Shown: one piece after another, positions 1-34,828 of the stretch
Layout: every line of letters begins with the position of its first letter
How positions within the stretch are numbered: position 1 is the first letter of the stretch
Virus record (IMG/VR): IMGVR_UViG_3300047300_000239
Coordinates: 1-34,828 of that record
Length of the DNA stretch: 34,828 bases
Strand: one strand, 5' to 3'
From: a virus
Position numbers and translations under genes: made by a program
Notes under the pieces: generated by a model
Databases searched by the model: none
What the model saw: only the letters and a program-made list of their open reading frames with translations
What the model was told of the DNA's origin: nothing

Positions 1-127
1 TCTTGAGCCGCAGTTGAATTCAAAATTAAATAATAAGCGGCACTAGGCAATGAAGCATGATAAACACCCCATGATTCAACTGCACTTCTGCGTTTTACTA
101 TCACCATTTTTGGCGCAACACCAAGGC
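1..127. repeat. Terminal direct repeat, left copy (circular join)
   Basis: This stretch is identical to 34702-34828. A 127-base exact overlap is the size left by de Bruijn assemblers run at k=127 when a contig closes on itself. The tail-fibre frame also continues through it, so it most likely marks a circular or circularly permuted genome and not a biological terminal repeat. Confidence 0.95.
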
Positions 128-1907
128 TATGACCGACAGTAGCTCCGTTTGTGCCATTTCCAGTCCAAGTCACCACGCTAAAGCCTTGCGTAGCACCAGC
201 ACTCACCGTTGATGTGATTGAGCCAGATGTGTTGGATACAGCAGTGCCGCCAGCTTTCCATTGCCAGCCGACATAGGTATATCCATTGGTGTGAATATCA
301 GTAGTTGATGTAAATCCATCAGCGTTAAATGTTGGCGGATTTGTTAGCGTTGATTCAGCATTTGTTAAGTTAGTTTGAAGCAGTTTACTTGCGCCACGCA
401 CAGAATCCACGTTACTGTGACCTTGTGCATTGCTTCTTGCTTTGAACCAAAGAAAATCAGGTTGAAAACTAATTCCATTAACTGCGTTCGATACAGTGAC
501 GTTGCCACTTGTTCCAGTAAACAAACTAGCCGCCATGTAATTAGCACCATTGCTAATAGTTGGCATTGGCAAGTTCTGCGTGTTCAGTGCAACAAAGCCT
601 GTTGGTGGTGTGTAGCTGAATGGCTGTTGACCAAAGTTAATAGAACAATTGTTTGGAGTTCCGCTTGTTCTTCCTGACATAGCAAAGAAGTATGGCCCAC
701 TTGTTAATCCAGAAAATGCTGTTCCTTGACTAACATTGTTTTTGTAAAAAGTTAAAGTTCCATTATCAGCATCAAAAGCACATCCAATAACATCACCTGT
801 AGTATACGAAGACCCATACGCAACATTTGAACCGTTGTTATATTTTCCACCAGTAAAATAATATCCCCATGACCACGCATTATTTCCAACTGCCGCCCCA
901 CCAGAATCAGCCGCAGTTGCTATTCCAAATGAAGATTCTGTACCAACAGCAGTTACAGTCATTTCTGCATACCATTTACCAGAAGTTACTCCAATAGTTG
1001 AAATTGAATATTTATCTCCAGCATTAGTACGCAAATTGCCATCAAGTAAAGTAGATTTAACAGCAGTAACTGGATTCAACACTGCATAGTTGCTACTTGT
1101 CGCCCCTACAGTTGGTACATCCAACATCGAGTCATATGTCACGCCAGCAGTCACGCTGATGTTGTTGGGTGTCCAGTTGTTGCCGTTGCCTGAGTAGTCC
1201 TTGCCAATGGTGGTCGCTGTCGCTCCCGAGTTGTCGCTGAAGTTCAGATAGAAGCCGTTTGTGCCGTATGTACCAGCGTACTTCTTTGGCTTCCACACGC
1301 CAGTCAGAGTGTCTGTTTCACCGAAGCTAGATGGTGTCAGGGCTTGACCGTCAATGAAGTTGACCTCGGTTAGGTAACCGTCGAACAGCGCAGACGATGT
1401 GTATCCGAGGCGACCAATGTAAGTCGCCACGTTGTTGTTCATCTGAATGCTGGTGTTTTGCGGAGGATATGTGGCTGTGCCAAACGCCGTGACTTGCACC
1501 CCATTGATATACAACTTAATTCGATTTGAAGATGTAGCCTGTGTTGTATCAATTGCATAGACAACGTGATACCACGCAGACGGGTCACGAAATACTTGCG
1601 TTGTGTTCAAATCAAAAACAGTAGCCCCTCCAGATGTACCCACTAAATCAAGGGTTCCAGATGAAAAGGACATGCCAAATGCGTCATTGAACCCTGCTGC
1701 CGTGTTTGCTGAAAATAAATAACCTGTTCCGCCAGTAGTCGCACCAAGTTTCACCCACATGGAAAACGTCATGATCTGACGATTCGTTGCACTCGCAGGC
1801 GTCCGATTCAAATAAGCACTCGCACTTGAACGCAAACGCACACTACGGCTGATTTGATAGCCATCATCGCCAGCAGCAATTAAAGGAATTGAGTTAATTA
1901 CACTCAT
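1..1907 (-). CDS. LamG/SPRY tail fibre protein, N-terminal 636 codons (continues at 34701)
   Basis: This is the 5' part of a 787-residue tail protein whose gene crosses the circular join and ends at 34245. Its ATG at 1907 overlaps the stop of the preceding fibre gene (ATGA), so translation is probably coupled. Residues about 15-215 look like a LamG/ConA-like beta-sandwich (MTFSMWVKLG, WYHVVYAID, RIKLYINGVQV, GYLTEVNFIDGQ). Residues about 300-425 look like a SPRY domain (GKWYAEMTV, FGIATA, GDVIGCAFDADNGTLTFYKN). The part after about 450 resembles the repeat often annotated DUF7483 in phage tail proteins (QPDFLWFKARS, YVGWQWK). Such domains usually bind carbohydrate or protein ligands, so a receptor-binding role at the fibre tip is the best inference. 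The 480-1130 stretch is visibly richer in A+T than 1130-1500. Confidence 0.85.
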   Translation of the reverse strand, partial: MSVINSIPLIAAGDDGYQISRSVRLRSSASAYLNRTPASATNRQIMTFSMWVKLGATTGGTGYLFSANTAAGFNDAFGMSFSSGTLDLVGTSGGATVFDLNTTQVFRDPSAWYHVVYAIDTTQATSSNRIKLYINGVQVTAFGTATYPPQNTSIQMNNNVATYIGRLGYTSSALFDGYLTEVNFIDGQALTPSSFGETDTLTGVWKPKKYAGTYGTNGFYLNFSDNSGATATTIGKDYSGNGNNWTPNNISVTAGVTYDSMLDVPTVGATSSNYAVLNPVTAVKSTLLDGNLRTNAGDKYSISTIGVTSGKWYAEMTVTAVGTESSFGIATAADSGGAAVGNNAWSWGYYFTGGKYNNGSNVAYGSSYTTGDVIGCAFDADNGTLTFYKNNVSQGTAFSGLTSGPYFFAMSGRTSGTPNNCSINFGQQPFSYTPPTGFVALNTQNLPMPTISNGANYMAASLFTGTSGNVTVSNAVNGISFQPDFLWFKARSNAQGHSNVDSVRGASKLLQTNLTNAESTLTNPPTFNADGFTSTTDIHTNGYTYVGWQWKAGGTAVSNTSGSITSTVSAGATQGFSVVTWTGNGTNGATVGHSLGVAPKMVIVKRRSAVESWGVYHASLPSAAYYLILNSTAAQ

Positions 1908-3373
1908 TTCACATCTGCCATCAAACGTGCTGTGATGCGTGTTGTACTCTCAACGTAGTAGCAAAGAACATCAACAGCAGAAGCTGTGGTTGTCAATGTA
2001 GGTGCAGTACCCTGTGGAAACTTAAAGTAACTGCCATACGCCAATGTGCGTGAACCTGTGCCATCTTGCGCTATTCGGATAACACCAGATTGACCAGCAG
2101 TAAGGTTGGTTGGGTTAGCCAATGTACGGTTGCCGCCCAGGGTAACGCTGAAGTTGTTGGCAGCGGCAAAGTCTGGCGTGATAGTCGTACCATCAGTCAG
2201 TGTCGATACAGCACCTCGCTGTGCAACAGTAAATGTTTGAACAACATCTAACTTTGCTGTGTCAGCATCGTAGGCTTGAACATCTGTGCCAATCACCAAG
2301 CCAAGATTAGATCTGACAGTAGCCGCTGATGCAGTCAACTCTGACAAATTATTTGCTGTCAGCAAGTATGAAGCACCAGACACATAAGCAGCCACCCAAG
2401 CACTACCTGTGTACAGTCGCATCTCAGGTACTGTCGTGTTGTAGTACAAAGCGCCAGCAATAAGTGCATTGCCATCATTGTCTACAGTTGGATTGCTTGA
2501 CTTTGATCCAAGGTAGCGATCATCAAAGCTGTCGTATGCCGCCAAGGTTGCATCTCGTGCGGCTTCTGCGGCAGTCTGTGCGCTACTTGCATTTGTTGCT
2601 GCGGTGCTGGCAGTGCTTGCACTGGTTGATGCTGAACTTGCAGAGCTTGAAGCAGAAGATGCAGATGTTGCTGCCGCTGATGCAGAAGCCGCTGCCGCTG
2701 CCGCACTTGATGCCGCTGATGCAGCATTGATAACCAAATCCCATTTGGCAACATCTGTATTGCTGGAGATTGGCGTAGTACCAGTTGATGTATGCGCTGT
2801 ATTACAACGATACACATTGCTGTTGCTAGAGTCTTTGACCAAGTCACGCACTAAGTATGCTGTACCTGATGCCCAATCTCCACGCCAGTTACCAATGTCT
2901 TCACCAACAGTAGGATTGCCCAGGCTGTCAAAAGCCAGTGTCTTACCAGCACGACTGGTCTTGCTTGGCAATACCATGTTGATGTCGGTAGGATCAGTAA
3001 CAGGAGCTTTCAGTCCACGCTCTGCTTTCTCATCAGTCTGCTGGCTGAAGATAACCAAGCTGTCAAACTCATCATTCAAAGAGTTGGCAAACAAGTCACC
3101 ACCAGTCACAAAGTCTGTGGCTCTTTCAATTGCTCTATTACCAACCAGCGTGATGTTATTTGCTGATGTTGCCGCAGTTACCAGAGTAACTGAACCAGTG
3201 CCATTGCTGTTGATCGTGACTGTGTAATCAGTTGTCAGTGTCAGCAATGTGCTGTCTTTATAAACAGCAATGTCAGTATTAGCCAGAATTTCAAAGCTGA
3301 AGCTATATGGCCCAACTCCAGCAGAGCCAGTGTATACAACTCTACGAGTTACGTCAGAAATAGGGTACGCCAT
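1904..3373 (-). CDS. Tail fibre, T7 gp17-like N-terminal anchor
   Basis: 489 residues. The start (MAYPISDVTRRVVYTG, then YSFSFEILANTDIAVY, then TTDYTVTINSNGTGSVTL) is the typical N-terminal domain of T7 gp17-type fibres, which anchors the fibre to the tail. Residues about 215-275 are almost pure Ala/Ser with scattered Thr, a probable trimeric coiled-coil shaft. The C-terminal third is beta-rich (VTLGGNRTL) and lacks a recognisable receptor domain. The gene overlaps the next one by 4 bases. The likely reading is that this protein forms the tail-proximal rod and the following LamG/SPRY protein supplies the distal adhesin. Antisense frames over the Ala/Ser repeat are artefacts. Confidence 0.9.
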   Translation of the reverse strand: MAYPISDVTRRVVYTGSAGVGPYSFSFEILANTDIAVYKDSTLLTLTTDYTVTINSNGTGSVTLVTAATSANNITLVGNRAIERATDFVTGGDLFANSLNDEFDSLVIFSQQTDEKAERGLKAPVTDPTDINMVLPSKTSRAGKTLAFDSLGNPTVGEDIGNWRGDWASGTAYLVRDLVKDSSNSNVYRCNTAHTSTGTTPISSNTDVAKWDLVINAASAASSAAAAAASASAAATSASSASSSASSASTSASTASTAATNASSAQTAAEAARDATLAAYDSFDDRYLGSKSSNPTVDNDGNALIAGALYYNTTVPEMRLYTGSAWVAAYVSGASYLLTANNLSELTASAATVRSNLGLVIGTDVQAYDADTAKLDVVQTFTVAQRGAVSTLTDGTTITPDFAAANNFSVTLGGNRTLANPTNLTAGQSGVIRIAQDGTGSRTLAYGSYFKFPQGTAPTLTTTASAVDVLCYYVESTTRITARLMADVK

Positions 3374-6327
3374 TATTTAGCTCCTTGTCCAAATTCTTTA
3401 AGTTTTTGTGCTTTGTCTGCAATGCGTTGCTTGATGTCTGCTCCGTAGATACTTTCTTCAATCAGCATCTTCTTGGCAACTTCAAATTCATCAGAGAATG
3501 CTTTCTTTAAATAATCCTGATAAACAATCAAATCACTTTTGTTGTTATCTTTTTTAAGATTATTTATAGCAGCTTGAATCTTTTTCTCAAGTCCAAGTTT
3601 GTCATTTGCAATTCGCAACATCTCATTGTATTCTTCAGTAGTCAACTTGGTGCTTGTAGAGATGCCAGTGTCTTTGTCTTGCATACCAACTTGTCTAGAT
3701 GGCATACTGATATTTGCATTCAGTTGGATAAGTGCCTGATCAACATCAGACATTTTTCCTTCCTTCATACGCAATGGTGACCATGTGTATTCGTGAGGAA
3801 CTGTCTCACCCCAGATATTGAGCATAGGTGGCAGATCTTCAGACAAACCAGGTGTCTCGGACTTCCACTTGTTGACAGCGTCCATCAAGCCTTTAATACC
3901 AGCAGGCAAGTTGGGATCTGCTTGGTAGTCTCTACGCAATGGATCAATCTTTTCTTTGGTGCTAGTCACCAGACCAGACAATGGTTCAATTGCTTTGATC
4001 GTAGTAGTTGTACCAATCTTGGCAATTCCATTCAGAATCTCAACCAAGTGCTGTCTGCTGTTTGGAACATTGCCACCAAGCAATGATGTGATATTGCTGA
4101 CTCCAGTCAAGAATGGGTGTTCCAACATGTAGTTGGCTACACCAAAGACCAGACCGCCAGCCAACGCATTGACACGACCATCATCCTCTTCATATCGTGC
4201 ATAGTCCACATAGTCAGCAGACATGCCCATCAAAGCACCAATAGGCTCCATGCCTTGATAACTCACATAAACTTTACCCGCATAGTCACCAGAACCAAAT
4301 CTGACCATGCCTGGGAATTGAGAGAAGTCTTGACGCACATCTTCTGTGATGCCACTGACATCAAACACAAAGCTGTATGGTTGCCAGCCTTGGCGCTCCA
4401 TGGCTTGGCGTGTACCTTTGTCGCCAGGGCCAGAACCTGTGATTGCGCCATTGGTAGCCATTTGACTAAAGCCATAGATAGCTGCACTTCCAAGACCAAC
4501 TTTGGTCATAGCCATATCAGCTTCTTTACCACCTTGTTTCATGGCAGTCCAAAATGAATTGGTGAATGGAGCCAATGGCGTACGAGATACAACTTCACCC
4601 ATCACATTGACAGGCGTTGCAATAAATGGCATCTGAGTACGCAATGCAAAACCAGTCGCACTATTTGGTGTCATAGCTGATTGCAATTGACCAGCAGTGC
4701 CTTCAAGCTTTTGCGTGAATGTTCCAGTCTCTGCTAATCCAGCAACATAATCTGGTGGCTCCAACAAGAATTGATCAATTGCATTTGTCTTTGCTTTAAG
4801 TGCATCTGAAACAGAAGCACCAGATTTCAATGCATCATCAAATGTTTTGATACCAAGACGAGTTGATTCGGCAGCCAATTCATAGGTGTAATTAACACCT
4901 TTGAAAAACTCATCCGCTGACATCAATGAACGACCAGGGAATGTGGTCACATAATTAATTGCCTTCATACCAGTAGACAGCAATGAGCCATCTGCTTTAT
5001 AGTTAAACAATTCCATGCGTGACTGTTGTCTGGCAATCTTGGTTGGATCAGACCAGCCTTTTGGAACACCATTGACAAACGCATGAGACATTAGTTCCCA
5101 TCCATTTTTAACGGCTGTAGTTGTTGATGCCAGCATAGTTGGCACTTCCAACAATTGGTATCTATCATCACCTCCAAGACCAATGCCTTGACGCAATGTT
5201 CCTACTCCTGAAGCAATGGCACGTTCAGTCATGCGCCATGGCAAGAACACAGTATTGCTCAAAGCATTTTTCAGATGTGTGCCAGGTCGAGACAAAATGC
5301 CATTCACATAGACAGTAAACAACTTTTCCCAAGGGTTGCCTTGAGCCATGCTCTTGATGAGATCTGCTTTGCCCTGTGGAGTCTTGACATCCAAATAGGC
5401 TTGAGCAAACTTCACAATGTCTGTCTCATTGCCAAAGTTTTCAATGATGGTTGAAATGTCAACAGCACCATCACGAGGCATACGCATCACAGCCAAAGAC
5501 TGAGCGACATTGGTTTGATAGCCTTTGACGCTTTGCTGAAGCAGATTGTGAAAGTGAATGGTTTGAGCCATCTCTGCCAACTCAGTTGGTTTTGCAGTAC
5601 CATTTGCAACTTTTACCGCCAACCTATCCAAATGCTTGGCGCTGGCAACCATGGCATTCAATGCTTTGTAGGTATTCTCTGGGCTGACTTCAAGCTTACC
5701 GCTTGTGATGTCATCAATAAATTTAGAACCTATACCAGAACTTTCAGCGGCTGTACGCACATCATCAAATGTGATTGTCTGGGTCTTAATGCCAGACATC
5801 TTGTTCATGGTTTCAATGGTTGACTTGATGTCTTCCGTTGTCTCCATCTTTGGCAGATTAAATACTGTCTCTGGAGGCACTTCTGTGGCTGGATCTGTGA
5901 CAGCACGAATCTTTTGCACTTCAGCACGTTGGCTTGTAAATGCTTCTGGCGTAATTTCTGGTTGTTTATTTGCTTCTATTTTTGCAGCAATATTTACTTT
6001 TCTTACTTCTTTTTTAGTTGTTGCAACCCCAGCATTGATTGCGGCTTTGGTAGTGTCTTCCACCGCAGCGGCAGTGGCAGCTTGAGGTGTGATGGGAGCA
6101 ACAGGAGGCTTGCGAATCTCAACATTCTTGAGCTTCTTCAGTACCTCGCCAATCAGTTCACCACGACCACCAGCAACTTGAATACCTTCTTCAGATGGCA
6201 TTGGAGCCGCAGGCATGTCAATAGCTTTTTCTGGCACAGGAGCATCAGCCAATTGCTCTCGTTGTTGTTCGTCAACGAGTCCTTGATTCATCTGATCAAG
6301 TTTGAGATCAAGTTGCTGAATCGCCAT
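3373..6327 (-). CDS. Large internal virion / ejection protein (gp16-like position)
   Basis: 984 residues, the largest protein of the genome. The first 110 or so residues are Pro/Ala/Lys-rich and probably flexible. The middle and C-terminal parts are helical with several hydrophobic stretches (GLGSAAIYGFSQMATNG, LAGGLVFGVANYML). The C-terminus is charged and coiled-coil-like (KKIQAAINNLKK). Its place as the last internal protein before the fibre gene and its size match T7 gp16, which is ejected into the host envelope. No lytic transglycosylase motif is visible at the N-terminus, unlike T7 gp16, so only the role and not homology is inferred. It abuts both neighbours with stop/start overlaps. 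Confidence 0.65.
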   Translation of the reverse strand: MAIQQLDLKLDQMNQGLVDEQQREQLADAPVPEKAIDMPAAPMPSEEGIQVAGGRGELIGEVLKKLKNVEIRKPPVAPITPQAATAAAVEDTTKAAINAGVATTKKEVRKVNIAAKIEANKQPEITPEAFTSQRAEVQKIRAVTDPATEVPPETVFNLPKMETTEDIKSTIETMNKMSGIKTQTITFDDVRTAAESSGIGSKFIDDITSGKLEVSPENTYKALNAMVASAKHLDRLAVKVANGTAKPTELAEMAQTIHFHNLLQQSVKGYQTNVAQSLAVMRMPRDGAVDISTIIENFGNETDIVKFAQAYLDVKTPQGKADLIKSMAQGNPWEKLFTVYVNGILSRPGTHLKNALSNTVFLPWRMTERAIASGVGTLRQGIGLGGDDRYQLLEVPTMLASTTTAVKNGWELMSHAFVNGVPKGWSDPTKIARQQSRMELFNYKADGSLLSTGMKAINYVTTFPGRSLMSADEFFKGVNYTYELAAESTRLGIKTFDDALKSGASVSDALKAKTNAIDQFLLEPPDYVAGLAETGTFTQKLEGTAGQLQSAMTPNSATGFALRTQMPFIATPVNVMGEVVSRTPLAPFTNSFWTAMKQGGKEADMAMTKVGLGSAAIYGFSQMATNGAITGSGPGDKGTRQAMERQGWQPYSFVFDVSGITEDVRQDFSQFPGMVRFGSGDYAGKVYVSYQGMEPIGALMGMSADYVDYARYEEDDGRVNALAGGLVFGVANYMLEHPFLTGVSNITSLLGGNVPNSRQHLVEILNGIAKIGTTTTIKAIEPLSGLVTSTKEKIDPLRRDYQADPNLPAGIKGLMDAVNKWKSETPGLSEDLPPMLNIWGETVPHEYTWSPLRMKEGKMSDVDQALIQLNANISMPSRQVGMQDKDTGISTSTKLTTEEYNEMLRIANDKLGLEKKIQAAINNLKKDNNKSDLIVYQDYLKKAFSDEFEVAKKMLIEESIYGADIKQRIADKAQKLKEFGQGAK

Positions 6328-6911
6328 TATTTTGCTTCCTTAACCAATGACTTGGCTTTCTTGACTACCTTCTTGCCGACATCCTTTGCCGCTTGTGCGC
6401 CTGGAAGAGCATTGATAGCACCAACAGCAGTCTCAATTCCAGCCGACACAAGATCACCACGCTCGGCAGATTCGATGCCTTCTTGAACTGCCAAAACACC
6501 CTCTTCAGTGTACATTGGAAGCATGGCTGCGCCAATAGCTACTTTAAACCCAGGCAAGTTTGCCAAGGCATCTACAAGACCCATGGTTGCTGGAAAGTTA
6601 CTACTAGGGCCACCAATGAAAGATTGAGCATTTTGACGAGCTTTGTAGCGGTCTACACCAAGGCTTTCTAAAACTGATTGCAGTTTGTCAGCAGCTTGCT
6701 GGCGCATGGTTGGATCAAAGGACTTCATCTCAGCCTGAACTTCGCCAGAAAAGGCAGACTCAGGCAATCCACGAGATCCAGCTTCAGCAACCAACACATC
6801 ACCAGGCTGGCTAGTACCAGGCATTTGTTCTGGTGCTTGCTCAACAATAGGATCAGGCGCTGGGTAGAACACGCTATCCCAGTCTTTGCGGAGTTCTCGC
6901 TCTAGACTCAT
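6327..6911 (-). CDS. Internal virion-associated protein, unknown
   Basis: 194 residues with no family I recognise. The N-terminal third is acidic and Pro/Gln-rich (PAPDPIVEQAPEQMPG). The centre holds a Gly/Ala-rich hydrophobic stretch (ALANLPGFKVAIGAAMLP), and the last 20 residues are Lys-rich. It lies between two proteins placed like the T7 internal core and overlaps the upstream gene by 4 bases. A minor virion component or ejection protein is a reasonable guess from position alone. Confidence 0.6.
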   Translation of the reverse strand: MSLERELRKDWDSVFYPAPDPIVEQAPEQMPGTSQPGDVLVAEAGSRGLPESAFSGEVQAEMKSFDPTMRQQAADKLQSVLESLGVDRYKARQNAQSFIGGPSSNFPATMGLVDALANLPGFKVAIGAAMLPMYTEEGVLAVQEGIESAERGDLVSAGIETAVGAINALPGAQAAKDVGKKVVKKAKSLVKEAK

Positions 6912-8584
6912 AGGTTGTCCTTGTATTGTTTCTTGAAGCCATTGATGCGCTTTTTATCATCGTCAGTCAATCCTTGAATTGCTGATGGATCAACCTGATC
7001 AATAGGCAAATTAGGCTTCTTGGCTTTTGGATTCTTTTCAAAAATCTTGTTGTAGTTCTCTACAGCTTGGTTGCGGCTTTCAGCTTTGTCTTTGTAGATC
7101 TTGTCACCGTTGTATCTTTTGATTGCAGATTCCACAGCTTCATTTGAATTCTGATAGCGCAAAACACCATTTGCACCAGGAATCTTCTTATTCAATTCAT
7201 CAGTGTAGATTTTTGTTAGATCAACTCTTTTTTGTAATTTGTCACTTGGATTTTGAACAAGGTCTGACAAAATTCCAGACTCACGATTAATCAGATCCAA
7301 TGCCGCACGAGATTGAGTATCTACGGTTGATCTTGCAAGAGACTCAAACTCACTGCGACTCATCTTGCTTGCAAATGGAACAAGTTCATTTATAGAAGTA
7401 ATCCGTCCATTTTTAATGTTGTCATAGAGTTGCATGGACAACATAGGATTTGGTTGAGCTTCTTTAGGCTTGAGCAAATCTTGTGCTTGAGACAAAGTCA
7501 TTTCACCAAACATCACCAGCTCATTGATGATTTGCTTCTTACGAGCACTGCTAGTACCAGACTGCAAAAACTCAATGGTCAAATTGTTGGCTGCTACTTT
7601 ATTTGCAGCTTTTTGTTTTTCTTTTTCAATTCTGTTCAATGACTCAGCATCAGCAACAGCTTTGATCTGCTGGGTTCTGATCTTGATTTTTGTATCTTCA
7701 TCAAGACCTTTGTAGATGCCAGTTAACTCACCAACATCACCCTTGTTCAACTTCTCAGCGGCAGCGCCAGCAGTAGGAGCAAACTTTGGATCAGACAGCT
7801 TTGCCAACACAGCGCCAACTTTTGCATCATTGACAATCTTGTACGCCTCAATTGCATACTTGTTGCCGCCAGCAAGAACAATGCTTGTTCTATTTGTAAA
7901 CGGCTGAATGATGTTTTGCAGGATTTCTTCAAGGTTGTTGGAGTCCATGCCAACTGCTGTATATGTCTTGATGACATTCTCAATGACTGGCTTCAAAGTC
8001 ATCAGAGCCTTTTCTTGCTCTGCTGTGTAGAAAGCCTGTCTATTGCGTTCATCAATCTTTAGTGCCTGGGCATAGGCAGTGTGACCAACGGTTGCCATTG
8101 ATGCACGGAACTTGATGGATGTTTCTGGATCAAGAGCCGTCAATACGCTGACTGTGCCATCAATGTCATCACGCAAATCTGCTTGCAACTTGACTGGGTC
8201 AACTTCACCACCAGCTTCCATCTCAGCAAGACGAGTTGACAATCGGTTCTGGAAATTGATTTGCAACTCATTGCCCAAAATATGAGCAGATGCTTTGTTG
8301 TAAGTTTCAGTAAACGCAGTGCCAGCACCTTGAACAACAGGCATCACGCCAGTACTCTTGGCTACATCCAATTGTTCTTTTGTTGGCGGGAAATCAACAG
8401 CGTATTTAAGACCAGCCTTCTGTGCCTCAGTGAATGCTTGTTGATTCAAGAATGAGGTCATGCGATCTAACTGGCTTCCAAGATCAGCATAGCCTTGAGC
8501 CTGTGCTTGTTGCAAGGCTGTAGACAGGCGTGGCAGATCAGCGTACTGAGCGCCTAGATTTTCGTAACGTGGTAAATCAGCCAT
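6908..8584 (-). CDS. Internal virion protein (gp15-like position)
   Basis: 558 residues, almost wholly helical and rich in Gln, Ala, Lys and Asp, with no signal peptide or clear membrane segment. Recognisable pieces are ETYNKASAHILGNELQINF near the N-terminus and a Lys-rich tail. Size, composition and place between the gp14-like and gp16-like genes match the second internal core protein of T7-like phages, which form the ejection channel. I see no catalytic motif. The start at 8584 follows directly on the upstream stop at 8585. Confidence 0.65.
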   Translation of the reverse strand: MADLPRYENLGAQYADLPRLSTALQQAQAQGYADLGSQLDRMTSFLNQQAFTEAQKAGLKYAVDFPPTKEQLDVAKSTGVMPVVQGAGTAFTETYNKASAHILGNELQINFQNRLSTRLAEMEAGGEVDPVKLQADLRDDIDGTVSVLTALDPETSIKFRASMATVGHTAYAQALKIDERNRQAFYTAEQEKALMTLKPVIENVIKTYTAVGMDSNNLEEILQNIIQPFTNRTSIVLAGGNKYAIEAYKIVNDAKVGAVLAKLSDPKFAPTAGAAAEKLNKGDVGELTGIYKGLDEDTKIKIRTQQIKAVADAESLNRIEKEKQKAANKVAANNLTIEFLQSGTSSARKKQIINELVMFGEMTLSQAQDLLKPKEAQPNPMLSMQLYDNIKNGRITSINELVPFASKMSRSEFESLARSTVDTQSRAALDLINRESGILSDLVQNPSDKLQKRVDLTKIYTDELNKKIPGANGVLRYQNSNEAVESAIKRYNGDKIYKDKAESRNQAVENYNKIFEKNPKAKKPNLPIDQVDPSAIQGLTDDDKKRINGFKKQYKDNL

Positions 8585-9172
8585 TTATAACCCACCCTTA
8601 CTTGATCTAAATAATTTGAGTCCAAGTGGCTCAACGACTTGCGTTCTAATACCACGACCACCACCCATGTAATCTAAATTCCCTGTGCTTGGCATGATGT
8701 TCGCATCGCCAGATGTTGTTGCAGATGGTGTCTTGACTTGCTGATATTGAGCGTAAGCCATACCAGCCTGACCAAACGCTTTGAACAAGCCCATGGATTC
8801 TGTGGTGTCAGCGGCAGCATACAAAGCCTGTGATTGAGCCAAGCCACCAGCCAATGCAAGTTCAGCATTCTCTTTGCTGATCTGCATCTCTCTGCCAGCT
8901 TTCATTGCATTGAACTGATCAAGCGTCATTGGACTGCCAGTCATTGGATCAATGCCACCAGCCGCAGCTCTGGCACGAATTGTTGCTGACAAACGCAACT
9001 GGCGCTCAAGGATCTGATTGGCTTGCATGCTGTAGTTCAAGGCATTTTGACGACCTTGCAACTCAGCTTGCTGGGCTTGGATGCGGTATGCAGAAGCCTG
9101 TGTAGATGCGCCTTGAATTGTTGATACAGCACTTGCGGCTGCTGATACTGCGGCTACTACTGCGTATGACAT
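8585..9172 (-). CDS. Internal virion protein (gp14-like)
   Basis: 195 residues. The N-terminus is small-residue-rich and hydrophobic (MSYAVVAAVSAAASAVSTIQG). An Ala/Gln-rich helix follows (QQAELQGRQNALNYSMQ), then LSATIRARAAAGGIDPMTGSP. This pattern is typical of podovirus internal virion protein B/gp14 relatives, ejected proteins that insert in the outer membrane. The gene overlaps the end of tail tubular protein B by one base. The C-terminal 40 residues are Gly-rich and less ordered. Confidence 0.75.
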   Translation of the reverse strand: MSYAVVAAVSAAASAVSTIQGASTQASAYRIQAQQAELQGRQNALNYSMQANQILERQLRLSATIRARAAAGGIDPMTGSPMTLDQFNAMKAGREMQISKENAELALAGGLAQSQALYAAADTTESMGLFKAFGQAGMAYAQYQQVKTPSATTSGDANIMPSTGNLDYMGGGRGIRTQVVEPLGLKLFRSSKGGL

Positions 9173-11160
9173 TATGTGCCTCCGTACACTGAGAGCTTAT
9201 ATTCCAACCCAAGCAGGGTCAGCTTCAAAGGCAGATTTTGACCAATGGTAATTGAAGCATCATCAGAGTACCCAGATATACCACCAACTGTTTTTGTTCC
9301 TGTGAACACAGGCATGCCGTTGTCCAGAATGTCGTTTGTGTCAAATGTGCGGATCGGAACAAGGTTGTCATTCACCAAAAGATGTTGTGTCTGGTAAAGA
9401 ATTGCATTGACTTCAATGATGCGCTTGACAAATCCAACACGCACACCAACAGACAAACGAGGTTCAATTGGCAAAGTCTTGATCGTCACAGTAAACGGCA
9501 AACCAACCTCGTAGCTGGTCGTACTGTCTCTGTCAATCGTGATTGACCCACCGCCACTGACAACCTCGTCAGACAACACACTGCCATCAGCAATCACATT
9601 CAGCGTTTTGCCAATGTGTGGCAAGCTGGAGATGGTCTTGGATGATGTGGTTGTGCCAACAAAGCAGCAATCAGTGAATGTGGTTGTGTCAAAGATTTCA
9701 ACGTAGTACTTGTCAACACTGTTGAATGTGCGCTTGACAACGACATAGATGTCTTCAATGTCAACGCCAATGTCCTTGAACAAGCCGTCAGTAGTCAGCT
9801 TGCTTGGAGCCACCACATTTTGCTGGCGCAGAATTGAATAGTTGGCAATTGTTCCATCGCCATTGAGCATCAGCAATGCATCTGTTTCTTCAGTGCTGGT
9901 TGCCTTACGCAATGCAAGCTCAACTGGATTGACAATTAAATGGCTAGACAGCAAGCTGATTGATGTGCTTACATACGACAAAGTGGTGTCGCTGTACAAG
10001 AACTCATTCAGTGCTTTACCCTGGCGCTGGACATAGATCGTGCCAGACTGCAATGTCTGCACACGCATGCCTTCACGAGAACCATTGCGGCTGACCGTCT
10101 TCACAAAGAAGTTGGTAGGCGTAATTGGATCTAGACCAGACTGTGGCACATAGAATTCACCGCCAGTTGTGAACACTTGCAAGTCACGACCACTGATGAT
10201 GTCAGTGATGATGTTCAAGCTGTTGGTATCAAGTGTGGCTTCAACGGCATCATCGTCATAAGCCTGGTCAGGATTGAAGTCAAAGAACTGACCAACTTTG
10301 CTACCCCACAATGTGGATGGGCGAGACTTACTGCCGCCAAAGTACAGGCGACCTTCATGGAACGTACAAGTACGAGGCCATCCCTTGCTTGACGACCACA
10401 CATCTTCATAGCCAGACTCATACTCCCATGAGCCAGAAGCAATGGCAGATGTGCTGAAGAACGGAATCTCGGTGACGGCACTGACAACGGTGGTGCTGGT
10501 GTACGCAACAATCCTTGCACGGCCTTGTGTGGTTCCATTGACATACTGACCAACACTGCCAGATGTGAACACGCCAGCAGATGCCGTCAAAGTGATAGCG
10601 CCAGATGTAGCACTAGGTGTCAGAGTTGCAGCTGGGTTTGTCAGTGTGACTGTGAATGCGTATTTTGGAATGCCAACAAATGAAATGTTGCTTGCCGTCC
10701 AAGTCGCATCAGATCCACCACGGACAATCTTGATCGGGTTAATGTCTTTGTGCGTGATGATCAGTGTGTCAGCAGACTGAGTCCAGCACATCGTTGACAG
10801 GATTGAGCTGGTGATGCCAGAGATAGCCAAGTATGGATTGCCACTGCCATTGATGTTGGTAATCAGTACCTTGTCTTTGAAGACATACATGCGCTGATTC
10901 ACAAAGATCAGCATGTAGCTTTCATCAATAGAGAACTCAAAAGCAACAGAACGAGTGCCACTTTCTGGGCTGGCTGCGCTTGGGATCTCCATCAAGTACT
11001 TCAGACCACCTCTACGACGAACACCGCCTTGAGGTTGCACGACGACATTGGTCAATGTCTCAGCGCCATTCTTGTATTGATCAAGGTCAACCCTAGCCCT
11101 CAACAGCGGATCAAGCTCACCGCTACTGAAGTTGGTTTGCATTGAAACAATTCTGGTCAT
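9172..11160 (-). CDS. Tail tubular protein B (gp12-like nozzle)
   Basis: 662 residues. The opening (MTRIVSMQTNFSSGELDPLL, then QYKNGAETLTNVVVQPQGGVRRRGGLKYL) is the hallmark of podoviral tail tubular protein B, which forms the tail nozzle. The rest is beta-rich with the family's GRLYFGGSKSRPSTLWGSKVG and FTTGGEFYVPQSG regions. It overlaps tail tubular protein A (TGATGA-type join) and is co-translated with it. Length is normal for the shorter members of the family (T7 gp12 is about 790 residues). The assignment is firm. Confidence 0.93.
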   Translation of the reverse strand: MTRIVSMQTNFSSGELDPLLRARVDLDQYKNGAETLTNVVVQPQGGVRRRGGLKYLMEIPSAASPESGTRSVAFEFSIDESYMLIFVNQRMYVFKDKVLITNINGSGNPYLAISGITSSILSTMCWTQSADTLIITHKDINPIKIVRGGSDATWTASNISFVGIPKYAFTVTLTNPAATLTPSATSGAITLTASAGVFTSGSVGQYVNGTTQGRARIVAYTSTTVVSAVTEIPFFSTSAIASGSWEYESGYEDVWSSSKGWPRTCTFHEGRLYFGGSKSRPSTLWGSKVGQFFDFNPDQAYDDDAVEATLDTNSLNIITDIISGRDLQVFTTGGEFYVPQSGLDPITPTNFFVKTVSRNGSREGMRVQTLQSGTIYVQRQGKALNEFLYSDTTLSYVSTSISLLSSHLIVNPVELALRKATSTEETDALLMLNGDGTIANYSILRQQNVVAPSKLTTDGLFKDIGVDIEDIYVVVKRTFNSVDKYYVEIFDTTTFTDCCFVGTTTSSKTISSLPHIGKTLNVIADGSVLSDEVVSGGGSITIDRDSTTSYEVGLPFTVTIKTLPIEPRLSVGVRVGFVKRIIEVNAILYQTQHLLVNDNLVPIRTFDTNDILDNGMPVFTGTKTVGGISGYSDDASITIGQNLPLKLTLLGLEYKLSVYGGT

Positions 11161-11774
11161 CAGTTTCTCACTTCAATCAAGCTGAAGTCTTCAAATGCCT
11201 GAGTTGTATTGCCTTGACCGTCAATCACCATGGCTGTACGGAAGTAGCCACCACGGTTGTTTTCACCAGGTGAACCAACAGCAACTTGCTGCCAGTATTG
11301 TGTCTTTGAGATCTGATCCGTAATAGGGTCAGCCAAGTGCCATGCCATCATGTACTTTAGCAACTGAACAAAGTATGACGGCATTTGAGATTCTGTTGGC
11401 TCAAACTGATAGTCAATCACAACTTGTTCATAGTTTGTCAACAGCTTATCGCCTTGGATAATCCAATCGCTGAATGTGCCAGCGCCAACGGCAGTACTGT
11501 TATAAGCTCGTCTGATTGCACCCAAGCGGTCAGACGGCAGTTGGTATTCGTATTTGTATTGGTTGACAGGTGTGTTGATCGTTTGCGCCAACGCTACCTT
11601 CTTAAAACTGAAAGACCATGGGTAGGCTTGCAGTGTGGAATTCTTTACGCCAGGATACAGGCGGTCACAGGTGTTGGAAGCTGTAGTTCCCTCATTAAAT
11701 GACGAGATCGATTTTGCACCCAGCATCAGCAGGGCATCAGAGCAAATACGAATATCGGTATCACCAGCAGCCAT
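11160..11774 (-). CDS. Tail tubular protein A (gp11-like gatekeeper)
   Basis: 204 residues. The start DIRICSDALLMLGAKSISSF, followed by CDRLYPGVKNSTLQAYPWSFS, is the characteristic signature of podoviral tail tubular protein A, the adaptor ring between portal and nozzle. The YEYQLPSDRLG element is also typical. It is the first gene after a short hairpin-containing spacer and overlaps tail tubular protein B. Confidence 0.93.
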   Translation of the reverse strand: MAAGDTDIRICSDALLMLGAKSISSFNEGTTASNTCDRLYPGVKNSTLQAYPWSFSFKKVALAQTINTPVNQYKYEYQLPSDRLGAIRRAYNSTAVGAGTFSDWIIQGDKLLTNYEQVVIDYQFEPTESQMPSYFVQLLKYMMAWHLADPITDQISKTQYWQQVAVGSPGENNRGGYFRTAMVIDGQGNTTQAFEDFSLIEVRN

Positions 11775-11796
11775 TTGTCACCTCAGATGTGTGAAA

Positions 11797-11826
11797 GGCC
11801 AGCCCCCGAATACTCAGTGACTGGCC
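11797..11826 (-). terminator. Hairpin between decoration and tail genes, possible weak terminator
   Basis: GGCCAG at 11797-11802 pairs perfectly with CTGGCC at 11821-11826. On the minus strand the 3' arm is followed by TTTCAC, a poor U-tract. It may attenuate transcription between the abundant head proteins and the less abundant tail proteins, or stabilise an mRNA end. Confidence 0.35.
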
Positions 11827-11844
11827 CATTCATTTGACTACCGA

Positions 11845-12126
11845 TTAATCAGAGTCAGTTGCAGTAACGGTCAAGCCGTCAACAACGTCAACCACTGTAC
11901 CGCTGTTGGCGTTCACCCACACAATAGTCATTGCGGGAGTGCCACCAGTGCTGGTGTGACAGAAGATGATGTCGCCAACTTTGAGAACAGATGCTGCGCT
12001 ATTGAAATAGCCAGCAGTGTTCACATCAGCAATCGCATCAGTGGTTGTGTAAGTCCACATTTGTGGAGCATTACCAGCCTTTGATTGACCGCCAGCAGCG
12101 TTAAGTCCAGTTGCGGAATATGCCAT
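11845..12126 (-). CDS. Small beta-rich head protein, probable decoration protein
   Basis: 93 residues directly downstream of the major capsid gene, rich in Ala, Thr, Val and Gly with no charged clusters. The central part (DVNTAGYFNSAASVLKVGDIIFC) resembles a module found in many phage head-fibre and head-decoration proteins (an AGYFN...LLKVGD type pattern). High expression from the capsid promoter and this position fit a capsid-decorating protein. Function is inferred from position and motif. Confidence 0.7.
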   Translation of the reverse strand: MAYSATGLNAAGGQSKAGNAPQMWTYTTTDAIADVNTAGYFNSAASVLKVGDIIFCHTSTGGTPAMTIVWVNANSGTVVDVVDGLTVTATDSD

Positions 12127-12137
12127 TTTTGTGCTCC

Positions 12138-12980
12138 TTATTCAGTGCAGGTGATTGCAACAATGCCGCCTGCATCGATAGCAGTAGCGCCAGCACTGAA
12201 CATCGAAGACACCAACCAAGAAGTTTTCTCGGGGATGTAGTTGATTTCAGAACGGATAGCCATGCTCTCAGCCATGCCGACAGCCATCTTGTGGTATGCG
12301 TACACAACACGAGTTGAGCCTGAACCACCGCCAGCCAAACCGCCTTCAGAACGATCACCAATGGTGACGAAATTGAAGCCCATGAAGCTGGTGATATCGC
12401 CTTGCACCAATGCCTTGACGCTGTTGAAGTCGCTGCTGGTAACAGCAGTCTCAGACAACAAGCTGGACAATTGTGAAGCGTGGATCAAGATGTAGCGGTC
12501 TTCTGCGGGGACGTTTGCAGTGTTGAGCAAACGAGCAGCTTCACGCAATTTAGCCATGTTCATGTTCGTGGCAGAACCACCAATGCTGGTAGCAACTGTC
12601 AAGCTGGTGCTTGAGTTTGCCAAAGCATCAATGATCATCTGGTCAGAACGACGACCGATGGCTTTACCAACCACCTGAACCAACTCTTGACGCTCGTCAA
12701 AGTTGACTTTGGATTGGTTGAAGATATCGCTGTATTCAGCAGCAATGTAGTCTTGCAGTGTGACTGTGGCCTGTGAGTAGGACACATTCAAAGGAGTCAC
12801 ATCAGTCTGAGGGATTCGGACTTGTGCAACACCAGCACCGATTTTGGGGAACTTGTGAGTGGACGCAGTAACGCCAGTACGAAGACGGACAGTGTTACGC
12901 AGGACAGCATCAGCTTGATATGCCTGTTTAACTTCCGCATCGAACAAGGTTACAAAAGCGTTAGAAATGCTAACTGCCAT
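12138..12980 (-). CDS. Major capsid protein
   Basis: 280 residues. The sequence (MAVSISNAFVTLFDAEVKQAYQ, then RDYIAAEYSDIFNQSKVNFDERQELVQ-type helices, then RYILIHASQLSSLL and HKMAVGMAESMAIRSEINYIP) is that of a compact HK97-fold phage capsid protein. The ATG at 12980 has a strong ribosome site (AGGAG, 6-base spacer). The gene follows a 636-bp untranslated region with its own strong promoter, as expected for the most abundant virion protein. Scaffold lies upstream and a decoration-like protein downstream. Confidence 0.9.
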   Translation of the reverse strand: MAVSISNAFVTLFDAEVKQAYQADAVLRNTVRLRTGVTASTHKFPKIGAGVAQVRIPQTDVTPLNVSYSQATVTLQDYIAAEYSDIFNQSKVNFDERQELVQVVGKAIGRRSDQMIIDALANSSTSLTVATSIGGSATNMNMAKLREAARLLNTANVPAEDRYILIHASQLSSLLSETAVTSSDFNSVKALVQGDITSFMGFNFVTIGDRSEGGLAGGGSGSTRVVYAYHKMAVGMAESMAIRSEINYIPEKTSWLVSSMFSAGATAIDAGGIVAITCTE

Positions 12981-13013
12981 TTGTTTCTCCTAGAAACGGT
13001 TGATGAAAAAAAC

Positions 13014-13115
13014 TTATCGCCAACGGTTGTCCAGAAGAATTCTGGGCCTAGACTTGTGTGTTACCCCCACACCAGGGAGCAGACTACTGCCGTCATGGGC
13101 CTTGCGGTTGTCCAT
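13014..13115 (-). CDS. Putative 33-residue leader ORF of the capsid mRNA
   Basis: MDNRKAHDGSSLLPGVGVT, continuing to LLDNRWR and a TAA. The ATG lies where transcription from the promoter at 13123-13149 should begin, so the message would be leaderless, and the ORF stops 33 bases before the capsid ATG. The same ten bases (TGGACAACCG on the minus strand) occur near both ends, giving the tripeptide DNR twice. Two small hairpins lie inside it (13031-13045 and 13056-13072). It could be a real leader peptide, a structured 5' UTR that happens to be open, or both. Confidence 0.4.
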   Translation of the reverse strand: MDNRKAHDGSSLLPGVGVTHKSRPRILLDNRWR

Positions 13116-13122
13116 AACTCCG

Positions 13123-13149
13123 ATTATACGCACAGATTCAATTTGTCAA
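13123..13149 (-). promoter_or_regulatory. Strong sigma70-type promoter for the capsid transcript
   Basis: On the minus strand a perfect TTGACA (13144-13149) and a perfect TATAAT (13123-13128) are separated by 15 bases. The spacer is 2 bases shorter than optimal. The predicted start is at or within two bases of the ATG at 13115. Confidence 0.75.
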
Positions 13150-13425
13150 GTACTTTAATTAATATAGTGGTTAACCCTAATATATGCCCTATGGTGAATG
13201 TTGGAGCAAAGCACAGCCTTACCGTGATCAAAATCAAGGTTCGCTTATGCTTCAATGAATGCCCTACGGAGCCATGTCATCGCATCGCACTGAACAGACT
13301 TACAGCCATTTCTGACCTACCACCTGGCTCTATTCTTAGCCCACCATCCCCGCTTTGGCTTGCTCGTGTAACAGGGTTATTTAAGGTTCTACCACCGACG
13401 TGCCGCATAGTTCCCGAGTCGGGAA
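13150..13425 (-). other. Untranslated spacer between the two promoter elements
   Basis: No convincing gene. It contains a near-perfect 15-base dyad (TTCCCGA C TCGGGAA on the minus strand, 13411-13425), which directly follows the U-tract of the RNA element at 13426-13531. It also holds GGTGGTAG twice and TAGGGCAT twice. A 43-codon minus-strand frame (ATG CGG CAC GTC ... ATG CGA TGA) lies here without a good ribosome site. An antisense frame is open across the whole region on the plus strand but also overlaps the capsid gene. Confidence 0.5.
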
Positions 13426-13531
13426 AGAAAAAACCCTCTGGTTCCAGCTTTCCACATCGCAGCGTGACCTCTTTCGAGGCTAGAAAGCTAGAGCCAAAGG
13501 GTTCTAGGGTGTCTTGCTGCGATGCTTGACG
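13426..13531 (-). ncRNA. Putative pseudoknotted small RNA upstream of the capsid gene
   Basis: On the minus strand a perfect 9-bp helix joins CATCGCAGC (13516-13524) to GCTGCGATG (13455-13463). Inside it lies a CCTC-GAAA-GAGG tetraloop hairpin (13468-13479). The enclosed segment AACCCTTTGG (13494-13503) can pair over ten positions, one a wobble, with CCAGAGGGTT (13432-13441) outside the helix, which would make a pseudoknot. The 3' partner runs straight into TTTTTT, so the same pairing could act as a terminator. A promoter-like sequence ends just upstream at 13538. No known family is recognised. Confidence 0.5.
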
Positions 13532-13537
13532 GAACTA

Positions 13538-13565
13538 AGTATAGCCGAAAAAAAGCCCCTGTCAA
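13538..13565 (-). promoter_or_regulatory. Promoter overlapping the scaffold terminator
   Basis: On the minus strand TTGACA (13560-13565) and TATACT (13538-13543) are separated by 16 bases. The -35 box lies in the loop and 3' arm of the terminator hairpin, and the spacer contains its T-run. Transcription would start near 13531, at the 5' edge of the structured element. Confidence 0.5.
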
Positions 13566-13574
13566 GCAGGGGCT
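13547..13574 (-). terminator. Intrinsic terminator after the scaffold gene
   Basis: On the minus strand AGCCCCTG (13567-13574) and CAGGGGCT (13554-13561) form a perfect 8-bp stem around a 5-base loop, followed by a run of T. It lies 43 bases after the scaffold stop and separates the terminase-portal-scaffold message from the capsid message. Confidence 0.85.
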
Positions 13575-13616
13575 AAATCACTTTGTTGGAGACGTTAGCA
13601 ACTGCTTGCCAACCCC

Positions 13617-14381
13617 TTAGTTATACATCTTTTCAAAGAGTCTTTCCACCTTGGCTCGGTAAGCAGGATCTTTCTTGTACTTGGGATCTGCAACCATGGC
13701 ATCCAGTTCTTCCTTGGACATACTGCCTTCAGTATCTGCCTTTAGGGTTTCCAATGGAACTCGGCCTTCGTAAGTTTCACGCAACTTAGACAGTGCTTTG
13801 ATGCCCTTGGCGGTGTCTCCCCACTTGGTGAACTCCTTGAACTCGTCATCACTCCAGATGCCCTTGTTGACCATCCCACGACCCCAAGCAGCCATGTTAG
13901 AGATGATCGCCTTGGCATTGGGGCCAAGTGCTTCCAATTCCTGCTCCATGGACTGTCTAACCGATTCCTGCTGATTGGCAGACATGGTTGAGACTTCTTT
14001 GGCAAGATCCTCAAAGGCTTGCTGGGAGATGCCGTACTTCTGCGCCCATCCTGTGTAGGCTTGGGCAATAGGGTCATCCTCTGACAAACCAGCGGCTTCC
14101 AGGTTGTATTTGCCATCTTCTGGTGGCTTGTGTGCGCCTGAACGGAACTTCTTCTCCAGCTCCACATAGGACTTGCTGATACCTTCCAAATCAGGTTCAG
14201 CCTTGTCTTTGTTCCAGAACTTCTCAGGCCAGAAGTCTGGACGCTCAAGTGGGCCATCATCTTCTTGTTGCCCCTGAACATGGGGAATGCTCTGCTCTTG
14301 GCCCTCGGTTGTCTGCTGTGCTGGCGCTTCTTCGGCTGCGGCAGCTTCTAGCAGGCCAGGGTTGTCATTTGCTTCGCTCAT
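13617..14381 (-). CDS. Scaffolding / capsid assembly protein
   Basis: 254 residues from the ATG at 14381, preferred over an upstream in-frame ATG at 14417 because an AAGG element precedes it. The N-terminal 50 residues are acidic and disordered (EAAAAEEAPAQQTTEGQEQ). A charged helical body follows (RPDFWPEKFWNKDKAEPDLE, then SYVELEKKFRSG), with a basic helical C-terminus (YRAKVERLFEKMYN). This layout, and the position between portal and major capsid genes, is that of T7-like scaffolding proteins. It overlaps the Bbp19-like gene by 17 bases. Confidence 0.87.
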   Translation of the reverse strand: MSEANDNPGLLEAAAAEEAPAQQTTEGQEQSIPHVQGQQEDDGPLERPDFWPEKFWNKDKAEPDLEGISKSYVELEKKFRSGAHKPPEDGKYNLEAAGLSEDDPIAQAYTGWAQKYGISQQAFEDLAKEVSTMSANQQESVRQSMEQELEALGPNAKAIISNMAAWGRGMVNKGIWSDDEFKEFTKWGDTAKGIKALSKLRETYEGRVPLETLKADTEGSMSKEELDAMVADPKYKKDPAYRAKVERLFEKMYN

Positions 14382-14628
14382 TGTTTCTTGCCTTTCTAAT
14401 GCGGTTTTCAATATCACGGATCACGCTGTTTTGCCCCTCTCGGAATAAACCCAACGATTGATCCGCACCAGGTTGCCAGCATGGTTGTTCAAGATAGAAA
14501 TCCCTTAACCATGCCAACACCATCTTTCCCTCATCAGTGGCAAATGCTCGTGCCATTTGGAGGTTTAAATCAACACCAGCCTGGTCAGGCTCGTAGGCTG
14601 GCGCTGTTTCTAAGTCTTCCCAACTCAT
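14365..14628 (-). CDS. Bbp19-like small phage protein
   Basis: 87 residues. The core FATDEGKMVLAWLRDFYLEQP followed by GLFREGQNSVIRDIENRI matches the pattern of the Bbp19-like family (F-x-T-x-x-G-x-x-V-L-x-x-L, then F-x-E-G-x-R), small proteins encoded near podovirus portal and scaffold genes. Their function is not established. It overlaps both neighbours, so it is translated with portal and scaffold. Confidence 0.75.
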   Translation of the reverse strand: MSWEDLETAPAYEPDQAGVDLNLQMARAFATDEGKMVLAWLRDFYLEQPCWQPGADQSLGLFREGQNSVIRDIENRIRKARNNERSK

Positions 14629-14948
14629 TCAGGAACTTTCATAATTTCATCTGGATCGGCAAAAGGTGATTTGCCAGCTTCAATCCTCATTGACGCATGA
14701 TCAACTGCCTTTTCAATGATTGACTTTGGCATCTTGTCAAAGAATGACTTTGACTTTGGATCTACTTTCAGCAAGTAGTTCAATTCATCTTTGGACAATG
14801 TAGGAACAATCAAAGGAATGTTGGTTTCTTTTCCATTGATGCCAACACCAATTGATATCTCAGTTGACACACCGCCACCAGGACGCTTGAGTTCACCAAA
14901 GAATCCTTTGCCTTTTGCTGACCCATCTGGTCTATTGCCATAGTCCAT
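14625..14948 (-). CDS. Conserved hypothetical protein after portal
   Basis: 107 residues. The motif NRPDGSAKGKGFFGELKRPGG, followed by ST-E-SIGV and IPLIVPTLSKDELNYLL, belongs to a short module seen in many phages, sometimes fused to large virion proteins. Its function is unknown. The start overlaps the portal stop (TAATG), implying coupled translation. A head- or tail-associated role is only suggested by position. Confidence 0.7.
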   Translation of the reverse strand: MDYGNRPDGSAKGKGFFGELKRPGGGVSTEISIGVGINGKETNIPLIVPTLSKDELNYLLKVDPKSKSFFDKMPKSIIEKAVDHASMRIEAGKSPFADPDEIMKVPE

Positions 14949-16519
14949 TACATTGCTCCTTCTGGTGCTGGCGCTGGCAAAGCACCCTGTTGCTGGGCTT
15001 GTGCTTGTTGAGCTTGCATAGCCACTTGCTGGATTTGTTGCAGTTGAGCCTTACGCTCTTGGTCATTGGATCGGACACTGGCAGGCACACCCAGCTTGTC
15101 GGCAATGTAGTCAATAGCCGCACCTGGCTTGATAGCCAACTGACCTTCAGGGCCAAGTCCTTGGGCAATCTGCATGAACTGGATGATGTTGTTGATTTCA
15201 TCCATGTTCTGTGCCATAGCCAATGGGCTGACTGGGCTGACCTTGACTTCCAAGCCATTGACACGCAAAGGCAAGTTGATGATGCCATCGTCATCCATGA
15301 CTTCCAAGATCTTGGTGACCAAAGGAATCATGGTTTCATTGATCAAACGACCAAAGGCTGAACCCAAGTTCTGAGCCAGTTCTTTCATGCGCTCGACAAC
15401 CTCAGTGGCAGATCTGGCGCTCATGTTGTCTGGAGGCAACGATTCATCCAGCAATGTGCGCTTGATAGACTGCACCAAGTCATTGATCACAATCTGGCTG
15501 ACGTTGAAATCACCAGCACGAGGCAAAGGCTTGAGCGCCTCACCCTGTGGGCCACCATTGCGAGCAACAGGAATGATTGCCCCAGGAGTGATCTTGATGG
15601 TTGCTGGGTTCAGTACGCCATCATCTGCCGCAGTGTAGACACCAGTGATTGCCAATGAAGCATTCTTGAGCAACAGTTCTTTGGTCTTGTTCAGTGTCTT
15701 GATGTCGGGCAATGCCGTCAATACTGGGCCACGACCATAGATCTCACCAGCTACCTTCATGTAGCGGCTGACAACCCATGGGCTTGACTTCATCTTGCGG
15801 TAGACGATCTCGCTTTTGCTCTTCTCGTCAATGACGTAATAGCCAAAGTCACCACGATCAATGTTGTAGATGGTGGCTTCAATCAGATCAACATCTTCTG
15901 TTGGCTTGTCAGCAATGCGCTTTTGCAAGTCTTCTGGAAGCTTGGCATCTTTCCATTGCATCTGAATAGACTCGCCCTTGATCCGCATGGTGCGATAGAC
16001 ATTGTCAACCTGACCATTTGCACCCTCTTCAAAGCTGACCAAGTACTGTGGCACAGGGATGAAGTTGATTGGAGAGACAGCGTCACCCTTTTGAACCAGC
16101 ATGACAGCAGTGCCAACAGACAAGTCCAGCAAGAACTCACCCATGGCAATGTCAAAGTTGGACTGCTTCAGGACAGCAAACAGCTTGTCGTTGTACAGAT
16201 CCAAGGCACGTTGAGCTTCACCTCTGCGCTCCATTGGAATGTCAGTACCAGGCTCCAAGCGACACCATTTGCGCTGGGGTGGGAAGATGCCAGACTGAAG
16301 ACGATTGGCAAACCGCTGGGTAGAGTTGATGGCAGTAGAGTCAAAGACTCGTGACATCTTCTTCTTGCCACCCACTCGACCTTCGTATTCACCGCCATAC
16401 AGATTGCGCTGTGGCAAGGCAAATTCCATCGCATCTTCGTACAAGCTGCGGAAGTCTTCCTTCTTGTTTTTGGCGATCTTGTGTCTTTGTAAGATCTGCT
16501 CAACAGTCATTTTTGCCAT
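14948..16519 (-). CDS. Portal protein (podoviral head-tail connector)
   Basis: 523 residues, the normal length for T7-type connectors. The N-terminus (RHKIAKNKKEDFRSLYEDAM, then FALPQRNLY, VFDSTAINSTQRFANRLQSG and PPQRKWCRLEPG) is diagnostic of the head-to-tail connecting protein family. The middle has the conserved GRGPVLTALPDIKTLNK. The C-terminus is a Gln/Ala-rich helix (QLQQIQQVAMQAQQAQAQQQ). It forms the dodecameric ring through which DNA is packaged by the terminase and ejected. Confidence 0.95.
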   Translation of the reverse strand: MAKMTVEQILQRHKIAKNKKEDFRSLYEDAMEFALPQRNLYGGEYEGRVGGKKKMSRVFDSTAINSTQRFANRLQSGIFPPQRKWCRLEPGTDIPMERRGEAQRALDLYNDKLFAVLKQSNFDIAMGEFLLDLSVGTAVMLVQKGDAVSPINFIPVPQYLVSFEEGANGQVDNVYRTMRIKGESIQMQWKDAKLPEDLQKRIADKPTEDVDLIEATIYNIDRGDFGYYVIDEKSKSEIVYRKMKSSPWVVSRYMKVAGEIYGRGPVLTALPDIKTLNKTKELLLKNASLAITGVYTAADDGVLNPATIKITPGAIIPVARNGGPQGEALKPLPRAGDFNVSQIVINDLVQSIKRTLLDESLPPDNMSARSATEVVERMKELAQNLGSAFGRLINETMIPLVTKILEVMDDDGIINLPLRVNGLEVKVSPVSPLAMAQNMDEINNIIQFMQIAQGLGPEGQLAIKPGAAIDYIADKLGVPASVRSNDQERKAQLQQIQQVAMQAQQAQAQQQGALPAPAPEGAM

Positions 16520-16520
16520 A

Positions 16521-16847
16521 TCAGTCTTTCTTATTTGCTTGGTATCTTTTCAAAATAGCCCTGCCTTTTGCCGCCAATCTAGCGGCTGCTTGCGCTGTCT
16601 TTGGCACAGGCTCACCCCATGCATGAGCAGCTAATGCAAGTCTTGTTGGCTCACCTTTTTTGTCCACCAATGGGCCACTTGGATTGGTGTAAAAACGAGT
16701 GAGAAAAGATCCTTTGCGTCTGGCATCTTGTCCTGTTGGATTGGATGCTTTGACACCAGGCTTGAGGTCTTTGCTTTCACCAGAGCGTTCAAATTTACGC
16801 CTGCCAGCTTCTGTCAAACCGCCTTCAGGATCTTTGTACTTGCTCAT
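16521..16847 (-). CDS. DUF6321-like small basic protein
   Basis: 108 residues, strongly basic. The sequence GGLTEAGRRKFERSGESKDL, then NPTGQDARRKGSFLTRFY and GEPTRLALAAHAWGEPVP, follows the pattern of the DUF6321 family (G-L-T-x-x-G-R then K-x-F-x-x-R then P-T-R-x-A-L). Function is unknown. It is one of three small Lys/Arg-rich proteins between terminase and portal and overlaps its upstream neighbour by 4 bases. DNA or scaffold interaction is conceivable from charge alone. Confidence 0.75.
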   Translation of the reverse strand: MSKYKDPEGGLTEAGRRKFERSGESKDLKPGVKASNPTGQDARRKGSFLTRFYTNPSGPLVDKKGEPTRLALAAHAWGEPVPKTAQAAARLAAKGRAILKRYQANKKD

Positions 16848-17008
16848 TTCTTTCTCGCAGCATTCATGTTGTCGATCAAATTTGGATATGGGCGACCTGC
16901 TTTTCTGGCGCTTTCTTTAGCTGATTGTTTCTCTGATGAAGACAGCTTTTCTGGCTCACCCAGTTTTTTTGGTCTTGCCTTGTTCCAGATTTTTTTATTC
17001 AGACTCAT
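16844..17008 (-). CDS. Small basic protein, 54 residues
   Basis: The sequence begins MSLNKKIWNKARPKKLGEPE and ends NMNAARKK. The ATG at 17008 overlaps the upstream stop and its own TGA overlaps the next ATG, so it is embedded in a chain of coupled genes. It is Lys/Arg-rich with a central Ser/Lys/Glu helix. I recognise no family. Its perfect fit in the operon is the main support. Confidence 0.75.
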   Translation of the reverse strand: MSLNKKIWNKARPKKLGEPEKLSSSEKQSAKESARKAGRPYPNLIDNMNAARKK

Positions 17009-17595
17009 TCGTACCACTCCAAAGTAAGAAATGCGGCATGTGCTACACCGTTGACGTTGGTCAGTCTGAACAAATAGTTTGTCAGTGGCTTCAACACATA
17101 TTCCAATGTTGCACCAGTACCGCCACCAGACTTTTTGCCAGCACCGCCAGGAATAATCTGTGCATCTAGCTCATTACCAACAGATGTGACTGTTGGATTG
17201 ATGACCATGGCAACTTGACTAGGATTGCTGACAGCGTAGTTGCGATTTCGGTTGATAGGCGTGAATGAAGTGCCACCAGTTGTTGATGTACCTTCATAAA
17301 CATACAACTCTGCGTCACCAAGACACATGGCATCAACTGTTAGGTGTGGAAACACACCAGATGGTGAAGCCAAAACAATGTCTATGCTTGCTAATGCAGG
17401 TAGTGGTGCAGAATCTGGCGCTATTTTGTACGCAAAGAAACCTCTGCCATCGTGATTGCGCTGATGATTGACATCAACCACGATTACTGGTGCATCAGCG
17501 CCAGCAATCACTTGATCGCCAGCGTTATTTTTGTGAGTCAGAGTTACCAGCCTAGACTTGGTGTTCTCTGACTCTCGCTGAACGATGATTGCCAT
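17005..17595 (-). CDS. Putative minor head or neck protein, beta-rich
   Basis: 196 residues, rich in Val, Thr, Gly and Asn with no signal peptide. Notable parts are QRNHDGRGFFAYKIAPDS, YVYEGTSTTGGTSFTPINRN and a Gly-rich loop PGGAGKKSGGGTGAT, ending LFRLTNVNGVAHAAFLTLEWYE. The profile is that of a beta-sandwich structural protein. It sits between terminase and portal, so a minor head, neck or decoration component is plausible. The start follows directly on the stop of the 54-codon gene upstream. Confidence 0.7.
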   Translation of the reverse strand: MAIIVQRESENTKSRLVTLTHKNNAGDQVIAGADAPVIVVDVNHQRNHDGRGFFAYKIAPDSAPLPALASIDIVLASPSGVFPHLTVDAMCLGDAELYVYEGTSTTGGTSFTPINRNRNYAVSNPSQVAMVINPTVTSVGNELDAQIIPGGAGKKSGGGTGATLEYVLKPLTNYLFRLTNVNGVAHAAFLTLEWYE

Positions 17596-17760
17596 TTACT
17601 TCTTCTTCTTCAATGCTTCGGCTTCGCTCATGCCAATGGCAATGGCTTGCTTGCGGCTGGTGACTTTTTGACCACTGGAAGATTTGAGCTTGCCAGTAGA
17701 GTATTCCTTCATCACTTTATGCACTTTGGATTGCATCTTGGACTTCATGTCGGTAGCCAT
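17596..17760 (-). CDS. DUF6496-like basic protein, 54 residues
   Basis: The core KVMKEYSTGKLKSSSGQKVT, followed by SRKQAIAIGMSEAE, matches the DUF6496 pattern (KVM-x-E-x-x-x-G-x-L-x-S-x-S-G-x-x-V-x-x-R-x-Q-A-I-A-I). It ends in four lysines. Function is unknown. It begins with TAATG overlap after the previous gene and ends just before the next ATG. Confidence 0.82.
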   Translation of the reverse strand: MATDMKSKMQSKVHKVMKEYSTGKLKSSSGQKVTSRKQAIAIGMSEAEALKKKK

Positions 17761-18059
17761 TAAGCACCTCCACCCAATTTAGATTCAGATCCAACGCCAG
17801 ACAAACCAGTTTCTTCGCCAGACAGCAACATACGCAATCCACCGCTGCGCTTGGCTCTGACTCGCATCTGGGCTTGTTGTGCAAGTTCACTTTGTTGCTG
17901 GGCTTGGACAGCTTCTTGTCTGGTCAAAGTTGCTTTTTGTTGTGCAATATTTGCAGATTGAGCTTCTTCGGCACGTTTTTGGGATTTCTTGGTATCAATA
18001 GCAGACTTTGCGCCTGCCACTGTTGCTGCCGCCATGATGTATGGAAGTGCTGCTGCCAT
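17760..18059 (-). CDS. Small Ala/Gln-rich protein next to terminase
   Basis: 99 residues. It has a hydrophobic, small-residue-rich N-terminus (MAAALPYIMAAATVAGAKSA), a charged Gln/Ala-rich helix of about 45 residues, and a C-terminus RVRAKRSGGLRMLLSGEETG. The R-S-G-G-x-R-x-L-L motif near the end is common in a family of small podovirus proteins near terminase genes whose function is unknown. A membrane-associated or virion role is possible. Confidence 0.75.
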   Translation of the reverse strand: MAAALPYIMAAATVAGAKSAIDTKKSQKRAEEAQSANIAQQKATLTRQEAVQAQQQSELAQQAQMRVRAKRSGGLRMLLSGEETGLSGVGSESKLGGGA

Positions 18060-18069
18060 TTGGTTCTCC

Positions 18070-18552
18070 TTACGTTTTTGACATCAAGTAAAAGTCTGAT
18101 TGATCGGGGCCATACCGTTTCATCATGCCTTCTATCTCAAAGCCAAGCACCATTGCCCAACGGACAGCCCTCAAGTCAGCGCATCTTACTGTTATCTGAA
18201 GCCGATGCAAGTTTCCTGCTATCACTGTGCAATCAGTGTATGCAAGAGCCGCACGAGTCATGGATTTCCCATATTTTCTAAAGCGTTCCTCGCATAGCAT
18301 CCACATTTCGCCCACCCCTTCCCAGATGGAAACAGTGCCAAAAACAGCGGCAGGCTTGCCGTGTAATATCACGGTGATAGCATGACCATGAGTAGCTTGG
18401 TTCTCCAGCATGACCTCCAAAGGCACGACTCTGGAGACAGTTTCAAGTAAGGATTGGTCAATATCCATGGTCATCACATGACCAGGATTGAATGGAACCC
18501 ATGTCAGCGGGGAGTTTTGTGGCAGGCTTTCAATGATCTCAAGCAAAGACAT
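18070..18552 (-). CDS. GNAT-fold protein, T7 gp13-like
   Basis: 160 residues. The order of elements (AITVILHGKPAAVFGTVSIW, then GEMWMLCEERFRKYGKSMTR, then LQITVRCADLRAVRWAMVLG, then FEIEGMMKRYGP) is the degenerate acetyltransferase fold of the T7 gp13/DUF2833 family. In T7 gp13 is needed for virion assembly. Whether acetyl-CoA is bound is unknown, since the usual R/Q-x-x-G-x-G/A loop is altered (RKYGKS). The gene overlaps the end of TerL by 14 bases, in a spot typical for this family. Confidence 0.8.
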   Translation of the reverse strand: MSLLEIIESLPQNSPLTWVPFNPGHVMTMDIDQSLLETVSRVVPLEVMLENQATHGHAITVILHGKPAAVFGTVSIWEGVGEMWMLCEERFRKYGKSMTRAALAYTDCTVIAGNLHRLQITVRCADLRAVRWAMVLGFEIEGMMKRYGPDQSDFYLMSKT

Positions 18553-20077
18553 CGAAATCGGTACTTGTCAGGGTTTGGGCAATGAATGTTTGTCCAGAAG
18601 ATGGGCGTGAACCTCTGGTCAACTGGCGATATTCACCGCCACCAGTCATCAAATAGCCAAAAGCGTCACCAACGTGGGAGTGTTCGTTCTTGTTTGGCGT
18701 GTCTCTGAAGCGTTCTTGCCCAGCACCGACAGCAACCCGCTTGAAATGGTAGCCACCAGACAGGGATTTACGCAATAACTTGCAGGATTTGTTGACCAAC
18801 AGCCCTGGTTTGCCTGAAACCATGCGGTTCATGGGGCCAGCGGCAGCTTCTCGACGAGCTTTGAAGTCATTGGTTGCCGTTGGCTCGGCTTTCAGACCCA
18901 GAGAACGCAGGTATTCAAAGGCAGTTGTCTCATAAATGGCATCTCGTTGCATACCCGCAGGGTCACCCCAGATCCGCACATCGTATTTTGGGAACCTGGT
19001 TTGCAATTCAGCCATCAGAGTCTGACCAAAACGCTCCAAACCCATGTCAAAAGTTACAATCTCATGCAGAACACGCCATTGTCCATTGGGCATTCTTTGC
19101 CCAAAAACAGCCGCAGGTGTCAAACCAAAGTCAAGACCGACCTGAATTGGGTGATTGGGATCTGGCTCCAAGTCAGCAGACATGATGTTGTCATCGTACT
19201 CAGGCCAAACTGATTTGCCATCCTGCACAAAGGTGTATTTGCCCTCGGCATAACAGCGAATCCAGTCTAGGGTCTTGCCTGCAAGTTGTTGCAAGTAGTA
19301 GCCAGGTGGCAGATTCTTGATGTTCTCGGCTTTGGGATTGATCTTCCACCACTTGGAAGACGCAAAGATGTGATCATTGGCTTCTGGGTTTTCAGGAAGT
19401 TGATCAGATGTGACTTCGATTACACCGCCTGGTTGCTTGAAGAACTTCCATGCGTACTTTCCTGTGATGGGTTCTTTTTCTGCAAGTCGATGCCACCAAT
19501 GGTCATCATCCATTGGGTTAGTGTCCATCCAAATGCCGTGCCATGTGGCTCCACCATCTCTTTTAGTAGGATAACGTCCAACTCGATGGGTAAGGCCGTC
19601 AATGACTGCCTTTGGTAATTCTTTGGCTTCGTTAACCCAAGCACCTGTGAGTTCAAGCGAAAGCAATTTACGGACATCTTTAGGCTGGTCAAGAGCCAAA
19701 AATATAACCTCACAATCAATCCCCGCTGCATCACCTCTGGGCGGTAACTTAATGTGATGCGTAATTGGTGGCGTGTGAAGTATTGGGCCATAGATGTTCT
19801 CTGGGAAAAGATCTGCCCAAGTCTTGAGCGTGGTGGTTTTGAGTTCAGGGTAACTGTTACGCACAATGACAAATCTGCTGTACCTGATGCCATCAACTGG
19901 TGACGGTCTTTGTTGGACAGCACGGATCATCACTTTGGCAGCACAGACAAAGGACTTGCCAGAACCTACTGGCCCCATGAGTCCAGTGACAAAGGACTTG
20001 TCTTGCAGGAATTTGAAAGCTGTTGGGCTTGAACGCAGATCAATGTTCAGGTTTGACAGTACATGTTCATTGCTCAT
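18539..20077 (-). CDS. terL: Terminase large subunit
   Basis: 512 residues from the ATG at 20077, chosen over the one at 20092 because GGAG lies 7 bases before it. Walker A is GPVGSGKS (residues 35-42). The ATPase acidic motif is in TGAWVNEAKELP. The C-terminal nuclease has the expected acidic residues in VGLDFGLTPA, IWGDPAGMQRDA and SHVGDAFGYL. It cuts and pumps DNA into the prohead through the portal, partnered by TerS, which it overlaps by 11 bases. Assignment is firm. Confidence 0.95.
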   Translation of the reverse strand: MSNEHVLSNLNIDLRSSPTAFKFLQDKSFVTGLMGPVGSGKSFVCAAKVMIRAVQQRPSPVDGIRYSRFVIVRNSYPELKTTTLKTWADLFPENIYGPILHTPPITHHIKLPPRGDAAGIDCEVIFLALDQPKDVRKLLSLELTGAWVNEAKELPKAVIDGLTHRVGRYPTKRDGGATWHGIWMDTNPMDDDHWWHRLAEKEPITGKYAWKFFKQPGGVIEVTSDQLPENPEANDHIFASSKWWKINPKAENIKNLPPGYYLQQLAGKTLDWIRCYAEGKYTFVQDGKSVWPEYDDNIMSADLEPDPNHPIQVGLDFGLTPAAVFGQRMPNGQWRVLHEIVTFDMGLERFGQTLMAELQTRFPKYDVRIWGDPAGMQRDAIYETTAFEYLRSLGLKAEPTATNDFKARREAAAGPMNRMVSGKPGLLVNKSCKLLRKSLSGGYHFKRVAVGAGQERFRDTPNKNEHSHVGDAFGYLMTGGGEYRQLTRGSRPSSGQTFIAQTLTSTDFDVFA

Positions 20078-20507
20078 GCCGTGGCTCCACATCTTCAGGT
20101 GCTTGAATGGTCACGCCAATCACGCTAGGTTTCTGTCCATCATCTGGGGTATCCAGCAAGCCAGATGCTTTAGCCAAGATACGCAGGACTTGAACCTTGT
20201 CAAACAGTTCAATGTCAATGGTTGCATTGCCTTCTTTGTCTACACGCTGGCTGATCTTCTTGATGGATTGCAGAGCGTGTTCAGGAATCTTGGAGCTGGC
20301 TTTGACACGGACATTACCCATGTCATCCCATTCCATGATGTCGGTGATCTTGGTGTTAGCCATGGTGAGCAGGCTATACGCCACGGCTTCACGGTTGGCA
20401 ACAATGGTTTGGCTGCGCTCAATGCGCTGAACGACATTACGAACACCACCCCATCCTTTTACGGAGGGGTAAGTGCCGTTAGTCTTTTTCTCGACTTTGT
20501 CAACCAT
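20067..20507 (-). CDS. terS: Terminase small subunit
   Basis: 146 residues from the ATG at 20507, which overlaps the stop of the upstream small gene (TTTTGATGG). A TTG three bases earlier is less likely. The N-terminus is basic and possibly DNA-binding (VVQRIERSQTIVANREAVAY). The part ITDIMEWDDMGNVRVKASSK, then IPEHALQSIKKISQ, then ELFDKVQVLRILAKASGLL has the layout of the C-terminal half of phage TerS proteins. It recognises the packaging site and delivers DNA to TerL. Its position directly upstream of TerL supports this. Confidence 0.88.
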   Translation of the reverse strand: MVDKVEKKTNGTYPSVKGWGGVRNVVQRIERSQTIVANREAVAYSLLTMANTKITDIMEWDDMGNVRVKASSKIPEHALQSIKKISQRVDKEGNATIDIELFDKVQVLRILAKASGLLDTPDDGQKPSVIGVTIQAPEDVEPRHEQ

Positions 20508-20656
20508 CAAAAGCAGTTGGTAGTGCAGTTATTGCCATAGCAACAGGTTGTGCAAGTGACGTATTTGCCATTAGCGTAGACAGTGTGAGTCACGCAAGAT
20601 GCCCATACGGTCAAAGAAGTGGCAGTAATCCAAATGCCGATTAAAGCTTTTTTCAT
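20507..20656 (-). CDS. Small Cys-rich exported peptide upstream of TerS
   Basis: 49 residues with GGAG 7 bases before the ATG. The first 20 residues look like a signal peptide (MKKALIGIWITATSLTVWAS) followed by Cys21, so it may be a lipoprotein, although tryptophan at -3 is atypical for a lipobox. The mature part has five more cysteines (CTTCCYGNNCTTNC). Its stop overlaps the TerS start. An envelope role is likely but unknown. Confidence 0.75.
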   Translation of the reverse strand: MKKALIGIWITATSLTVWASCVTHTVYANGKYVTCTTCCYGNNCTTNCF

Positions 20657-20673
20657 ATCAGTCTCCAGGTTGA

Positions 20674-20955
20674 TCAAAAGGGGATATCGTCATCCATGTC
20701 AGCCACACCGCCACGCACAGGTTTTTGTACGAGAGCAGGCTTCTTGGATTCATAACCGCCAGATTGTTGTTCAACAGGAGCGCCAAGCTTCAAGCTGAAC
20801 CAGACGTTGCCAGTCTTGTCATCCACATTGCGCCATGCTGATAACCAGAACTGTTGACCAGATTGGTCTGTCCACTTGCCTGTGAGATCAGGATGTGAAT
20901 CTTTTTCTTTGCGGGTATTTTTTCGCAGGTTACCACCTGCCTTTGGTGCATCCAT
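20674..20955 (-). CDS. Small single-strand DNA-binding-like protein
   Basis: 93 residues from the ATG at 20955, chosen because AAGGAG lies 8 bases before it. An in-frame ATG at 21021 lacks such a site. The middle (HPDLTGKWTDQSGQQFWLSA, WRNVDDKTGNVWFSLKLG) looks like a small OB-type beta barrel. The C-terminus VADMDDDIPF is the acidic tip typical of SSB proteins, which recruits replication partners. It is the first gene of the terminase operon, which is unusual for a replication protein. Confidence 0.6.
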   Translation of the reverse strand: MDAPKAGGNLRKNTRKEKDSHPDLTGKWTDQSGQQFWLSAWRNVDDKTGNVWFSLKLGAPVEQQSGGYESKKPALVQKPVRGGVADMDDDIPF

Positions 20956-21021
20956 CTGTTTATCTCCTTTGATGCGTTTCAAGGTTGTTGGCAATGCGTT
21001 CACATAAAGCAGTGTTTGCAC

Positions 21022-21224
21022 TTTGAGTTTCAGATAACCGAAGTCACAAGATGGCGCTAACCCACCATCGCACTACCAACACGGCTGGGGACTGAATCTA
21101 AGAGATGCTTGTTTTAGAGTTCAAGCAAATTGGCTTTTAACCAAAGACAATCCCCATGCGTCTTGATGTGCATTTATGCTATCACAGTGAAATCTTGCGG
21201 ACAAGGATTATTTGTGGCATAGTT
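21022..21224. other. Divergent intergenic region, presumed late promoter
   Basis: This is the spacer between the minus-strand late operon and the plus-strand HNH unit. On the minus strand TTGTCC-17-TAGCAT (about 21179-21207) is a weak sigma70-type candidate. A 6-bp hairpin TGCTTG/CAAGCA encloses TTTTAGAGTT near 21107-21128, and TTGG/CCAA flank a 7-base loop near 21130-21144. No ORF is supported. Confidence 0.4.
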
Positions 21225-21321
21225 CATCTGCCTGAGTCGTGTTGGGTAAGTCTGTCAGATGTAGCATTGCCTGTGGGAAACCATAGGACACGACCAGTGC
21301 TACACCTAACAGGCTTTTTTT
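21225..21321 (+). ncRNA. Structured RNA-like element upstream of the HNH gene
   Basis: On the plus strand TGTAGCATTG (21260-21269) pairs with CAGTGCTACA (21295-21304), nine Watson-Crick pairs and one wobble. Stacked on it, CCTGTGG (21270-21276) pairs with CCATAGG (21281-21287) around a GAAA tetraloop. The 7-base bulge ACACGAC (21288-21294) is perfectly complementary to GTCGTGT (21236-21242). That segment lies in the loop of a smaller hairpin, CATCTG (21225-21230) with CAGATG (21256-21261), so it would form a pseudoknot. ACAGGC (21309-21314) plus seven T could instead pair with GCCTGT (21269-21274) as a terminator. The HNH ATG follows the T-run directly. It matches no riboswitch or ribozyme I know. 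Confidence 0.6.
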
Positions 21322-21774
21322 ATGCGCTTTGAGAAACCTTTGTACAGCAAGCGTCCTTCAGCAGCCAAGCGGTCAAAGGAAGCCAAAAAGACTTTACTCA
21401 AGCTGGCAAAGACAGACCCAATACTTAAGAAGCTGGTCAACCAACAGGCAGTCAAGATAGCCTTCAAATTGGCAAAACAAGCGCCAGCCAAGCCAAAACA
21501 GCAATTTCAACAAGCCCCAACTTACCATCATGGTATGGGAGCAGACTTCTACAAGACCAGGGAGTGGCGGGAAGTTCGCTACAAGGTGTTGGTCAAGTAC
21601 GGCAAGGTTTGCCAATGCTGTGGAGAAAAGCAGGGCTATATCCATGTTGACCACATACTGCCAAGATCTTTGTATCCAGGTAAAGAATTAGATGAAAACA
21701 ACTTGCAAGTGTTGTGTGAAGCATGTAACATTGGTAAGACCAATCGGGATCAAACTGATTGGCGACAGCAATGA
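21322..21774 (+). CDS. HNH endonuclease
   Basis: 150 residues. The N-terminal 65 are a Lys-rich helical extension. The HNH domain follows with C97/C100, HVDH (residues 108-111), an Asn-rich loop (DENNLQVLCEACN) and C132/C135 for a structural zinc. HNH proteins near terminases can assist packaging cleavage; others are mobile nucleases. This gene stands alone on the plus strand, has no ribosome site (the ATG follows a T7 run) and is preceded by a strong RNA structure. A start further in would remove part of the basic extension but leave the nuclease domain whole. Confidence 0.85.
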   Translation: MRFEKPLYSKRPSAAKRSKEAKKTLLKLAKTDPILKKLVNQQAVKIAFKLAKQAPAKPKQQFQQAPTYHHGMGADFYKTREWREVRYKVLVKYGKVCQCCGEKQGYIHVDHILPRSLYPGKELDENNLQVLCEACNIGKTNRDQTDWRQQ

Positions 21775-22293
21775 GCATCTGGGGTTTTGGAGTCGACCCC
21801 TCAAAGGCATGAGATAAACAGTCCTCTCGGGATGCCGAGCAAATCCTCACCAGGAAGATTAGGACGGTAGAGATAAAACGGTACGCACTGACTGACCATC
21901 AGTAATACGGCCTGATCTACCCAAGGTAAGCTGAAACCTTGACGATATACAGATGCAGGAAGAATACGCAAGACCATGCGTATACCCATTCGGGACTACG
22001 ACTCCCTAACTACGCCTATACGAAACGCAGTGTCATCCATCTAGCAACCACGCCATCCAGCACCTCTGTTTGTCAGTGAGATGCTACCAGGCTGATTCTG
22101 AGAAAAAAATTGCGTCATACACCCCAACGGTGAGGTGGGGGGTGGGGGGTAGAAGGGGTGCTTCTTAGCCAGAACGTACTACAGCAATTAACACACTCCC
22201 CCCCATGCAATTTTGCAGAATTGTAGTAGTACCTGCTTTATACGATGTCCATTATGTTAAGTCGCCAGGGGTACTGAGTGCTAACAGCTTACA
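21775..22293. other. Hairpin-rich non-coding region between convergent genes
   Basis: No gene is supported in 519 bases. Perfect inverted repeats on the plus strand include GGGGT/ACCCC (21781-21800), CTCGG/CCGAG (21826-21839) and TCCT/AGGA (21844-21855), the last two both enclosed by GTCCT/AGGAC (21821-21865). Further ones are GGTAGA/TCTACC (21866-21921) enclosing ACTGA/TCAGT (21887-21903), CAAGGT/ACCTTG (21922-21941) and ATACGCA/TGCGTAT (21964-21983). From 22121 there is a C4/G-run section with two G6 tracts, then C7 near 22198. An imperfect GTACTACA inverted pair lies at 22176-22231. It could be a structured RNA, a replication origin or a packaging site. Confidence 0.5.
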
Positions 22294-22938
22294 TCATGCT
22301 AACATTTTGCTTAACACAGCTTCGATGTCTGCCAGGCTAGCGTTAGCCCCTGCCTGCTGCTGGGCTGCTGCGAATAACTCAGCGCCTACGGCTTTCCTTA
22401 GTTGCTCAATTGTCATTTCATCTATACTCTGTTGACTATCTGCCAATTTCAGATTACTAACCCGCTGGTCAGTTACTTTATCTGCTTTACGTTTTCCCAT
22501 GGTTTCCCCCTTTGCACCTGTAAGCTGTTGATTCTCTTGCATAAAAGGGGCCGATTCCCCTGTAATTCCTATGATGTCTTGCAGGGTTAGATCTGCTTTA
22601 TAGATAACCTGCCTGGTATGCGCTCGCTCGCCCTTAAAACCGTAGTAAATGACCTTTACATATCCTGCTTTGATCAATGCCCTGGTATGCACTGCTGCCC
22701 TGTTTAGACTGATTCCAAAATGATCTGCTATTCGCTGCAGGCCAACCCATGTCAGCCCTGCCCTGTTACTGTAAGCACACAGCATCAATAAAACCCTAAG
22801 CTGCATTTCAGTAATTGACCTATCAGTAATTGCCCTGAATGGCACTACAGCGAAATGACGCAGATCTGGCTGTTGTTCTTTCTGCTTGATCCTAGGCTTT
22901 TTGGGCAGGGTGATAGGTACTGGCTGCATGGGCTGCAT
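22294..22938 (-). CDS. Putative replication initiator, winged-helix protein
   Basis: 214 residues. After a basic N-terminus, VVPFRAITDRSITEMQLRVL, then YSNRAGLTWVGLQRIADHFG, then ISLNRAAVHTRALIKAGYVKVI form a winged helix-turn-helix of the kind found in plasmid and phage replication initiators and DnaD/DnaT-like loaders. The C-terminal half is polar and Gln/Ala-rich, ending in a helix (SLADIEAVLSKMLA). It is the last gene of the leftward early block, beside a non-coding region that could hold an origin. A transcription regulator is the alternative. Confidence 0.6.
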   Translation of the reverse strand: MQPMQPVPITLPKKPRIKQKEQQPDLRHFAVVPFRAITDRSITEMQLRVLLMLCAYSNRAGLTWVGLQRIADHFGISLNRAAVHTRALIKAGYVKVIYYGFKGERAHTRQVIYKADLTLQDIIGITGESAPFMQENQQLTGAKGETMGKRKADKVTDQRVSNLKLADSQQSIDEMTIEQLRKAVGAELFAAAQQQAGANASLADIEAVLSKMLA

Positions 22939-22950
22939 TGTAAGCAGGCA

Positions 22951-22974
22951 TAAAAAAGCCCCATTGAAGGGGCT
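22951..22974 (-). terminator. Intrinsic terminator upstream of the initiator gene
   Basis: On the minus strand AGCCCC (22969-22974) and GGGGCT (22957-22962) form a 6-bp stem with a 6-base loop, followed by TTTTTTA. It lies 18 bases after the stop of the KorA-like gene and 13 bases before the initiator ATG. It may act as an attenuator controlling initiator expression. Confidence 0.8.
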
Positions 22975-22992
22975 GTTAAGGGTTTACCAGGT

Positions 22993-23205
22993 TTAATGCC
23001 TATCTGCGCCATGGTTTGCCAGGCGCTGCGCTGCCCTGATTTTCCTGACTGCTGCGCTTACTGTTGACTGCCTGCACCCTGCCTGCTCTGCTGCCTGCTG
23101 CTGGGTTTGCTTATGTACAAAAAACAGCCATGCACTACGCCAAGCTTTACCGTTTTCTTTTAACCGTGCCAGGGCTGCCAGTGCATGGAATTGATCAAAT
23201 TGCAT
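22993..23205 (-). CDS. KorA/TrfB-like helix-turn-helix regulator
   Basis: 70 residues. FVHKQTQQQAAEQAGCRQST, running on into VSAAVRKI, is a clear helix-turn-helix in the style of the TrfB/KorA family (K-T-Q-x-x-A-A-x-x-A-G, then S-x-V-S-x-A-V-R). The family includes plasmid repressors that control replication genes. It sits directly upstream of the putative initiator with a terminator between them, which fits a copy-control role. The N-terminal helix is amphipathic and short. Confidence 0.7.
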   Translation of the reverse strand: MQFDQFHALAALARLKENGKAWRSAWLFFVHKQTQQQAAEQAGCRQSTVSAAVRKIRAAQRLANHGADRH

Positions 23206-23206
23206 A

Positions 23207-23293
23207 TCAATACCCCATGGACATTAAAACGATCAAGAAAACAGCAGCCACAATGCAGGCCACTATTACGGGTTTGTCTGTTTTGTCTATCAT
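23207..23293 (-). CDS. Single-span membrane peptide, 28 residues
   Basis: The sequence begins MIDKTDKPVIVACIVAAVFL and ends IVLMSMGY, that is, a short polar start and one membrane helix. The ATG overlaps the stop of the GP88-like gene (ATGA) and its TGA is one base from the next ATG, so it fits the operon exactly. Function is unknown. Confidence 0.6.
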   Translation of the reverse strand: MIDKTDKPVIVACIVAAVFLIVLMSMGY

Positions 23294-23964
23294 GCTGCCA
23301 CCTGTTTCAGTTGAATAACTTTATGCATCTTTTTGCCATGGGCAGGGTATGCAATAACCTTCACTGCTTTATCCCAGCAAGCCCTGCAGCCACTGCACTG
23401 CCCTGCATTCTCATAAGCCCTGCACAATGTCGCACCCCTGGGCAAGCTGTCACTGTCAGCCACTATGACCGATCCATGCAGGTTTTTAGTGAATTTTCCA
23501 TCGATGCTGTCACTGCTAAACCTGATAGATACGTTTTTCAGTGCAGCCATGGCTGTTAATACCTGCCTAAACTTAGGGAATTTATGCATCCTGGTAGGCA
23601 GCCAGTGCTTAACCCATGGCGTGCGCTGCATAATTTCGAGGATCTTTTCAGCCAGTGCCAGGTTGTACATGTCGCCACTGTCGAACCAGCGAAAAAACGT
23701 ATCCTTTGCCAGTGCCTGAACCATATCATCAGCCCAGTCTATGCGCTGCCAGTCTATGCGGTTAAATTCCCTAGGGGCTTTTACATTCGGAAACCTGTAA
23801 TTACCTGTAGTGGCGTAGCAGCCCTTGCAAGCGTCAACTAAAACCCCTGGGCTTTCGATACTGCCAGGGCAGGTATCAAGGGCCTGCAGTGACCAGGATC
23901 TAATCCCGTCAAGCTTGGATGTAACGCTGATTTTTACGGCTGTTGCTGTTTTAGTGTGTTTCAT
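23290..23964 (-). CDS. GP88-like cysteine-rich protein
   Basis: 224 residues from the ATG at 23964, which has GGAG 8 bases before it; an upstream ATG at 24003 lacks one. The N-terminal motif CPGS-x13-CKGCYATTGNYRFP (C32, C46, C49) is the signature of the phage gene-product-88 family, and FDSGDMYNLALAEKILEIMQ, then HWLPTRMHKFPKF, continue the pattern. A second cluster near the C-terminus (C-x8-C-x2-C-x2-C) could hold zinc or an iron-sulfur centre. The biochemical function of GP88 is not known to me. Confidence 0.75.
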   Translation of the reverse strand: MKHTKTATAVKISVTSKLDGIRSWSLQALDTCPGSIESPGVLVDACKGCYATTGNYRFPNVKAPREFNRIDWQRIDWADDMVQALAKDTFFRWFDSGDMYNLALAEKILEIMQRTPWVKHWLPTRMHKFPKFRQVLTAMAALKNVSIRFSSDSIDGKFTKNLHGSVIVADSDSLPRGATLCRAYENAGQCSGCRACWDKAVKVIAYPAHGKKMHKVIQLKQVAA

Positions 23965-24146
23965 GCTGATATCTCCACAATTACTAGGGCTGCTTTTTTG
24001 CACAATTCAACCTGCTTTTCTGTTAAGCCCTGGGTTAACTGCAAGGCTATTTGTGTGGCCTGCTGCGCTTTGCTGTCGCTGGGTGCAGTGATAGCCAGTG
24101 CCAGTGCATTAACCAGCATGGCCTGCTGTGTTTCAAGATAATTCAT
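23961..24146 (-). CDS. Small helical protein, 61 residues
   Basis: The sequence begins MNYLETQQAMLVNALALAIT and continues through a Gln/Ala/Leu-rich helix (ATQIALQLTQGLTEKQVELC). No family is recognised. Start and stop both overlap neighbours by 4 bases (ATGA), which strongly supports that it is translated. It may form an oligomeric helical bundle or be a partner of the GP88-like protein that follows. Confidence 0.65.
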   Translation of the reverse strand: MNYLETQQAMLVNALALAITAPSDSKAQQATQIALQLTQGLTEKQVELCKKAALVIVEISA

Positions 24147-24298
24147 GCTGCACCCCCCATAATGAGTTTTTTAAGATCTGCCACCGATCTGCCAGTCATA
24201 TCTGACAATTCCCGCAGGGTTAAATTTAGATGGCTGTCGTAATAATCGACAATTTCCTCAGGGCTGCTGCTGTAATTTGGCTGTTTATCGTCGTTCAT
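24143..24298 (-). CDS. Small HTH-like protein, 51 residues
   Basis: The sequence is MNDDKQPNYSSSPEEIVDYY, then DSHLNLTLRELSDMTGRSVA, then DLKKLIMGGAA. The LTLRELSDMTGRSVADLKKLI part resembles a minimal helix-turn-helix. ATGA overlaps join it to both neighbours. Acidic N-terminus, basic helix; a small regulator is a reasonable guess. Confidence 0.65.
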   Translation of the reverse strand: MNDDKQPNYSSSPEEIVDYYDSHLNLTLRELSDMTGRSVADLKKLIMGGAA

Positions 24299-24486
24299 GC
24301 TGCCACCTGCCATTTAATTTGATCGGGGGAAACCTGTACCTCATATCCCAGCTGCATAATCTGGTCTAAGGTTTTTTCTGTCAGGGTTTTAGTGCCTGCC
24401 ATGGCAGCGAATATCTGCGCTTTTGGACAAACAGGGTAAACAACCCAGTTTCCGTAGTTTTTATCAAGCTTTACTGTAATTTTCAT
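24295..24486 (-). CDS. Small conserved-type protein, 63 residues
   Basis: Begins MKITVKLDKNYGNWVVYPVC and ends QIKWQVAA. A GGGGA element precedes the ATG by about 8 bases and it is the first gene of this block, after a 356-bp gap. The composition suggests an alpha/beta mini-domain. Its last 15 coding bases are identical to those of the GP88-like gene (both end QVAA). Function is unknown. Confidence 0.65.
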   Translation of the reverse strand: MKITVKLDKNYGNWVVYPVCPKAQIFAAMAGTKTLTEKTLDQIMQLGYEVQVSPDQIKWQVAA

Positions 24487-24842
24487 TTCTCAATTCCCCT
24501 TAGTAGGTGGTTTGTTGATCAACAGGGGCCTATCTGCTTGCCTGTTGCACGAAATTTAACGCACCTATCTGCTGTATGTAATAGGGATAAACCCTAGGTT
24601 ACGCAATTATTTGTTGACTGTCGCTGAAAATGATACAGCCATGCACTATTTGCCTGCCCCTGCTGGCAGGTTTTCCCATGGCAGACAGCAGAATTAATTA
24701 TTCTGTTTTCAACAGGTGCATTTTAGGTACTACTGGCTGATTTTCTGGGTTTGCATACAGTAACCCATGCCACCTACAGCCAGCCCAAAATTGAAATTGG
24801 GGGTATTCCAAACACCACTGGTATGGGGCGCTTGGAAAATTT
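24487..24842. other. Non-coding gap between early blocks, presumed promoter region
   Basis: No convincing gene in 356 bases; the longest minus-strand ATG frame is about 26 codons (near 24601-24681) and has no ribosome site. On the minus strand TTGCGT-17-TATTAC (around 24570-24610) is a weak promoter candidate for the downstream block. TAGGG-TTTAT-CCCTA makes a small hairpin within its spacer. Confidence 0.4.
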
Positions 24843-25046
24843 CTAACCAGGACTGCTGGAAACTTCTCCAGCATTTTCCTTTTGCGCTGCCATGAATTTC
24901 ACCAGATCATCCTTGATACCCCTGCACAAACCAGAGACATCAGAATCAAGCTCCTTTGCTCTGTGCCATGCGTGTGCTTTGAAGCCTGGTTGCTGTGCCA
25001 TGGCTATCAGATGCGCCAGCATCTTGTCGTAATGCTCACTGGTCAT
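24843..25046 (-). CDS. Hypothetical helical protein, 67 residues
   Basis: Read from the ATG at 25046 (MTSEHYDKMLAHLIAMAQQP) and not the in-frame one at 25091, because the latter lies deep inside the upstream small gene. The body is helical and charged (HRAKELDSDVSGLCRGIKDD). It is the last gene of the first early block. A 7-bp inverted repeat at 24854-24873 lies in its 3' end. Function is unknown. Confidence 0.65.
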   Translation of the reverse strand: MTSEHYDKMLAHLIAMAQQPGFKAHAWHRAKELDSDVSGLCRGIKDDLVKFMAAQKENAGEVSSSPG

Positions 25047-25137
25047 CTTGTATCCACGCCAACCAGTTGGCAAACGCCAGCAATACACCAACAGTTATCC
25101 CAGCACCGATGAATAAACACAGAATGGTTGCAATCAT
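25036..25137 (-). CDS. Single-span membrane peptide, 33 residues (DUF3789-like)
   Basis: MIATILCLFIGAGITVGVLL followed by AFANWLAWIQDDQ: one N-terminal membrane helix and a short polar tail. Size and pattern resemble the tiny DUF3789-type phage membrane proteins. The ATG overlaps the upstream stop by 4 bases, and GAGG lies about 9 bases before it. Function is unknown. Confidence 0.65.
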   Translation of the reverse strand: MIATILCLFIGAGITVGVLLAFANWLAWIQDDQ

Positions 25138-25316
25138 TTGGATGGCCTCGCTTTACTGTAGGTTGTGAAATCGTTACGCACACGCAGACCCCTGTTCTTC
25201 AGCTCAGTGGTTGCTGCCTTGATCGCCACATACTGGCGCTTTGCTTTCTTGTCTGTCATCCAGATGCTTGGCTCGTTGATAGACTCAAATGCTGATTTGA
25301 CTGGCTCTTTGCTCAT
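25134..25316 (-). CDS. Small basic hypothetical protein, 60 residues
   Basis: Begins MSKEPVKSAFESINEPSIWM, continues TDKKAKRQYVAIKAATTELK and ends in a basic tail (YSKARPSK). It overlaps the upstream wHTH gene by 32 bases and the downstream membrane peptide by 4. No family is recognised; nucleic acid binding is possible from its charge. Confidence 0.65.
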   Translation of the reverse strand: MSKEPVKSAFESINEPSIWMTDKKAKRQYVAIKAATTELKNRGLRVRNDFTTYSKARPSK

Positions 25317-25677
25317 AGATTCTTCTCGGTGTTGCTAAGTTAAAGACGCTGTTACCAGTCAGTCTCTTGCGTTTGTTGGCGTTGTAGCGTCTGACAATTT
25401 CCTTGCGGCTTGTCTTTGGTTTTGGTTTGTCTTCCTGGTCACCCAATGCGTACACAGCCCTTGGATAGCGTCTGTCATGTGTCTCATGCTCATAGATATA
25501 GGCTGTGATGTACAGGCGCTTTGGTAGCCTTGCTGTTGGCTTGGACATGCGAGAGATGATAGATGAGATGTCGGACTTGGTAACACCCAGCTCCTGGCAA
25601 ATTTCAGCACCAGTCATTGGCCCAAGGTAAGTCAATACTTCTTCTATTTGCTGCACATAAAAGCCGTGCTTCCTCAT
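25285..25677 (-). CDS. Winged helix DNA-binding protein
   Basis: 130 residues. QQIEEVLTYLGPMTGAEICQ, then ELGVTKSDISSIISRMSK, form a winged helix-turn-helix, and a beta wing follows (KRLYITAYIYE, RAVYALGD). The C-terminal 50 residues are strongly basic (KRKRLTGNSVFNLATPRRIY). Such wHTH proteins are frequent in early phage operons and probably regulate transcription. It overlaps both neighbours. Confidence 0.75.
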   Translation of the reverse strand: MRKHGFYVQQIEEVLTYLGPMTGAEICQELGVTKSDISSIISRMSKPTARLPKRLYITAYIYEHETHDRRYPRAVYALGDQEDKPKPKTSRKEIVRRYNANKRKRLTGNSVFNLATPRRIYEQRASQISI

Positions 25678-26075
25678 GTGTTCAATTCCTTAAGTTTGGC
25701 TTCAATCGCTGTAAAAACTTCATCATCTGTTTTGTGGTCTAACCAAGAACTGAATTTCTTTTTGTCGTGATGGTCAAGCCCTACCCATGTGCGCTGTGGG
25801 GTGGTGTAGAGAGGTGTTATAACTTGTTCTCCATTGGCTGTAGCATGAAAGCGTGTTTTGTATAAGTTTCCTAATGGTGAAAACCACGCCACAGGCTCCT
25901 GCTCTGACTGTGCCAAGGCTTCTTTGATTGCGTTGATGGCTTGCTCAACTTTCCATGTTGTGCTTTGCTCTGCTGGCACTCTAGGGCCACCAAACACAGT
26001 TAAAAGCGGCTCCATGTATCCGTGATAAGTTTCCAACGCCTCCAGCGCCATCCTCAGTGCTTCATCTTTTGTCAT
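25674..26075 (-). CDS. Hypothetical early protein, paralogue of the next gene upstream
   Basis: 133 residues. The start MTKDEALRMALEALETYHGY and the segment INAIKEALAQSEQEPVAWF match the corresponding parts of the 26079-26549 product. Downstream, YTTPQRTWVGL resembles that protein's SIPPQRKPLTL. These N-terminal and junction motifs are common in phage proteins of unknown role. The C-terminus is a charged helix (DDEVFTAIEAKLKELNT). Confidence 0.75.
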   Translation of the reverse strand: MTKDEALRMALEALETYHGYMEPLLTVFGGPRVPAEQSTTWKVEQAINAIKEALAQSEQEPVAWFSPLGNLYKTRFHATANGEQVITPLYTTPQRTWVGLDHHDKKKFSSWLDHKTDDEVFTAIEAKLKELNT

Positions 26076-26078
26076 GTC

Positions 26079-26549
26079 TTACTCCTTAATGCCGTGCAAC
26101 GCTTCAACGTCTCGTGTGATTAGCACATAGTCGGCAAAATCAATCTCTGCGTCCGTCATATCCAATACCTTAGCAACCTGCCAATGCTCTCGCAATTGTT
26201 CCAGCGTCAGCGGCTTGCGTTGTGGTGGAATAGATACTTGACCGACTAAAACACGACCAAAATCAGTATCAATAATAGGCAAGGCAATGTCATAGTCTTT
26301 GCAACGCATAGTGACAGATTTGATTTTCATTTCCTCACGAATATGTTTAAGCCTACGCTCTAATTCACGATGAAAATATTCTTTTGTCGCATACGCCACA
26401 GGCTCTTGCTCTTGTGCCAAGGCTTCTTTGAGGGCGGTGATGGCTTTCGGCGCAAAGTCGATCTCTAGAAGGTAACTTTCGTCCATTGTGTCCATGTTCA
26501 AGTACATCTCCAACGCCTCAAGCGCCAACTTCAATGCTTCTTGTGTCAT
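26079..26549 (-). CDS. Hypothetical early protein, paralogue of its downstream neighbour
   Basis: 156 residues. The start MTQEALKLALEALEMYLNMD, then ITALKEALAQEQEPVAYATK, are shared in pattern with the 25674-26075 product. A middle insert (ELERRLKHIREEMKIKS) is coiled-coil-like. The C-terminus (LREHWQVAKVLDMTDAEIDF, then ADYVLITRDVEALHGI) is a helical module also common in such proteins. Function is unknown. The two genes appear to be a tandem duplication that has diverged. Confidence 0.75.
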   Translation of the reverse strand: MTQEALKLALEALEMYLNMDTMDESYLLEIDFAPKAITALKEALAQEQEPVAYATKEYFHRELERRLKHIREEMKIKSVTMRCKDYDIALPIIDTDFGRVLVGQVSIPPQRKPLTLEQLREHWQVAKVLDMTDAEIDFADYVLITRDVEALHGIKE

Positions 26550-26758
26550 TCCTTCATGCTCCTAATGTAGATAGCAAAGCTACTGATCGTGTCTTTGCCA
26601 AAAGATTCCATGCTTTCAATCGCTTGAGCAATTTCTTCAATGATGTGATTGCGATATGGGTTCAAAGACTCCACCCTGCTACGCAACTCAGCAACAGCCT
26701 GTTCAGCAGATTCCACACGCTGCTCAATCTGCCGCTTGCGCCATGTGCTTTCATCCAT
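26546..26758 (-). CDS. Small coiled-coil protein, 70 residues
   Basis: Read from the ATG at 26758, which has AAGGA 5 bases before it. The ORF also holds an upstream ATG at 26782 inside the HTH gene. RQIEQRVESAEQAVAELRSR, then VESLNPYRNHIIEEIAQAIE, is a long heptad-like helix. It overlaps the HTH gene by 8 bases and the next gene by 4. Function is unknown. Confidence 0.65.
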   Translation of the reverse strand: MDESTWRKRQIEQRVESAEQAVAELRSRVESLNPYRNHIIEEIAQAIESMESFGKDTISSFAIYIRSMKE

Positions 26759-26954
26759 GCTTGTCCTTCCAGTTGTATGCACCTTTGACTGTGAACCTGC
26801 CAGCCTTGCGAAAAATCGTCAGCAAAGACTTGTATGGCACACCAAATCTATCGGCAATCTCTTTCTTGCTGAAGCCCTGATCTTGCAAACTGAAAGCTCT
26901 GCGCTCGTCAATCTGAATGGGCTTGCGCCCACCGCCTCTATAACCACCTCTCAT
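26751..26954 (-). CDS. Small helix-turn-helix DNA-binding protein
   Basis: 67 residues. The body RRAFSLQDQGFSKKEIADRF, then GVPYKSLLTIFRKAGRFTVK, is a resolvase-like helix-turn-helix. A basic Gly-rich arm precedes it (MRGGYRGGGRKPIQI). AGGA precedes the ATG. It overlaps both neighbours and is probably a transcription regulator of early genes. Confidence 0.72.
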   Translation of the reverse strand: MRGGYRGGGRKPIQIDERRAFSLQDQGFSKKEIADRFGVPYKSLLTIFRKAGRFTVKGAYNWKDKHG

Positions 26955-27115
26955 TGCATTCCTATAGGATCTTCATCACTGAGGTAGTGACTCAGGCTTT
27001 TTAATTCCCTAGCCAGCATGATCATCACTTGGCTGTTGGCATGGAAAGCTTCAGCCATCTGCTCAAACTGGTCTTCCAAATGGGTGATGCGCTGCTCTAA
27101 AGTCTCTTCTGTCAT
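26951..27115 (-). CDS. Small coiled-coil protein, 54 residues
   Basis: MTEETLEQRITHLEDQFEQM, then AEAFHANSQVMIMLARELKS, then LSHYLSDEDPIGMQ. The first 20 residues have heptad spacing typical of a parallel coiled coil. ATGA overlaps link it to RusA upstream and the HTH gene downstream. It is similar in style to the 70-residue coiled-coil protein two genes further on. Function is unknown. Confidence 0.7.
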   Translation of the reverse strand: MTEETLEQRITHLEDQFEQMAEAFHANSQVMIMLARELKSLSHYLSDEDPIGMQ

Positions 27116-27537
27116 GGCAATATCTCCATTACTGTTACCTCAATGCGAGGTGATCCATATGATTTCACGCTGTGCAACTCACACACCTGGCTGTCATCCA
27201 CCCACAAGATGCCATTGCCAGCGTCCATGATTGCCTTGATGTAGTTGTCCAGATCTGGTTTGCCAATTGGTTTCATGGCATTTGACTCAGCCTGCTGGCG
27301 CTTGGCCTTAGACCAGCTCACAGGTATCGTCTTGTAAACCCGCACAGACAGGGCTACAGGCGTATCCAATGGCGCTTGGCTACCCATGGCTTGCTTGGCT
27401 GCTTGAGCTATCTCCTGCTCCCAGTTTGCCGTCTTCTTGGGGGTATATGTTTTGACAAATCCCCCTTGACGAGCGAATCTCGGCCTGCCTTTCCCCACTG
27501 GCTCGCCAAAGACGCAGAAATTCACCATCAAAGTCAT
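27112..27537 (-). CDS. rusA: RusA-like Holliday junction resolvase
   Basis: 141 residues from the ATG at 27537, chosen because AGGGG lies 6 bases before it. The family signature is complete: FGEPVGKGRPRF at the N-terminus, then KPDLDNYIKAIMD (D95, D97, K101, D105) and GILWVDDSQV (D114, D115), whose aspartates bind the catalytic metals. It resolves branched DNA formed by the YqaJ/ERF recombination system encoded on the other strand. The 86-codon frame upstream overlaps its first 158 bases. Confidence 0.92.
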   Translation of the reverse strand: MTLMVNFCVFGEPVGKGRPRFARQGGFVKTYTPKKTANWEQEIAQAAKQAMGSQAPLDTPVALSVRVYKTIPVSWSKAKRQQAESNAMKPIGKPDLDNYIKAIMDAGNGILWVDDSQVCELHSVKSYGSPRIEVTVMEILP

Positions 27538-27640
27538 CAAAATCCCCTGTTACTGTCAAAGCTTGGTTGATCATGAATGCAGGTACTTCCTGCCCATCCT
27601 TGACACTGTCCAGAATACGGATGGCATCCTCGAAAGTCAT
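27380..27640 (-). CDS. Short early ORF with a tail overlapping RusA
   Basis: 86 residues. The first 35 (MTFEDAIRILDSVKDGQEVP, then AFMINQALTVTGDF) look like a genuine small phage protein and the ATG overlaps the upstream stop. The remaining half is read out of frame through the start of RusA and has an implausible composition (ends GAGDSSSSQASHG). The original gene may have been shorter and lost its stop by a frameshift, or the overlap may be real. Confidence 0.55.
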   Translation of the reverse strand: MTFEDAIRILDSVKDGQEVPAFMINQALTVTGDFDDFDGEFLRLWRASGERQAEIRSSRGICQNIYPQEDGKLGAGDSSSSQASHG

Positions 27641-27849
27641 CTGACCGCCCTGAGTGGCTTGATGAATGGCAGTTCATATGGTTTTTCAGGTGGTGGTGGT
27701 GTCATCTTTGCACTGGGTGGAAGCCATCCATGCTTGCGCCAGGTTGCCTGAACATCTGCCCCTCGTTGGTACTTGAAGTTGTCAGATGTCACATGAATGC
27801 TGGGCAAAGTTACTTTAGTACCAGCGGGTGGTGTCCACTTGTCAGTCAT
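27637..27849 (-). CDS. Hypothetical early protein, 70 residues
   Basis: MTDKWTPPAGTKVTLPSIHV, then TSDNFKYQRGADVQATWRKH, then GWLPPSAKMTPPPPEKPYEL. Pro-rich at both ends with a short aromatic centre. It overlaps the repressor gene by 8 bases and the next gene by 4. No function is recognised; the W-R-K-H-G-W-x-P-P centre suggests a small conserved phage protein. Confidence 0.65.
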   Translation of the reverse strand: MTDKWTPPAGTKVTLPSIHVTSDNFKYQRGADVQATWRKHGWLPPSAKMTPPPPEKPYELPFIKPLRAVR

Positions 27850-28051
27850 ATTTACCTTTCAAAAACGCATTGATGCGGTTATCTGGTGTTGCATATTGCT
27901 TGCTCAGACTGTCAACAATCAGATCATCAACGACTGCCGCCATTGATTTTCGCTGTGCCAGGGAAGCCTGCCGCAACATCTCTTTACTAGACGGACGCAC
28001 TCTGACCATCAAAGGAACGACCACGATTTTGGGATTGATTGTGTGTTTCAT
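27842..28051 (-). CDS. Ribbon-helix-helix (Arc/MetJ-type) repressor
   Basis: 69 residues. VVVPLMVRVRPSSKEMLRQA, then SLAQRKSMAAVVDDLIVDSL, fits a beta-strand followed by two helices, as in Arc. The gene heads the leftward early operon and faces the rightward recombination operon. Its ATG lies inside an operator-like repeat and only 7 bases after a TATACT box, so the mRNA is probably leaderless and the gene autoregulated. No CI-like repressor or integrase is visible, so lysogeny is not implied. Confidence 0.75.
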   Translation of the reverse strand: MKHTINPKIVVVPLMVRVRPSSKEMLRQASLAQRKSMAAVVDDLIVDSLSKQYATPDNRINAFLKGKYD

Positions 28052-28084
28052 GATTGCAAGTATATATCACCGTGCAATCATGTA
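28049..28084. promoter_or_regulatory. Inverted operator repeat and leftward early promoter
   Basis: CATGATTGCA (28049-28058) and TGCAATCATG (28073-28082) form a perfect 10-bp inverted repeat with a 14-base centre. On the minus strand ATTACA (28081-28086) and TATACT (28059-28064) are spaced 16 bases, so the promoter lies within the repeat and one arm covers the repressor ATG. Binding would block the promoter. Confidence 0.7.
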
Positions 28085-28131
28085 ATTGGGGAAAGCACCT
28101 AGAACACCGTATTTATTGCATGGTACACTGC

Positions 28132-28151
28132 TATCACCATGCAATCATGTA
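28132..28151 (+). promoter_or_regulatory. Third operator copy near the rightward start site
   Basis: TATCACCATGCAATCATGTA repeats 28065-28084 with a single G/A difference, 67 bases away. A weak rightward promoter (AGAACA 28101-28106, TACACT 28124-28129, spacing 17) would start transcription inside this copy. Confidence 0.6.
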
Positions 28152-28183
28152 TGGCAGACAACCTACCTATTAAGGAGAGTCCC

Positions 28184-28492
28184 ATGGAGTTCGGCACATT
28201 CTGGAAAAAGCTTGTCCGCAGAAACGCACCACCCACCAGTCAGGAAGCAGCCAAGTTGGTCAACACAACCAACATGGAGCAGATCGTCTACGAGGTGATT
28301 GCCAGTTATCCACAGGGTTGTATACAAGATGAGGTACTAGCTCAATTGGTGAGCTACCCCTACTCTACAGTGACAGCCCGATTCAAAGCCCTGATCGACA
28401 AGGGGTATGTCATTGACACTGGGCTGACCCGCCCTGGTAAGTCAGGCAGAAACCAGCGGGTTCTCATCATCAAGGAGTTTCACAATGCCTAA
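28184..28492 (+). CDS. Winged helix-turn-helix regulator
   Basis: 102 residues from the ATG at 28184, which has AAGGAG 6 bases before it; the in-frame ATG at 28139 lies inside the operator. MEQIVYEVIASYPQGCIQDE, then VLAQLVSYPYSTVTARFKAL, then IDKGYVIDTG is a MarR/wHTH-type DNA-binding domain with a basic C-terminus (TRPGKSGRNQRVLI). It is the first gene of the rightward recombination operon and overlaps the exonuclease gene by 8 bases. Confidence 0.75.
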   Translation: MEFGTFWKKLVRRNAPPTSQEAAKLVNTTNMEQIVYEVIASYPQGCIQDEVLAQLVSYPYSTVTARFKALIDKGYVIDTGLTRPGKSGRNQRVLIIKEFHNA

Positions 28493-29435
28493 GTTAACCT
28501 CGGACACCATGCTGTCCTGCTCACAACTGCCCAGCCTGTTTGGTGTCAGTCCTTACTCCAGCCCCAACGATGTCCTGATGTTCTGCATCAAGTCTATTCT
28601 GGGTGAAGATGCCAGAACCCCCGCAGGTGAAGCAGCAGACTGGGGCAATGCACTTGAGCCAGCCATCATTGCTGAGATGGCAAAGCGCCTGGGCATCAGC
28701 CGATATGAGATGCCAGACAAGGCATTCACCCATGTCCAGCTACCACTTGCCGCCAGTGCAGATGCCATTGCCCTGATTGACAAGCCTATTGTGATTAACC
28801 ATGACCCCAGCAAAGGGATATATGTGGTGGATGGCGACAGCATTGAGCTGAATGGCAATGGTGTACTGGAGTCCAAGCTAACTCGTGGTCATCCAGAAGA
28901 TGTCTTGCCTTTGTATCGTGGGCCAATCCAAGTCCAAGGCGTGATGATGTGTACTGGTCTGGACTGGGCAGCCATTGGTTGCTTGTACTCAGGCGTGGAA
29001 CTGCGGATCTTCCTGTTCAAGCCACACGCTGAAACCATGGCACAGATCGACAACTACGCCATTGACTTCCAGAACCGCCTGACCACCTTTGAGGAAACTG
29101 GTGAAGCTCAGTATTACCCAGCCGCTGACAGCAAAGATGCCAACCGCATCTGGCCTAGCGCCAAAGAAGAAGAAGTCCAGCTTGGCACTGAAGCAGAGGA
29201 TCTGGTGGCTGAAATCGTCATTGCCAAACAGAAGATCAAGGAATTAGAAGAGGACATTGACATGTGGGAAAAAGACTTGAAAGTGCTGATGAAAGACTAT
29301 TCAACTGCCAAGGCTGGTGCATGGACGCTCAAGTGGCCTATGCGTCACTACAAAGCTGCGCCTGAAAAGATCACGCCAGCCAAAGAAGCCTACTCAATCC
29401 GTCAGTCAACCATCACCATCAAGGAAAACAAATGA
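28485..29435 (+). CDS. YqaJ-family recombination exonuclease
   Basis: 316 residues; AAGGAG precedes the ATG by 7 bases. The PD-(D/E)XK core is readable: ADWGNALEPAIIAEMAKRLG with E58, ASADA with D93, and LESKLTRG with E129 and K131, the E-x-K metal-binding pair. Family members trim 5' ends to give 3' single strands for an annealing protein. The last 100 residues add a coiled coil (KQKIKELEEDIDMWEKDLKV). Its partner is the ERF protein encoded next, with overlapping ATGA. Confidence 0.9.
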   Translation: MPKLTSDTMLSCSQLPSLFGVSPYSSPNDVLMFCIKSILGEDARTPAGEAADWGNALEPAIIAEMAKRLGISRYEMPDKAFTHVQLPLAASADAIALIDKPIVINHDPSKGIYVVDGDSIELNGNGVLESKLTRGHPEDVLPLYRGPIQVQGVMMCTGLDWAAIGCLYSGVELRIFLFKPHAETMAQIDNYAIDFQNRLTTFEETGEAQYYPAADSKDANRIWPSAKEEEVQLGTEAEDLVAEIVIAKQKIKELEEDIDMWEKDLKVLMKDYSTAKAGAWTLKWPMRHYKAAPEKITPAKEAYSIRQSTITIKENK

Positions 29436-30193
29436 AACAGATCGCATCAGCCCTAGTCAAAGCCCAACGTGCCTTTGGCCCTGCTCTCAAGACCAGCACC
29501 AACCCCCATTTCCGTAGCCGATACGCTGACCTGTCTGCCTGCGTTGAAGCCGTCATTGATGCGCTAAATGAGAACGGCATCTATTTACTGCAAAAAAATT
29601 ACGACTGTAATGACGGCATCATGTGTGAGACAGTCTTTGTCCACGAGTCTGGTGAGATGCTGGAGTGCGGCATTGTCCACTTTCCTGCGGTCAAGCACGA
29701 TCCACAGGGGTATGCCAGTGCTTTGACCTATGCTCGCAGGTACAGCCTGATGTCAGCCTGTGGCATTGCACCTGAAGACGATGATGGCAATGCTGGCTCA
29801 CGCAAACTAGCGCCAGCAGCCAACCCATTGGACAAGATAAAGCCAGGTGCTGTTGTGCAAGTGGAGAGCGAGAAGACCATTACGGCTTTGTCAAATAATG
29901 AACCTGTTTACACCTTGTCTATTCCAGGCAAAGAGCCACGCCTGTATGACACATCAGAGTCTTATGTCAATGGGACGATTGAGTTGCGTGACAAGGTAGA
30001 GAAATCCGCACTTGCCAACCGCACAAAAATGACTAAGCTTCGGGAACTGCGTGAAGCAAACGATGACCAGATCAGCAAGATCAAGCCTGAGCATAAAGCC
30101 AAATTGCTTGGGGATTACCAACTGCGCTTGAAGCGATTGGGCGCACAACTGGAGGGAGATGCCGATGAATCCAACGGACTGGGAGATTCTTGA
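29432..30193 (+). CDS. erf: ERF-family single-strand annealing protein
   Basis: 253 residues. MKQIASALVKAQRAFGPALK, then HFRSRYADLSACVEAVIDAL, then HFPAVKHDPQGYASALTYAR with RRYSLMSACGI, is the ERF superfamily core, which anneals complementary single strands. The sequence PEDDDGNAG after the core is also typical. The C-terminal 110 residues are a charged, less conserved extension. With the YqaJ exonuclease it forms a Red-like recombination pair; RusA would resolve products. Confidence 0.92.
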   Translation: MKQIASALVKAQRAFGPALKTSTNPHFRSRYADLSACVEAVIDALNENGIYLLQKNYDCNDGIMCETVFVHESGEMLECGIVHFPAVKHDPQGYASALTYARRYSLMSACGIAPEDDDGNAGSRKLAPAANPLDKIKPGAVVQVESEKTITALSNNEPVYTLSIPGKEPRLYDTSESYVNGTIELRDKVEKSALANRTKMTKLRELREANDDQISKIKPEHKAKLLGDYQLRLKRLGAQLEGDADESNGLGDS

Positions 30194-30281
30194 TAAAGAG
30201 TACAGGGAATATTGCAAGCAGTGTCAAGCTACTGGCAAATCCCCTGTTGATTTCCACACCTGGCTGTTAGGCCAAGATTAA
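30165..30281 (+). CDS. 38-residue protein ending the recombination operon
   Basis: MNPTDWEILDKEYREYCKQC, then QATGKSPVDFHTWLLGQD. GGAGG lies about 8 bases before the ATG, and the gene overlaps the 3' end of the ERF gene by 29 bases. Acidic and aromatic with a CKQC pair. Its stop overlaps the endolysin stop on the other strand by 3 to 4 bases. Function is unknown. Confidence 0.7.
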   Translation: MNPTDWEILDKEYREYCKQCQATGKSPVDFHTWLLGQD

Positions 30282-30889
30282 GCCATCAAGGTATCCAAGG
30301 CATGTTGAGTCCGTGCAATGCGGTCTTCTATGCCATGGGTTCCTCCATTGATACGCTTGGTCAATGTGGTCATGTCATTGGCATCAGCGTATTGGTTTAG
30401 CTTGTTCTTGTCCCAGAACCAGCCAGCCGACAAAGCAGCAAACTTGGGACTTGACACCTGATCTGGATCATCAACCAGGTCAGCGCCCAAGGCTTGCCCA
30501 CATGCACGGTAGTTGTCCTTGCCAGTCAACTGGATCAAGCCACGACCACGGTACTTGAAGCCCTCGCCAGAACCTTCGTCACCATTGCCCATGCGATCAG
30601 CATAGACCTTGTTGGCGATCTTCTCTGGGTTGCGGTGGTAAGGCTGGGCAGCATCCAAAGATGGGAACCGCTTAGGCCAAACCTTGGTCAATCCTTCTGC
30701 TGAGTAGTTGAGGTTTTCTTTGAGCGCAGTAAAGCCAGCCGACTCGTGAGCGCACTGCCCCAAGAAACAAGCTTGTCTCTCAGGTGTGTTAATTTCAAAA
30801 CGATCAAAAGTTTCATTGATTGCATCGATCCATTCCTCTGCCTTTGCAGGCGTTAATTTAAGAGCTTGCGCCAGTTCTTCTGAAGTCAT
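30278..30889 (-). CDS. Endolysin, glycoside hydrolase family 19
   Basis: 203 residues. The GH19 signature is clear: FLGQCAHESAGFTALKENLN (E49 catalytic acid, E58 probable base) followed by YRGRGLIQLTGKDNYRACGQ, then SAGWFWDKNKLNQYAD and RINGGTHG. It cleaves the peptidoglycan glycan strand at the end of infection. AAAGGA lies 7 bases before the ATG. No signal peptide is present, so release needs a holin from the neighbouring membrane proteins. It is the last gene of the lysis block. Confidence 0.93.
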   Translation of the reverse strand: MTSEELAQALKLTPAKAEEWIDAINETFDRFEINTPERQACFLGQCAHESAGFTALKENLNYSAEGLTKVWPKRFPSLDAAQPYHRNPEKIANKVYADRMGNGDEGSGEGFKYRGRGLIQLTGKDNYRACGQALGADLVDDPDQVSSPKFAALSAGWFWDKNKLNQYADANDMTTLTKRINGGTHGIEDRIARTQHALDTLMA

Positions 30890-31094
30890 CCGTCTTTCCT
30901 TTCTTTTCTAGATGAATTTCCATGTCAACACAAATACCTTCAACGGTTGCATTGTTCCTTGTGTACTCAGCCTTCTTCTGGCTGACCTCTTGTAAACAGT
31001 TCTGTTCATCAAGGGTGTAGTTCTCTGACTGAAAGAATCCACATTTACCTGCCATGCAAATGTACAAGACTGGAATGTAGATTATTGTTGTCAT
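30858..31094 (-). CDS. Small Cys-containing phage protein near endolysin
   Basis: 78 residues. A hydrophobic start (MTTIIYIPVLYICMAGKCGF) precedes a polar part with C-x3-C-like spacing (DEQNCLQEVSQKKAEY, ATVEGICVDMEIHL). It could be secreted or membrane-anchored. ATGA overlaps join it to the spanin gene upstream and it overlaps the endolysin by 32 bases. No function is recognised. Confidence 0.65.
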   Translation of the reverse strand: MTTIIYIPVLYICMAGKCGFFQSENYTLDEQNCLQEVSQKKAEYTRNNATVEGICVDMEIHLEKKGKTDDFRRTGASS

Positions 31095-31573
31095 TGCTTA
31101 CTGTTCAAGGTTTGGTAGGCTGCGTTGTAGGCATCGATGCAGGCGTTGAGCTGTCTGATTGCTTTGTCTCCATCGTCTGTGATGGCGATAAGAGTTTTAG
31201 CAATCTCTCTGTCAAGTTCGGCTGTTGCTTGAACGCTATCTCCGCTGGGAGTGGGGGCATCTGCGGTGGCTTGTAGGGTTGGGCAGGTGGCTTTGACAGG
31301 AATCCGCAGCTTGAGAGCGCCAGAGTCAATGTCAGCATTGCGCTTTTGAGATAAAGTTTTTGCATGTTGTTCAGTTTTTACCAGTTGATTCGCTTGATTT
31401 TGAACAGCAGATACAAGCGCCTGCTCCTTGACTCGTGCCTCTTCATTTAGCCTGGCAATTTCTAGTTGCTGCTTGCTAAACTCATCTGCACCGCCCTTCA
31501 GATAGCCGCCTGTACCTGCACCAAGAACAGCCAGGACGATACCTAGCAGCACCCATGGATTGAACAGGCTCAT
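31091..31573 (-). CDS. Inner-membrane spanin, Rz-like
   Basis: 160 residues. One N-terminal membrane helix (NPWVLLGIVLAVLGAGTGGY) is followed by a long charged coiled coil (QQLEIARLNEEARVKEQALV) and an ordered C-terminal region (LDREIAKTLIAITDDGDKAI), as in Rz/DUF2514 spanins. It lies next to the endolysin and contains the lipoprotein partner in another frame (31105-31365), the classic embedded Rz/Rz1 arrangement. It would fuse inner and outer membranes in the last lysis step. Confidence 0.85.
   Translation of the reverse strand: MSLFNPWVLLGIVLAVLGAGTGGYLKGGADEFSKQQLEIARLNEEARVKEQALVSAVQNQANQLVKTEQHAKTLSQKRNADIDSGALKLRIPVKATCPTLQATADAPTPSGDSVQATAELDREIAKTLIAITDDGDKAIRQLNACIDAYNAAYQTLNSKQ
31105..31365 (-). 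CDS. Outer-membrane spanin lipoprotein, Rz1-like, embedded in Rz
   Basis: 86 residues wholly inside the Rz-like gene in another frame. A signal peptide with lipobox (MLTLTLALSSC) is followed by a Pro-rich mature part (KPPAQPYKPPQMPPLP). Both are hallmarks of Rz1. Translation may start at Met1 or at Met10 just before the hydrophobic core; no clear ribosome site decides. The tail is Ser/Thr/Pro-rich. Confidence 0.82.
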   Translation of the reverse strand: MQKLYLKSAMLTLTLALSSCGFLSKPPAQPYKPPQMPPLPAEIAFKQQPNLTERLLKLLSPSQTMETKQSDSSTPASMPTTQPTKP

Positions 31574-31902
31574 TCTTTAGCTTCCAGTCTAGGTTCGGGA
31601 TCATTGTCAGTAGCCTCTGCTTTGGCTGTGGCAGTAGCAACAGCAGACACAGCCTTGCGTCCAGCCACACCACCCAGCACACCAGTACACAGCAACATGA
31701 TATCGTTAATCATCTTTGTGTATACCTTGTCAATTGGAGCCATGCCAACCATGGGCTGAGTCACAAAGGTCACGCTGTAGATGAAGCTGAAACACGATCC
31801 AAGCAGGATGATGGAGATCACAAAGATCACCCATGCCCACACACGAGCTTCAATCTCTTCTGGTGACAGACGGTTGTTTGGTTTGTATCCGATGATTGCC
31901 AT
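31570..31902 (-). CDS. Two-span membrane protein, candidate holin
   Basis: 110 residues. A first membrane helix is at residues about 23-45 (WAWVIFVISIILLGSCFSFI), a second, weaker one at about 68-85 (IMLLCTGVLGGVAGRKAV), and the C-terminus is charged and disordered (EATDNDPEPRLEAKE). Size, topology and position in the lysis block fit a holin. Several other membrane proteins here could serve that role, so the assignment is tentative. Confidence 0.6.
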   Translation of the reverse strand: MAIIGYKPNNRLSPEEIEARVWAWVIFVISIILLGSCFSFIYSVTFVTQPMVGMAPIDKVYTKMINDIMLLCTGVLGGVAGRKAVSAVATATAKAEATDNDPEPRLEAKE

Positions 31903-32081
31903 TACTTGGACTCCTTTTCTGGCTTGGTAAGTTGTTCAGGGCATGTGCCTGTTGCTGTGCAAATAGGTGGCTTGCATTCAACAAGCTCCCAGTTCTTTGG
32001 ATCTTGGCAAGGGTAACGAAATCTATCTTCCAGACATCCTGTCACCAGAAGCGCCATCAGAATCATTGCGGTCTTTGTCAC
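31902..32081 (-). CDS. Small lipoprotein, possible second outer-membrane spanin
   Basis: 59 residues from a GTG at 32081, chosen because AAAGGA lies 6 bases before it; an in-frame TTG lies at 32096. The signal peptide MTKTAMILMALLVTGC has a good lipobox (VTGC). The mature part CLEDRFRYPCQDPKNWELVE, then CKPPICTATGTCPEQL, carries four further cysteines and several prolines. Its start lies inside the upstream coiled-coil membrane protein, an arrangement like overlapping spanin pairs. Confidence 0.72.
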   Translation of the reverse strand: MTKTAMILMALLVTGCLEDRFRYPCQDPKNWELVECKPPICTATGTCPEQLTKPEKESK

Positions 32082-32352
32082 GTTGTTTCCTTTCAACTTC
32101 TCGTCTTAACTTCTCAACCTTCTCAACCTGTTGCTTGACCTCATGCTTGGCTTCCAAGATGTCCAAATACAACATCGCTCCAATTGGAAGAAGCAAAGCA
32201 ACCAGAACACAAGCAGCAATCCAGCCCATCAGCTCTTCCCCCAACGGCTTACGAGGCTGAACCACAGCCACAGGTACAGGAGGAATATAGTAGTTCCCGC
32301 CAGGTACGCTAGTTTTAGCTGGAAGTTTCTTTCTTCCTCCTGTCGTTGCCAT
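32023..32352 (-). CDS. Membrane protein with coiled-coil tail, possible second inner-membrane spanin
   Basis: 109 residues. A Pro-rich, basic N-terminus is followed by one membrane helix (GWIAACVLVALLLPIGAMLY, residues about 43-62) and a charged coiled coil (ILEAKHEVKQQVEKVEKLRR) that continues to the end. The ATG lies 124 bases inside the 232-residue gene upstream, in another frame. It overlaps the lipoprotein start by 59 bases. The pair has the topology of an i-spanin and o-spanin, although Rz/Rz1 also exist nearby. Confidence 0.62.
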   Translation of the reverse strand: MATTGGRKKLPAKTSVPGGNYYIPPVPVAVVQPRKPLGEELMGWIAACVLVALLLPIGAMLYLDILEAKHEVKQQVEKVEKLRREVERKQRDKDRNDSDGASGDRMSGR

Positions 32353-32927
32353 ACCTCTTGCCTCTTTTTAGCCTCTTGCTTTAATCTCGCTTGCTCCTGT
32401 TCTTCTGTTATGACATCACGCATCTTGAACACATCTGAGTACAGCGCACCCATCTCAGGCGGTGACTGGTACACCATTGTTTCCCTGATCGTCACCTCCA
32501 AAGCAGCCATCTCTTGTTGAGCCATTACTCGTTTGAGTGCCGCCTCCATGTGGTTTTGATCTGGGTCATAAACAGTTCTGGACTTTTCTTCTTCTTCCCT
32601 GATGTGTGCAGCTAACTGCTCTTGAAGCTTGAAGAACTCAGTGAGGTTTTTGACAATGTCAACCTTGACCTGAGTCTCATCAACAGCAACATAAGCAGAC
32701 TTCTTAGCCTTGGCAACAGGCTTTGTAACTTGAGGCTTTGGCTTGCTACCAAAGAACGCAAGGAACTGATTCCAGAATCCATGAACCTCTTTGCCAATAG
32801 CAACAACTTCATCAGCCGTTTTTTTGATCTCAACAAAAGACTCTTTGGCTTGCTTGTATAAATCACACCCAGCTTGGATGTTTTTAACAAGGCCAGCCGC
32901 AAGCAGGCAGATGCTGATAGGGTCAAT
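32229..32927 (-). CDS. Membrane-anchored coiled-coil protein with apparent ATT start
   Basis: 232 residues. The frame is open only from the codon after the upstream stop: TAA ATT GAC CCT ATC AGC. Read with ATT as initiator the protein begins MDPISICLLAAGLVKNIQAG, an opening that looks complete. It continues as a charged helix and ends in a coiled coil plus membrane helix (LAYLAGTTIFLLYLWLWFSL). The first in-frame ATG is at 32549, which would discard 126 residues of good coding sequence. GGGG lies 6 bases before ATT. Role unknown; lysis or membrane association. Confidence 0.65.
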   Translation of the reverse strand: MDPISICLLAAGLVKNIQAGCDLYKQAKESFVEIKKTADEVVAIGKEVHGFWNQFLAFFGSKPKPQVTKPVAKAKKSAYVAVDETQVKVDIVKNLTEFFKLQEQLAAHIREEEEKSRTVYDPDQNHMEAALKRVMAQQEMAALEVTIRETMVYQSPPEMGALYSDVFKMRDVITEEQEQARLKQEAKKRQEVWQRQEEERNFQLKLAYLAGTTIFLLYLWLWFSLVSRWGKS

Positions 32928-33122
32928 TTATAGCCCCAATACTTTTTTGACAAACTCGCCAGCAACACCAGGGCCAAACAAAACGCACAGCATCACACCA
33001 TAAAGCAGATACTCAATCTTGGTCATGCGCCTGTCGCCCTCTCGCAAGGACTTGTCTATGCTCTCATATCGTTGAGCACAGATGGCCTCATGCACAGCAA
33101 AGTTCTTTTCAAGATCACTCAT
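32928..33122 (-). CDS. Small single-span membrane protein, XhlA-like
   Basis: 64 residues. A charged amphipathic helix (LEKNFAVHEAICAQRYESID, KSLREGDRRMTKIE) precedes one C-terminal membrane helix (YLLYGVMLCVLFGPGVAGEF). This resembles the haemolysin XhlA type of phage lysis accessory protein, or a pinholin-sized holin. It overlaps the fibre-assembly-like gene by 8 bases. Confidence 0.65.
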   Translation of the reverse strand: MSDLEKNFAVHEAICAQRYESIDKSLREGDRRMTKIEYLLYGVMLCVLFGPGVAGEFVKKVLGL

Positions 33123-33594
33123 TTACAGGCCATCCTTGTGCGGTCACCACAGCAACTAAAGCAGGAACATCAGAACAAGCATTGATGGCAGTCTCAAGCC
33201 GATTGGCTTCAGCAACCACAGCCGCCCTGTAGGTGACGGTAGCCGCAGGGATAGCAACATCACGCTCTGCCTTGCGAATCACCATCCAATCAGTCTGGGC
33301 TAACAACTTGCCAGCCGTGTCCTTGATTTGTGCAATCCAGTTATGTTTCAAACCACGCTGAATGTATGGCTCACCGTTTTCTGGTGTGACTGTGATGTCA
33401 TCCAATTGCTTTGGATTGTCTGCACCCCAATAAAAGCGATCATCGTACTGAGTTGTTTGATCTTCCACCTCTGTGATGCCGACAGCATTCTTTTCTTCAA
33501 TGGAAGTCAAGCGCAACCAGTTGGCTGGATAGCTTGTGCCATCAATGGTGAATGGTGTGTCGAGTGGAAGTGGATTGCCGTTGAGTAAAAACAT
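33115..33594 (-). CDS. Tail fibre-associated / assembly-like protein
   Basis: 159 residues. The start MFLLNGNPLPLDTPFTIDGT, then YPANWLRLTSIEEKNAVGIT, then YDDRFYWGADNPKQLDDI is a recurrent product of genes placed directly after fibre genes. The C-terminal part (LLAQTDWMVIRKAERDVAIP, then EANRLETAINACSDVPALV) is like tail fibre assembly chaperones. Its GAGG ribosome site lies in the last codons of the endonuclease gene upstream (GCGAGGTAACTCATG). It probably helps fold or attach the fibre. Confidence 0.7.
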   Translation of the reverse strand: MFLLNGNPLPLDTPFTIDGTSYPANWLRLTSIEEKNAVGITEVEDQTTQYDDRFYWGADNPKQLDDITVTPENGEPYIQRGLKHNWIAQIKDTAGKLLAQTDWMVIRKAERDVAIPAATVTYRAAVVAEANRLETAINACSDVPALVAVVTAQGWPVNE

Positions 33595-33597
33595 GAG

Positions 33598-34245
33598 TTA
33601 CCTCGCAAGAGAAAGTTTGAATGGTGGGTTTTGAAGGTAGGCAATGGCCCGTTGCAACCCTGCGACATTATCTCCAAGGTGTCCTAATCCTGTATTGCAA
33701 CCAGAACAAAGAATTCCTCGGACTTCGTTGGTTTCATGACAATGGTCAATGTTCATCCTGCGCCTAATTGTTTCCATTGGTTTTTTGCAGATAGCGCAAC
33801 CGCCGCCTTGTGAAGCCAATAGCTTAGTAAATTGTTGCATTGAAATGCCGTATTGTTTGCGAATAATATTGTCTTCTCGTTCAAATCCAGACCAATTTGG
33901 TGGTTTATATGCAGAGCAAGACATTGGATGAGAATTACGTCTTAGTTCACGTTGGTTTTGAACATGAGTATCGCCACAATGCTTGCAAGAAATTTCCCAC
34001 ATTTGATTACGAACTTTTGATATGACAACACCGTGGTCGTTTTCCATACCAACTAAGTTTGGGCGACGAATACAGCCACAAGATTTTGTATTGCCAGACC
34101 GCAAGGAATTGCCAAGTACTTCAACTTCGTTACCGCATTCACATACACATCGATAAATAAGATGAATTCGTTTTGTGCCAACAACTTCAACTGGCATCAA
34201 CTTACCAAACTTTTTACCAATCATTTCAGCGCGTTCACTCATCAT
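33598..34245 (-). CDS. Mobile endonuclease VII-type HNH protein with zinc-finger N-terminus
   Basis: 215 residues. Residues 12-58 (GKKFGKLMPVEVV, YRCVCECGNEVEVLGNSLRS, KSCGC) are the zinc-binding DNA-recognition module common in phage homing nucleases. C87-x2-C90 and C110 may hold another metal. The nuclease domain has C150/C153, NIDHCH (D167, H168, H170), LCSGCN (C180, C183) and GHLGDN, as in recombination endonuclease VII. It is richer in A+T than its neighbours, and its last residues (NPPFKLSLAR) mimic the tail-fibre C-terminus (NPLKFSLGR). It is probably an inserted mobile gene. Confidence 0.88.
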   Translation of the reverse strand: MMSERAEMIGKKFGKLMPVEVVGTKRIHLIYRCVCECGNEVEVLGNSLRSGNTKSCGCIRRPNLVGMENDHGVVISKVRNQMWEISCKHCGDTHVQNQRELRRNSHPMSCSAYKPPNWSGFEREDNIIRKQYGISMQQFTKLLASQGGGCAICKKPMETIRRRMNIDHCHETNEVRGILCSGCNTGLGHLGDNVAGLQRAIAYLQNPPFKLSLAR

Positions 34246-34828
34246 CACCGTCCCAAACTGAACTTCAGGGGGTTTTCGGCGAAGGCGGCGTAGATGTATG
34301 TGGCACCGCTGGTATTGTCTTGCCCCGAATTCCGAAGTTTGAAACCGTTTGATAGCACATCAACCCGTGGTGTTCCACTTCCACCTTCTGCGGCAGATGA
34401 GTCTGGGTACAAATACAAATCCATCACGTTATATGTATTGCGTGATGTGTCATAAATCACCCAATCGCCCGTGGTGGAAGAAACTTTTAACAATAAAAAT
34501 CTTGGTCTAAACCCAAGATACACAAACGGACCATCAGCAGAGCCATTGCCTGTGTATGAGCCAAACTTGGAATAGCCAGCTACTTCTGCAAAGCAGTAGG
34601 CGACATAGGTTGATGTGTTTGCGTTTGAATATGTACTTGTTCCAAGGGTAAGAACAGTAGACGATGGTGCGGTGCTATTCCAAATAGTCCCACCCGTTCC
34701 ATCTTGAGCCGCAGTTGAATTCAAAATTAAATAATAAGCGGCACTAGGCAATGAAGCATGATAAACACCCCATGATTCAACTGCACTTCTGCGTTTTACT
34801 ATCACCATTTTTGGCGCAACACCAAGGC
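34245..34828 (-). CDS. LamG/SPRY tail fibre protein, C-terminal part (continued from position 1)
   Basis: The last 152 codons plus the stop lie at 34245-34701; 34702-34828 duplicates the left end. The frame is the same as on the left: base 107 there equals base 34808 here, residue 601. The sequence (VGWQWK before the join, then VVTWTGNGTNGATVGHSLG, MVIVKRRS, WGVYHASL, YCFAEVAGYSKFGSYTGNG) continues the DUF7483-like repeat and ends TYIYAAFAENPLKFSLGR, a common C-terminus in such fibres. The TGA overlaps the endonuclease ATG. Confidence 0.88.
   Translation of the reverse strand, partial: LGVAPKMVIVKRRSAVESWGVYHASLPSAAYYLILNSTAAQDGTGGTIWNSTAPSSTVLTLGTSTYSNANTSTYVAYCFAEVAGYSKFGSYTGNGSADGPFVYLGFRPRFLLLKVSSTTGDWVIYDTSRNTYNVMDLYLYPDSSAAEGGSGTPRVDVLSNGFKLRNSGQDNTSGATYIYAAFAENPLKFSLGR
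34702..34828. repeat. Terminal direct repeat, right copy (circular join)
   Basis: Identical over all 127 bases to 1-127. Removing one copy gives a 34,701-bp circle with an unbroken 787-codon tail-fibre frame. Confidence 0.95.

Follow-up and report, generated by a model that had tools for sequence, protein, structure and literature searches.

A pseudoknotted leader RNA abutting the start codon of exchangeable phage genes

The virus record IMGVR_UViG_3300047300_000239, analysed over its whole length of 34,828 nt (hereafter the window), carries an HNH nuclease gene whose start codon is immediately preceded by a stretch that can be written as a set of RNA helices. Is this stretch a genuine structured RNA and, if so, what does it do for the gene that it precedes?

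Fold of the leader and its covariation among homologues

The fold is made up of the following elements.

21229–21235/21242–21248, plus strand: P1 hairpin, loop 21236 to 21241 or 21242 (MFE; covariation)
21249–21255 (5′ strand, AGTCTGT)/21309–21315 (3′ strand, ACAGGCT), plus strand: P2a (MFE; covariation)
21260–21269/21295–21304, plus strand: P2b, 10 bp (MFE; covariation)
21270–21287, plus strand: P3 hairpin, 7-bp stem 21270–21276/21281–21287 with GAAA loop 21277–21280 (MFE; covariation)
21236–21242 (GTCGTGT), plus strand: pseudoknot strand 1, in the P1 loop (complement of 21288–21294; homologues)
21288–21294 (ACACGAC), plus strand: pseudoknot strand 2, 3′ bulge between P3 and P2b (homologues)

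Folding of positions 21223–21324 gives an MFE of −40.6 kcal/mol, well beyond chance expectation (z −4.1 relative to dinucleotide shuffles), and both ends of the RNA, 5′ and 3′, fall within helices. The MFE structure leaves the bulge 21288–21294 unpaired, and this bulge is the exact complement of the P1 loop 21236–21242.

Copies of the element were found in IMG/VR contigs through HNH searches and a DNA pattern based on P2b, every homologue being a metagenomic contig, and were aligned both with MAFFT (n = 19) and with a covariance model (n = 49 distinct copies); covariation was judged against shuffles and slid partners. In the 49-copy alignment, which as a model-fitted alignment is biased to its own structure for the nested helices, 99.1% of cells are paired and 27 of the 35 pairs show compensatory changes on both sides; no shuffle reached that level of pairing, and slid partners left 38–51% of cells paired. 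The pseudoknot was outside the model, and in the same copies it is paired in 99.7% of cells and compensated in five of six columns, occurring among the homologues as 11 distinct Watson-Crick versions without G-U. For P1, covariation was seen in all five columns counted. Judged from the aligned sequences, P1, P2a, P2b, P3 and the loop-to-bulge pseudoknot are backed by covariation, and the RNA is real. Because G-U pairs occur in P2, it is the plus strand that forms the folded RNA, which bears out the placement of a pseudoknotted element on the strand of the HNH gene; homologues without compensatory change, which would have told against it, did not occur.

A preliminary description of the locus, made by eye, had already traced the 10-bp stem, the 7-bp stem with its GAAA loop, the perfect 7-bp pairing of 21236–21242 with 21288–21294 and the seven T at 21315–21321 ahead of the HNH ATG. 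All are present in the sequence, and the first three correspond to P2b, P3 and the pseudoknot, each of which covaries among homologues. Its 6-bp upstream hairpin (21225–21230/21256–21261) fared otherwise, being paired in only 35.5% of cells across the 49 copies and disrupted in both closest relatives (L002 and L014); support lies instead with the 5′ hairpin of the MFE structure, 21229–21235/21242–21248. The competition of stems over 21260–21261, which depended on the failed hairpin, is likewise not supported. As for the proposed alternative stem GCCTGT/ACAGGC (21269–21274/21309–21314), its final two pairs are missing in about half of the copies, and ACAGGCT (21309–21315) pairs instead with AGTCTGT (21249–21255) in a covarying extension that forms the base of the long hairpin.

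Among the copies the fold rather than the sequence is conserved, and they share no conserved unpaired ligand pocket. A ribozyme was ruled out, the alignment being devoid of conserved unpaired nucleotides, as was a cruciform or DNA site, G-U pairs being frequent in P2. The expectation that the element would prove unlike known families held in a cmscan search of Rfam, which gave no credible match for the leader at the gathering threshold or at E 10; the window contains no group I intron or tRNA. INPHARED phages, searched at the DNA and protein levels, yielded distant HNH domains only and no leader RNA; bacterial genomes yielded no HNH homologue, and the leader RNA was not among the 80 matches listed for the DNA pattern there. 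No description of it was found in the open-access literature. By these comparisons the leader is a conserved RNA family uncatalogued until now, supported by covariation, absent from Rfam 15 and derived from uncultured phages.

Promoter, U tract and the genes behind the leader

The leader is flanked on either side as follows.

21195–21222, plus strand: promoter-like sequence, TTGCGG (21195–21200), 17 nt, CATAGT (21217–21222), with TGG before the second hexamer
21315–21321, plus strand: U7 tract, seen in the sequence, abutting the start codon ATG at 21322
21322–21774, plus strand: HNH nuclease gene, 150 aa (PF01844, E 2.5e-11; phrog_144), without a strong Shine-Dalgarno (SD) sequence

The promoter of the window is a weak match to sigma-70-like hexamers (7/12); at the same position homologues match in 10–12 of 12 positions, as in L161 (TTGACA-17-TATAAT, 12/12). 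Every clade examined has such a promoter in register, with a few nucleotides separating the second hexamer from P1 downstream. A generic promoter and terminator scan of the window listed neither the leader's promoter nor its terminator.

A U tract ends all type I copies seen, with the exception of the L029 clade, which keeps the fold and lacks the tract (GGGCTTTCCATTATG). Termination is therefore not universal, and such copies call for control of translation or some other role. The 3′ strand of P2a does hold a weak SD-like AGG (21311–21313), and the AUG lies a few nucleotides from the stem; the anti-SD energy of the HNH gene is −2.5 kcal/mol, where most other genes in the window reach −5 to −9.5, so the earlier statement that its ATG has no ribosome site was nearly right. 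Control could conceivably act on translation alone, with P2a concealing the start region as do the hairpins of mobE and I-TevI. There is precedent for this in phage homing endonucleases (PMC2988022), the weak SD and nearby AUG agree with it, and it would also suit the L029 clade; it nevertheless leaves unexplained the U tract, as well as the copies that precede tRNAs and ncRNA, and we regard it as quite improbable.

All type I copies scored (86/86) end at an ATG, which opens either an HNH nuclease gene or a gene for an unrelated basic protein of 74 residues, never both at one locus. Conversely, the RNA is present in 34 of 34 loci fetched independently through the 74-aa protein, and ends at its ATG. 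This protein, for which no known relatives were found, is predicted to consist of two helices (mean pLDDT 77). When HNH-type loci are compared with 74-aa-type loci, which come from phage groups with little else in common, the promoter and RNA are mostly 86–99% identical; identity extends to about codon 1–5, is then lost and returns some 500–770 nt further on. The sequences indicate that gene exchange takes place at the start codon and leaves promoter and leader in place. An HNH gene 61% identical to that of the window also occurs without the RNA (L003, 1567–2007), its start overlapping the stop codon of the upstream gene.

A different reading takes the element for an independent small RNA that acts in trans and has a promoter and a terminator of its own, in which case the downstream gene would be expressed by leak only. 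Its boundaries at a promoter and a U tract, the conservation of fold rather than sequence, the location of both ends within helices and the copies of L045 and L142, which have no gene directly behind them, all speak for it. The start codons of two unrelated families nonetheless lie at a fixed distance from the U tract in all scored type I copies, which counts against a trans-acting RNA because such an RNA would not need it, and the tract is absent in the L029 clade; we consider this reading unlikely.

Recurrence of the architecture and neighbouring structured stretches

Elements with unrelated sequence were sought with a strict descriptor, consisting of a 5′ hairpin of at least 5 bp, the 7-nt complement of whose loop lies inside a hairpin of at least 13 pairs ending in T5 or longer. 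This retrieved 10 further elements, against 0.3 expected in shuffles of an equal amount of sequence, and most of them have a promoter in register; a loose structural descriptor was dropped, having many matches in shuffles too. The pseudoknot-plus-terminator architecture thus recurs at several transcription units. Two elements (L163 and L173) lie 10–14 nt before replication-initiator-like genes, as does that of L151 in a looser scan; those of L212 and L202 are followed after about 220 nt by a gene of 143–145 aa; and five (L044, L045, L076, L081 and L088) head tRNA/ncRNA units near HNH genes and have a second loop-linker complementarity of 7–10 nt, which in four is unlikely by chance. In L045 (2464–2717), Rfam RF02932 (Betaproteobacteria-1 RNA) comes immediately after the two-pseudoknot version, with an HNH gene next, and in L081 (852–1175) that version stands at the head of a unit with two tRNA genes.

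We tentatively propose, at slightly less than even confidence, that these elements belong to a broad, undescribed phage RNA class. Its members would start with the first nucleotides transcribed from a sigma-70 promoter, join a 5′ hairpin to a bulge in a terminator hairpin through a pseudoknot that is strictly Watson-Crick and differs in sequence between phages, and gate swappable cargo (nuclease, 74-aa protein, replication gene, tRNA or ncRNA) joined at the start codon. Units that contain long non-coding stretches, tRNAs and replication-like genes have the element where their transcription is presumed to start, which would also suit put-like antitermination, with RNA polymerase bound by the 5′ end of the emerging transcript and thereby enabled to pass later terminators, including that of the element itself; most copies, however, themselves end in a U tract, and we hold such a mechanism to be distinctly unlikely.

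The HNH gene of the window is directly followed by another structured stretch.

~21781–22012, plus strand: second conserved structured RNA, with a long-range helix 21789–21795/21999–22005

This RNA of about 230 nt is kept among HNH loci of both phage groups, and 16 of its 35 predicted pairs are compensated, the long-range helix included; it has no Rfam match. The 74-aa loci (L195, L143 and L014) have a different conserved region of about 320 nt downstream of the 74-aa gene, which includes a hairpin with a loop able to pair with GGGTAGC at a distal site. Since the downstream RNAs of the two kinds of locus differ, the leader precedes exchangeable gene-plus-RNA modules. Upstream of the leader, L002 lacks some 193 nt that the window has at 20970–21162, in the interval from the start of the SSB gene to the promoter; near the equivalent position, L125 and L173 carry a tRNA-like gene on the minus strand. 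Elsewhere, on the minus strand at about 13450–13560, a TTGACA-17-TATACT promoter overlaps a terminator hairpin and is followed by a structured stretch ending in T6, possibly a further small RNA.

Proposed function and relation to known systems

The leader RNA probably controls expression of the gene behind it. We favour, with the chances evenly balanced, a cis-acting, promoter-proximal 5′ leader of an early-type phage transcript, whose pseudoknot-braced terminator would restrict read-through and mask the start region. A host-type RNA polymerase would initiate at the promoter a few bases 5′ of the leader, the first ~97 nt folding into P1, the long P2a-P2b-P3 hairpin and the pseudoknot between the P1 loop and the bulge above P2b; as the hairpin ends in U7, most transcripts should terminate or pause there, as at an intrinsic terminator. 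The same stem would conceal the weak ribosome-binding stretch, so that both effects together would hold the HNH nuclease at a low or conditional level. The pseudoknot may brace or time the hairpin and may change the outcome, with a presumed degree of read-through and a presumed trigger. Should the leader gate read-through, phages would have in it a compact and swappable platform for expression, with which a DNA nuclease and other early genes are held back.

The preliminary description had envisaged a switch between a terminator and a pseudoknot. Near-equal stacking energies, −13 to −17 kcal/mol for the 7-bp pseudoknot and −12.4 to −16.5 for P2a, do allow one, but the terminator stem then proposed is unsupported, and in a simple A-form reach model, which takes the stacked pseudoknot helix into account, only 0–3 bp of P2a must open for P2a and the pseudoknot to coexist, so that an either/or switch may exist without being necessary. 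No convincing conserved antiterminator helix was found, the GCCTGT/ACAGGC end not being conserved. Pairing of loop and bulge between molecules, giving an RNA dimer or ring as in phi29 packaging RNA or ROOL/GOLLD, would agree with the strictly Watson-Crick, fast-changing pairs, with the tight P1-P2 linker (0–4 nt), which somewhat strains pairing in cis, and with the terminase genes that adjoin the RNA in one phage backbone; given that the simple model shows little strain, that linkers are long in second-class copies and that type I RNAs always have an ATG adjacent, it is very improbable. The possible likeness to phi29 pRNA lies in the complementarity seen in the sequence, and Rfam gave no match.

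Phage-borne structured RNAs next to a protein gene are also found in AbiF with RCd22 (PMC12373285) and in type III toxin-antitoxin systems, from which the leader differs in its lack of repeats (no tandem repeats of the element occur in 20600–22400), its HNH nuclease and an RNA common to another gene. HEARO/omega RNAs of IscB and IsrB similarly adjoin an HNH protein, here by contrast one of 150 aa without RuvC, scoring 39 of 175 bits on the IscB model, next to a 97-nt RNA without a guide segment or Rfam match. That the leader is an RNA antitoxin or an RNA partner of the downstream protein, type III- or OMEGA-like, could be read from the order of RNA and nuclease, from the basic N-terminus of the HNH protein and from the basic, two-helix 74-aa protein; with no antitoxin repeats, an HNH protein without RuvC far below the IscB cut-off and one RNA serving two unrelated proteins, it is scarcely credible.

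As in the pistol ribozyme, the P1 hairpin loop is paired to one strand of the internal loop in the hairpin that follows; in the leader, however, the pairing strand lies 3′ of P3, unpaired nucleotides are not conserved and there is no Rfam match. The put RNAs of HK022 are structured and form the very 5′ end of early phage transcripts, a position that fits that of the leader, which differs in its U tract and pseudoknot.

Closer to the proposed cis-acting leader are the hairpins controlling mobE of Aeh1, I-TevI and segB, all homing endonuclease genes of phages (PMC2988022), likewise structured RNAs at the start of an HNH or other endonuclease gene with the start region in or near a stem; unlike them, the leader is pseudoknotted, has its own 5′ sigma-70-like promoter and a U tract before the AUG, and serves a second, unrelated gene. 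Where such control sequesters a strong Shine-Dalgarno sequence, the stem of the leader holds a weak one (−2.5 kcal/mol), and its promoter, rather than being a late promoter within the hairpin through which late transcripts escape, lies upstream of the whole element. Compared with intrinsic-terminator attenuators, the leader shows no convincing conserved antiterminator helix, its stem is pseudoknotted to a 5′ hairpin and the start codon follows right after the U tract; what it shares with them is a stable, promoter-proximal hairpin and a U tract before the gene, a GC-containing stem followed by U residues being provided, outside the L029 clade, by P2a and U7.
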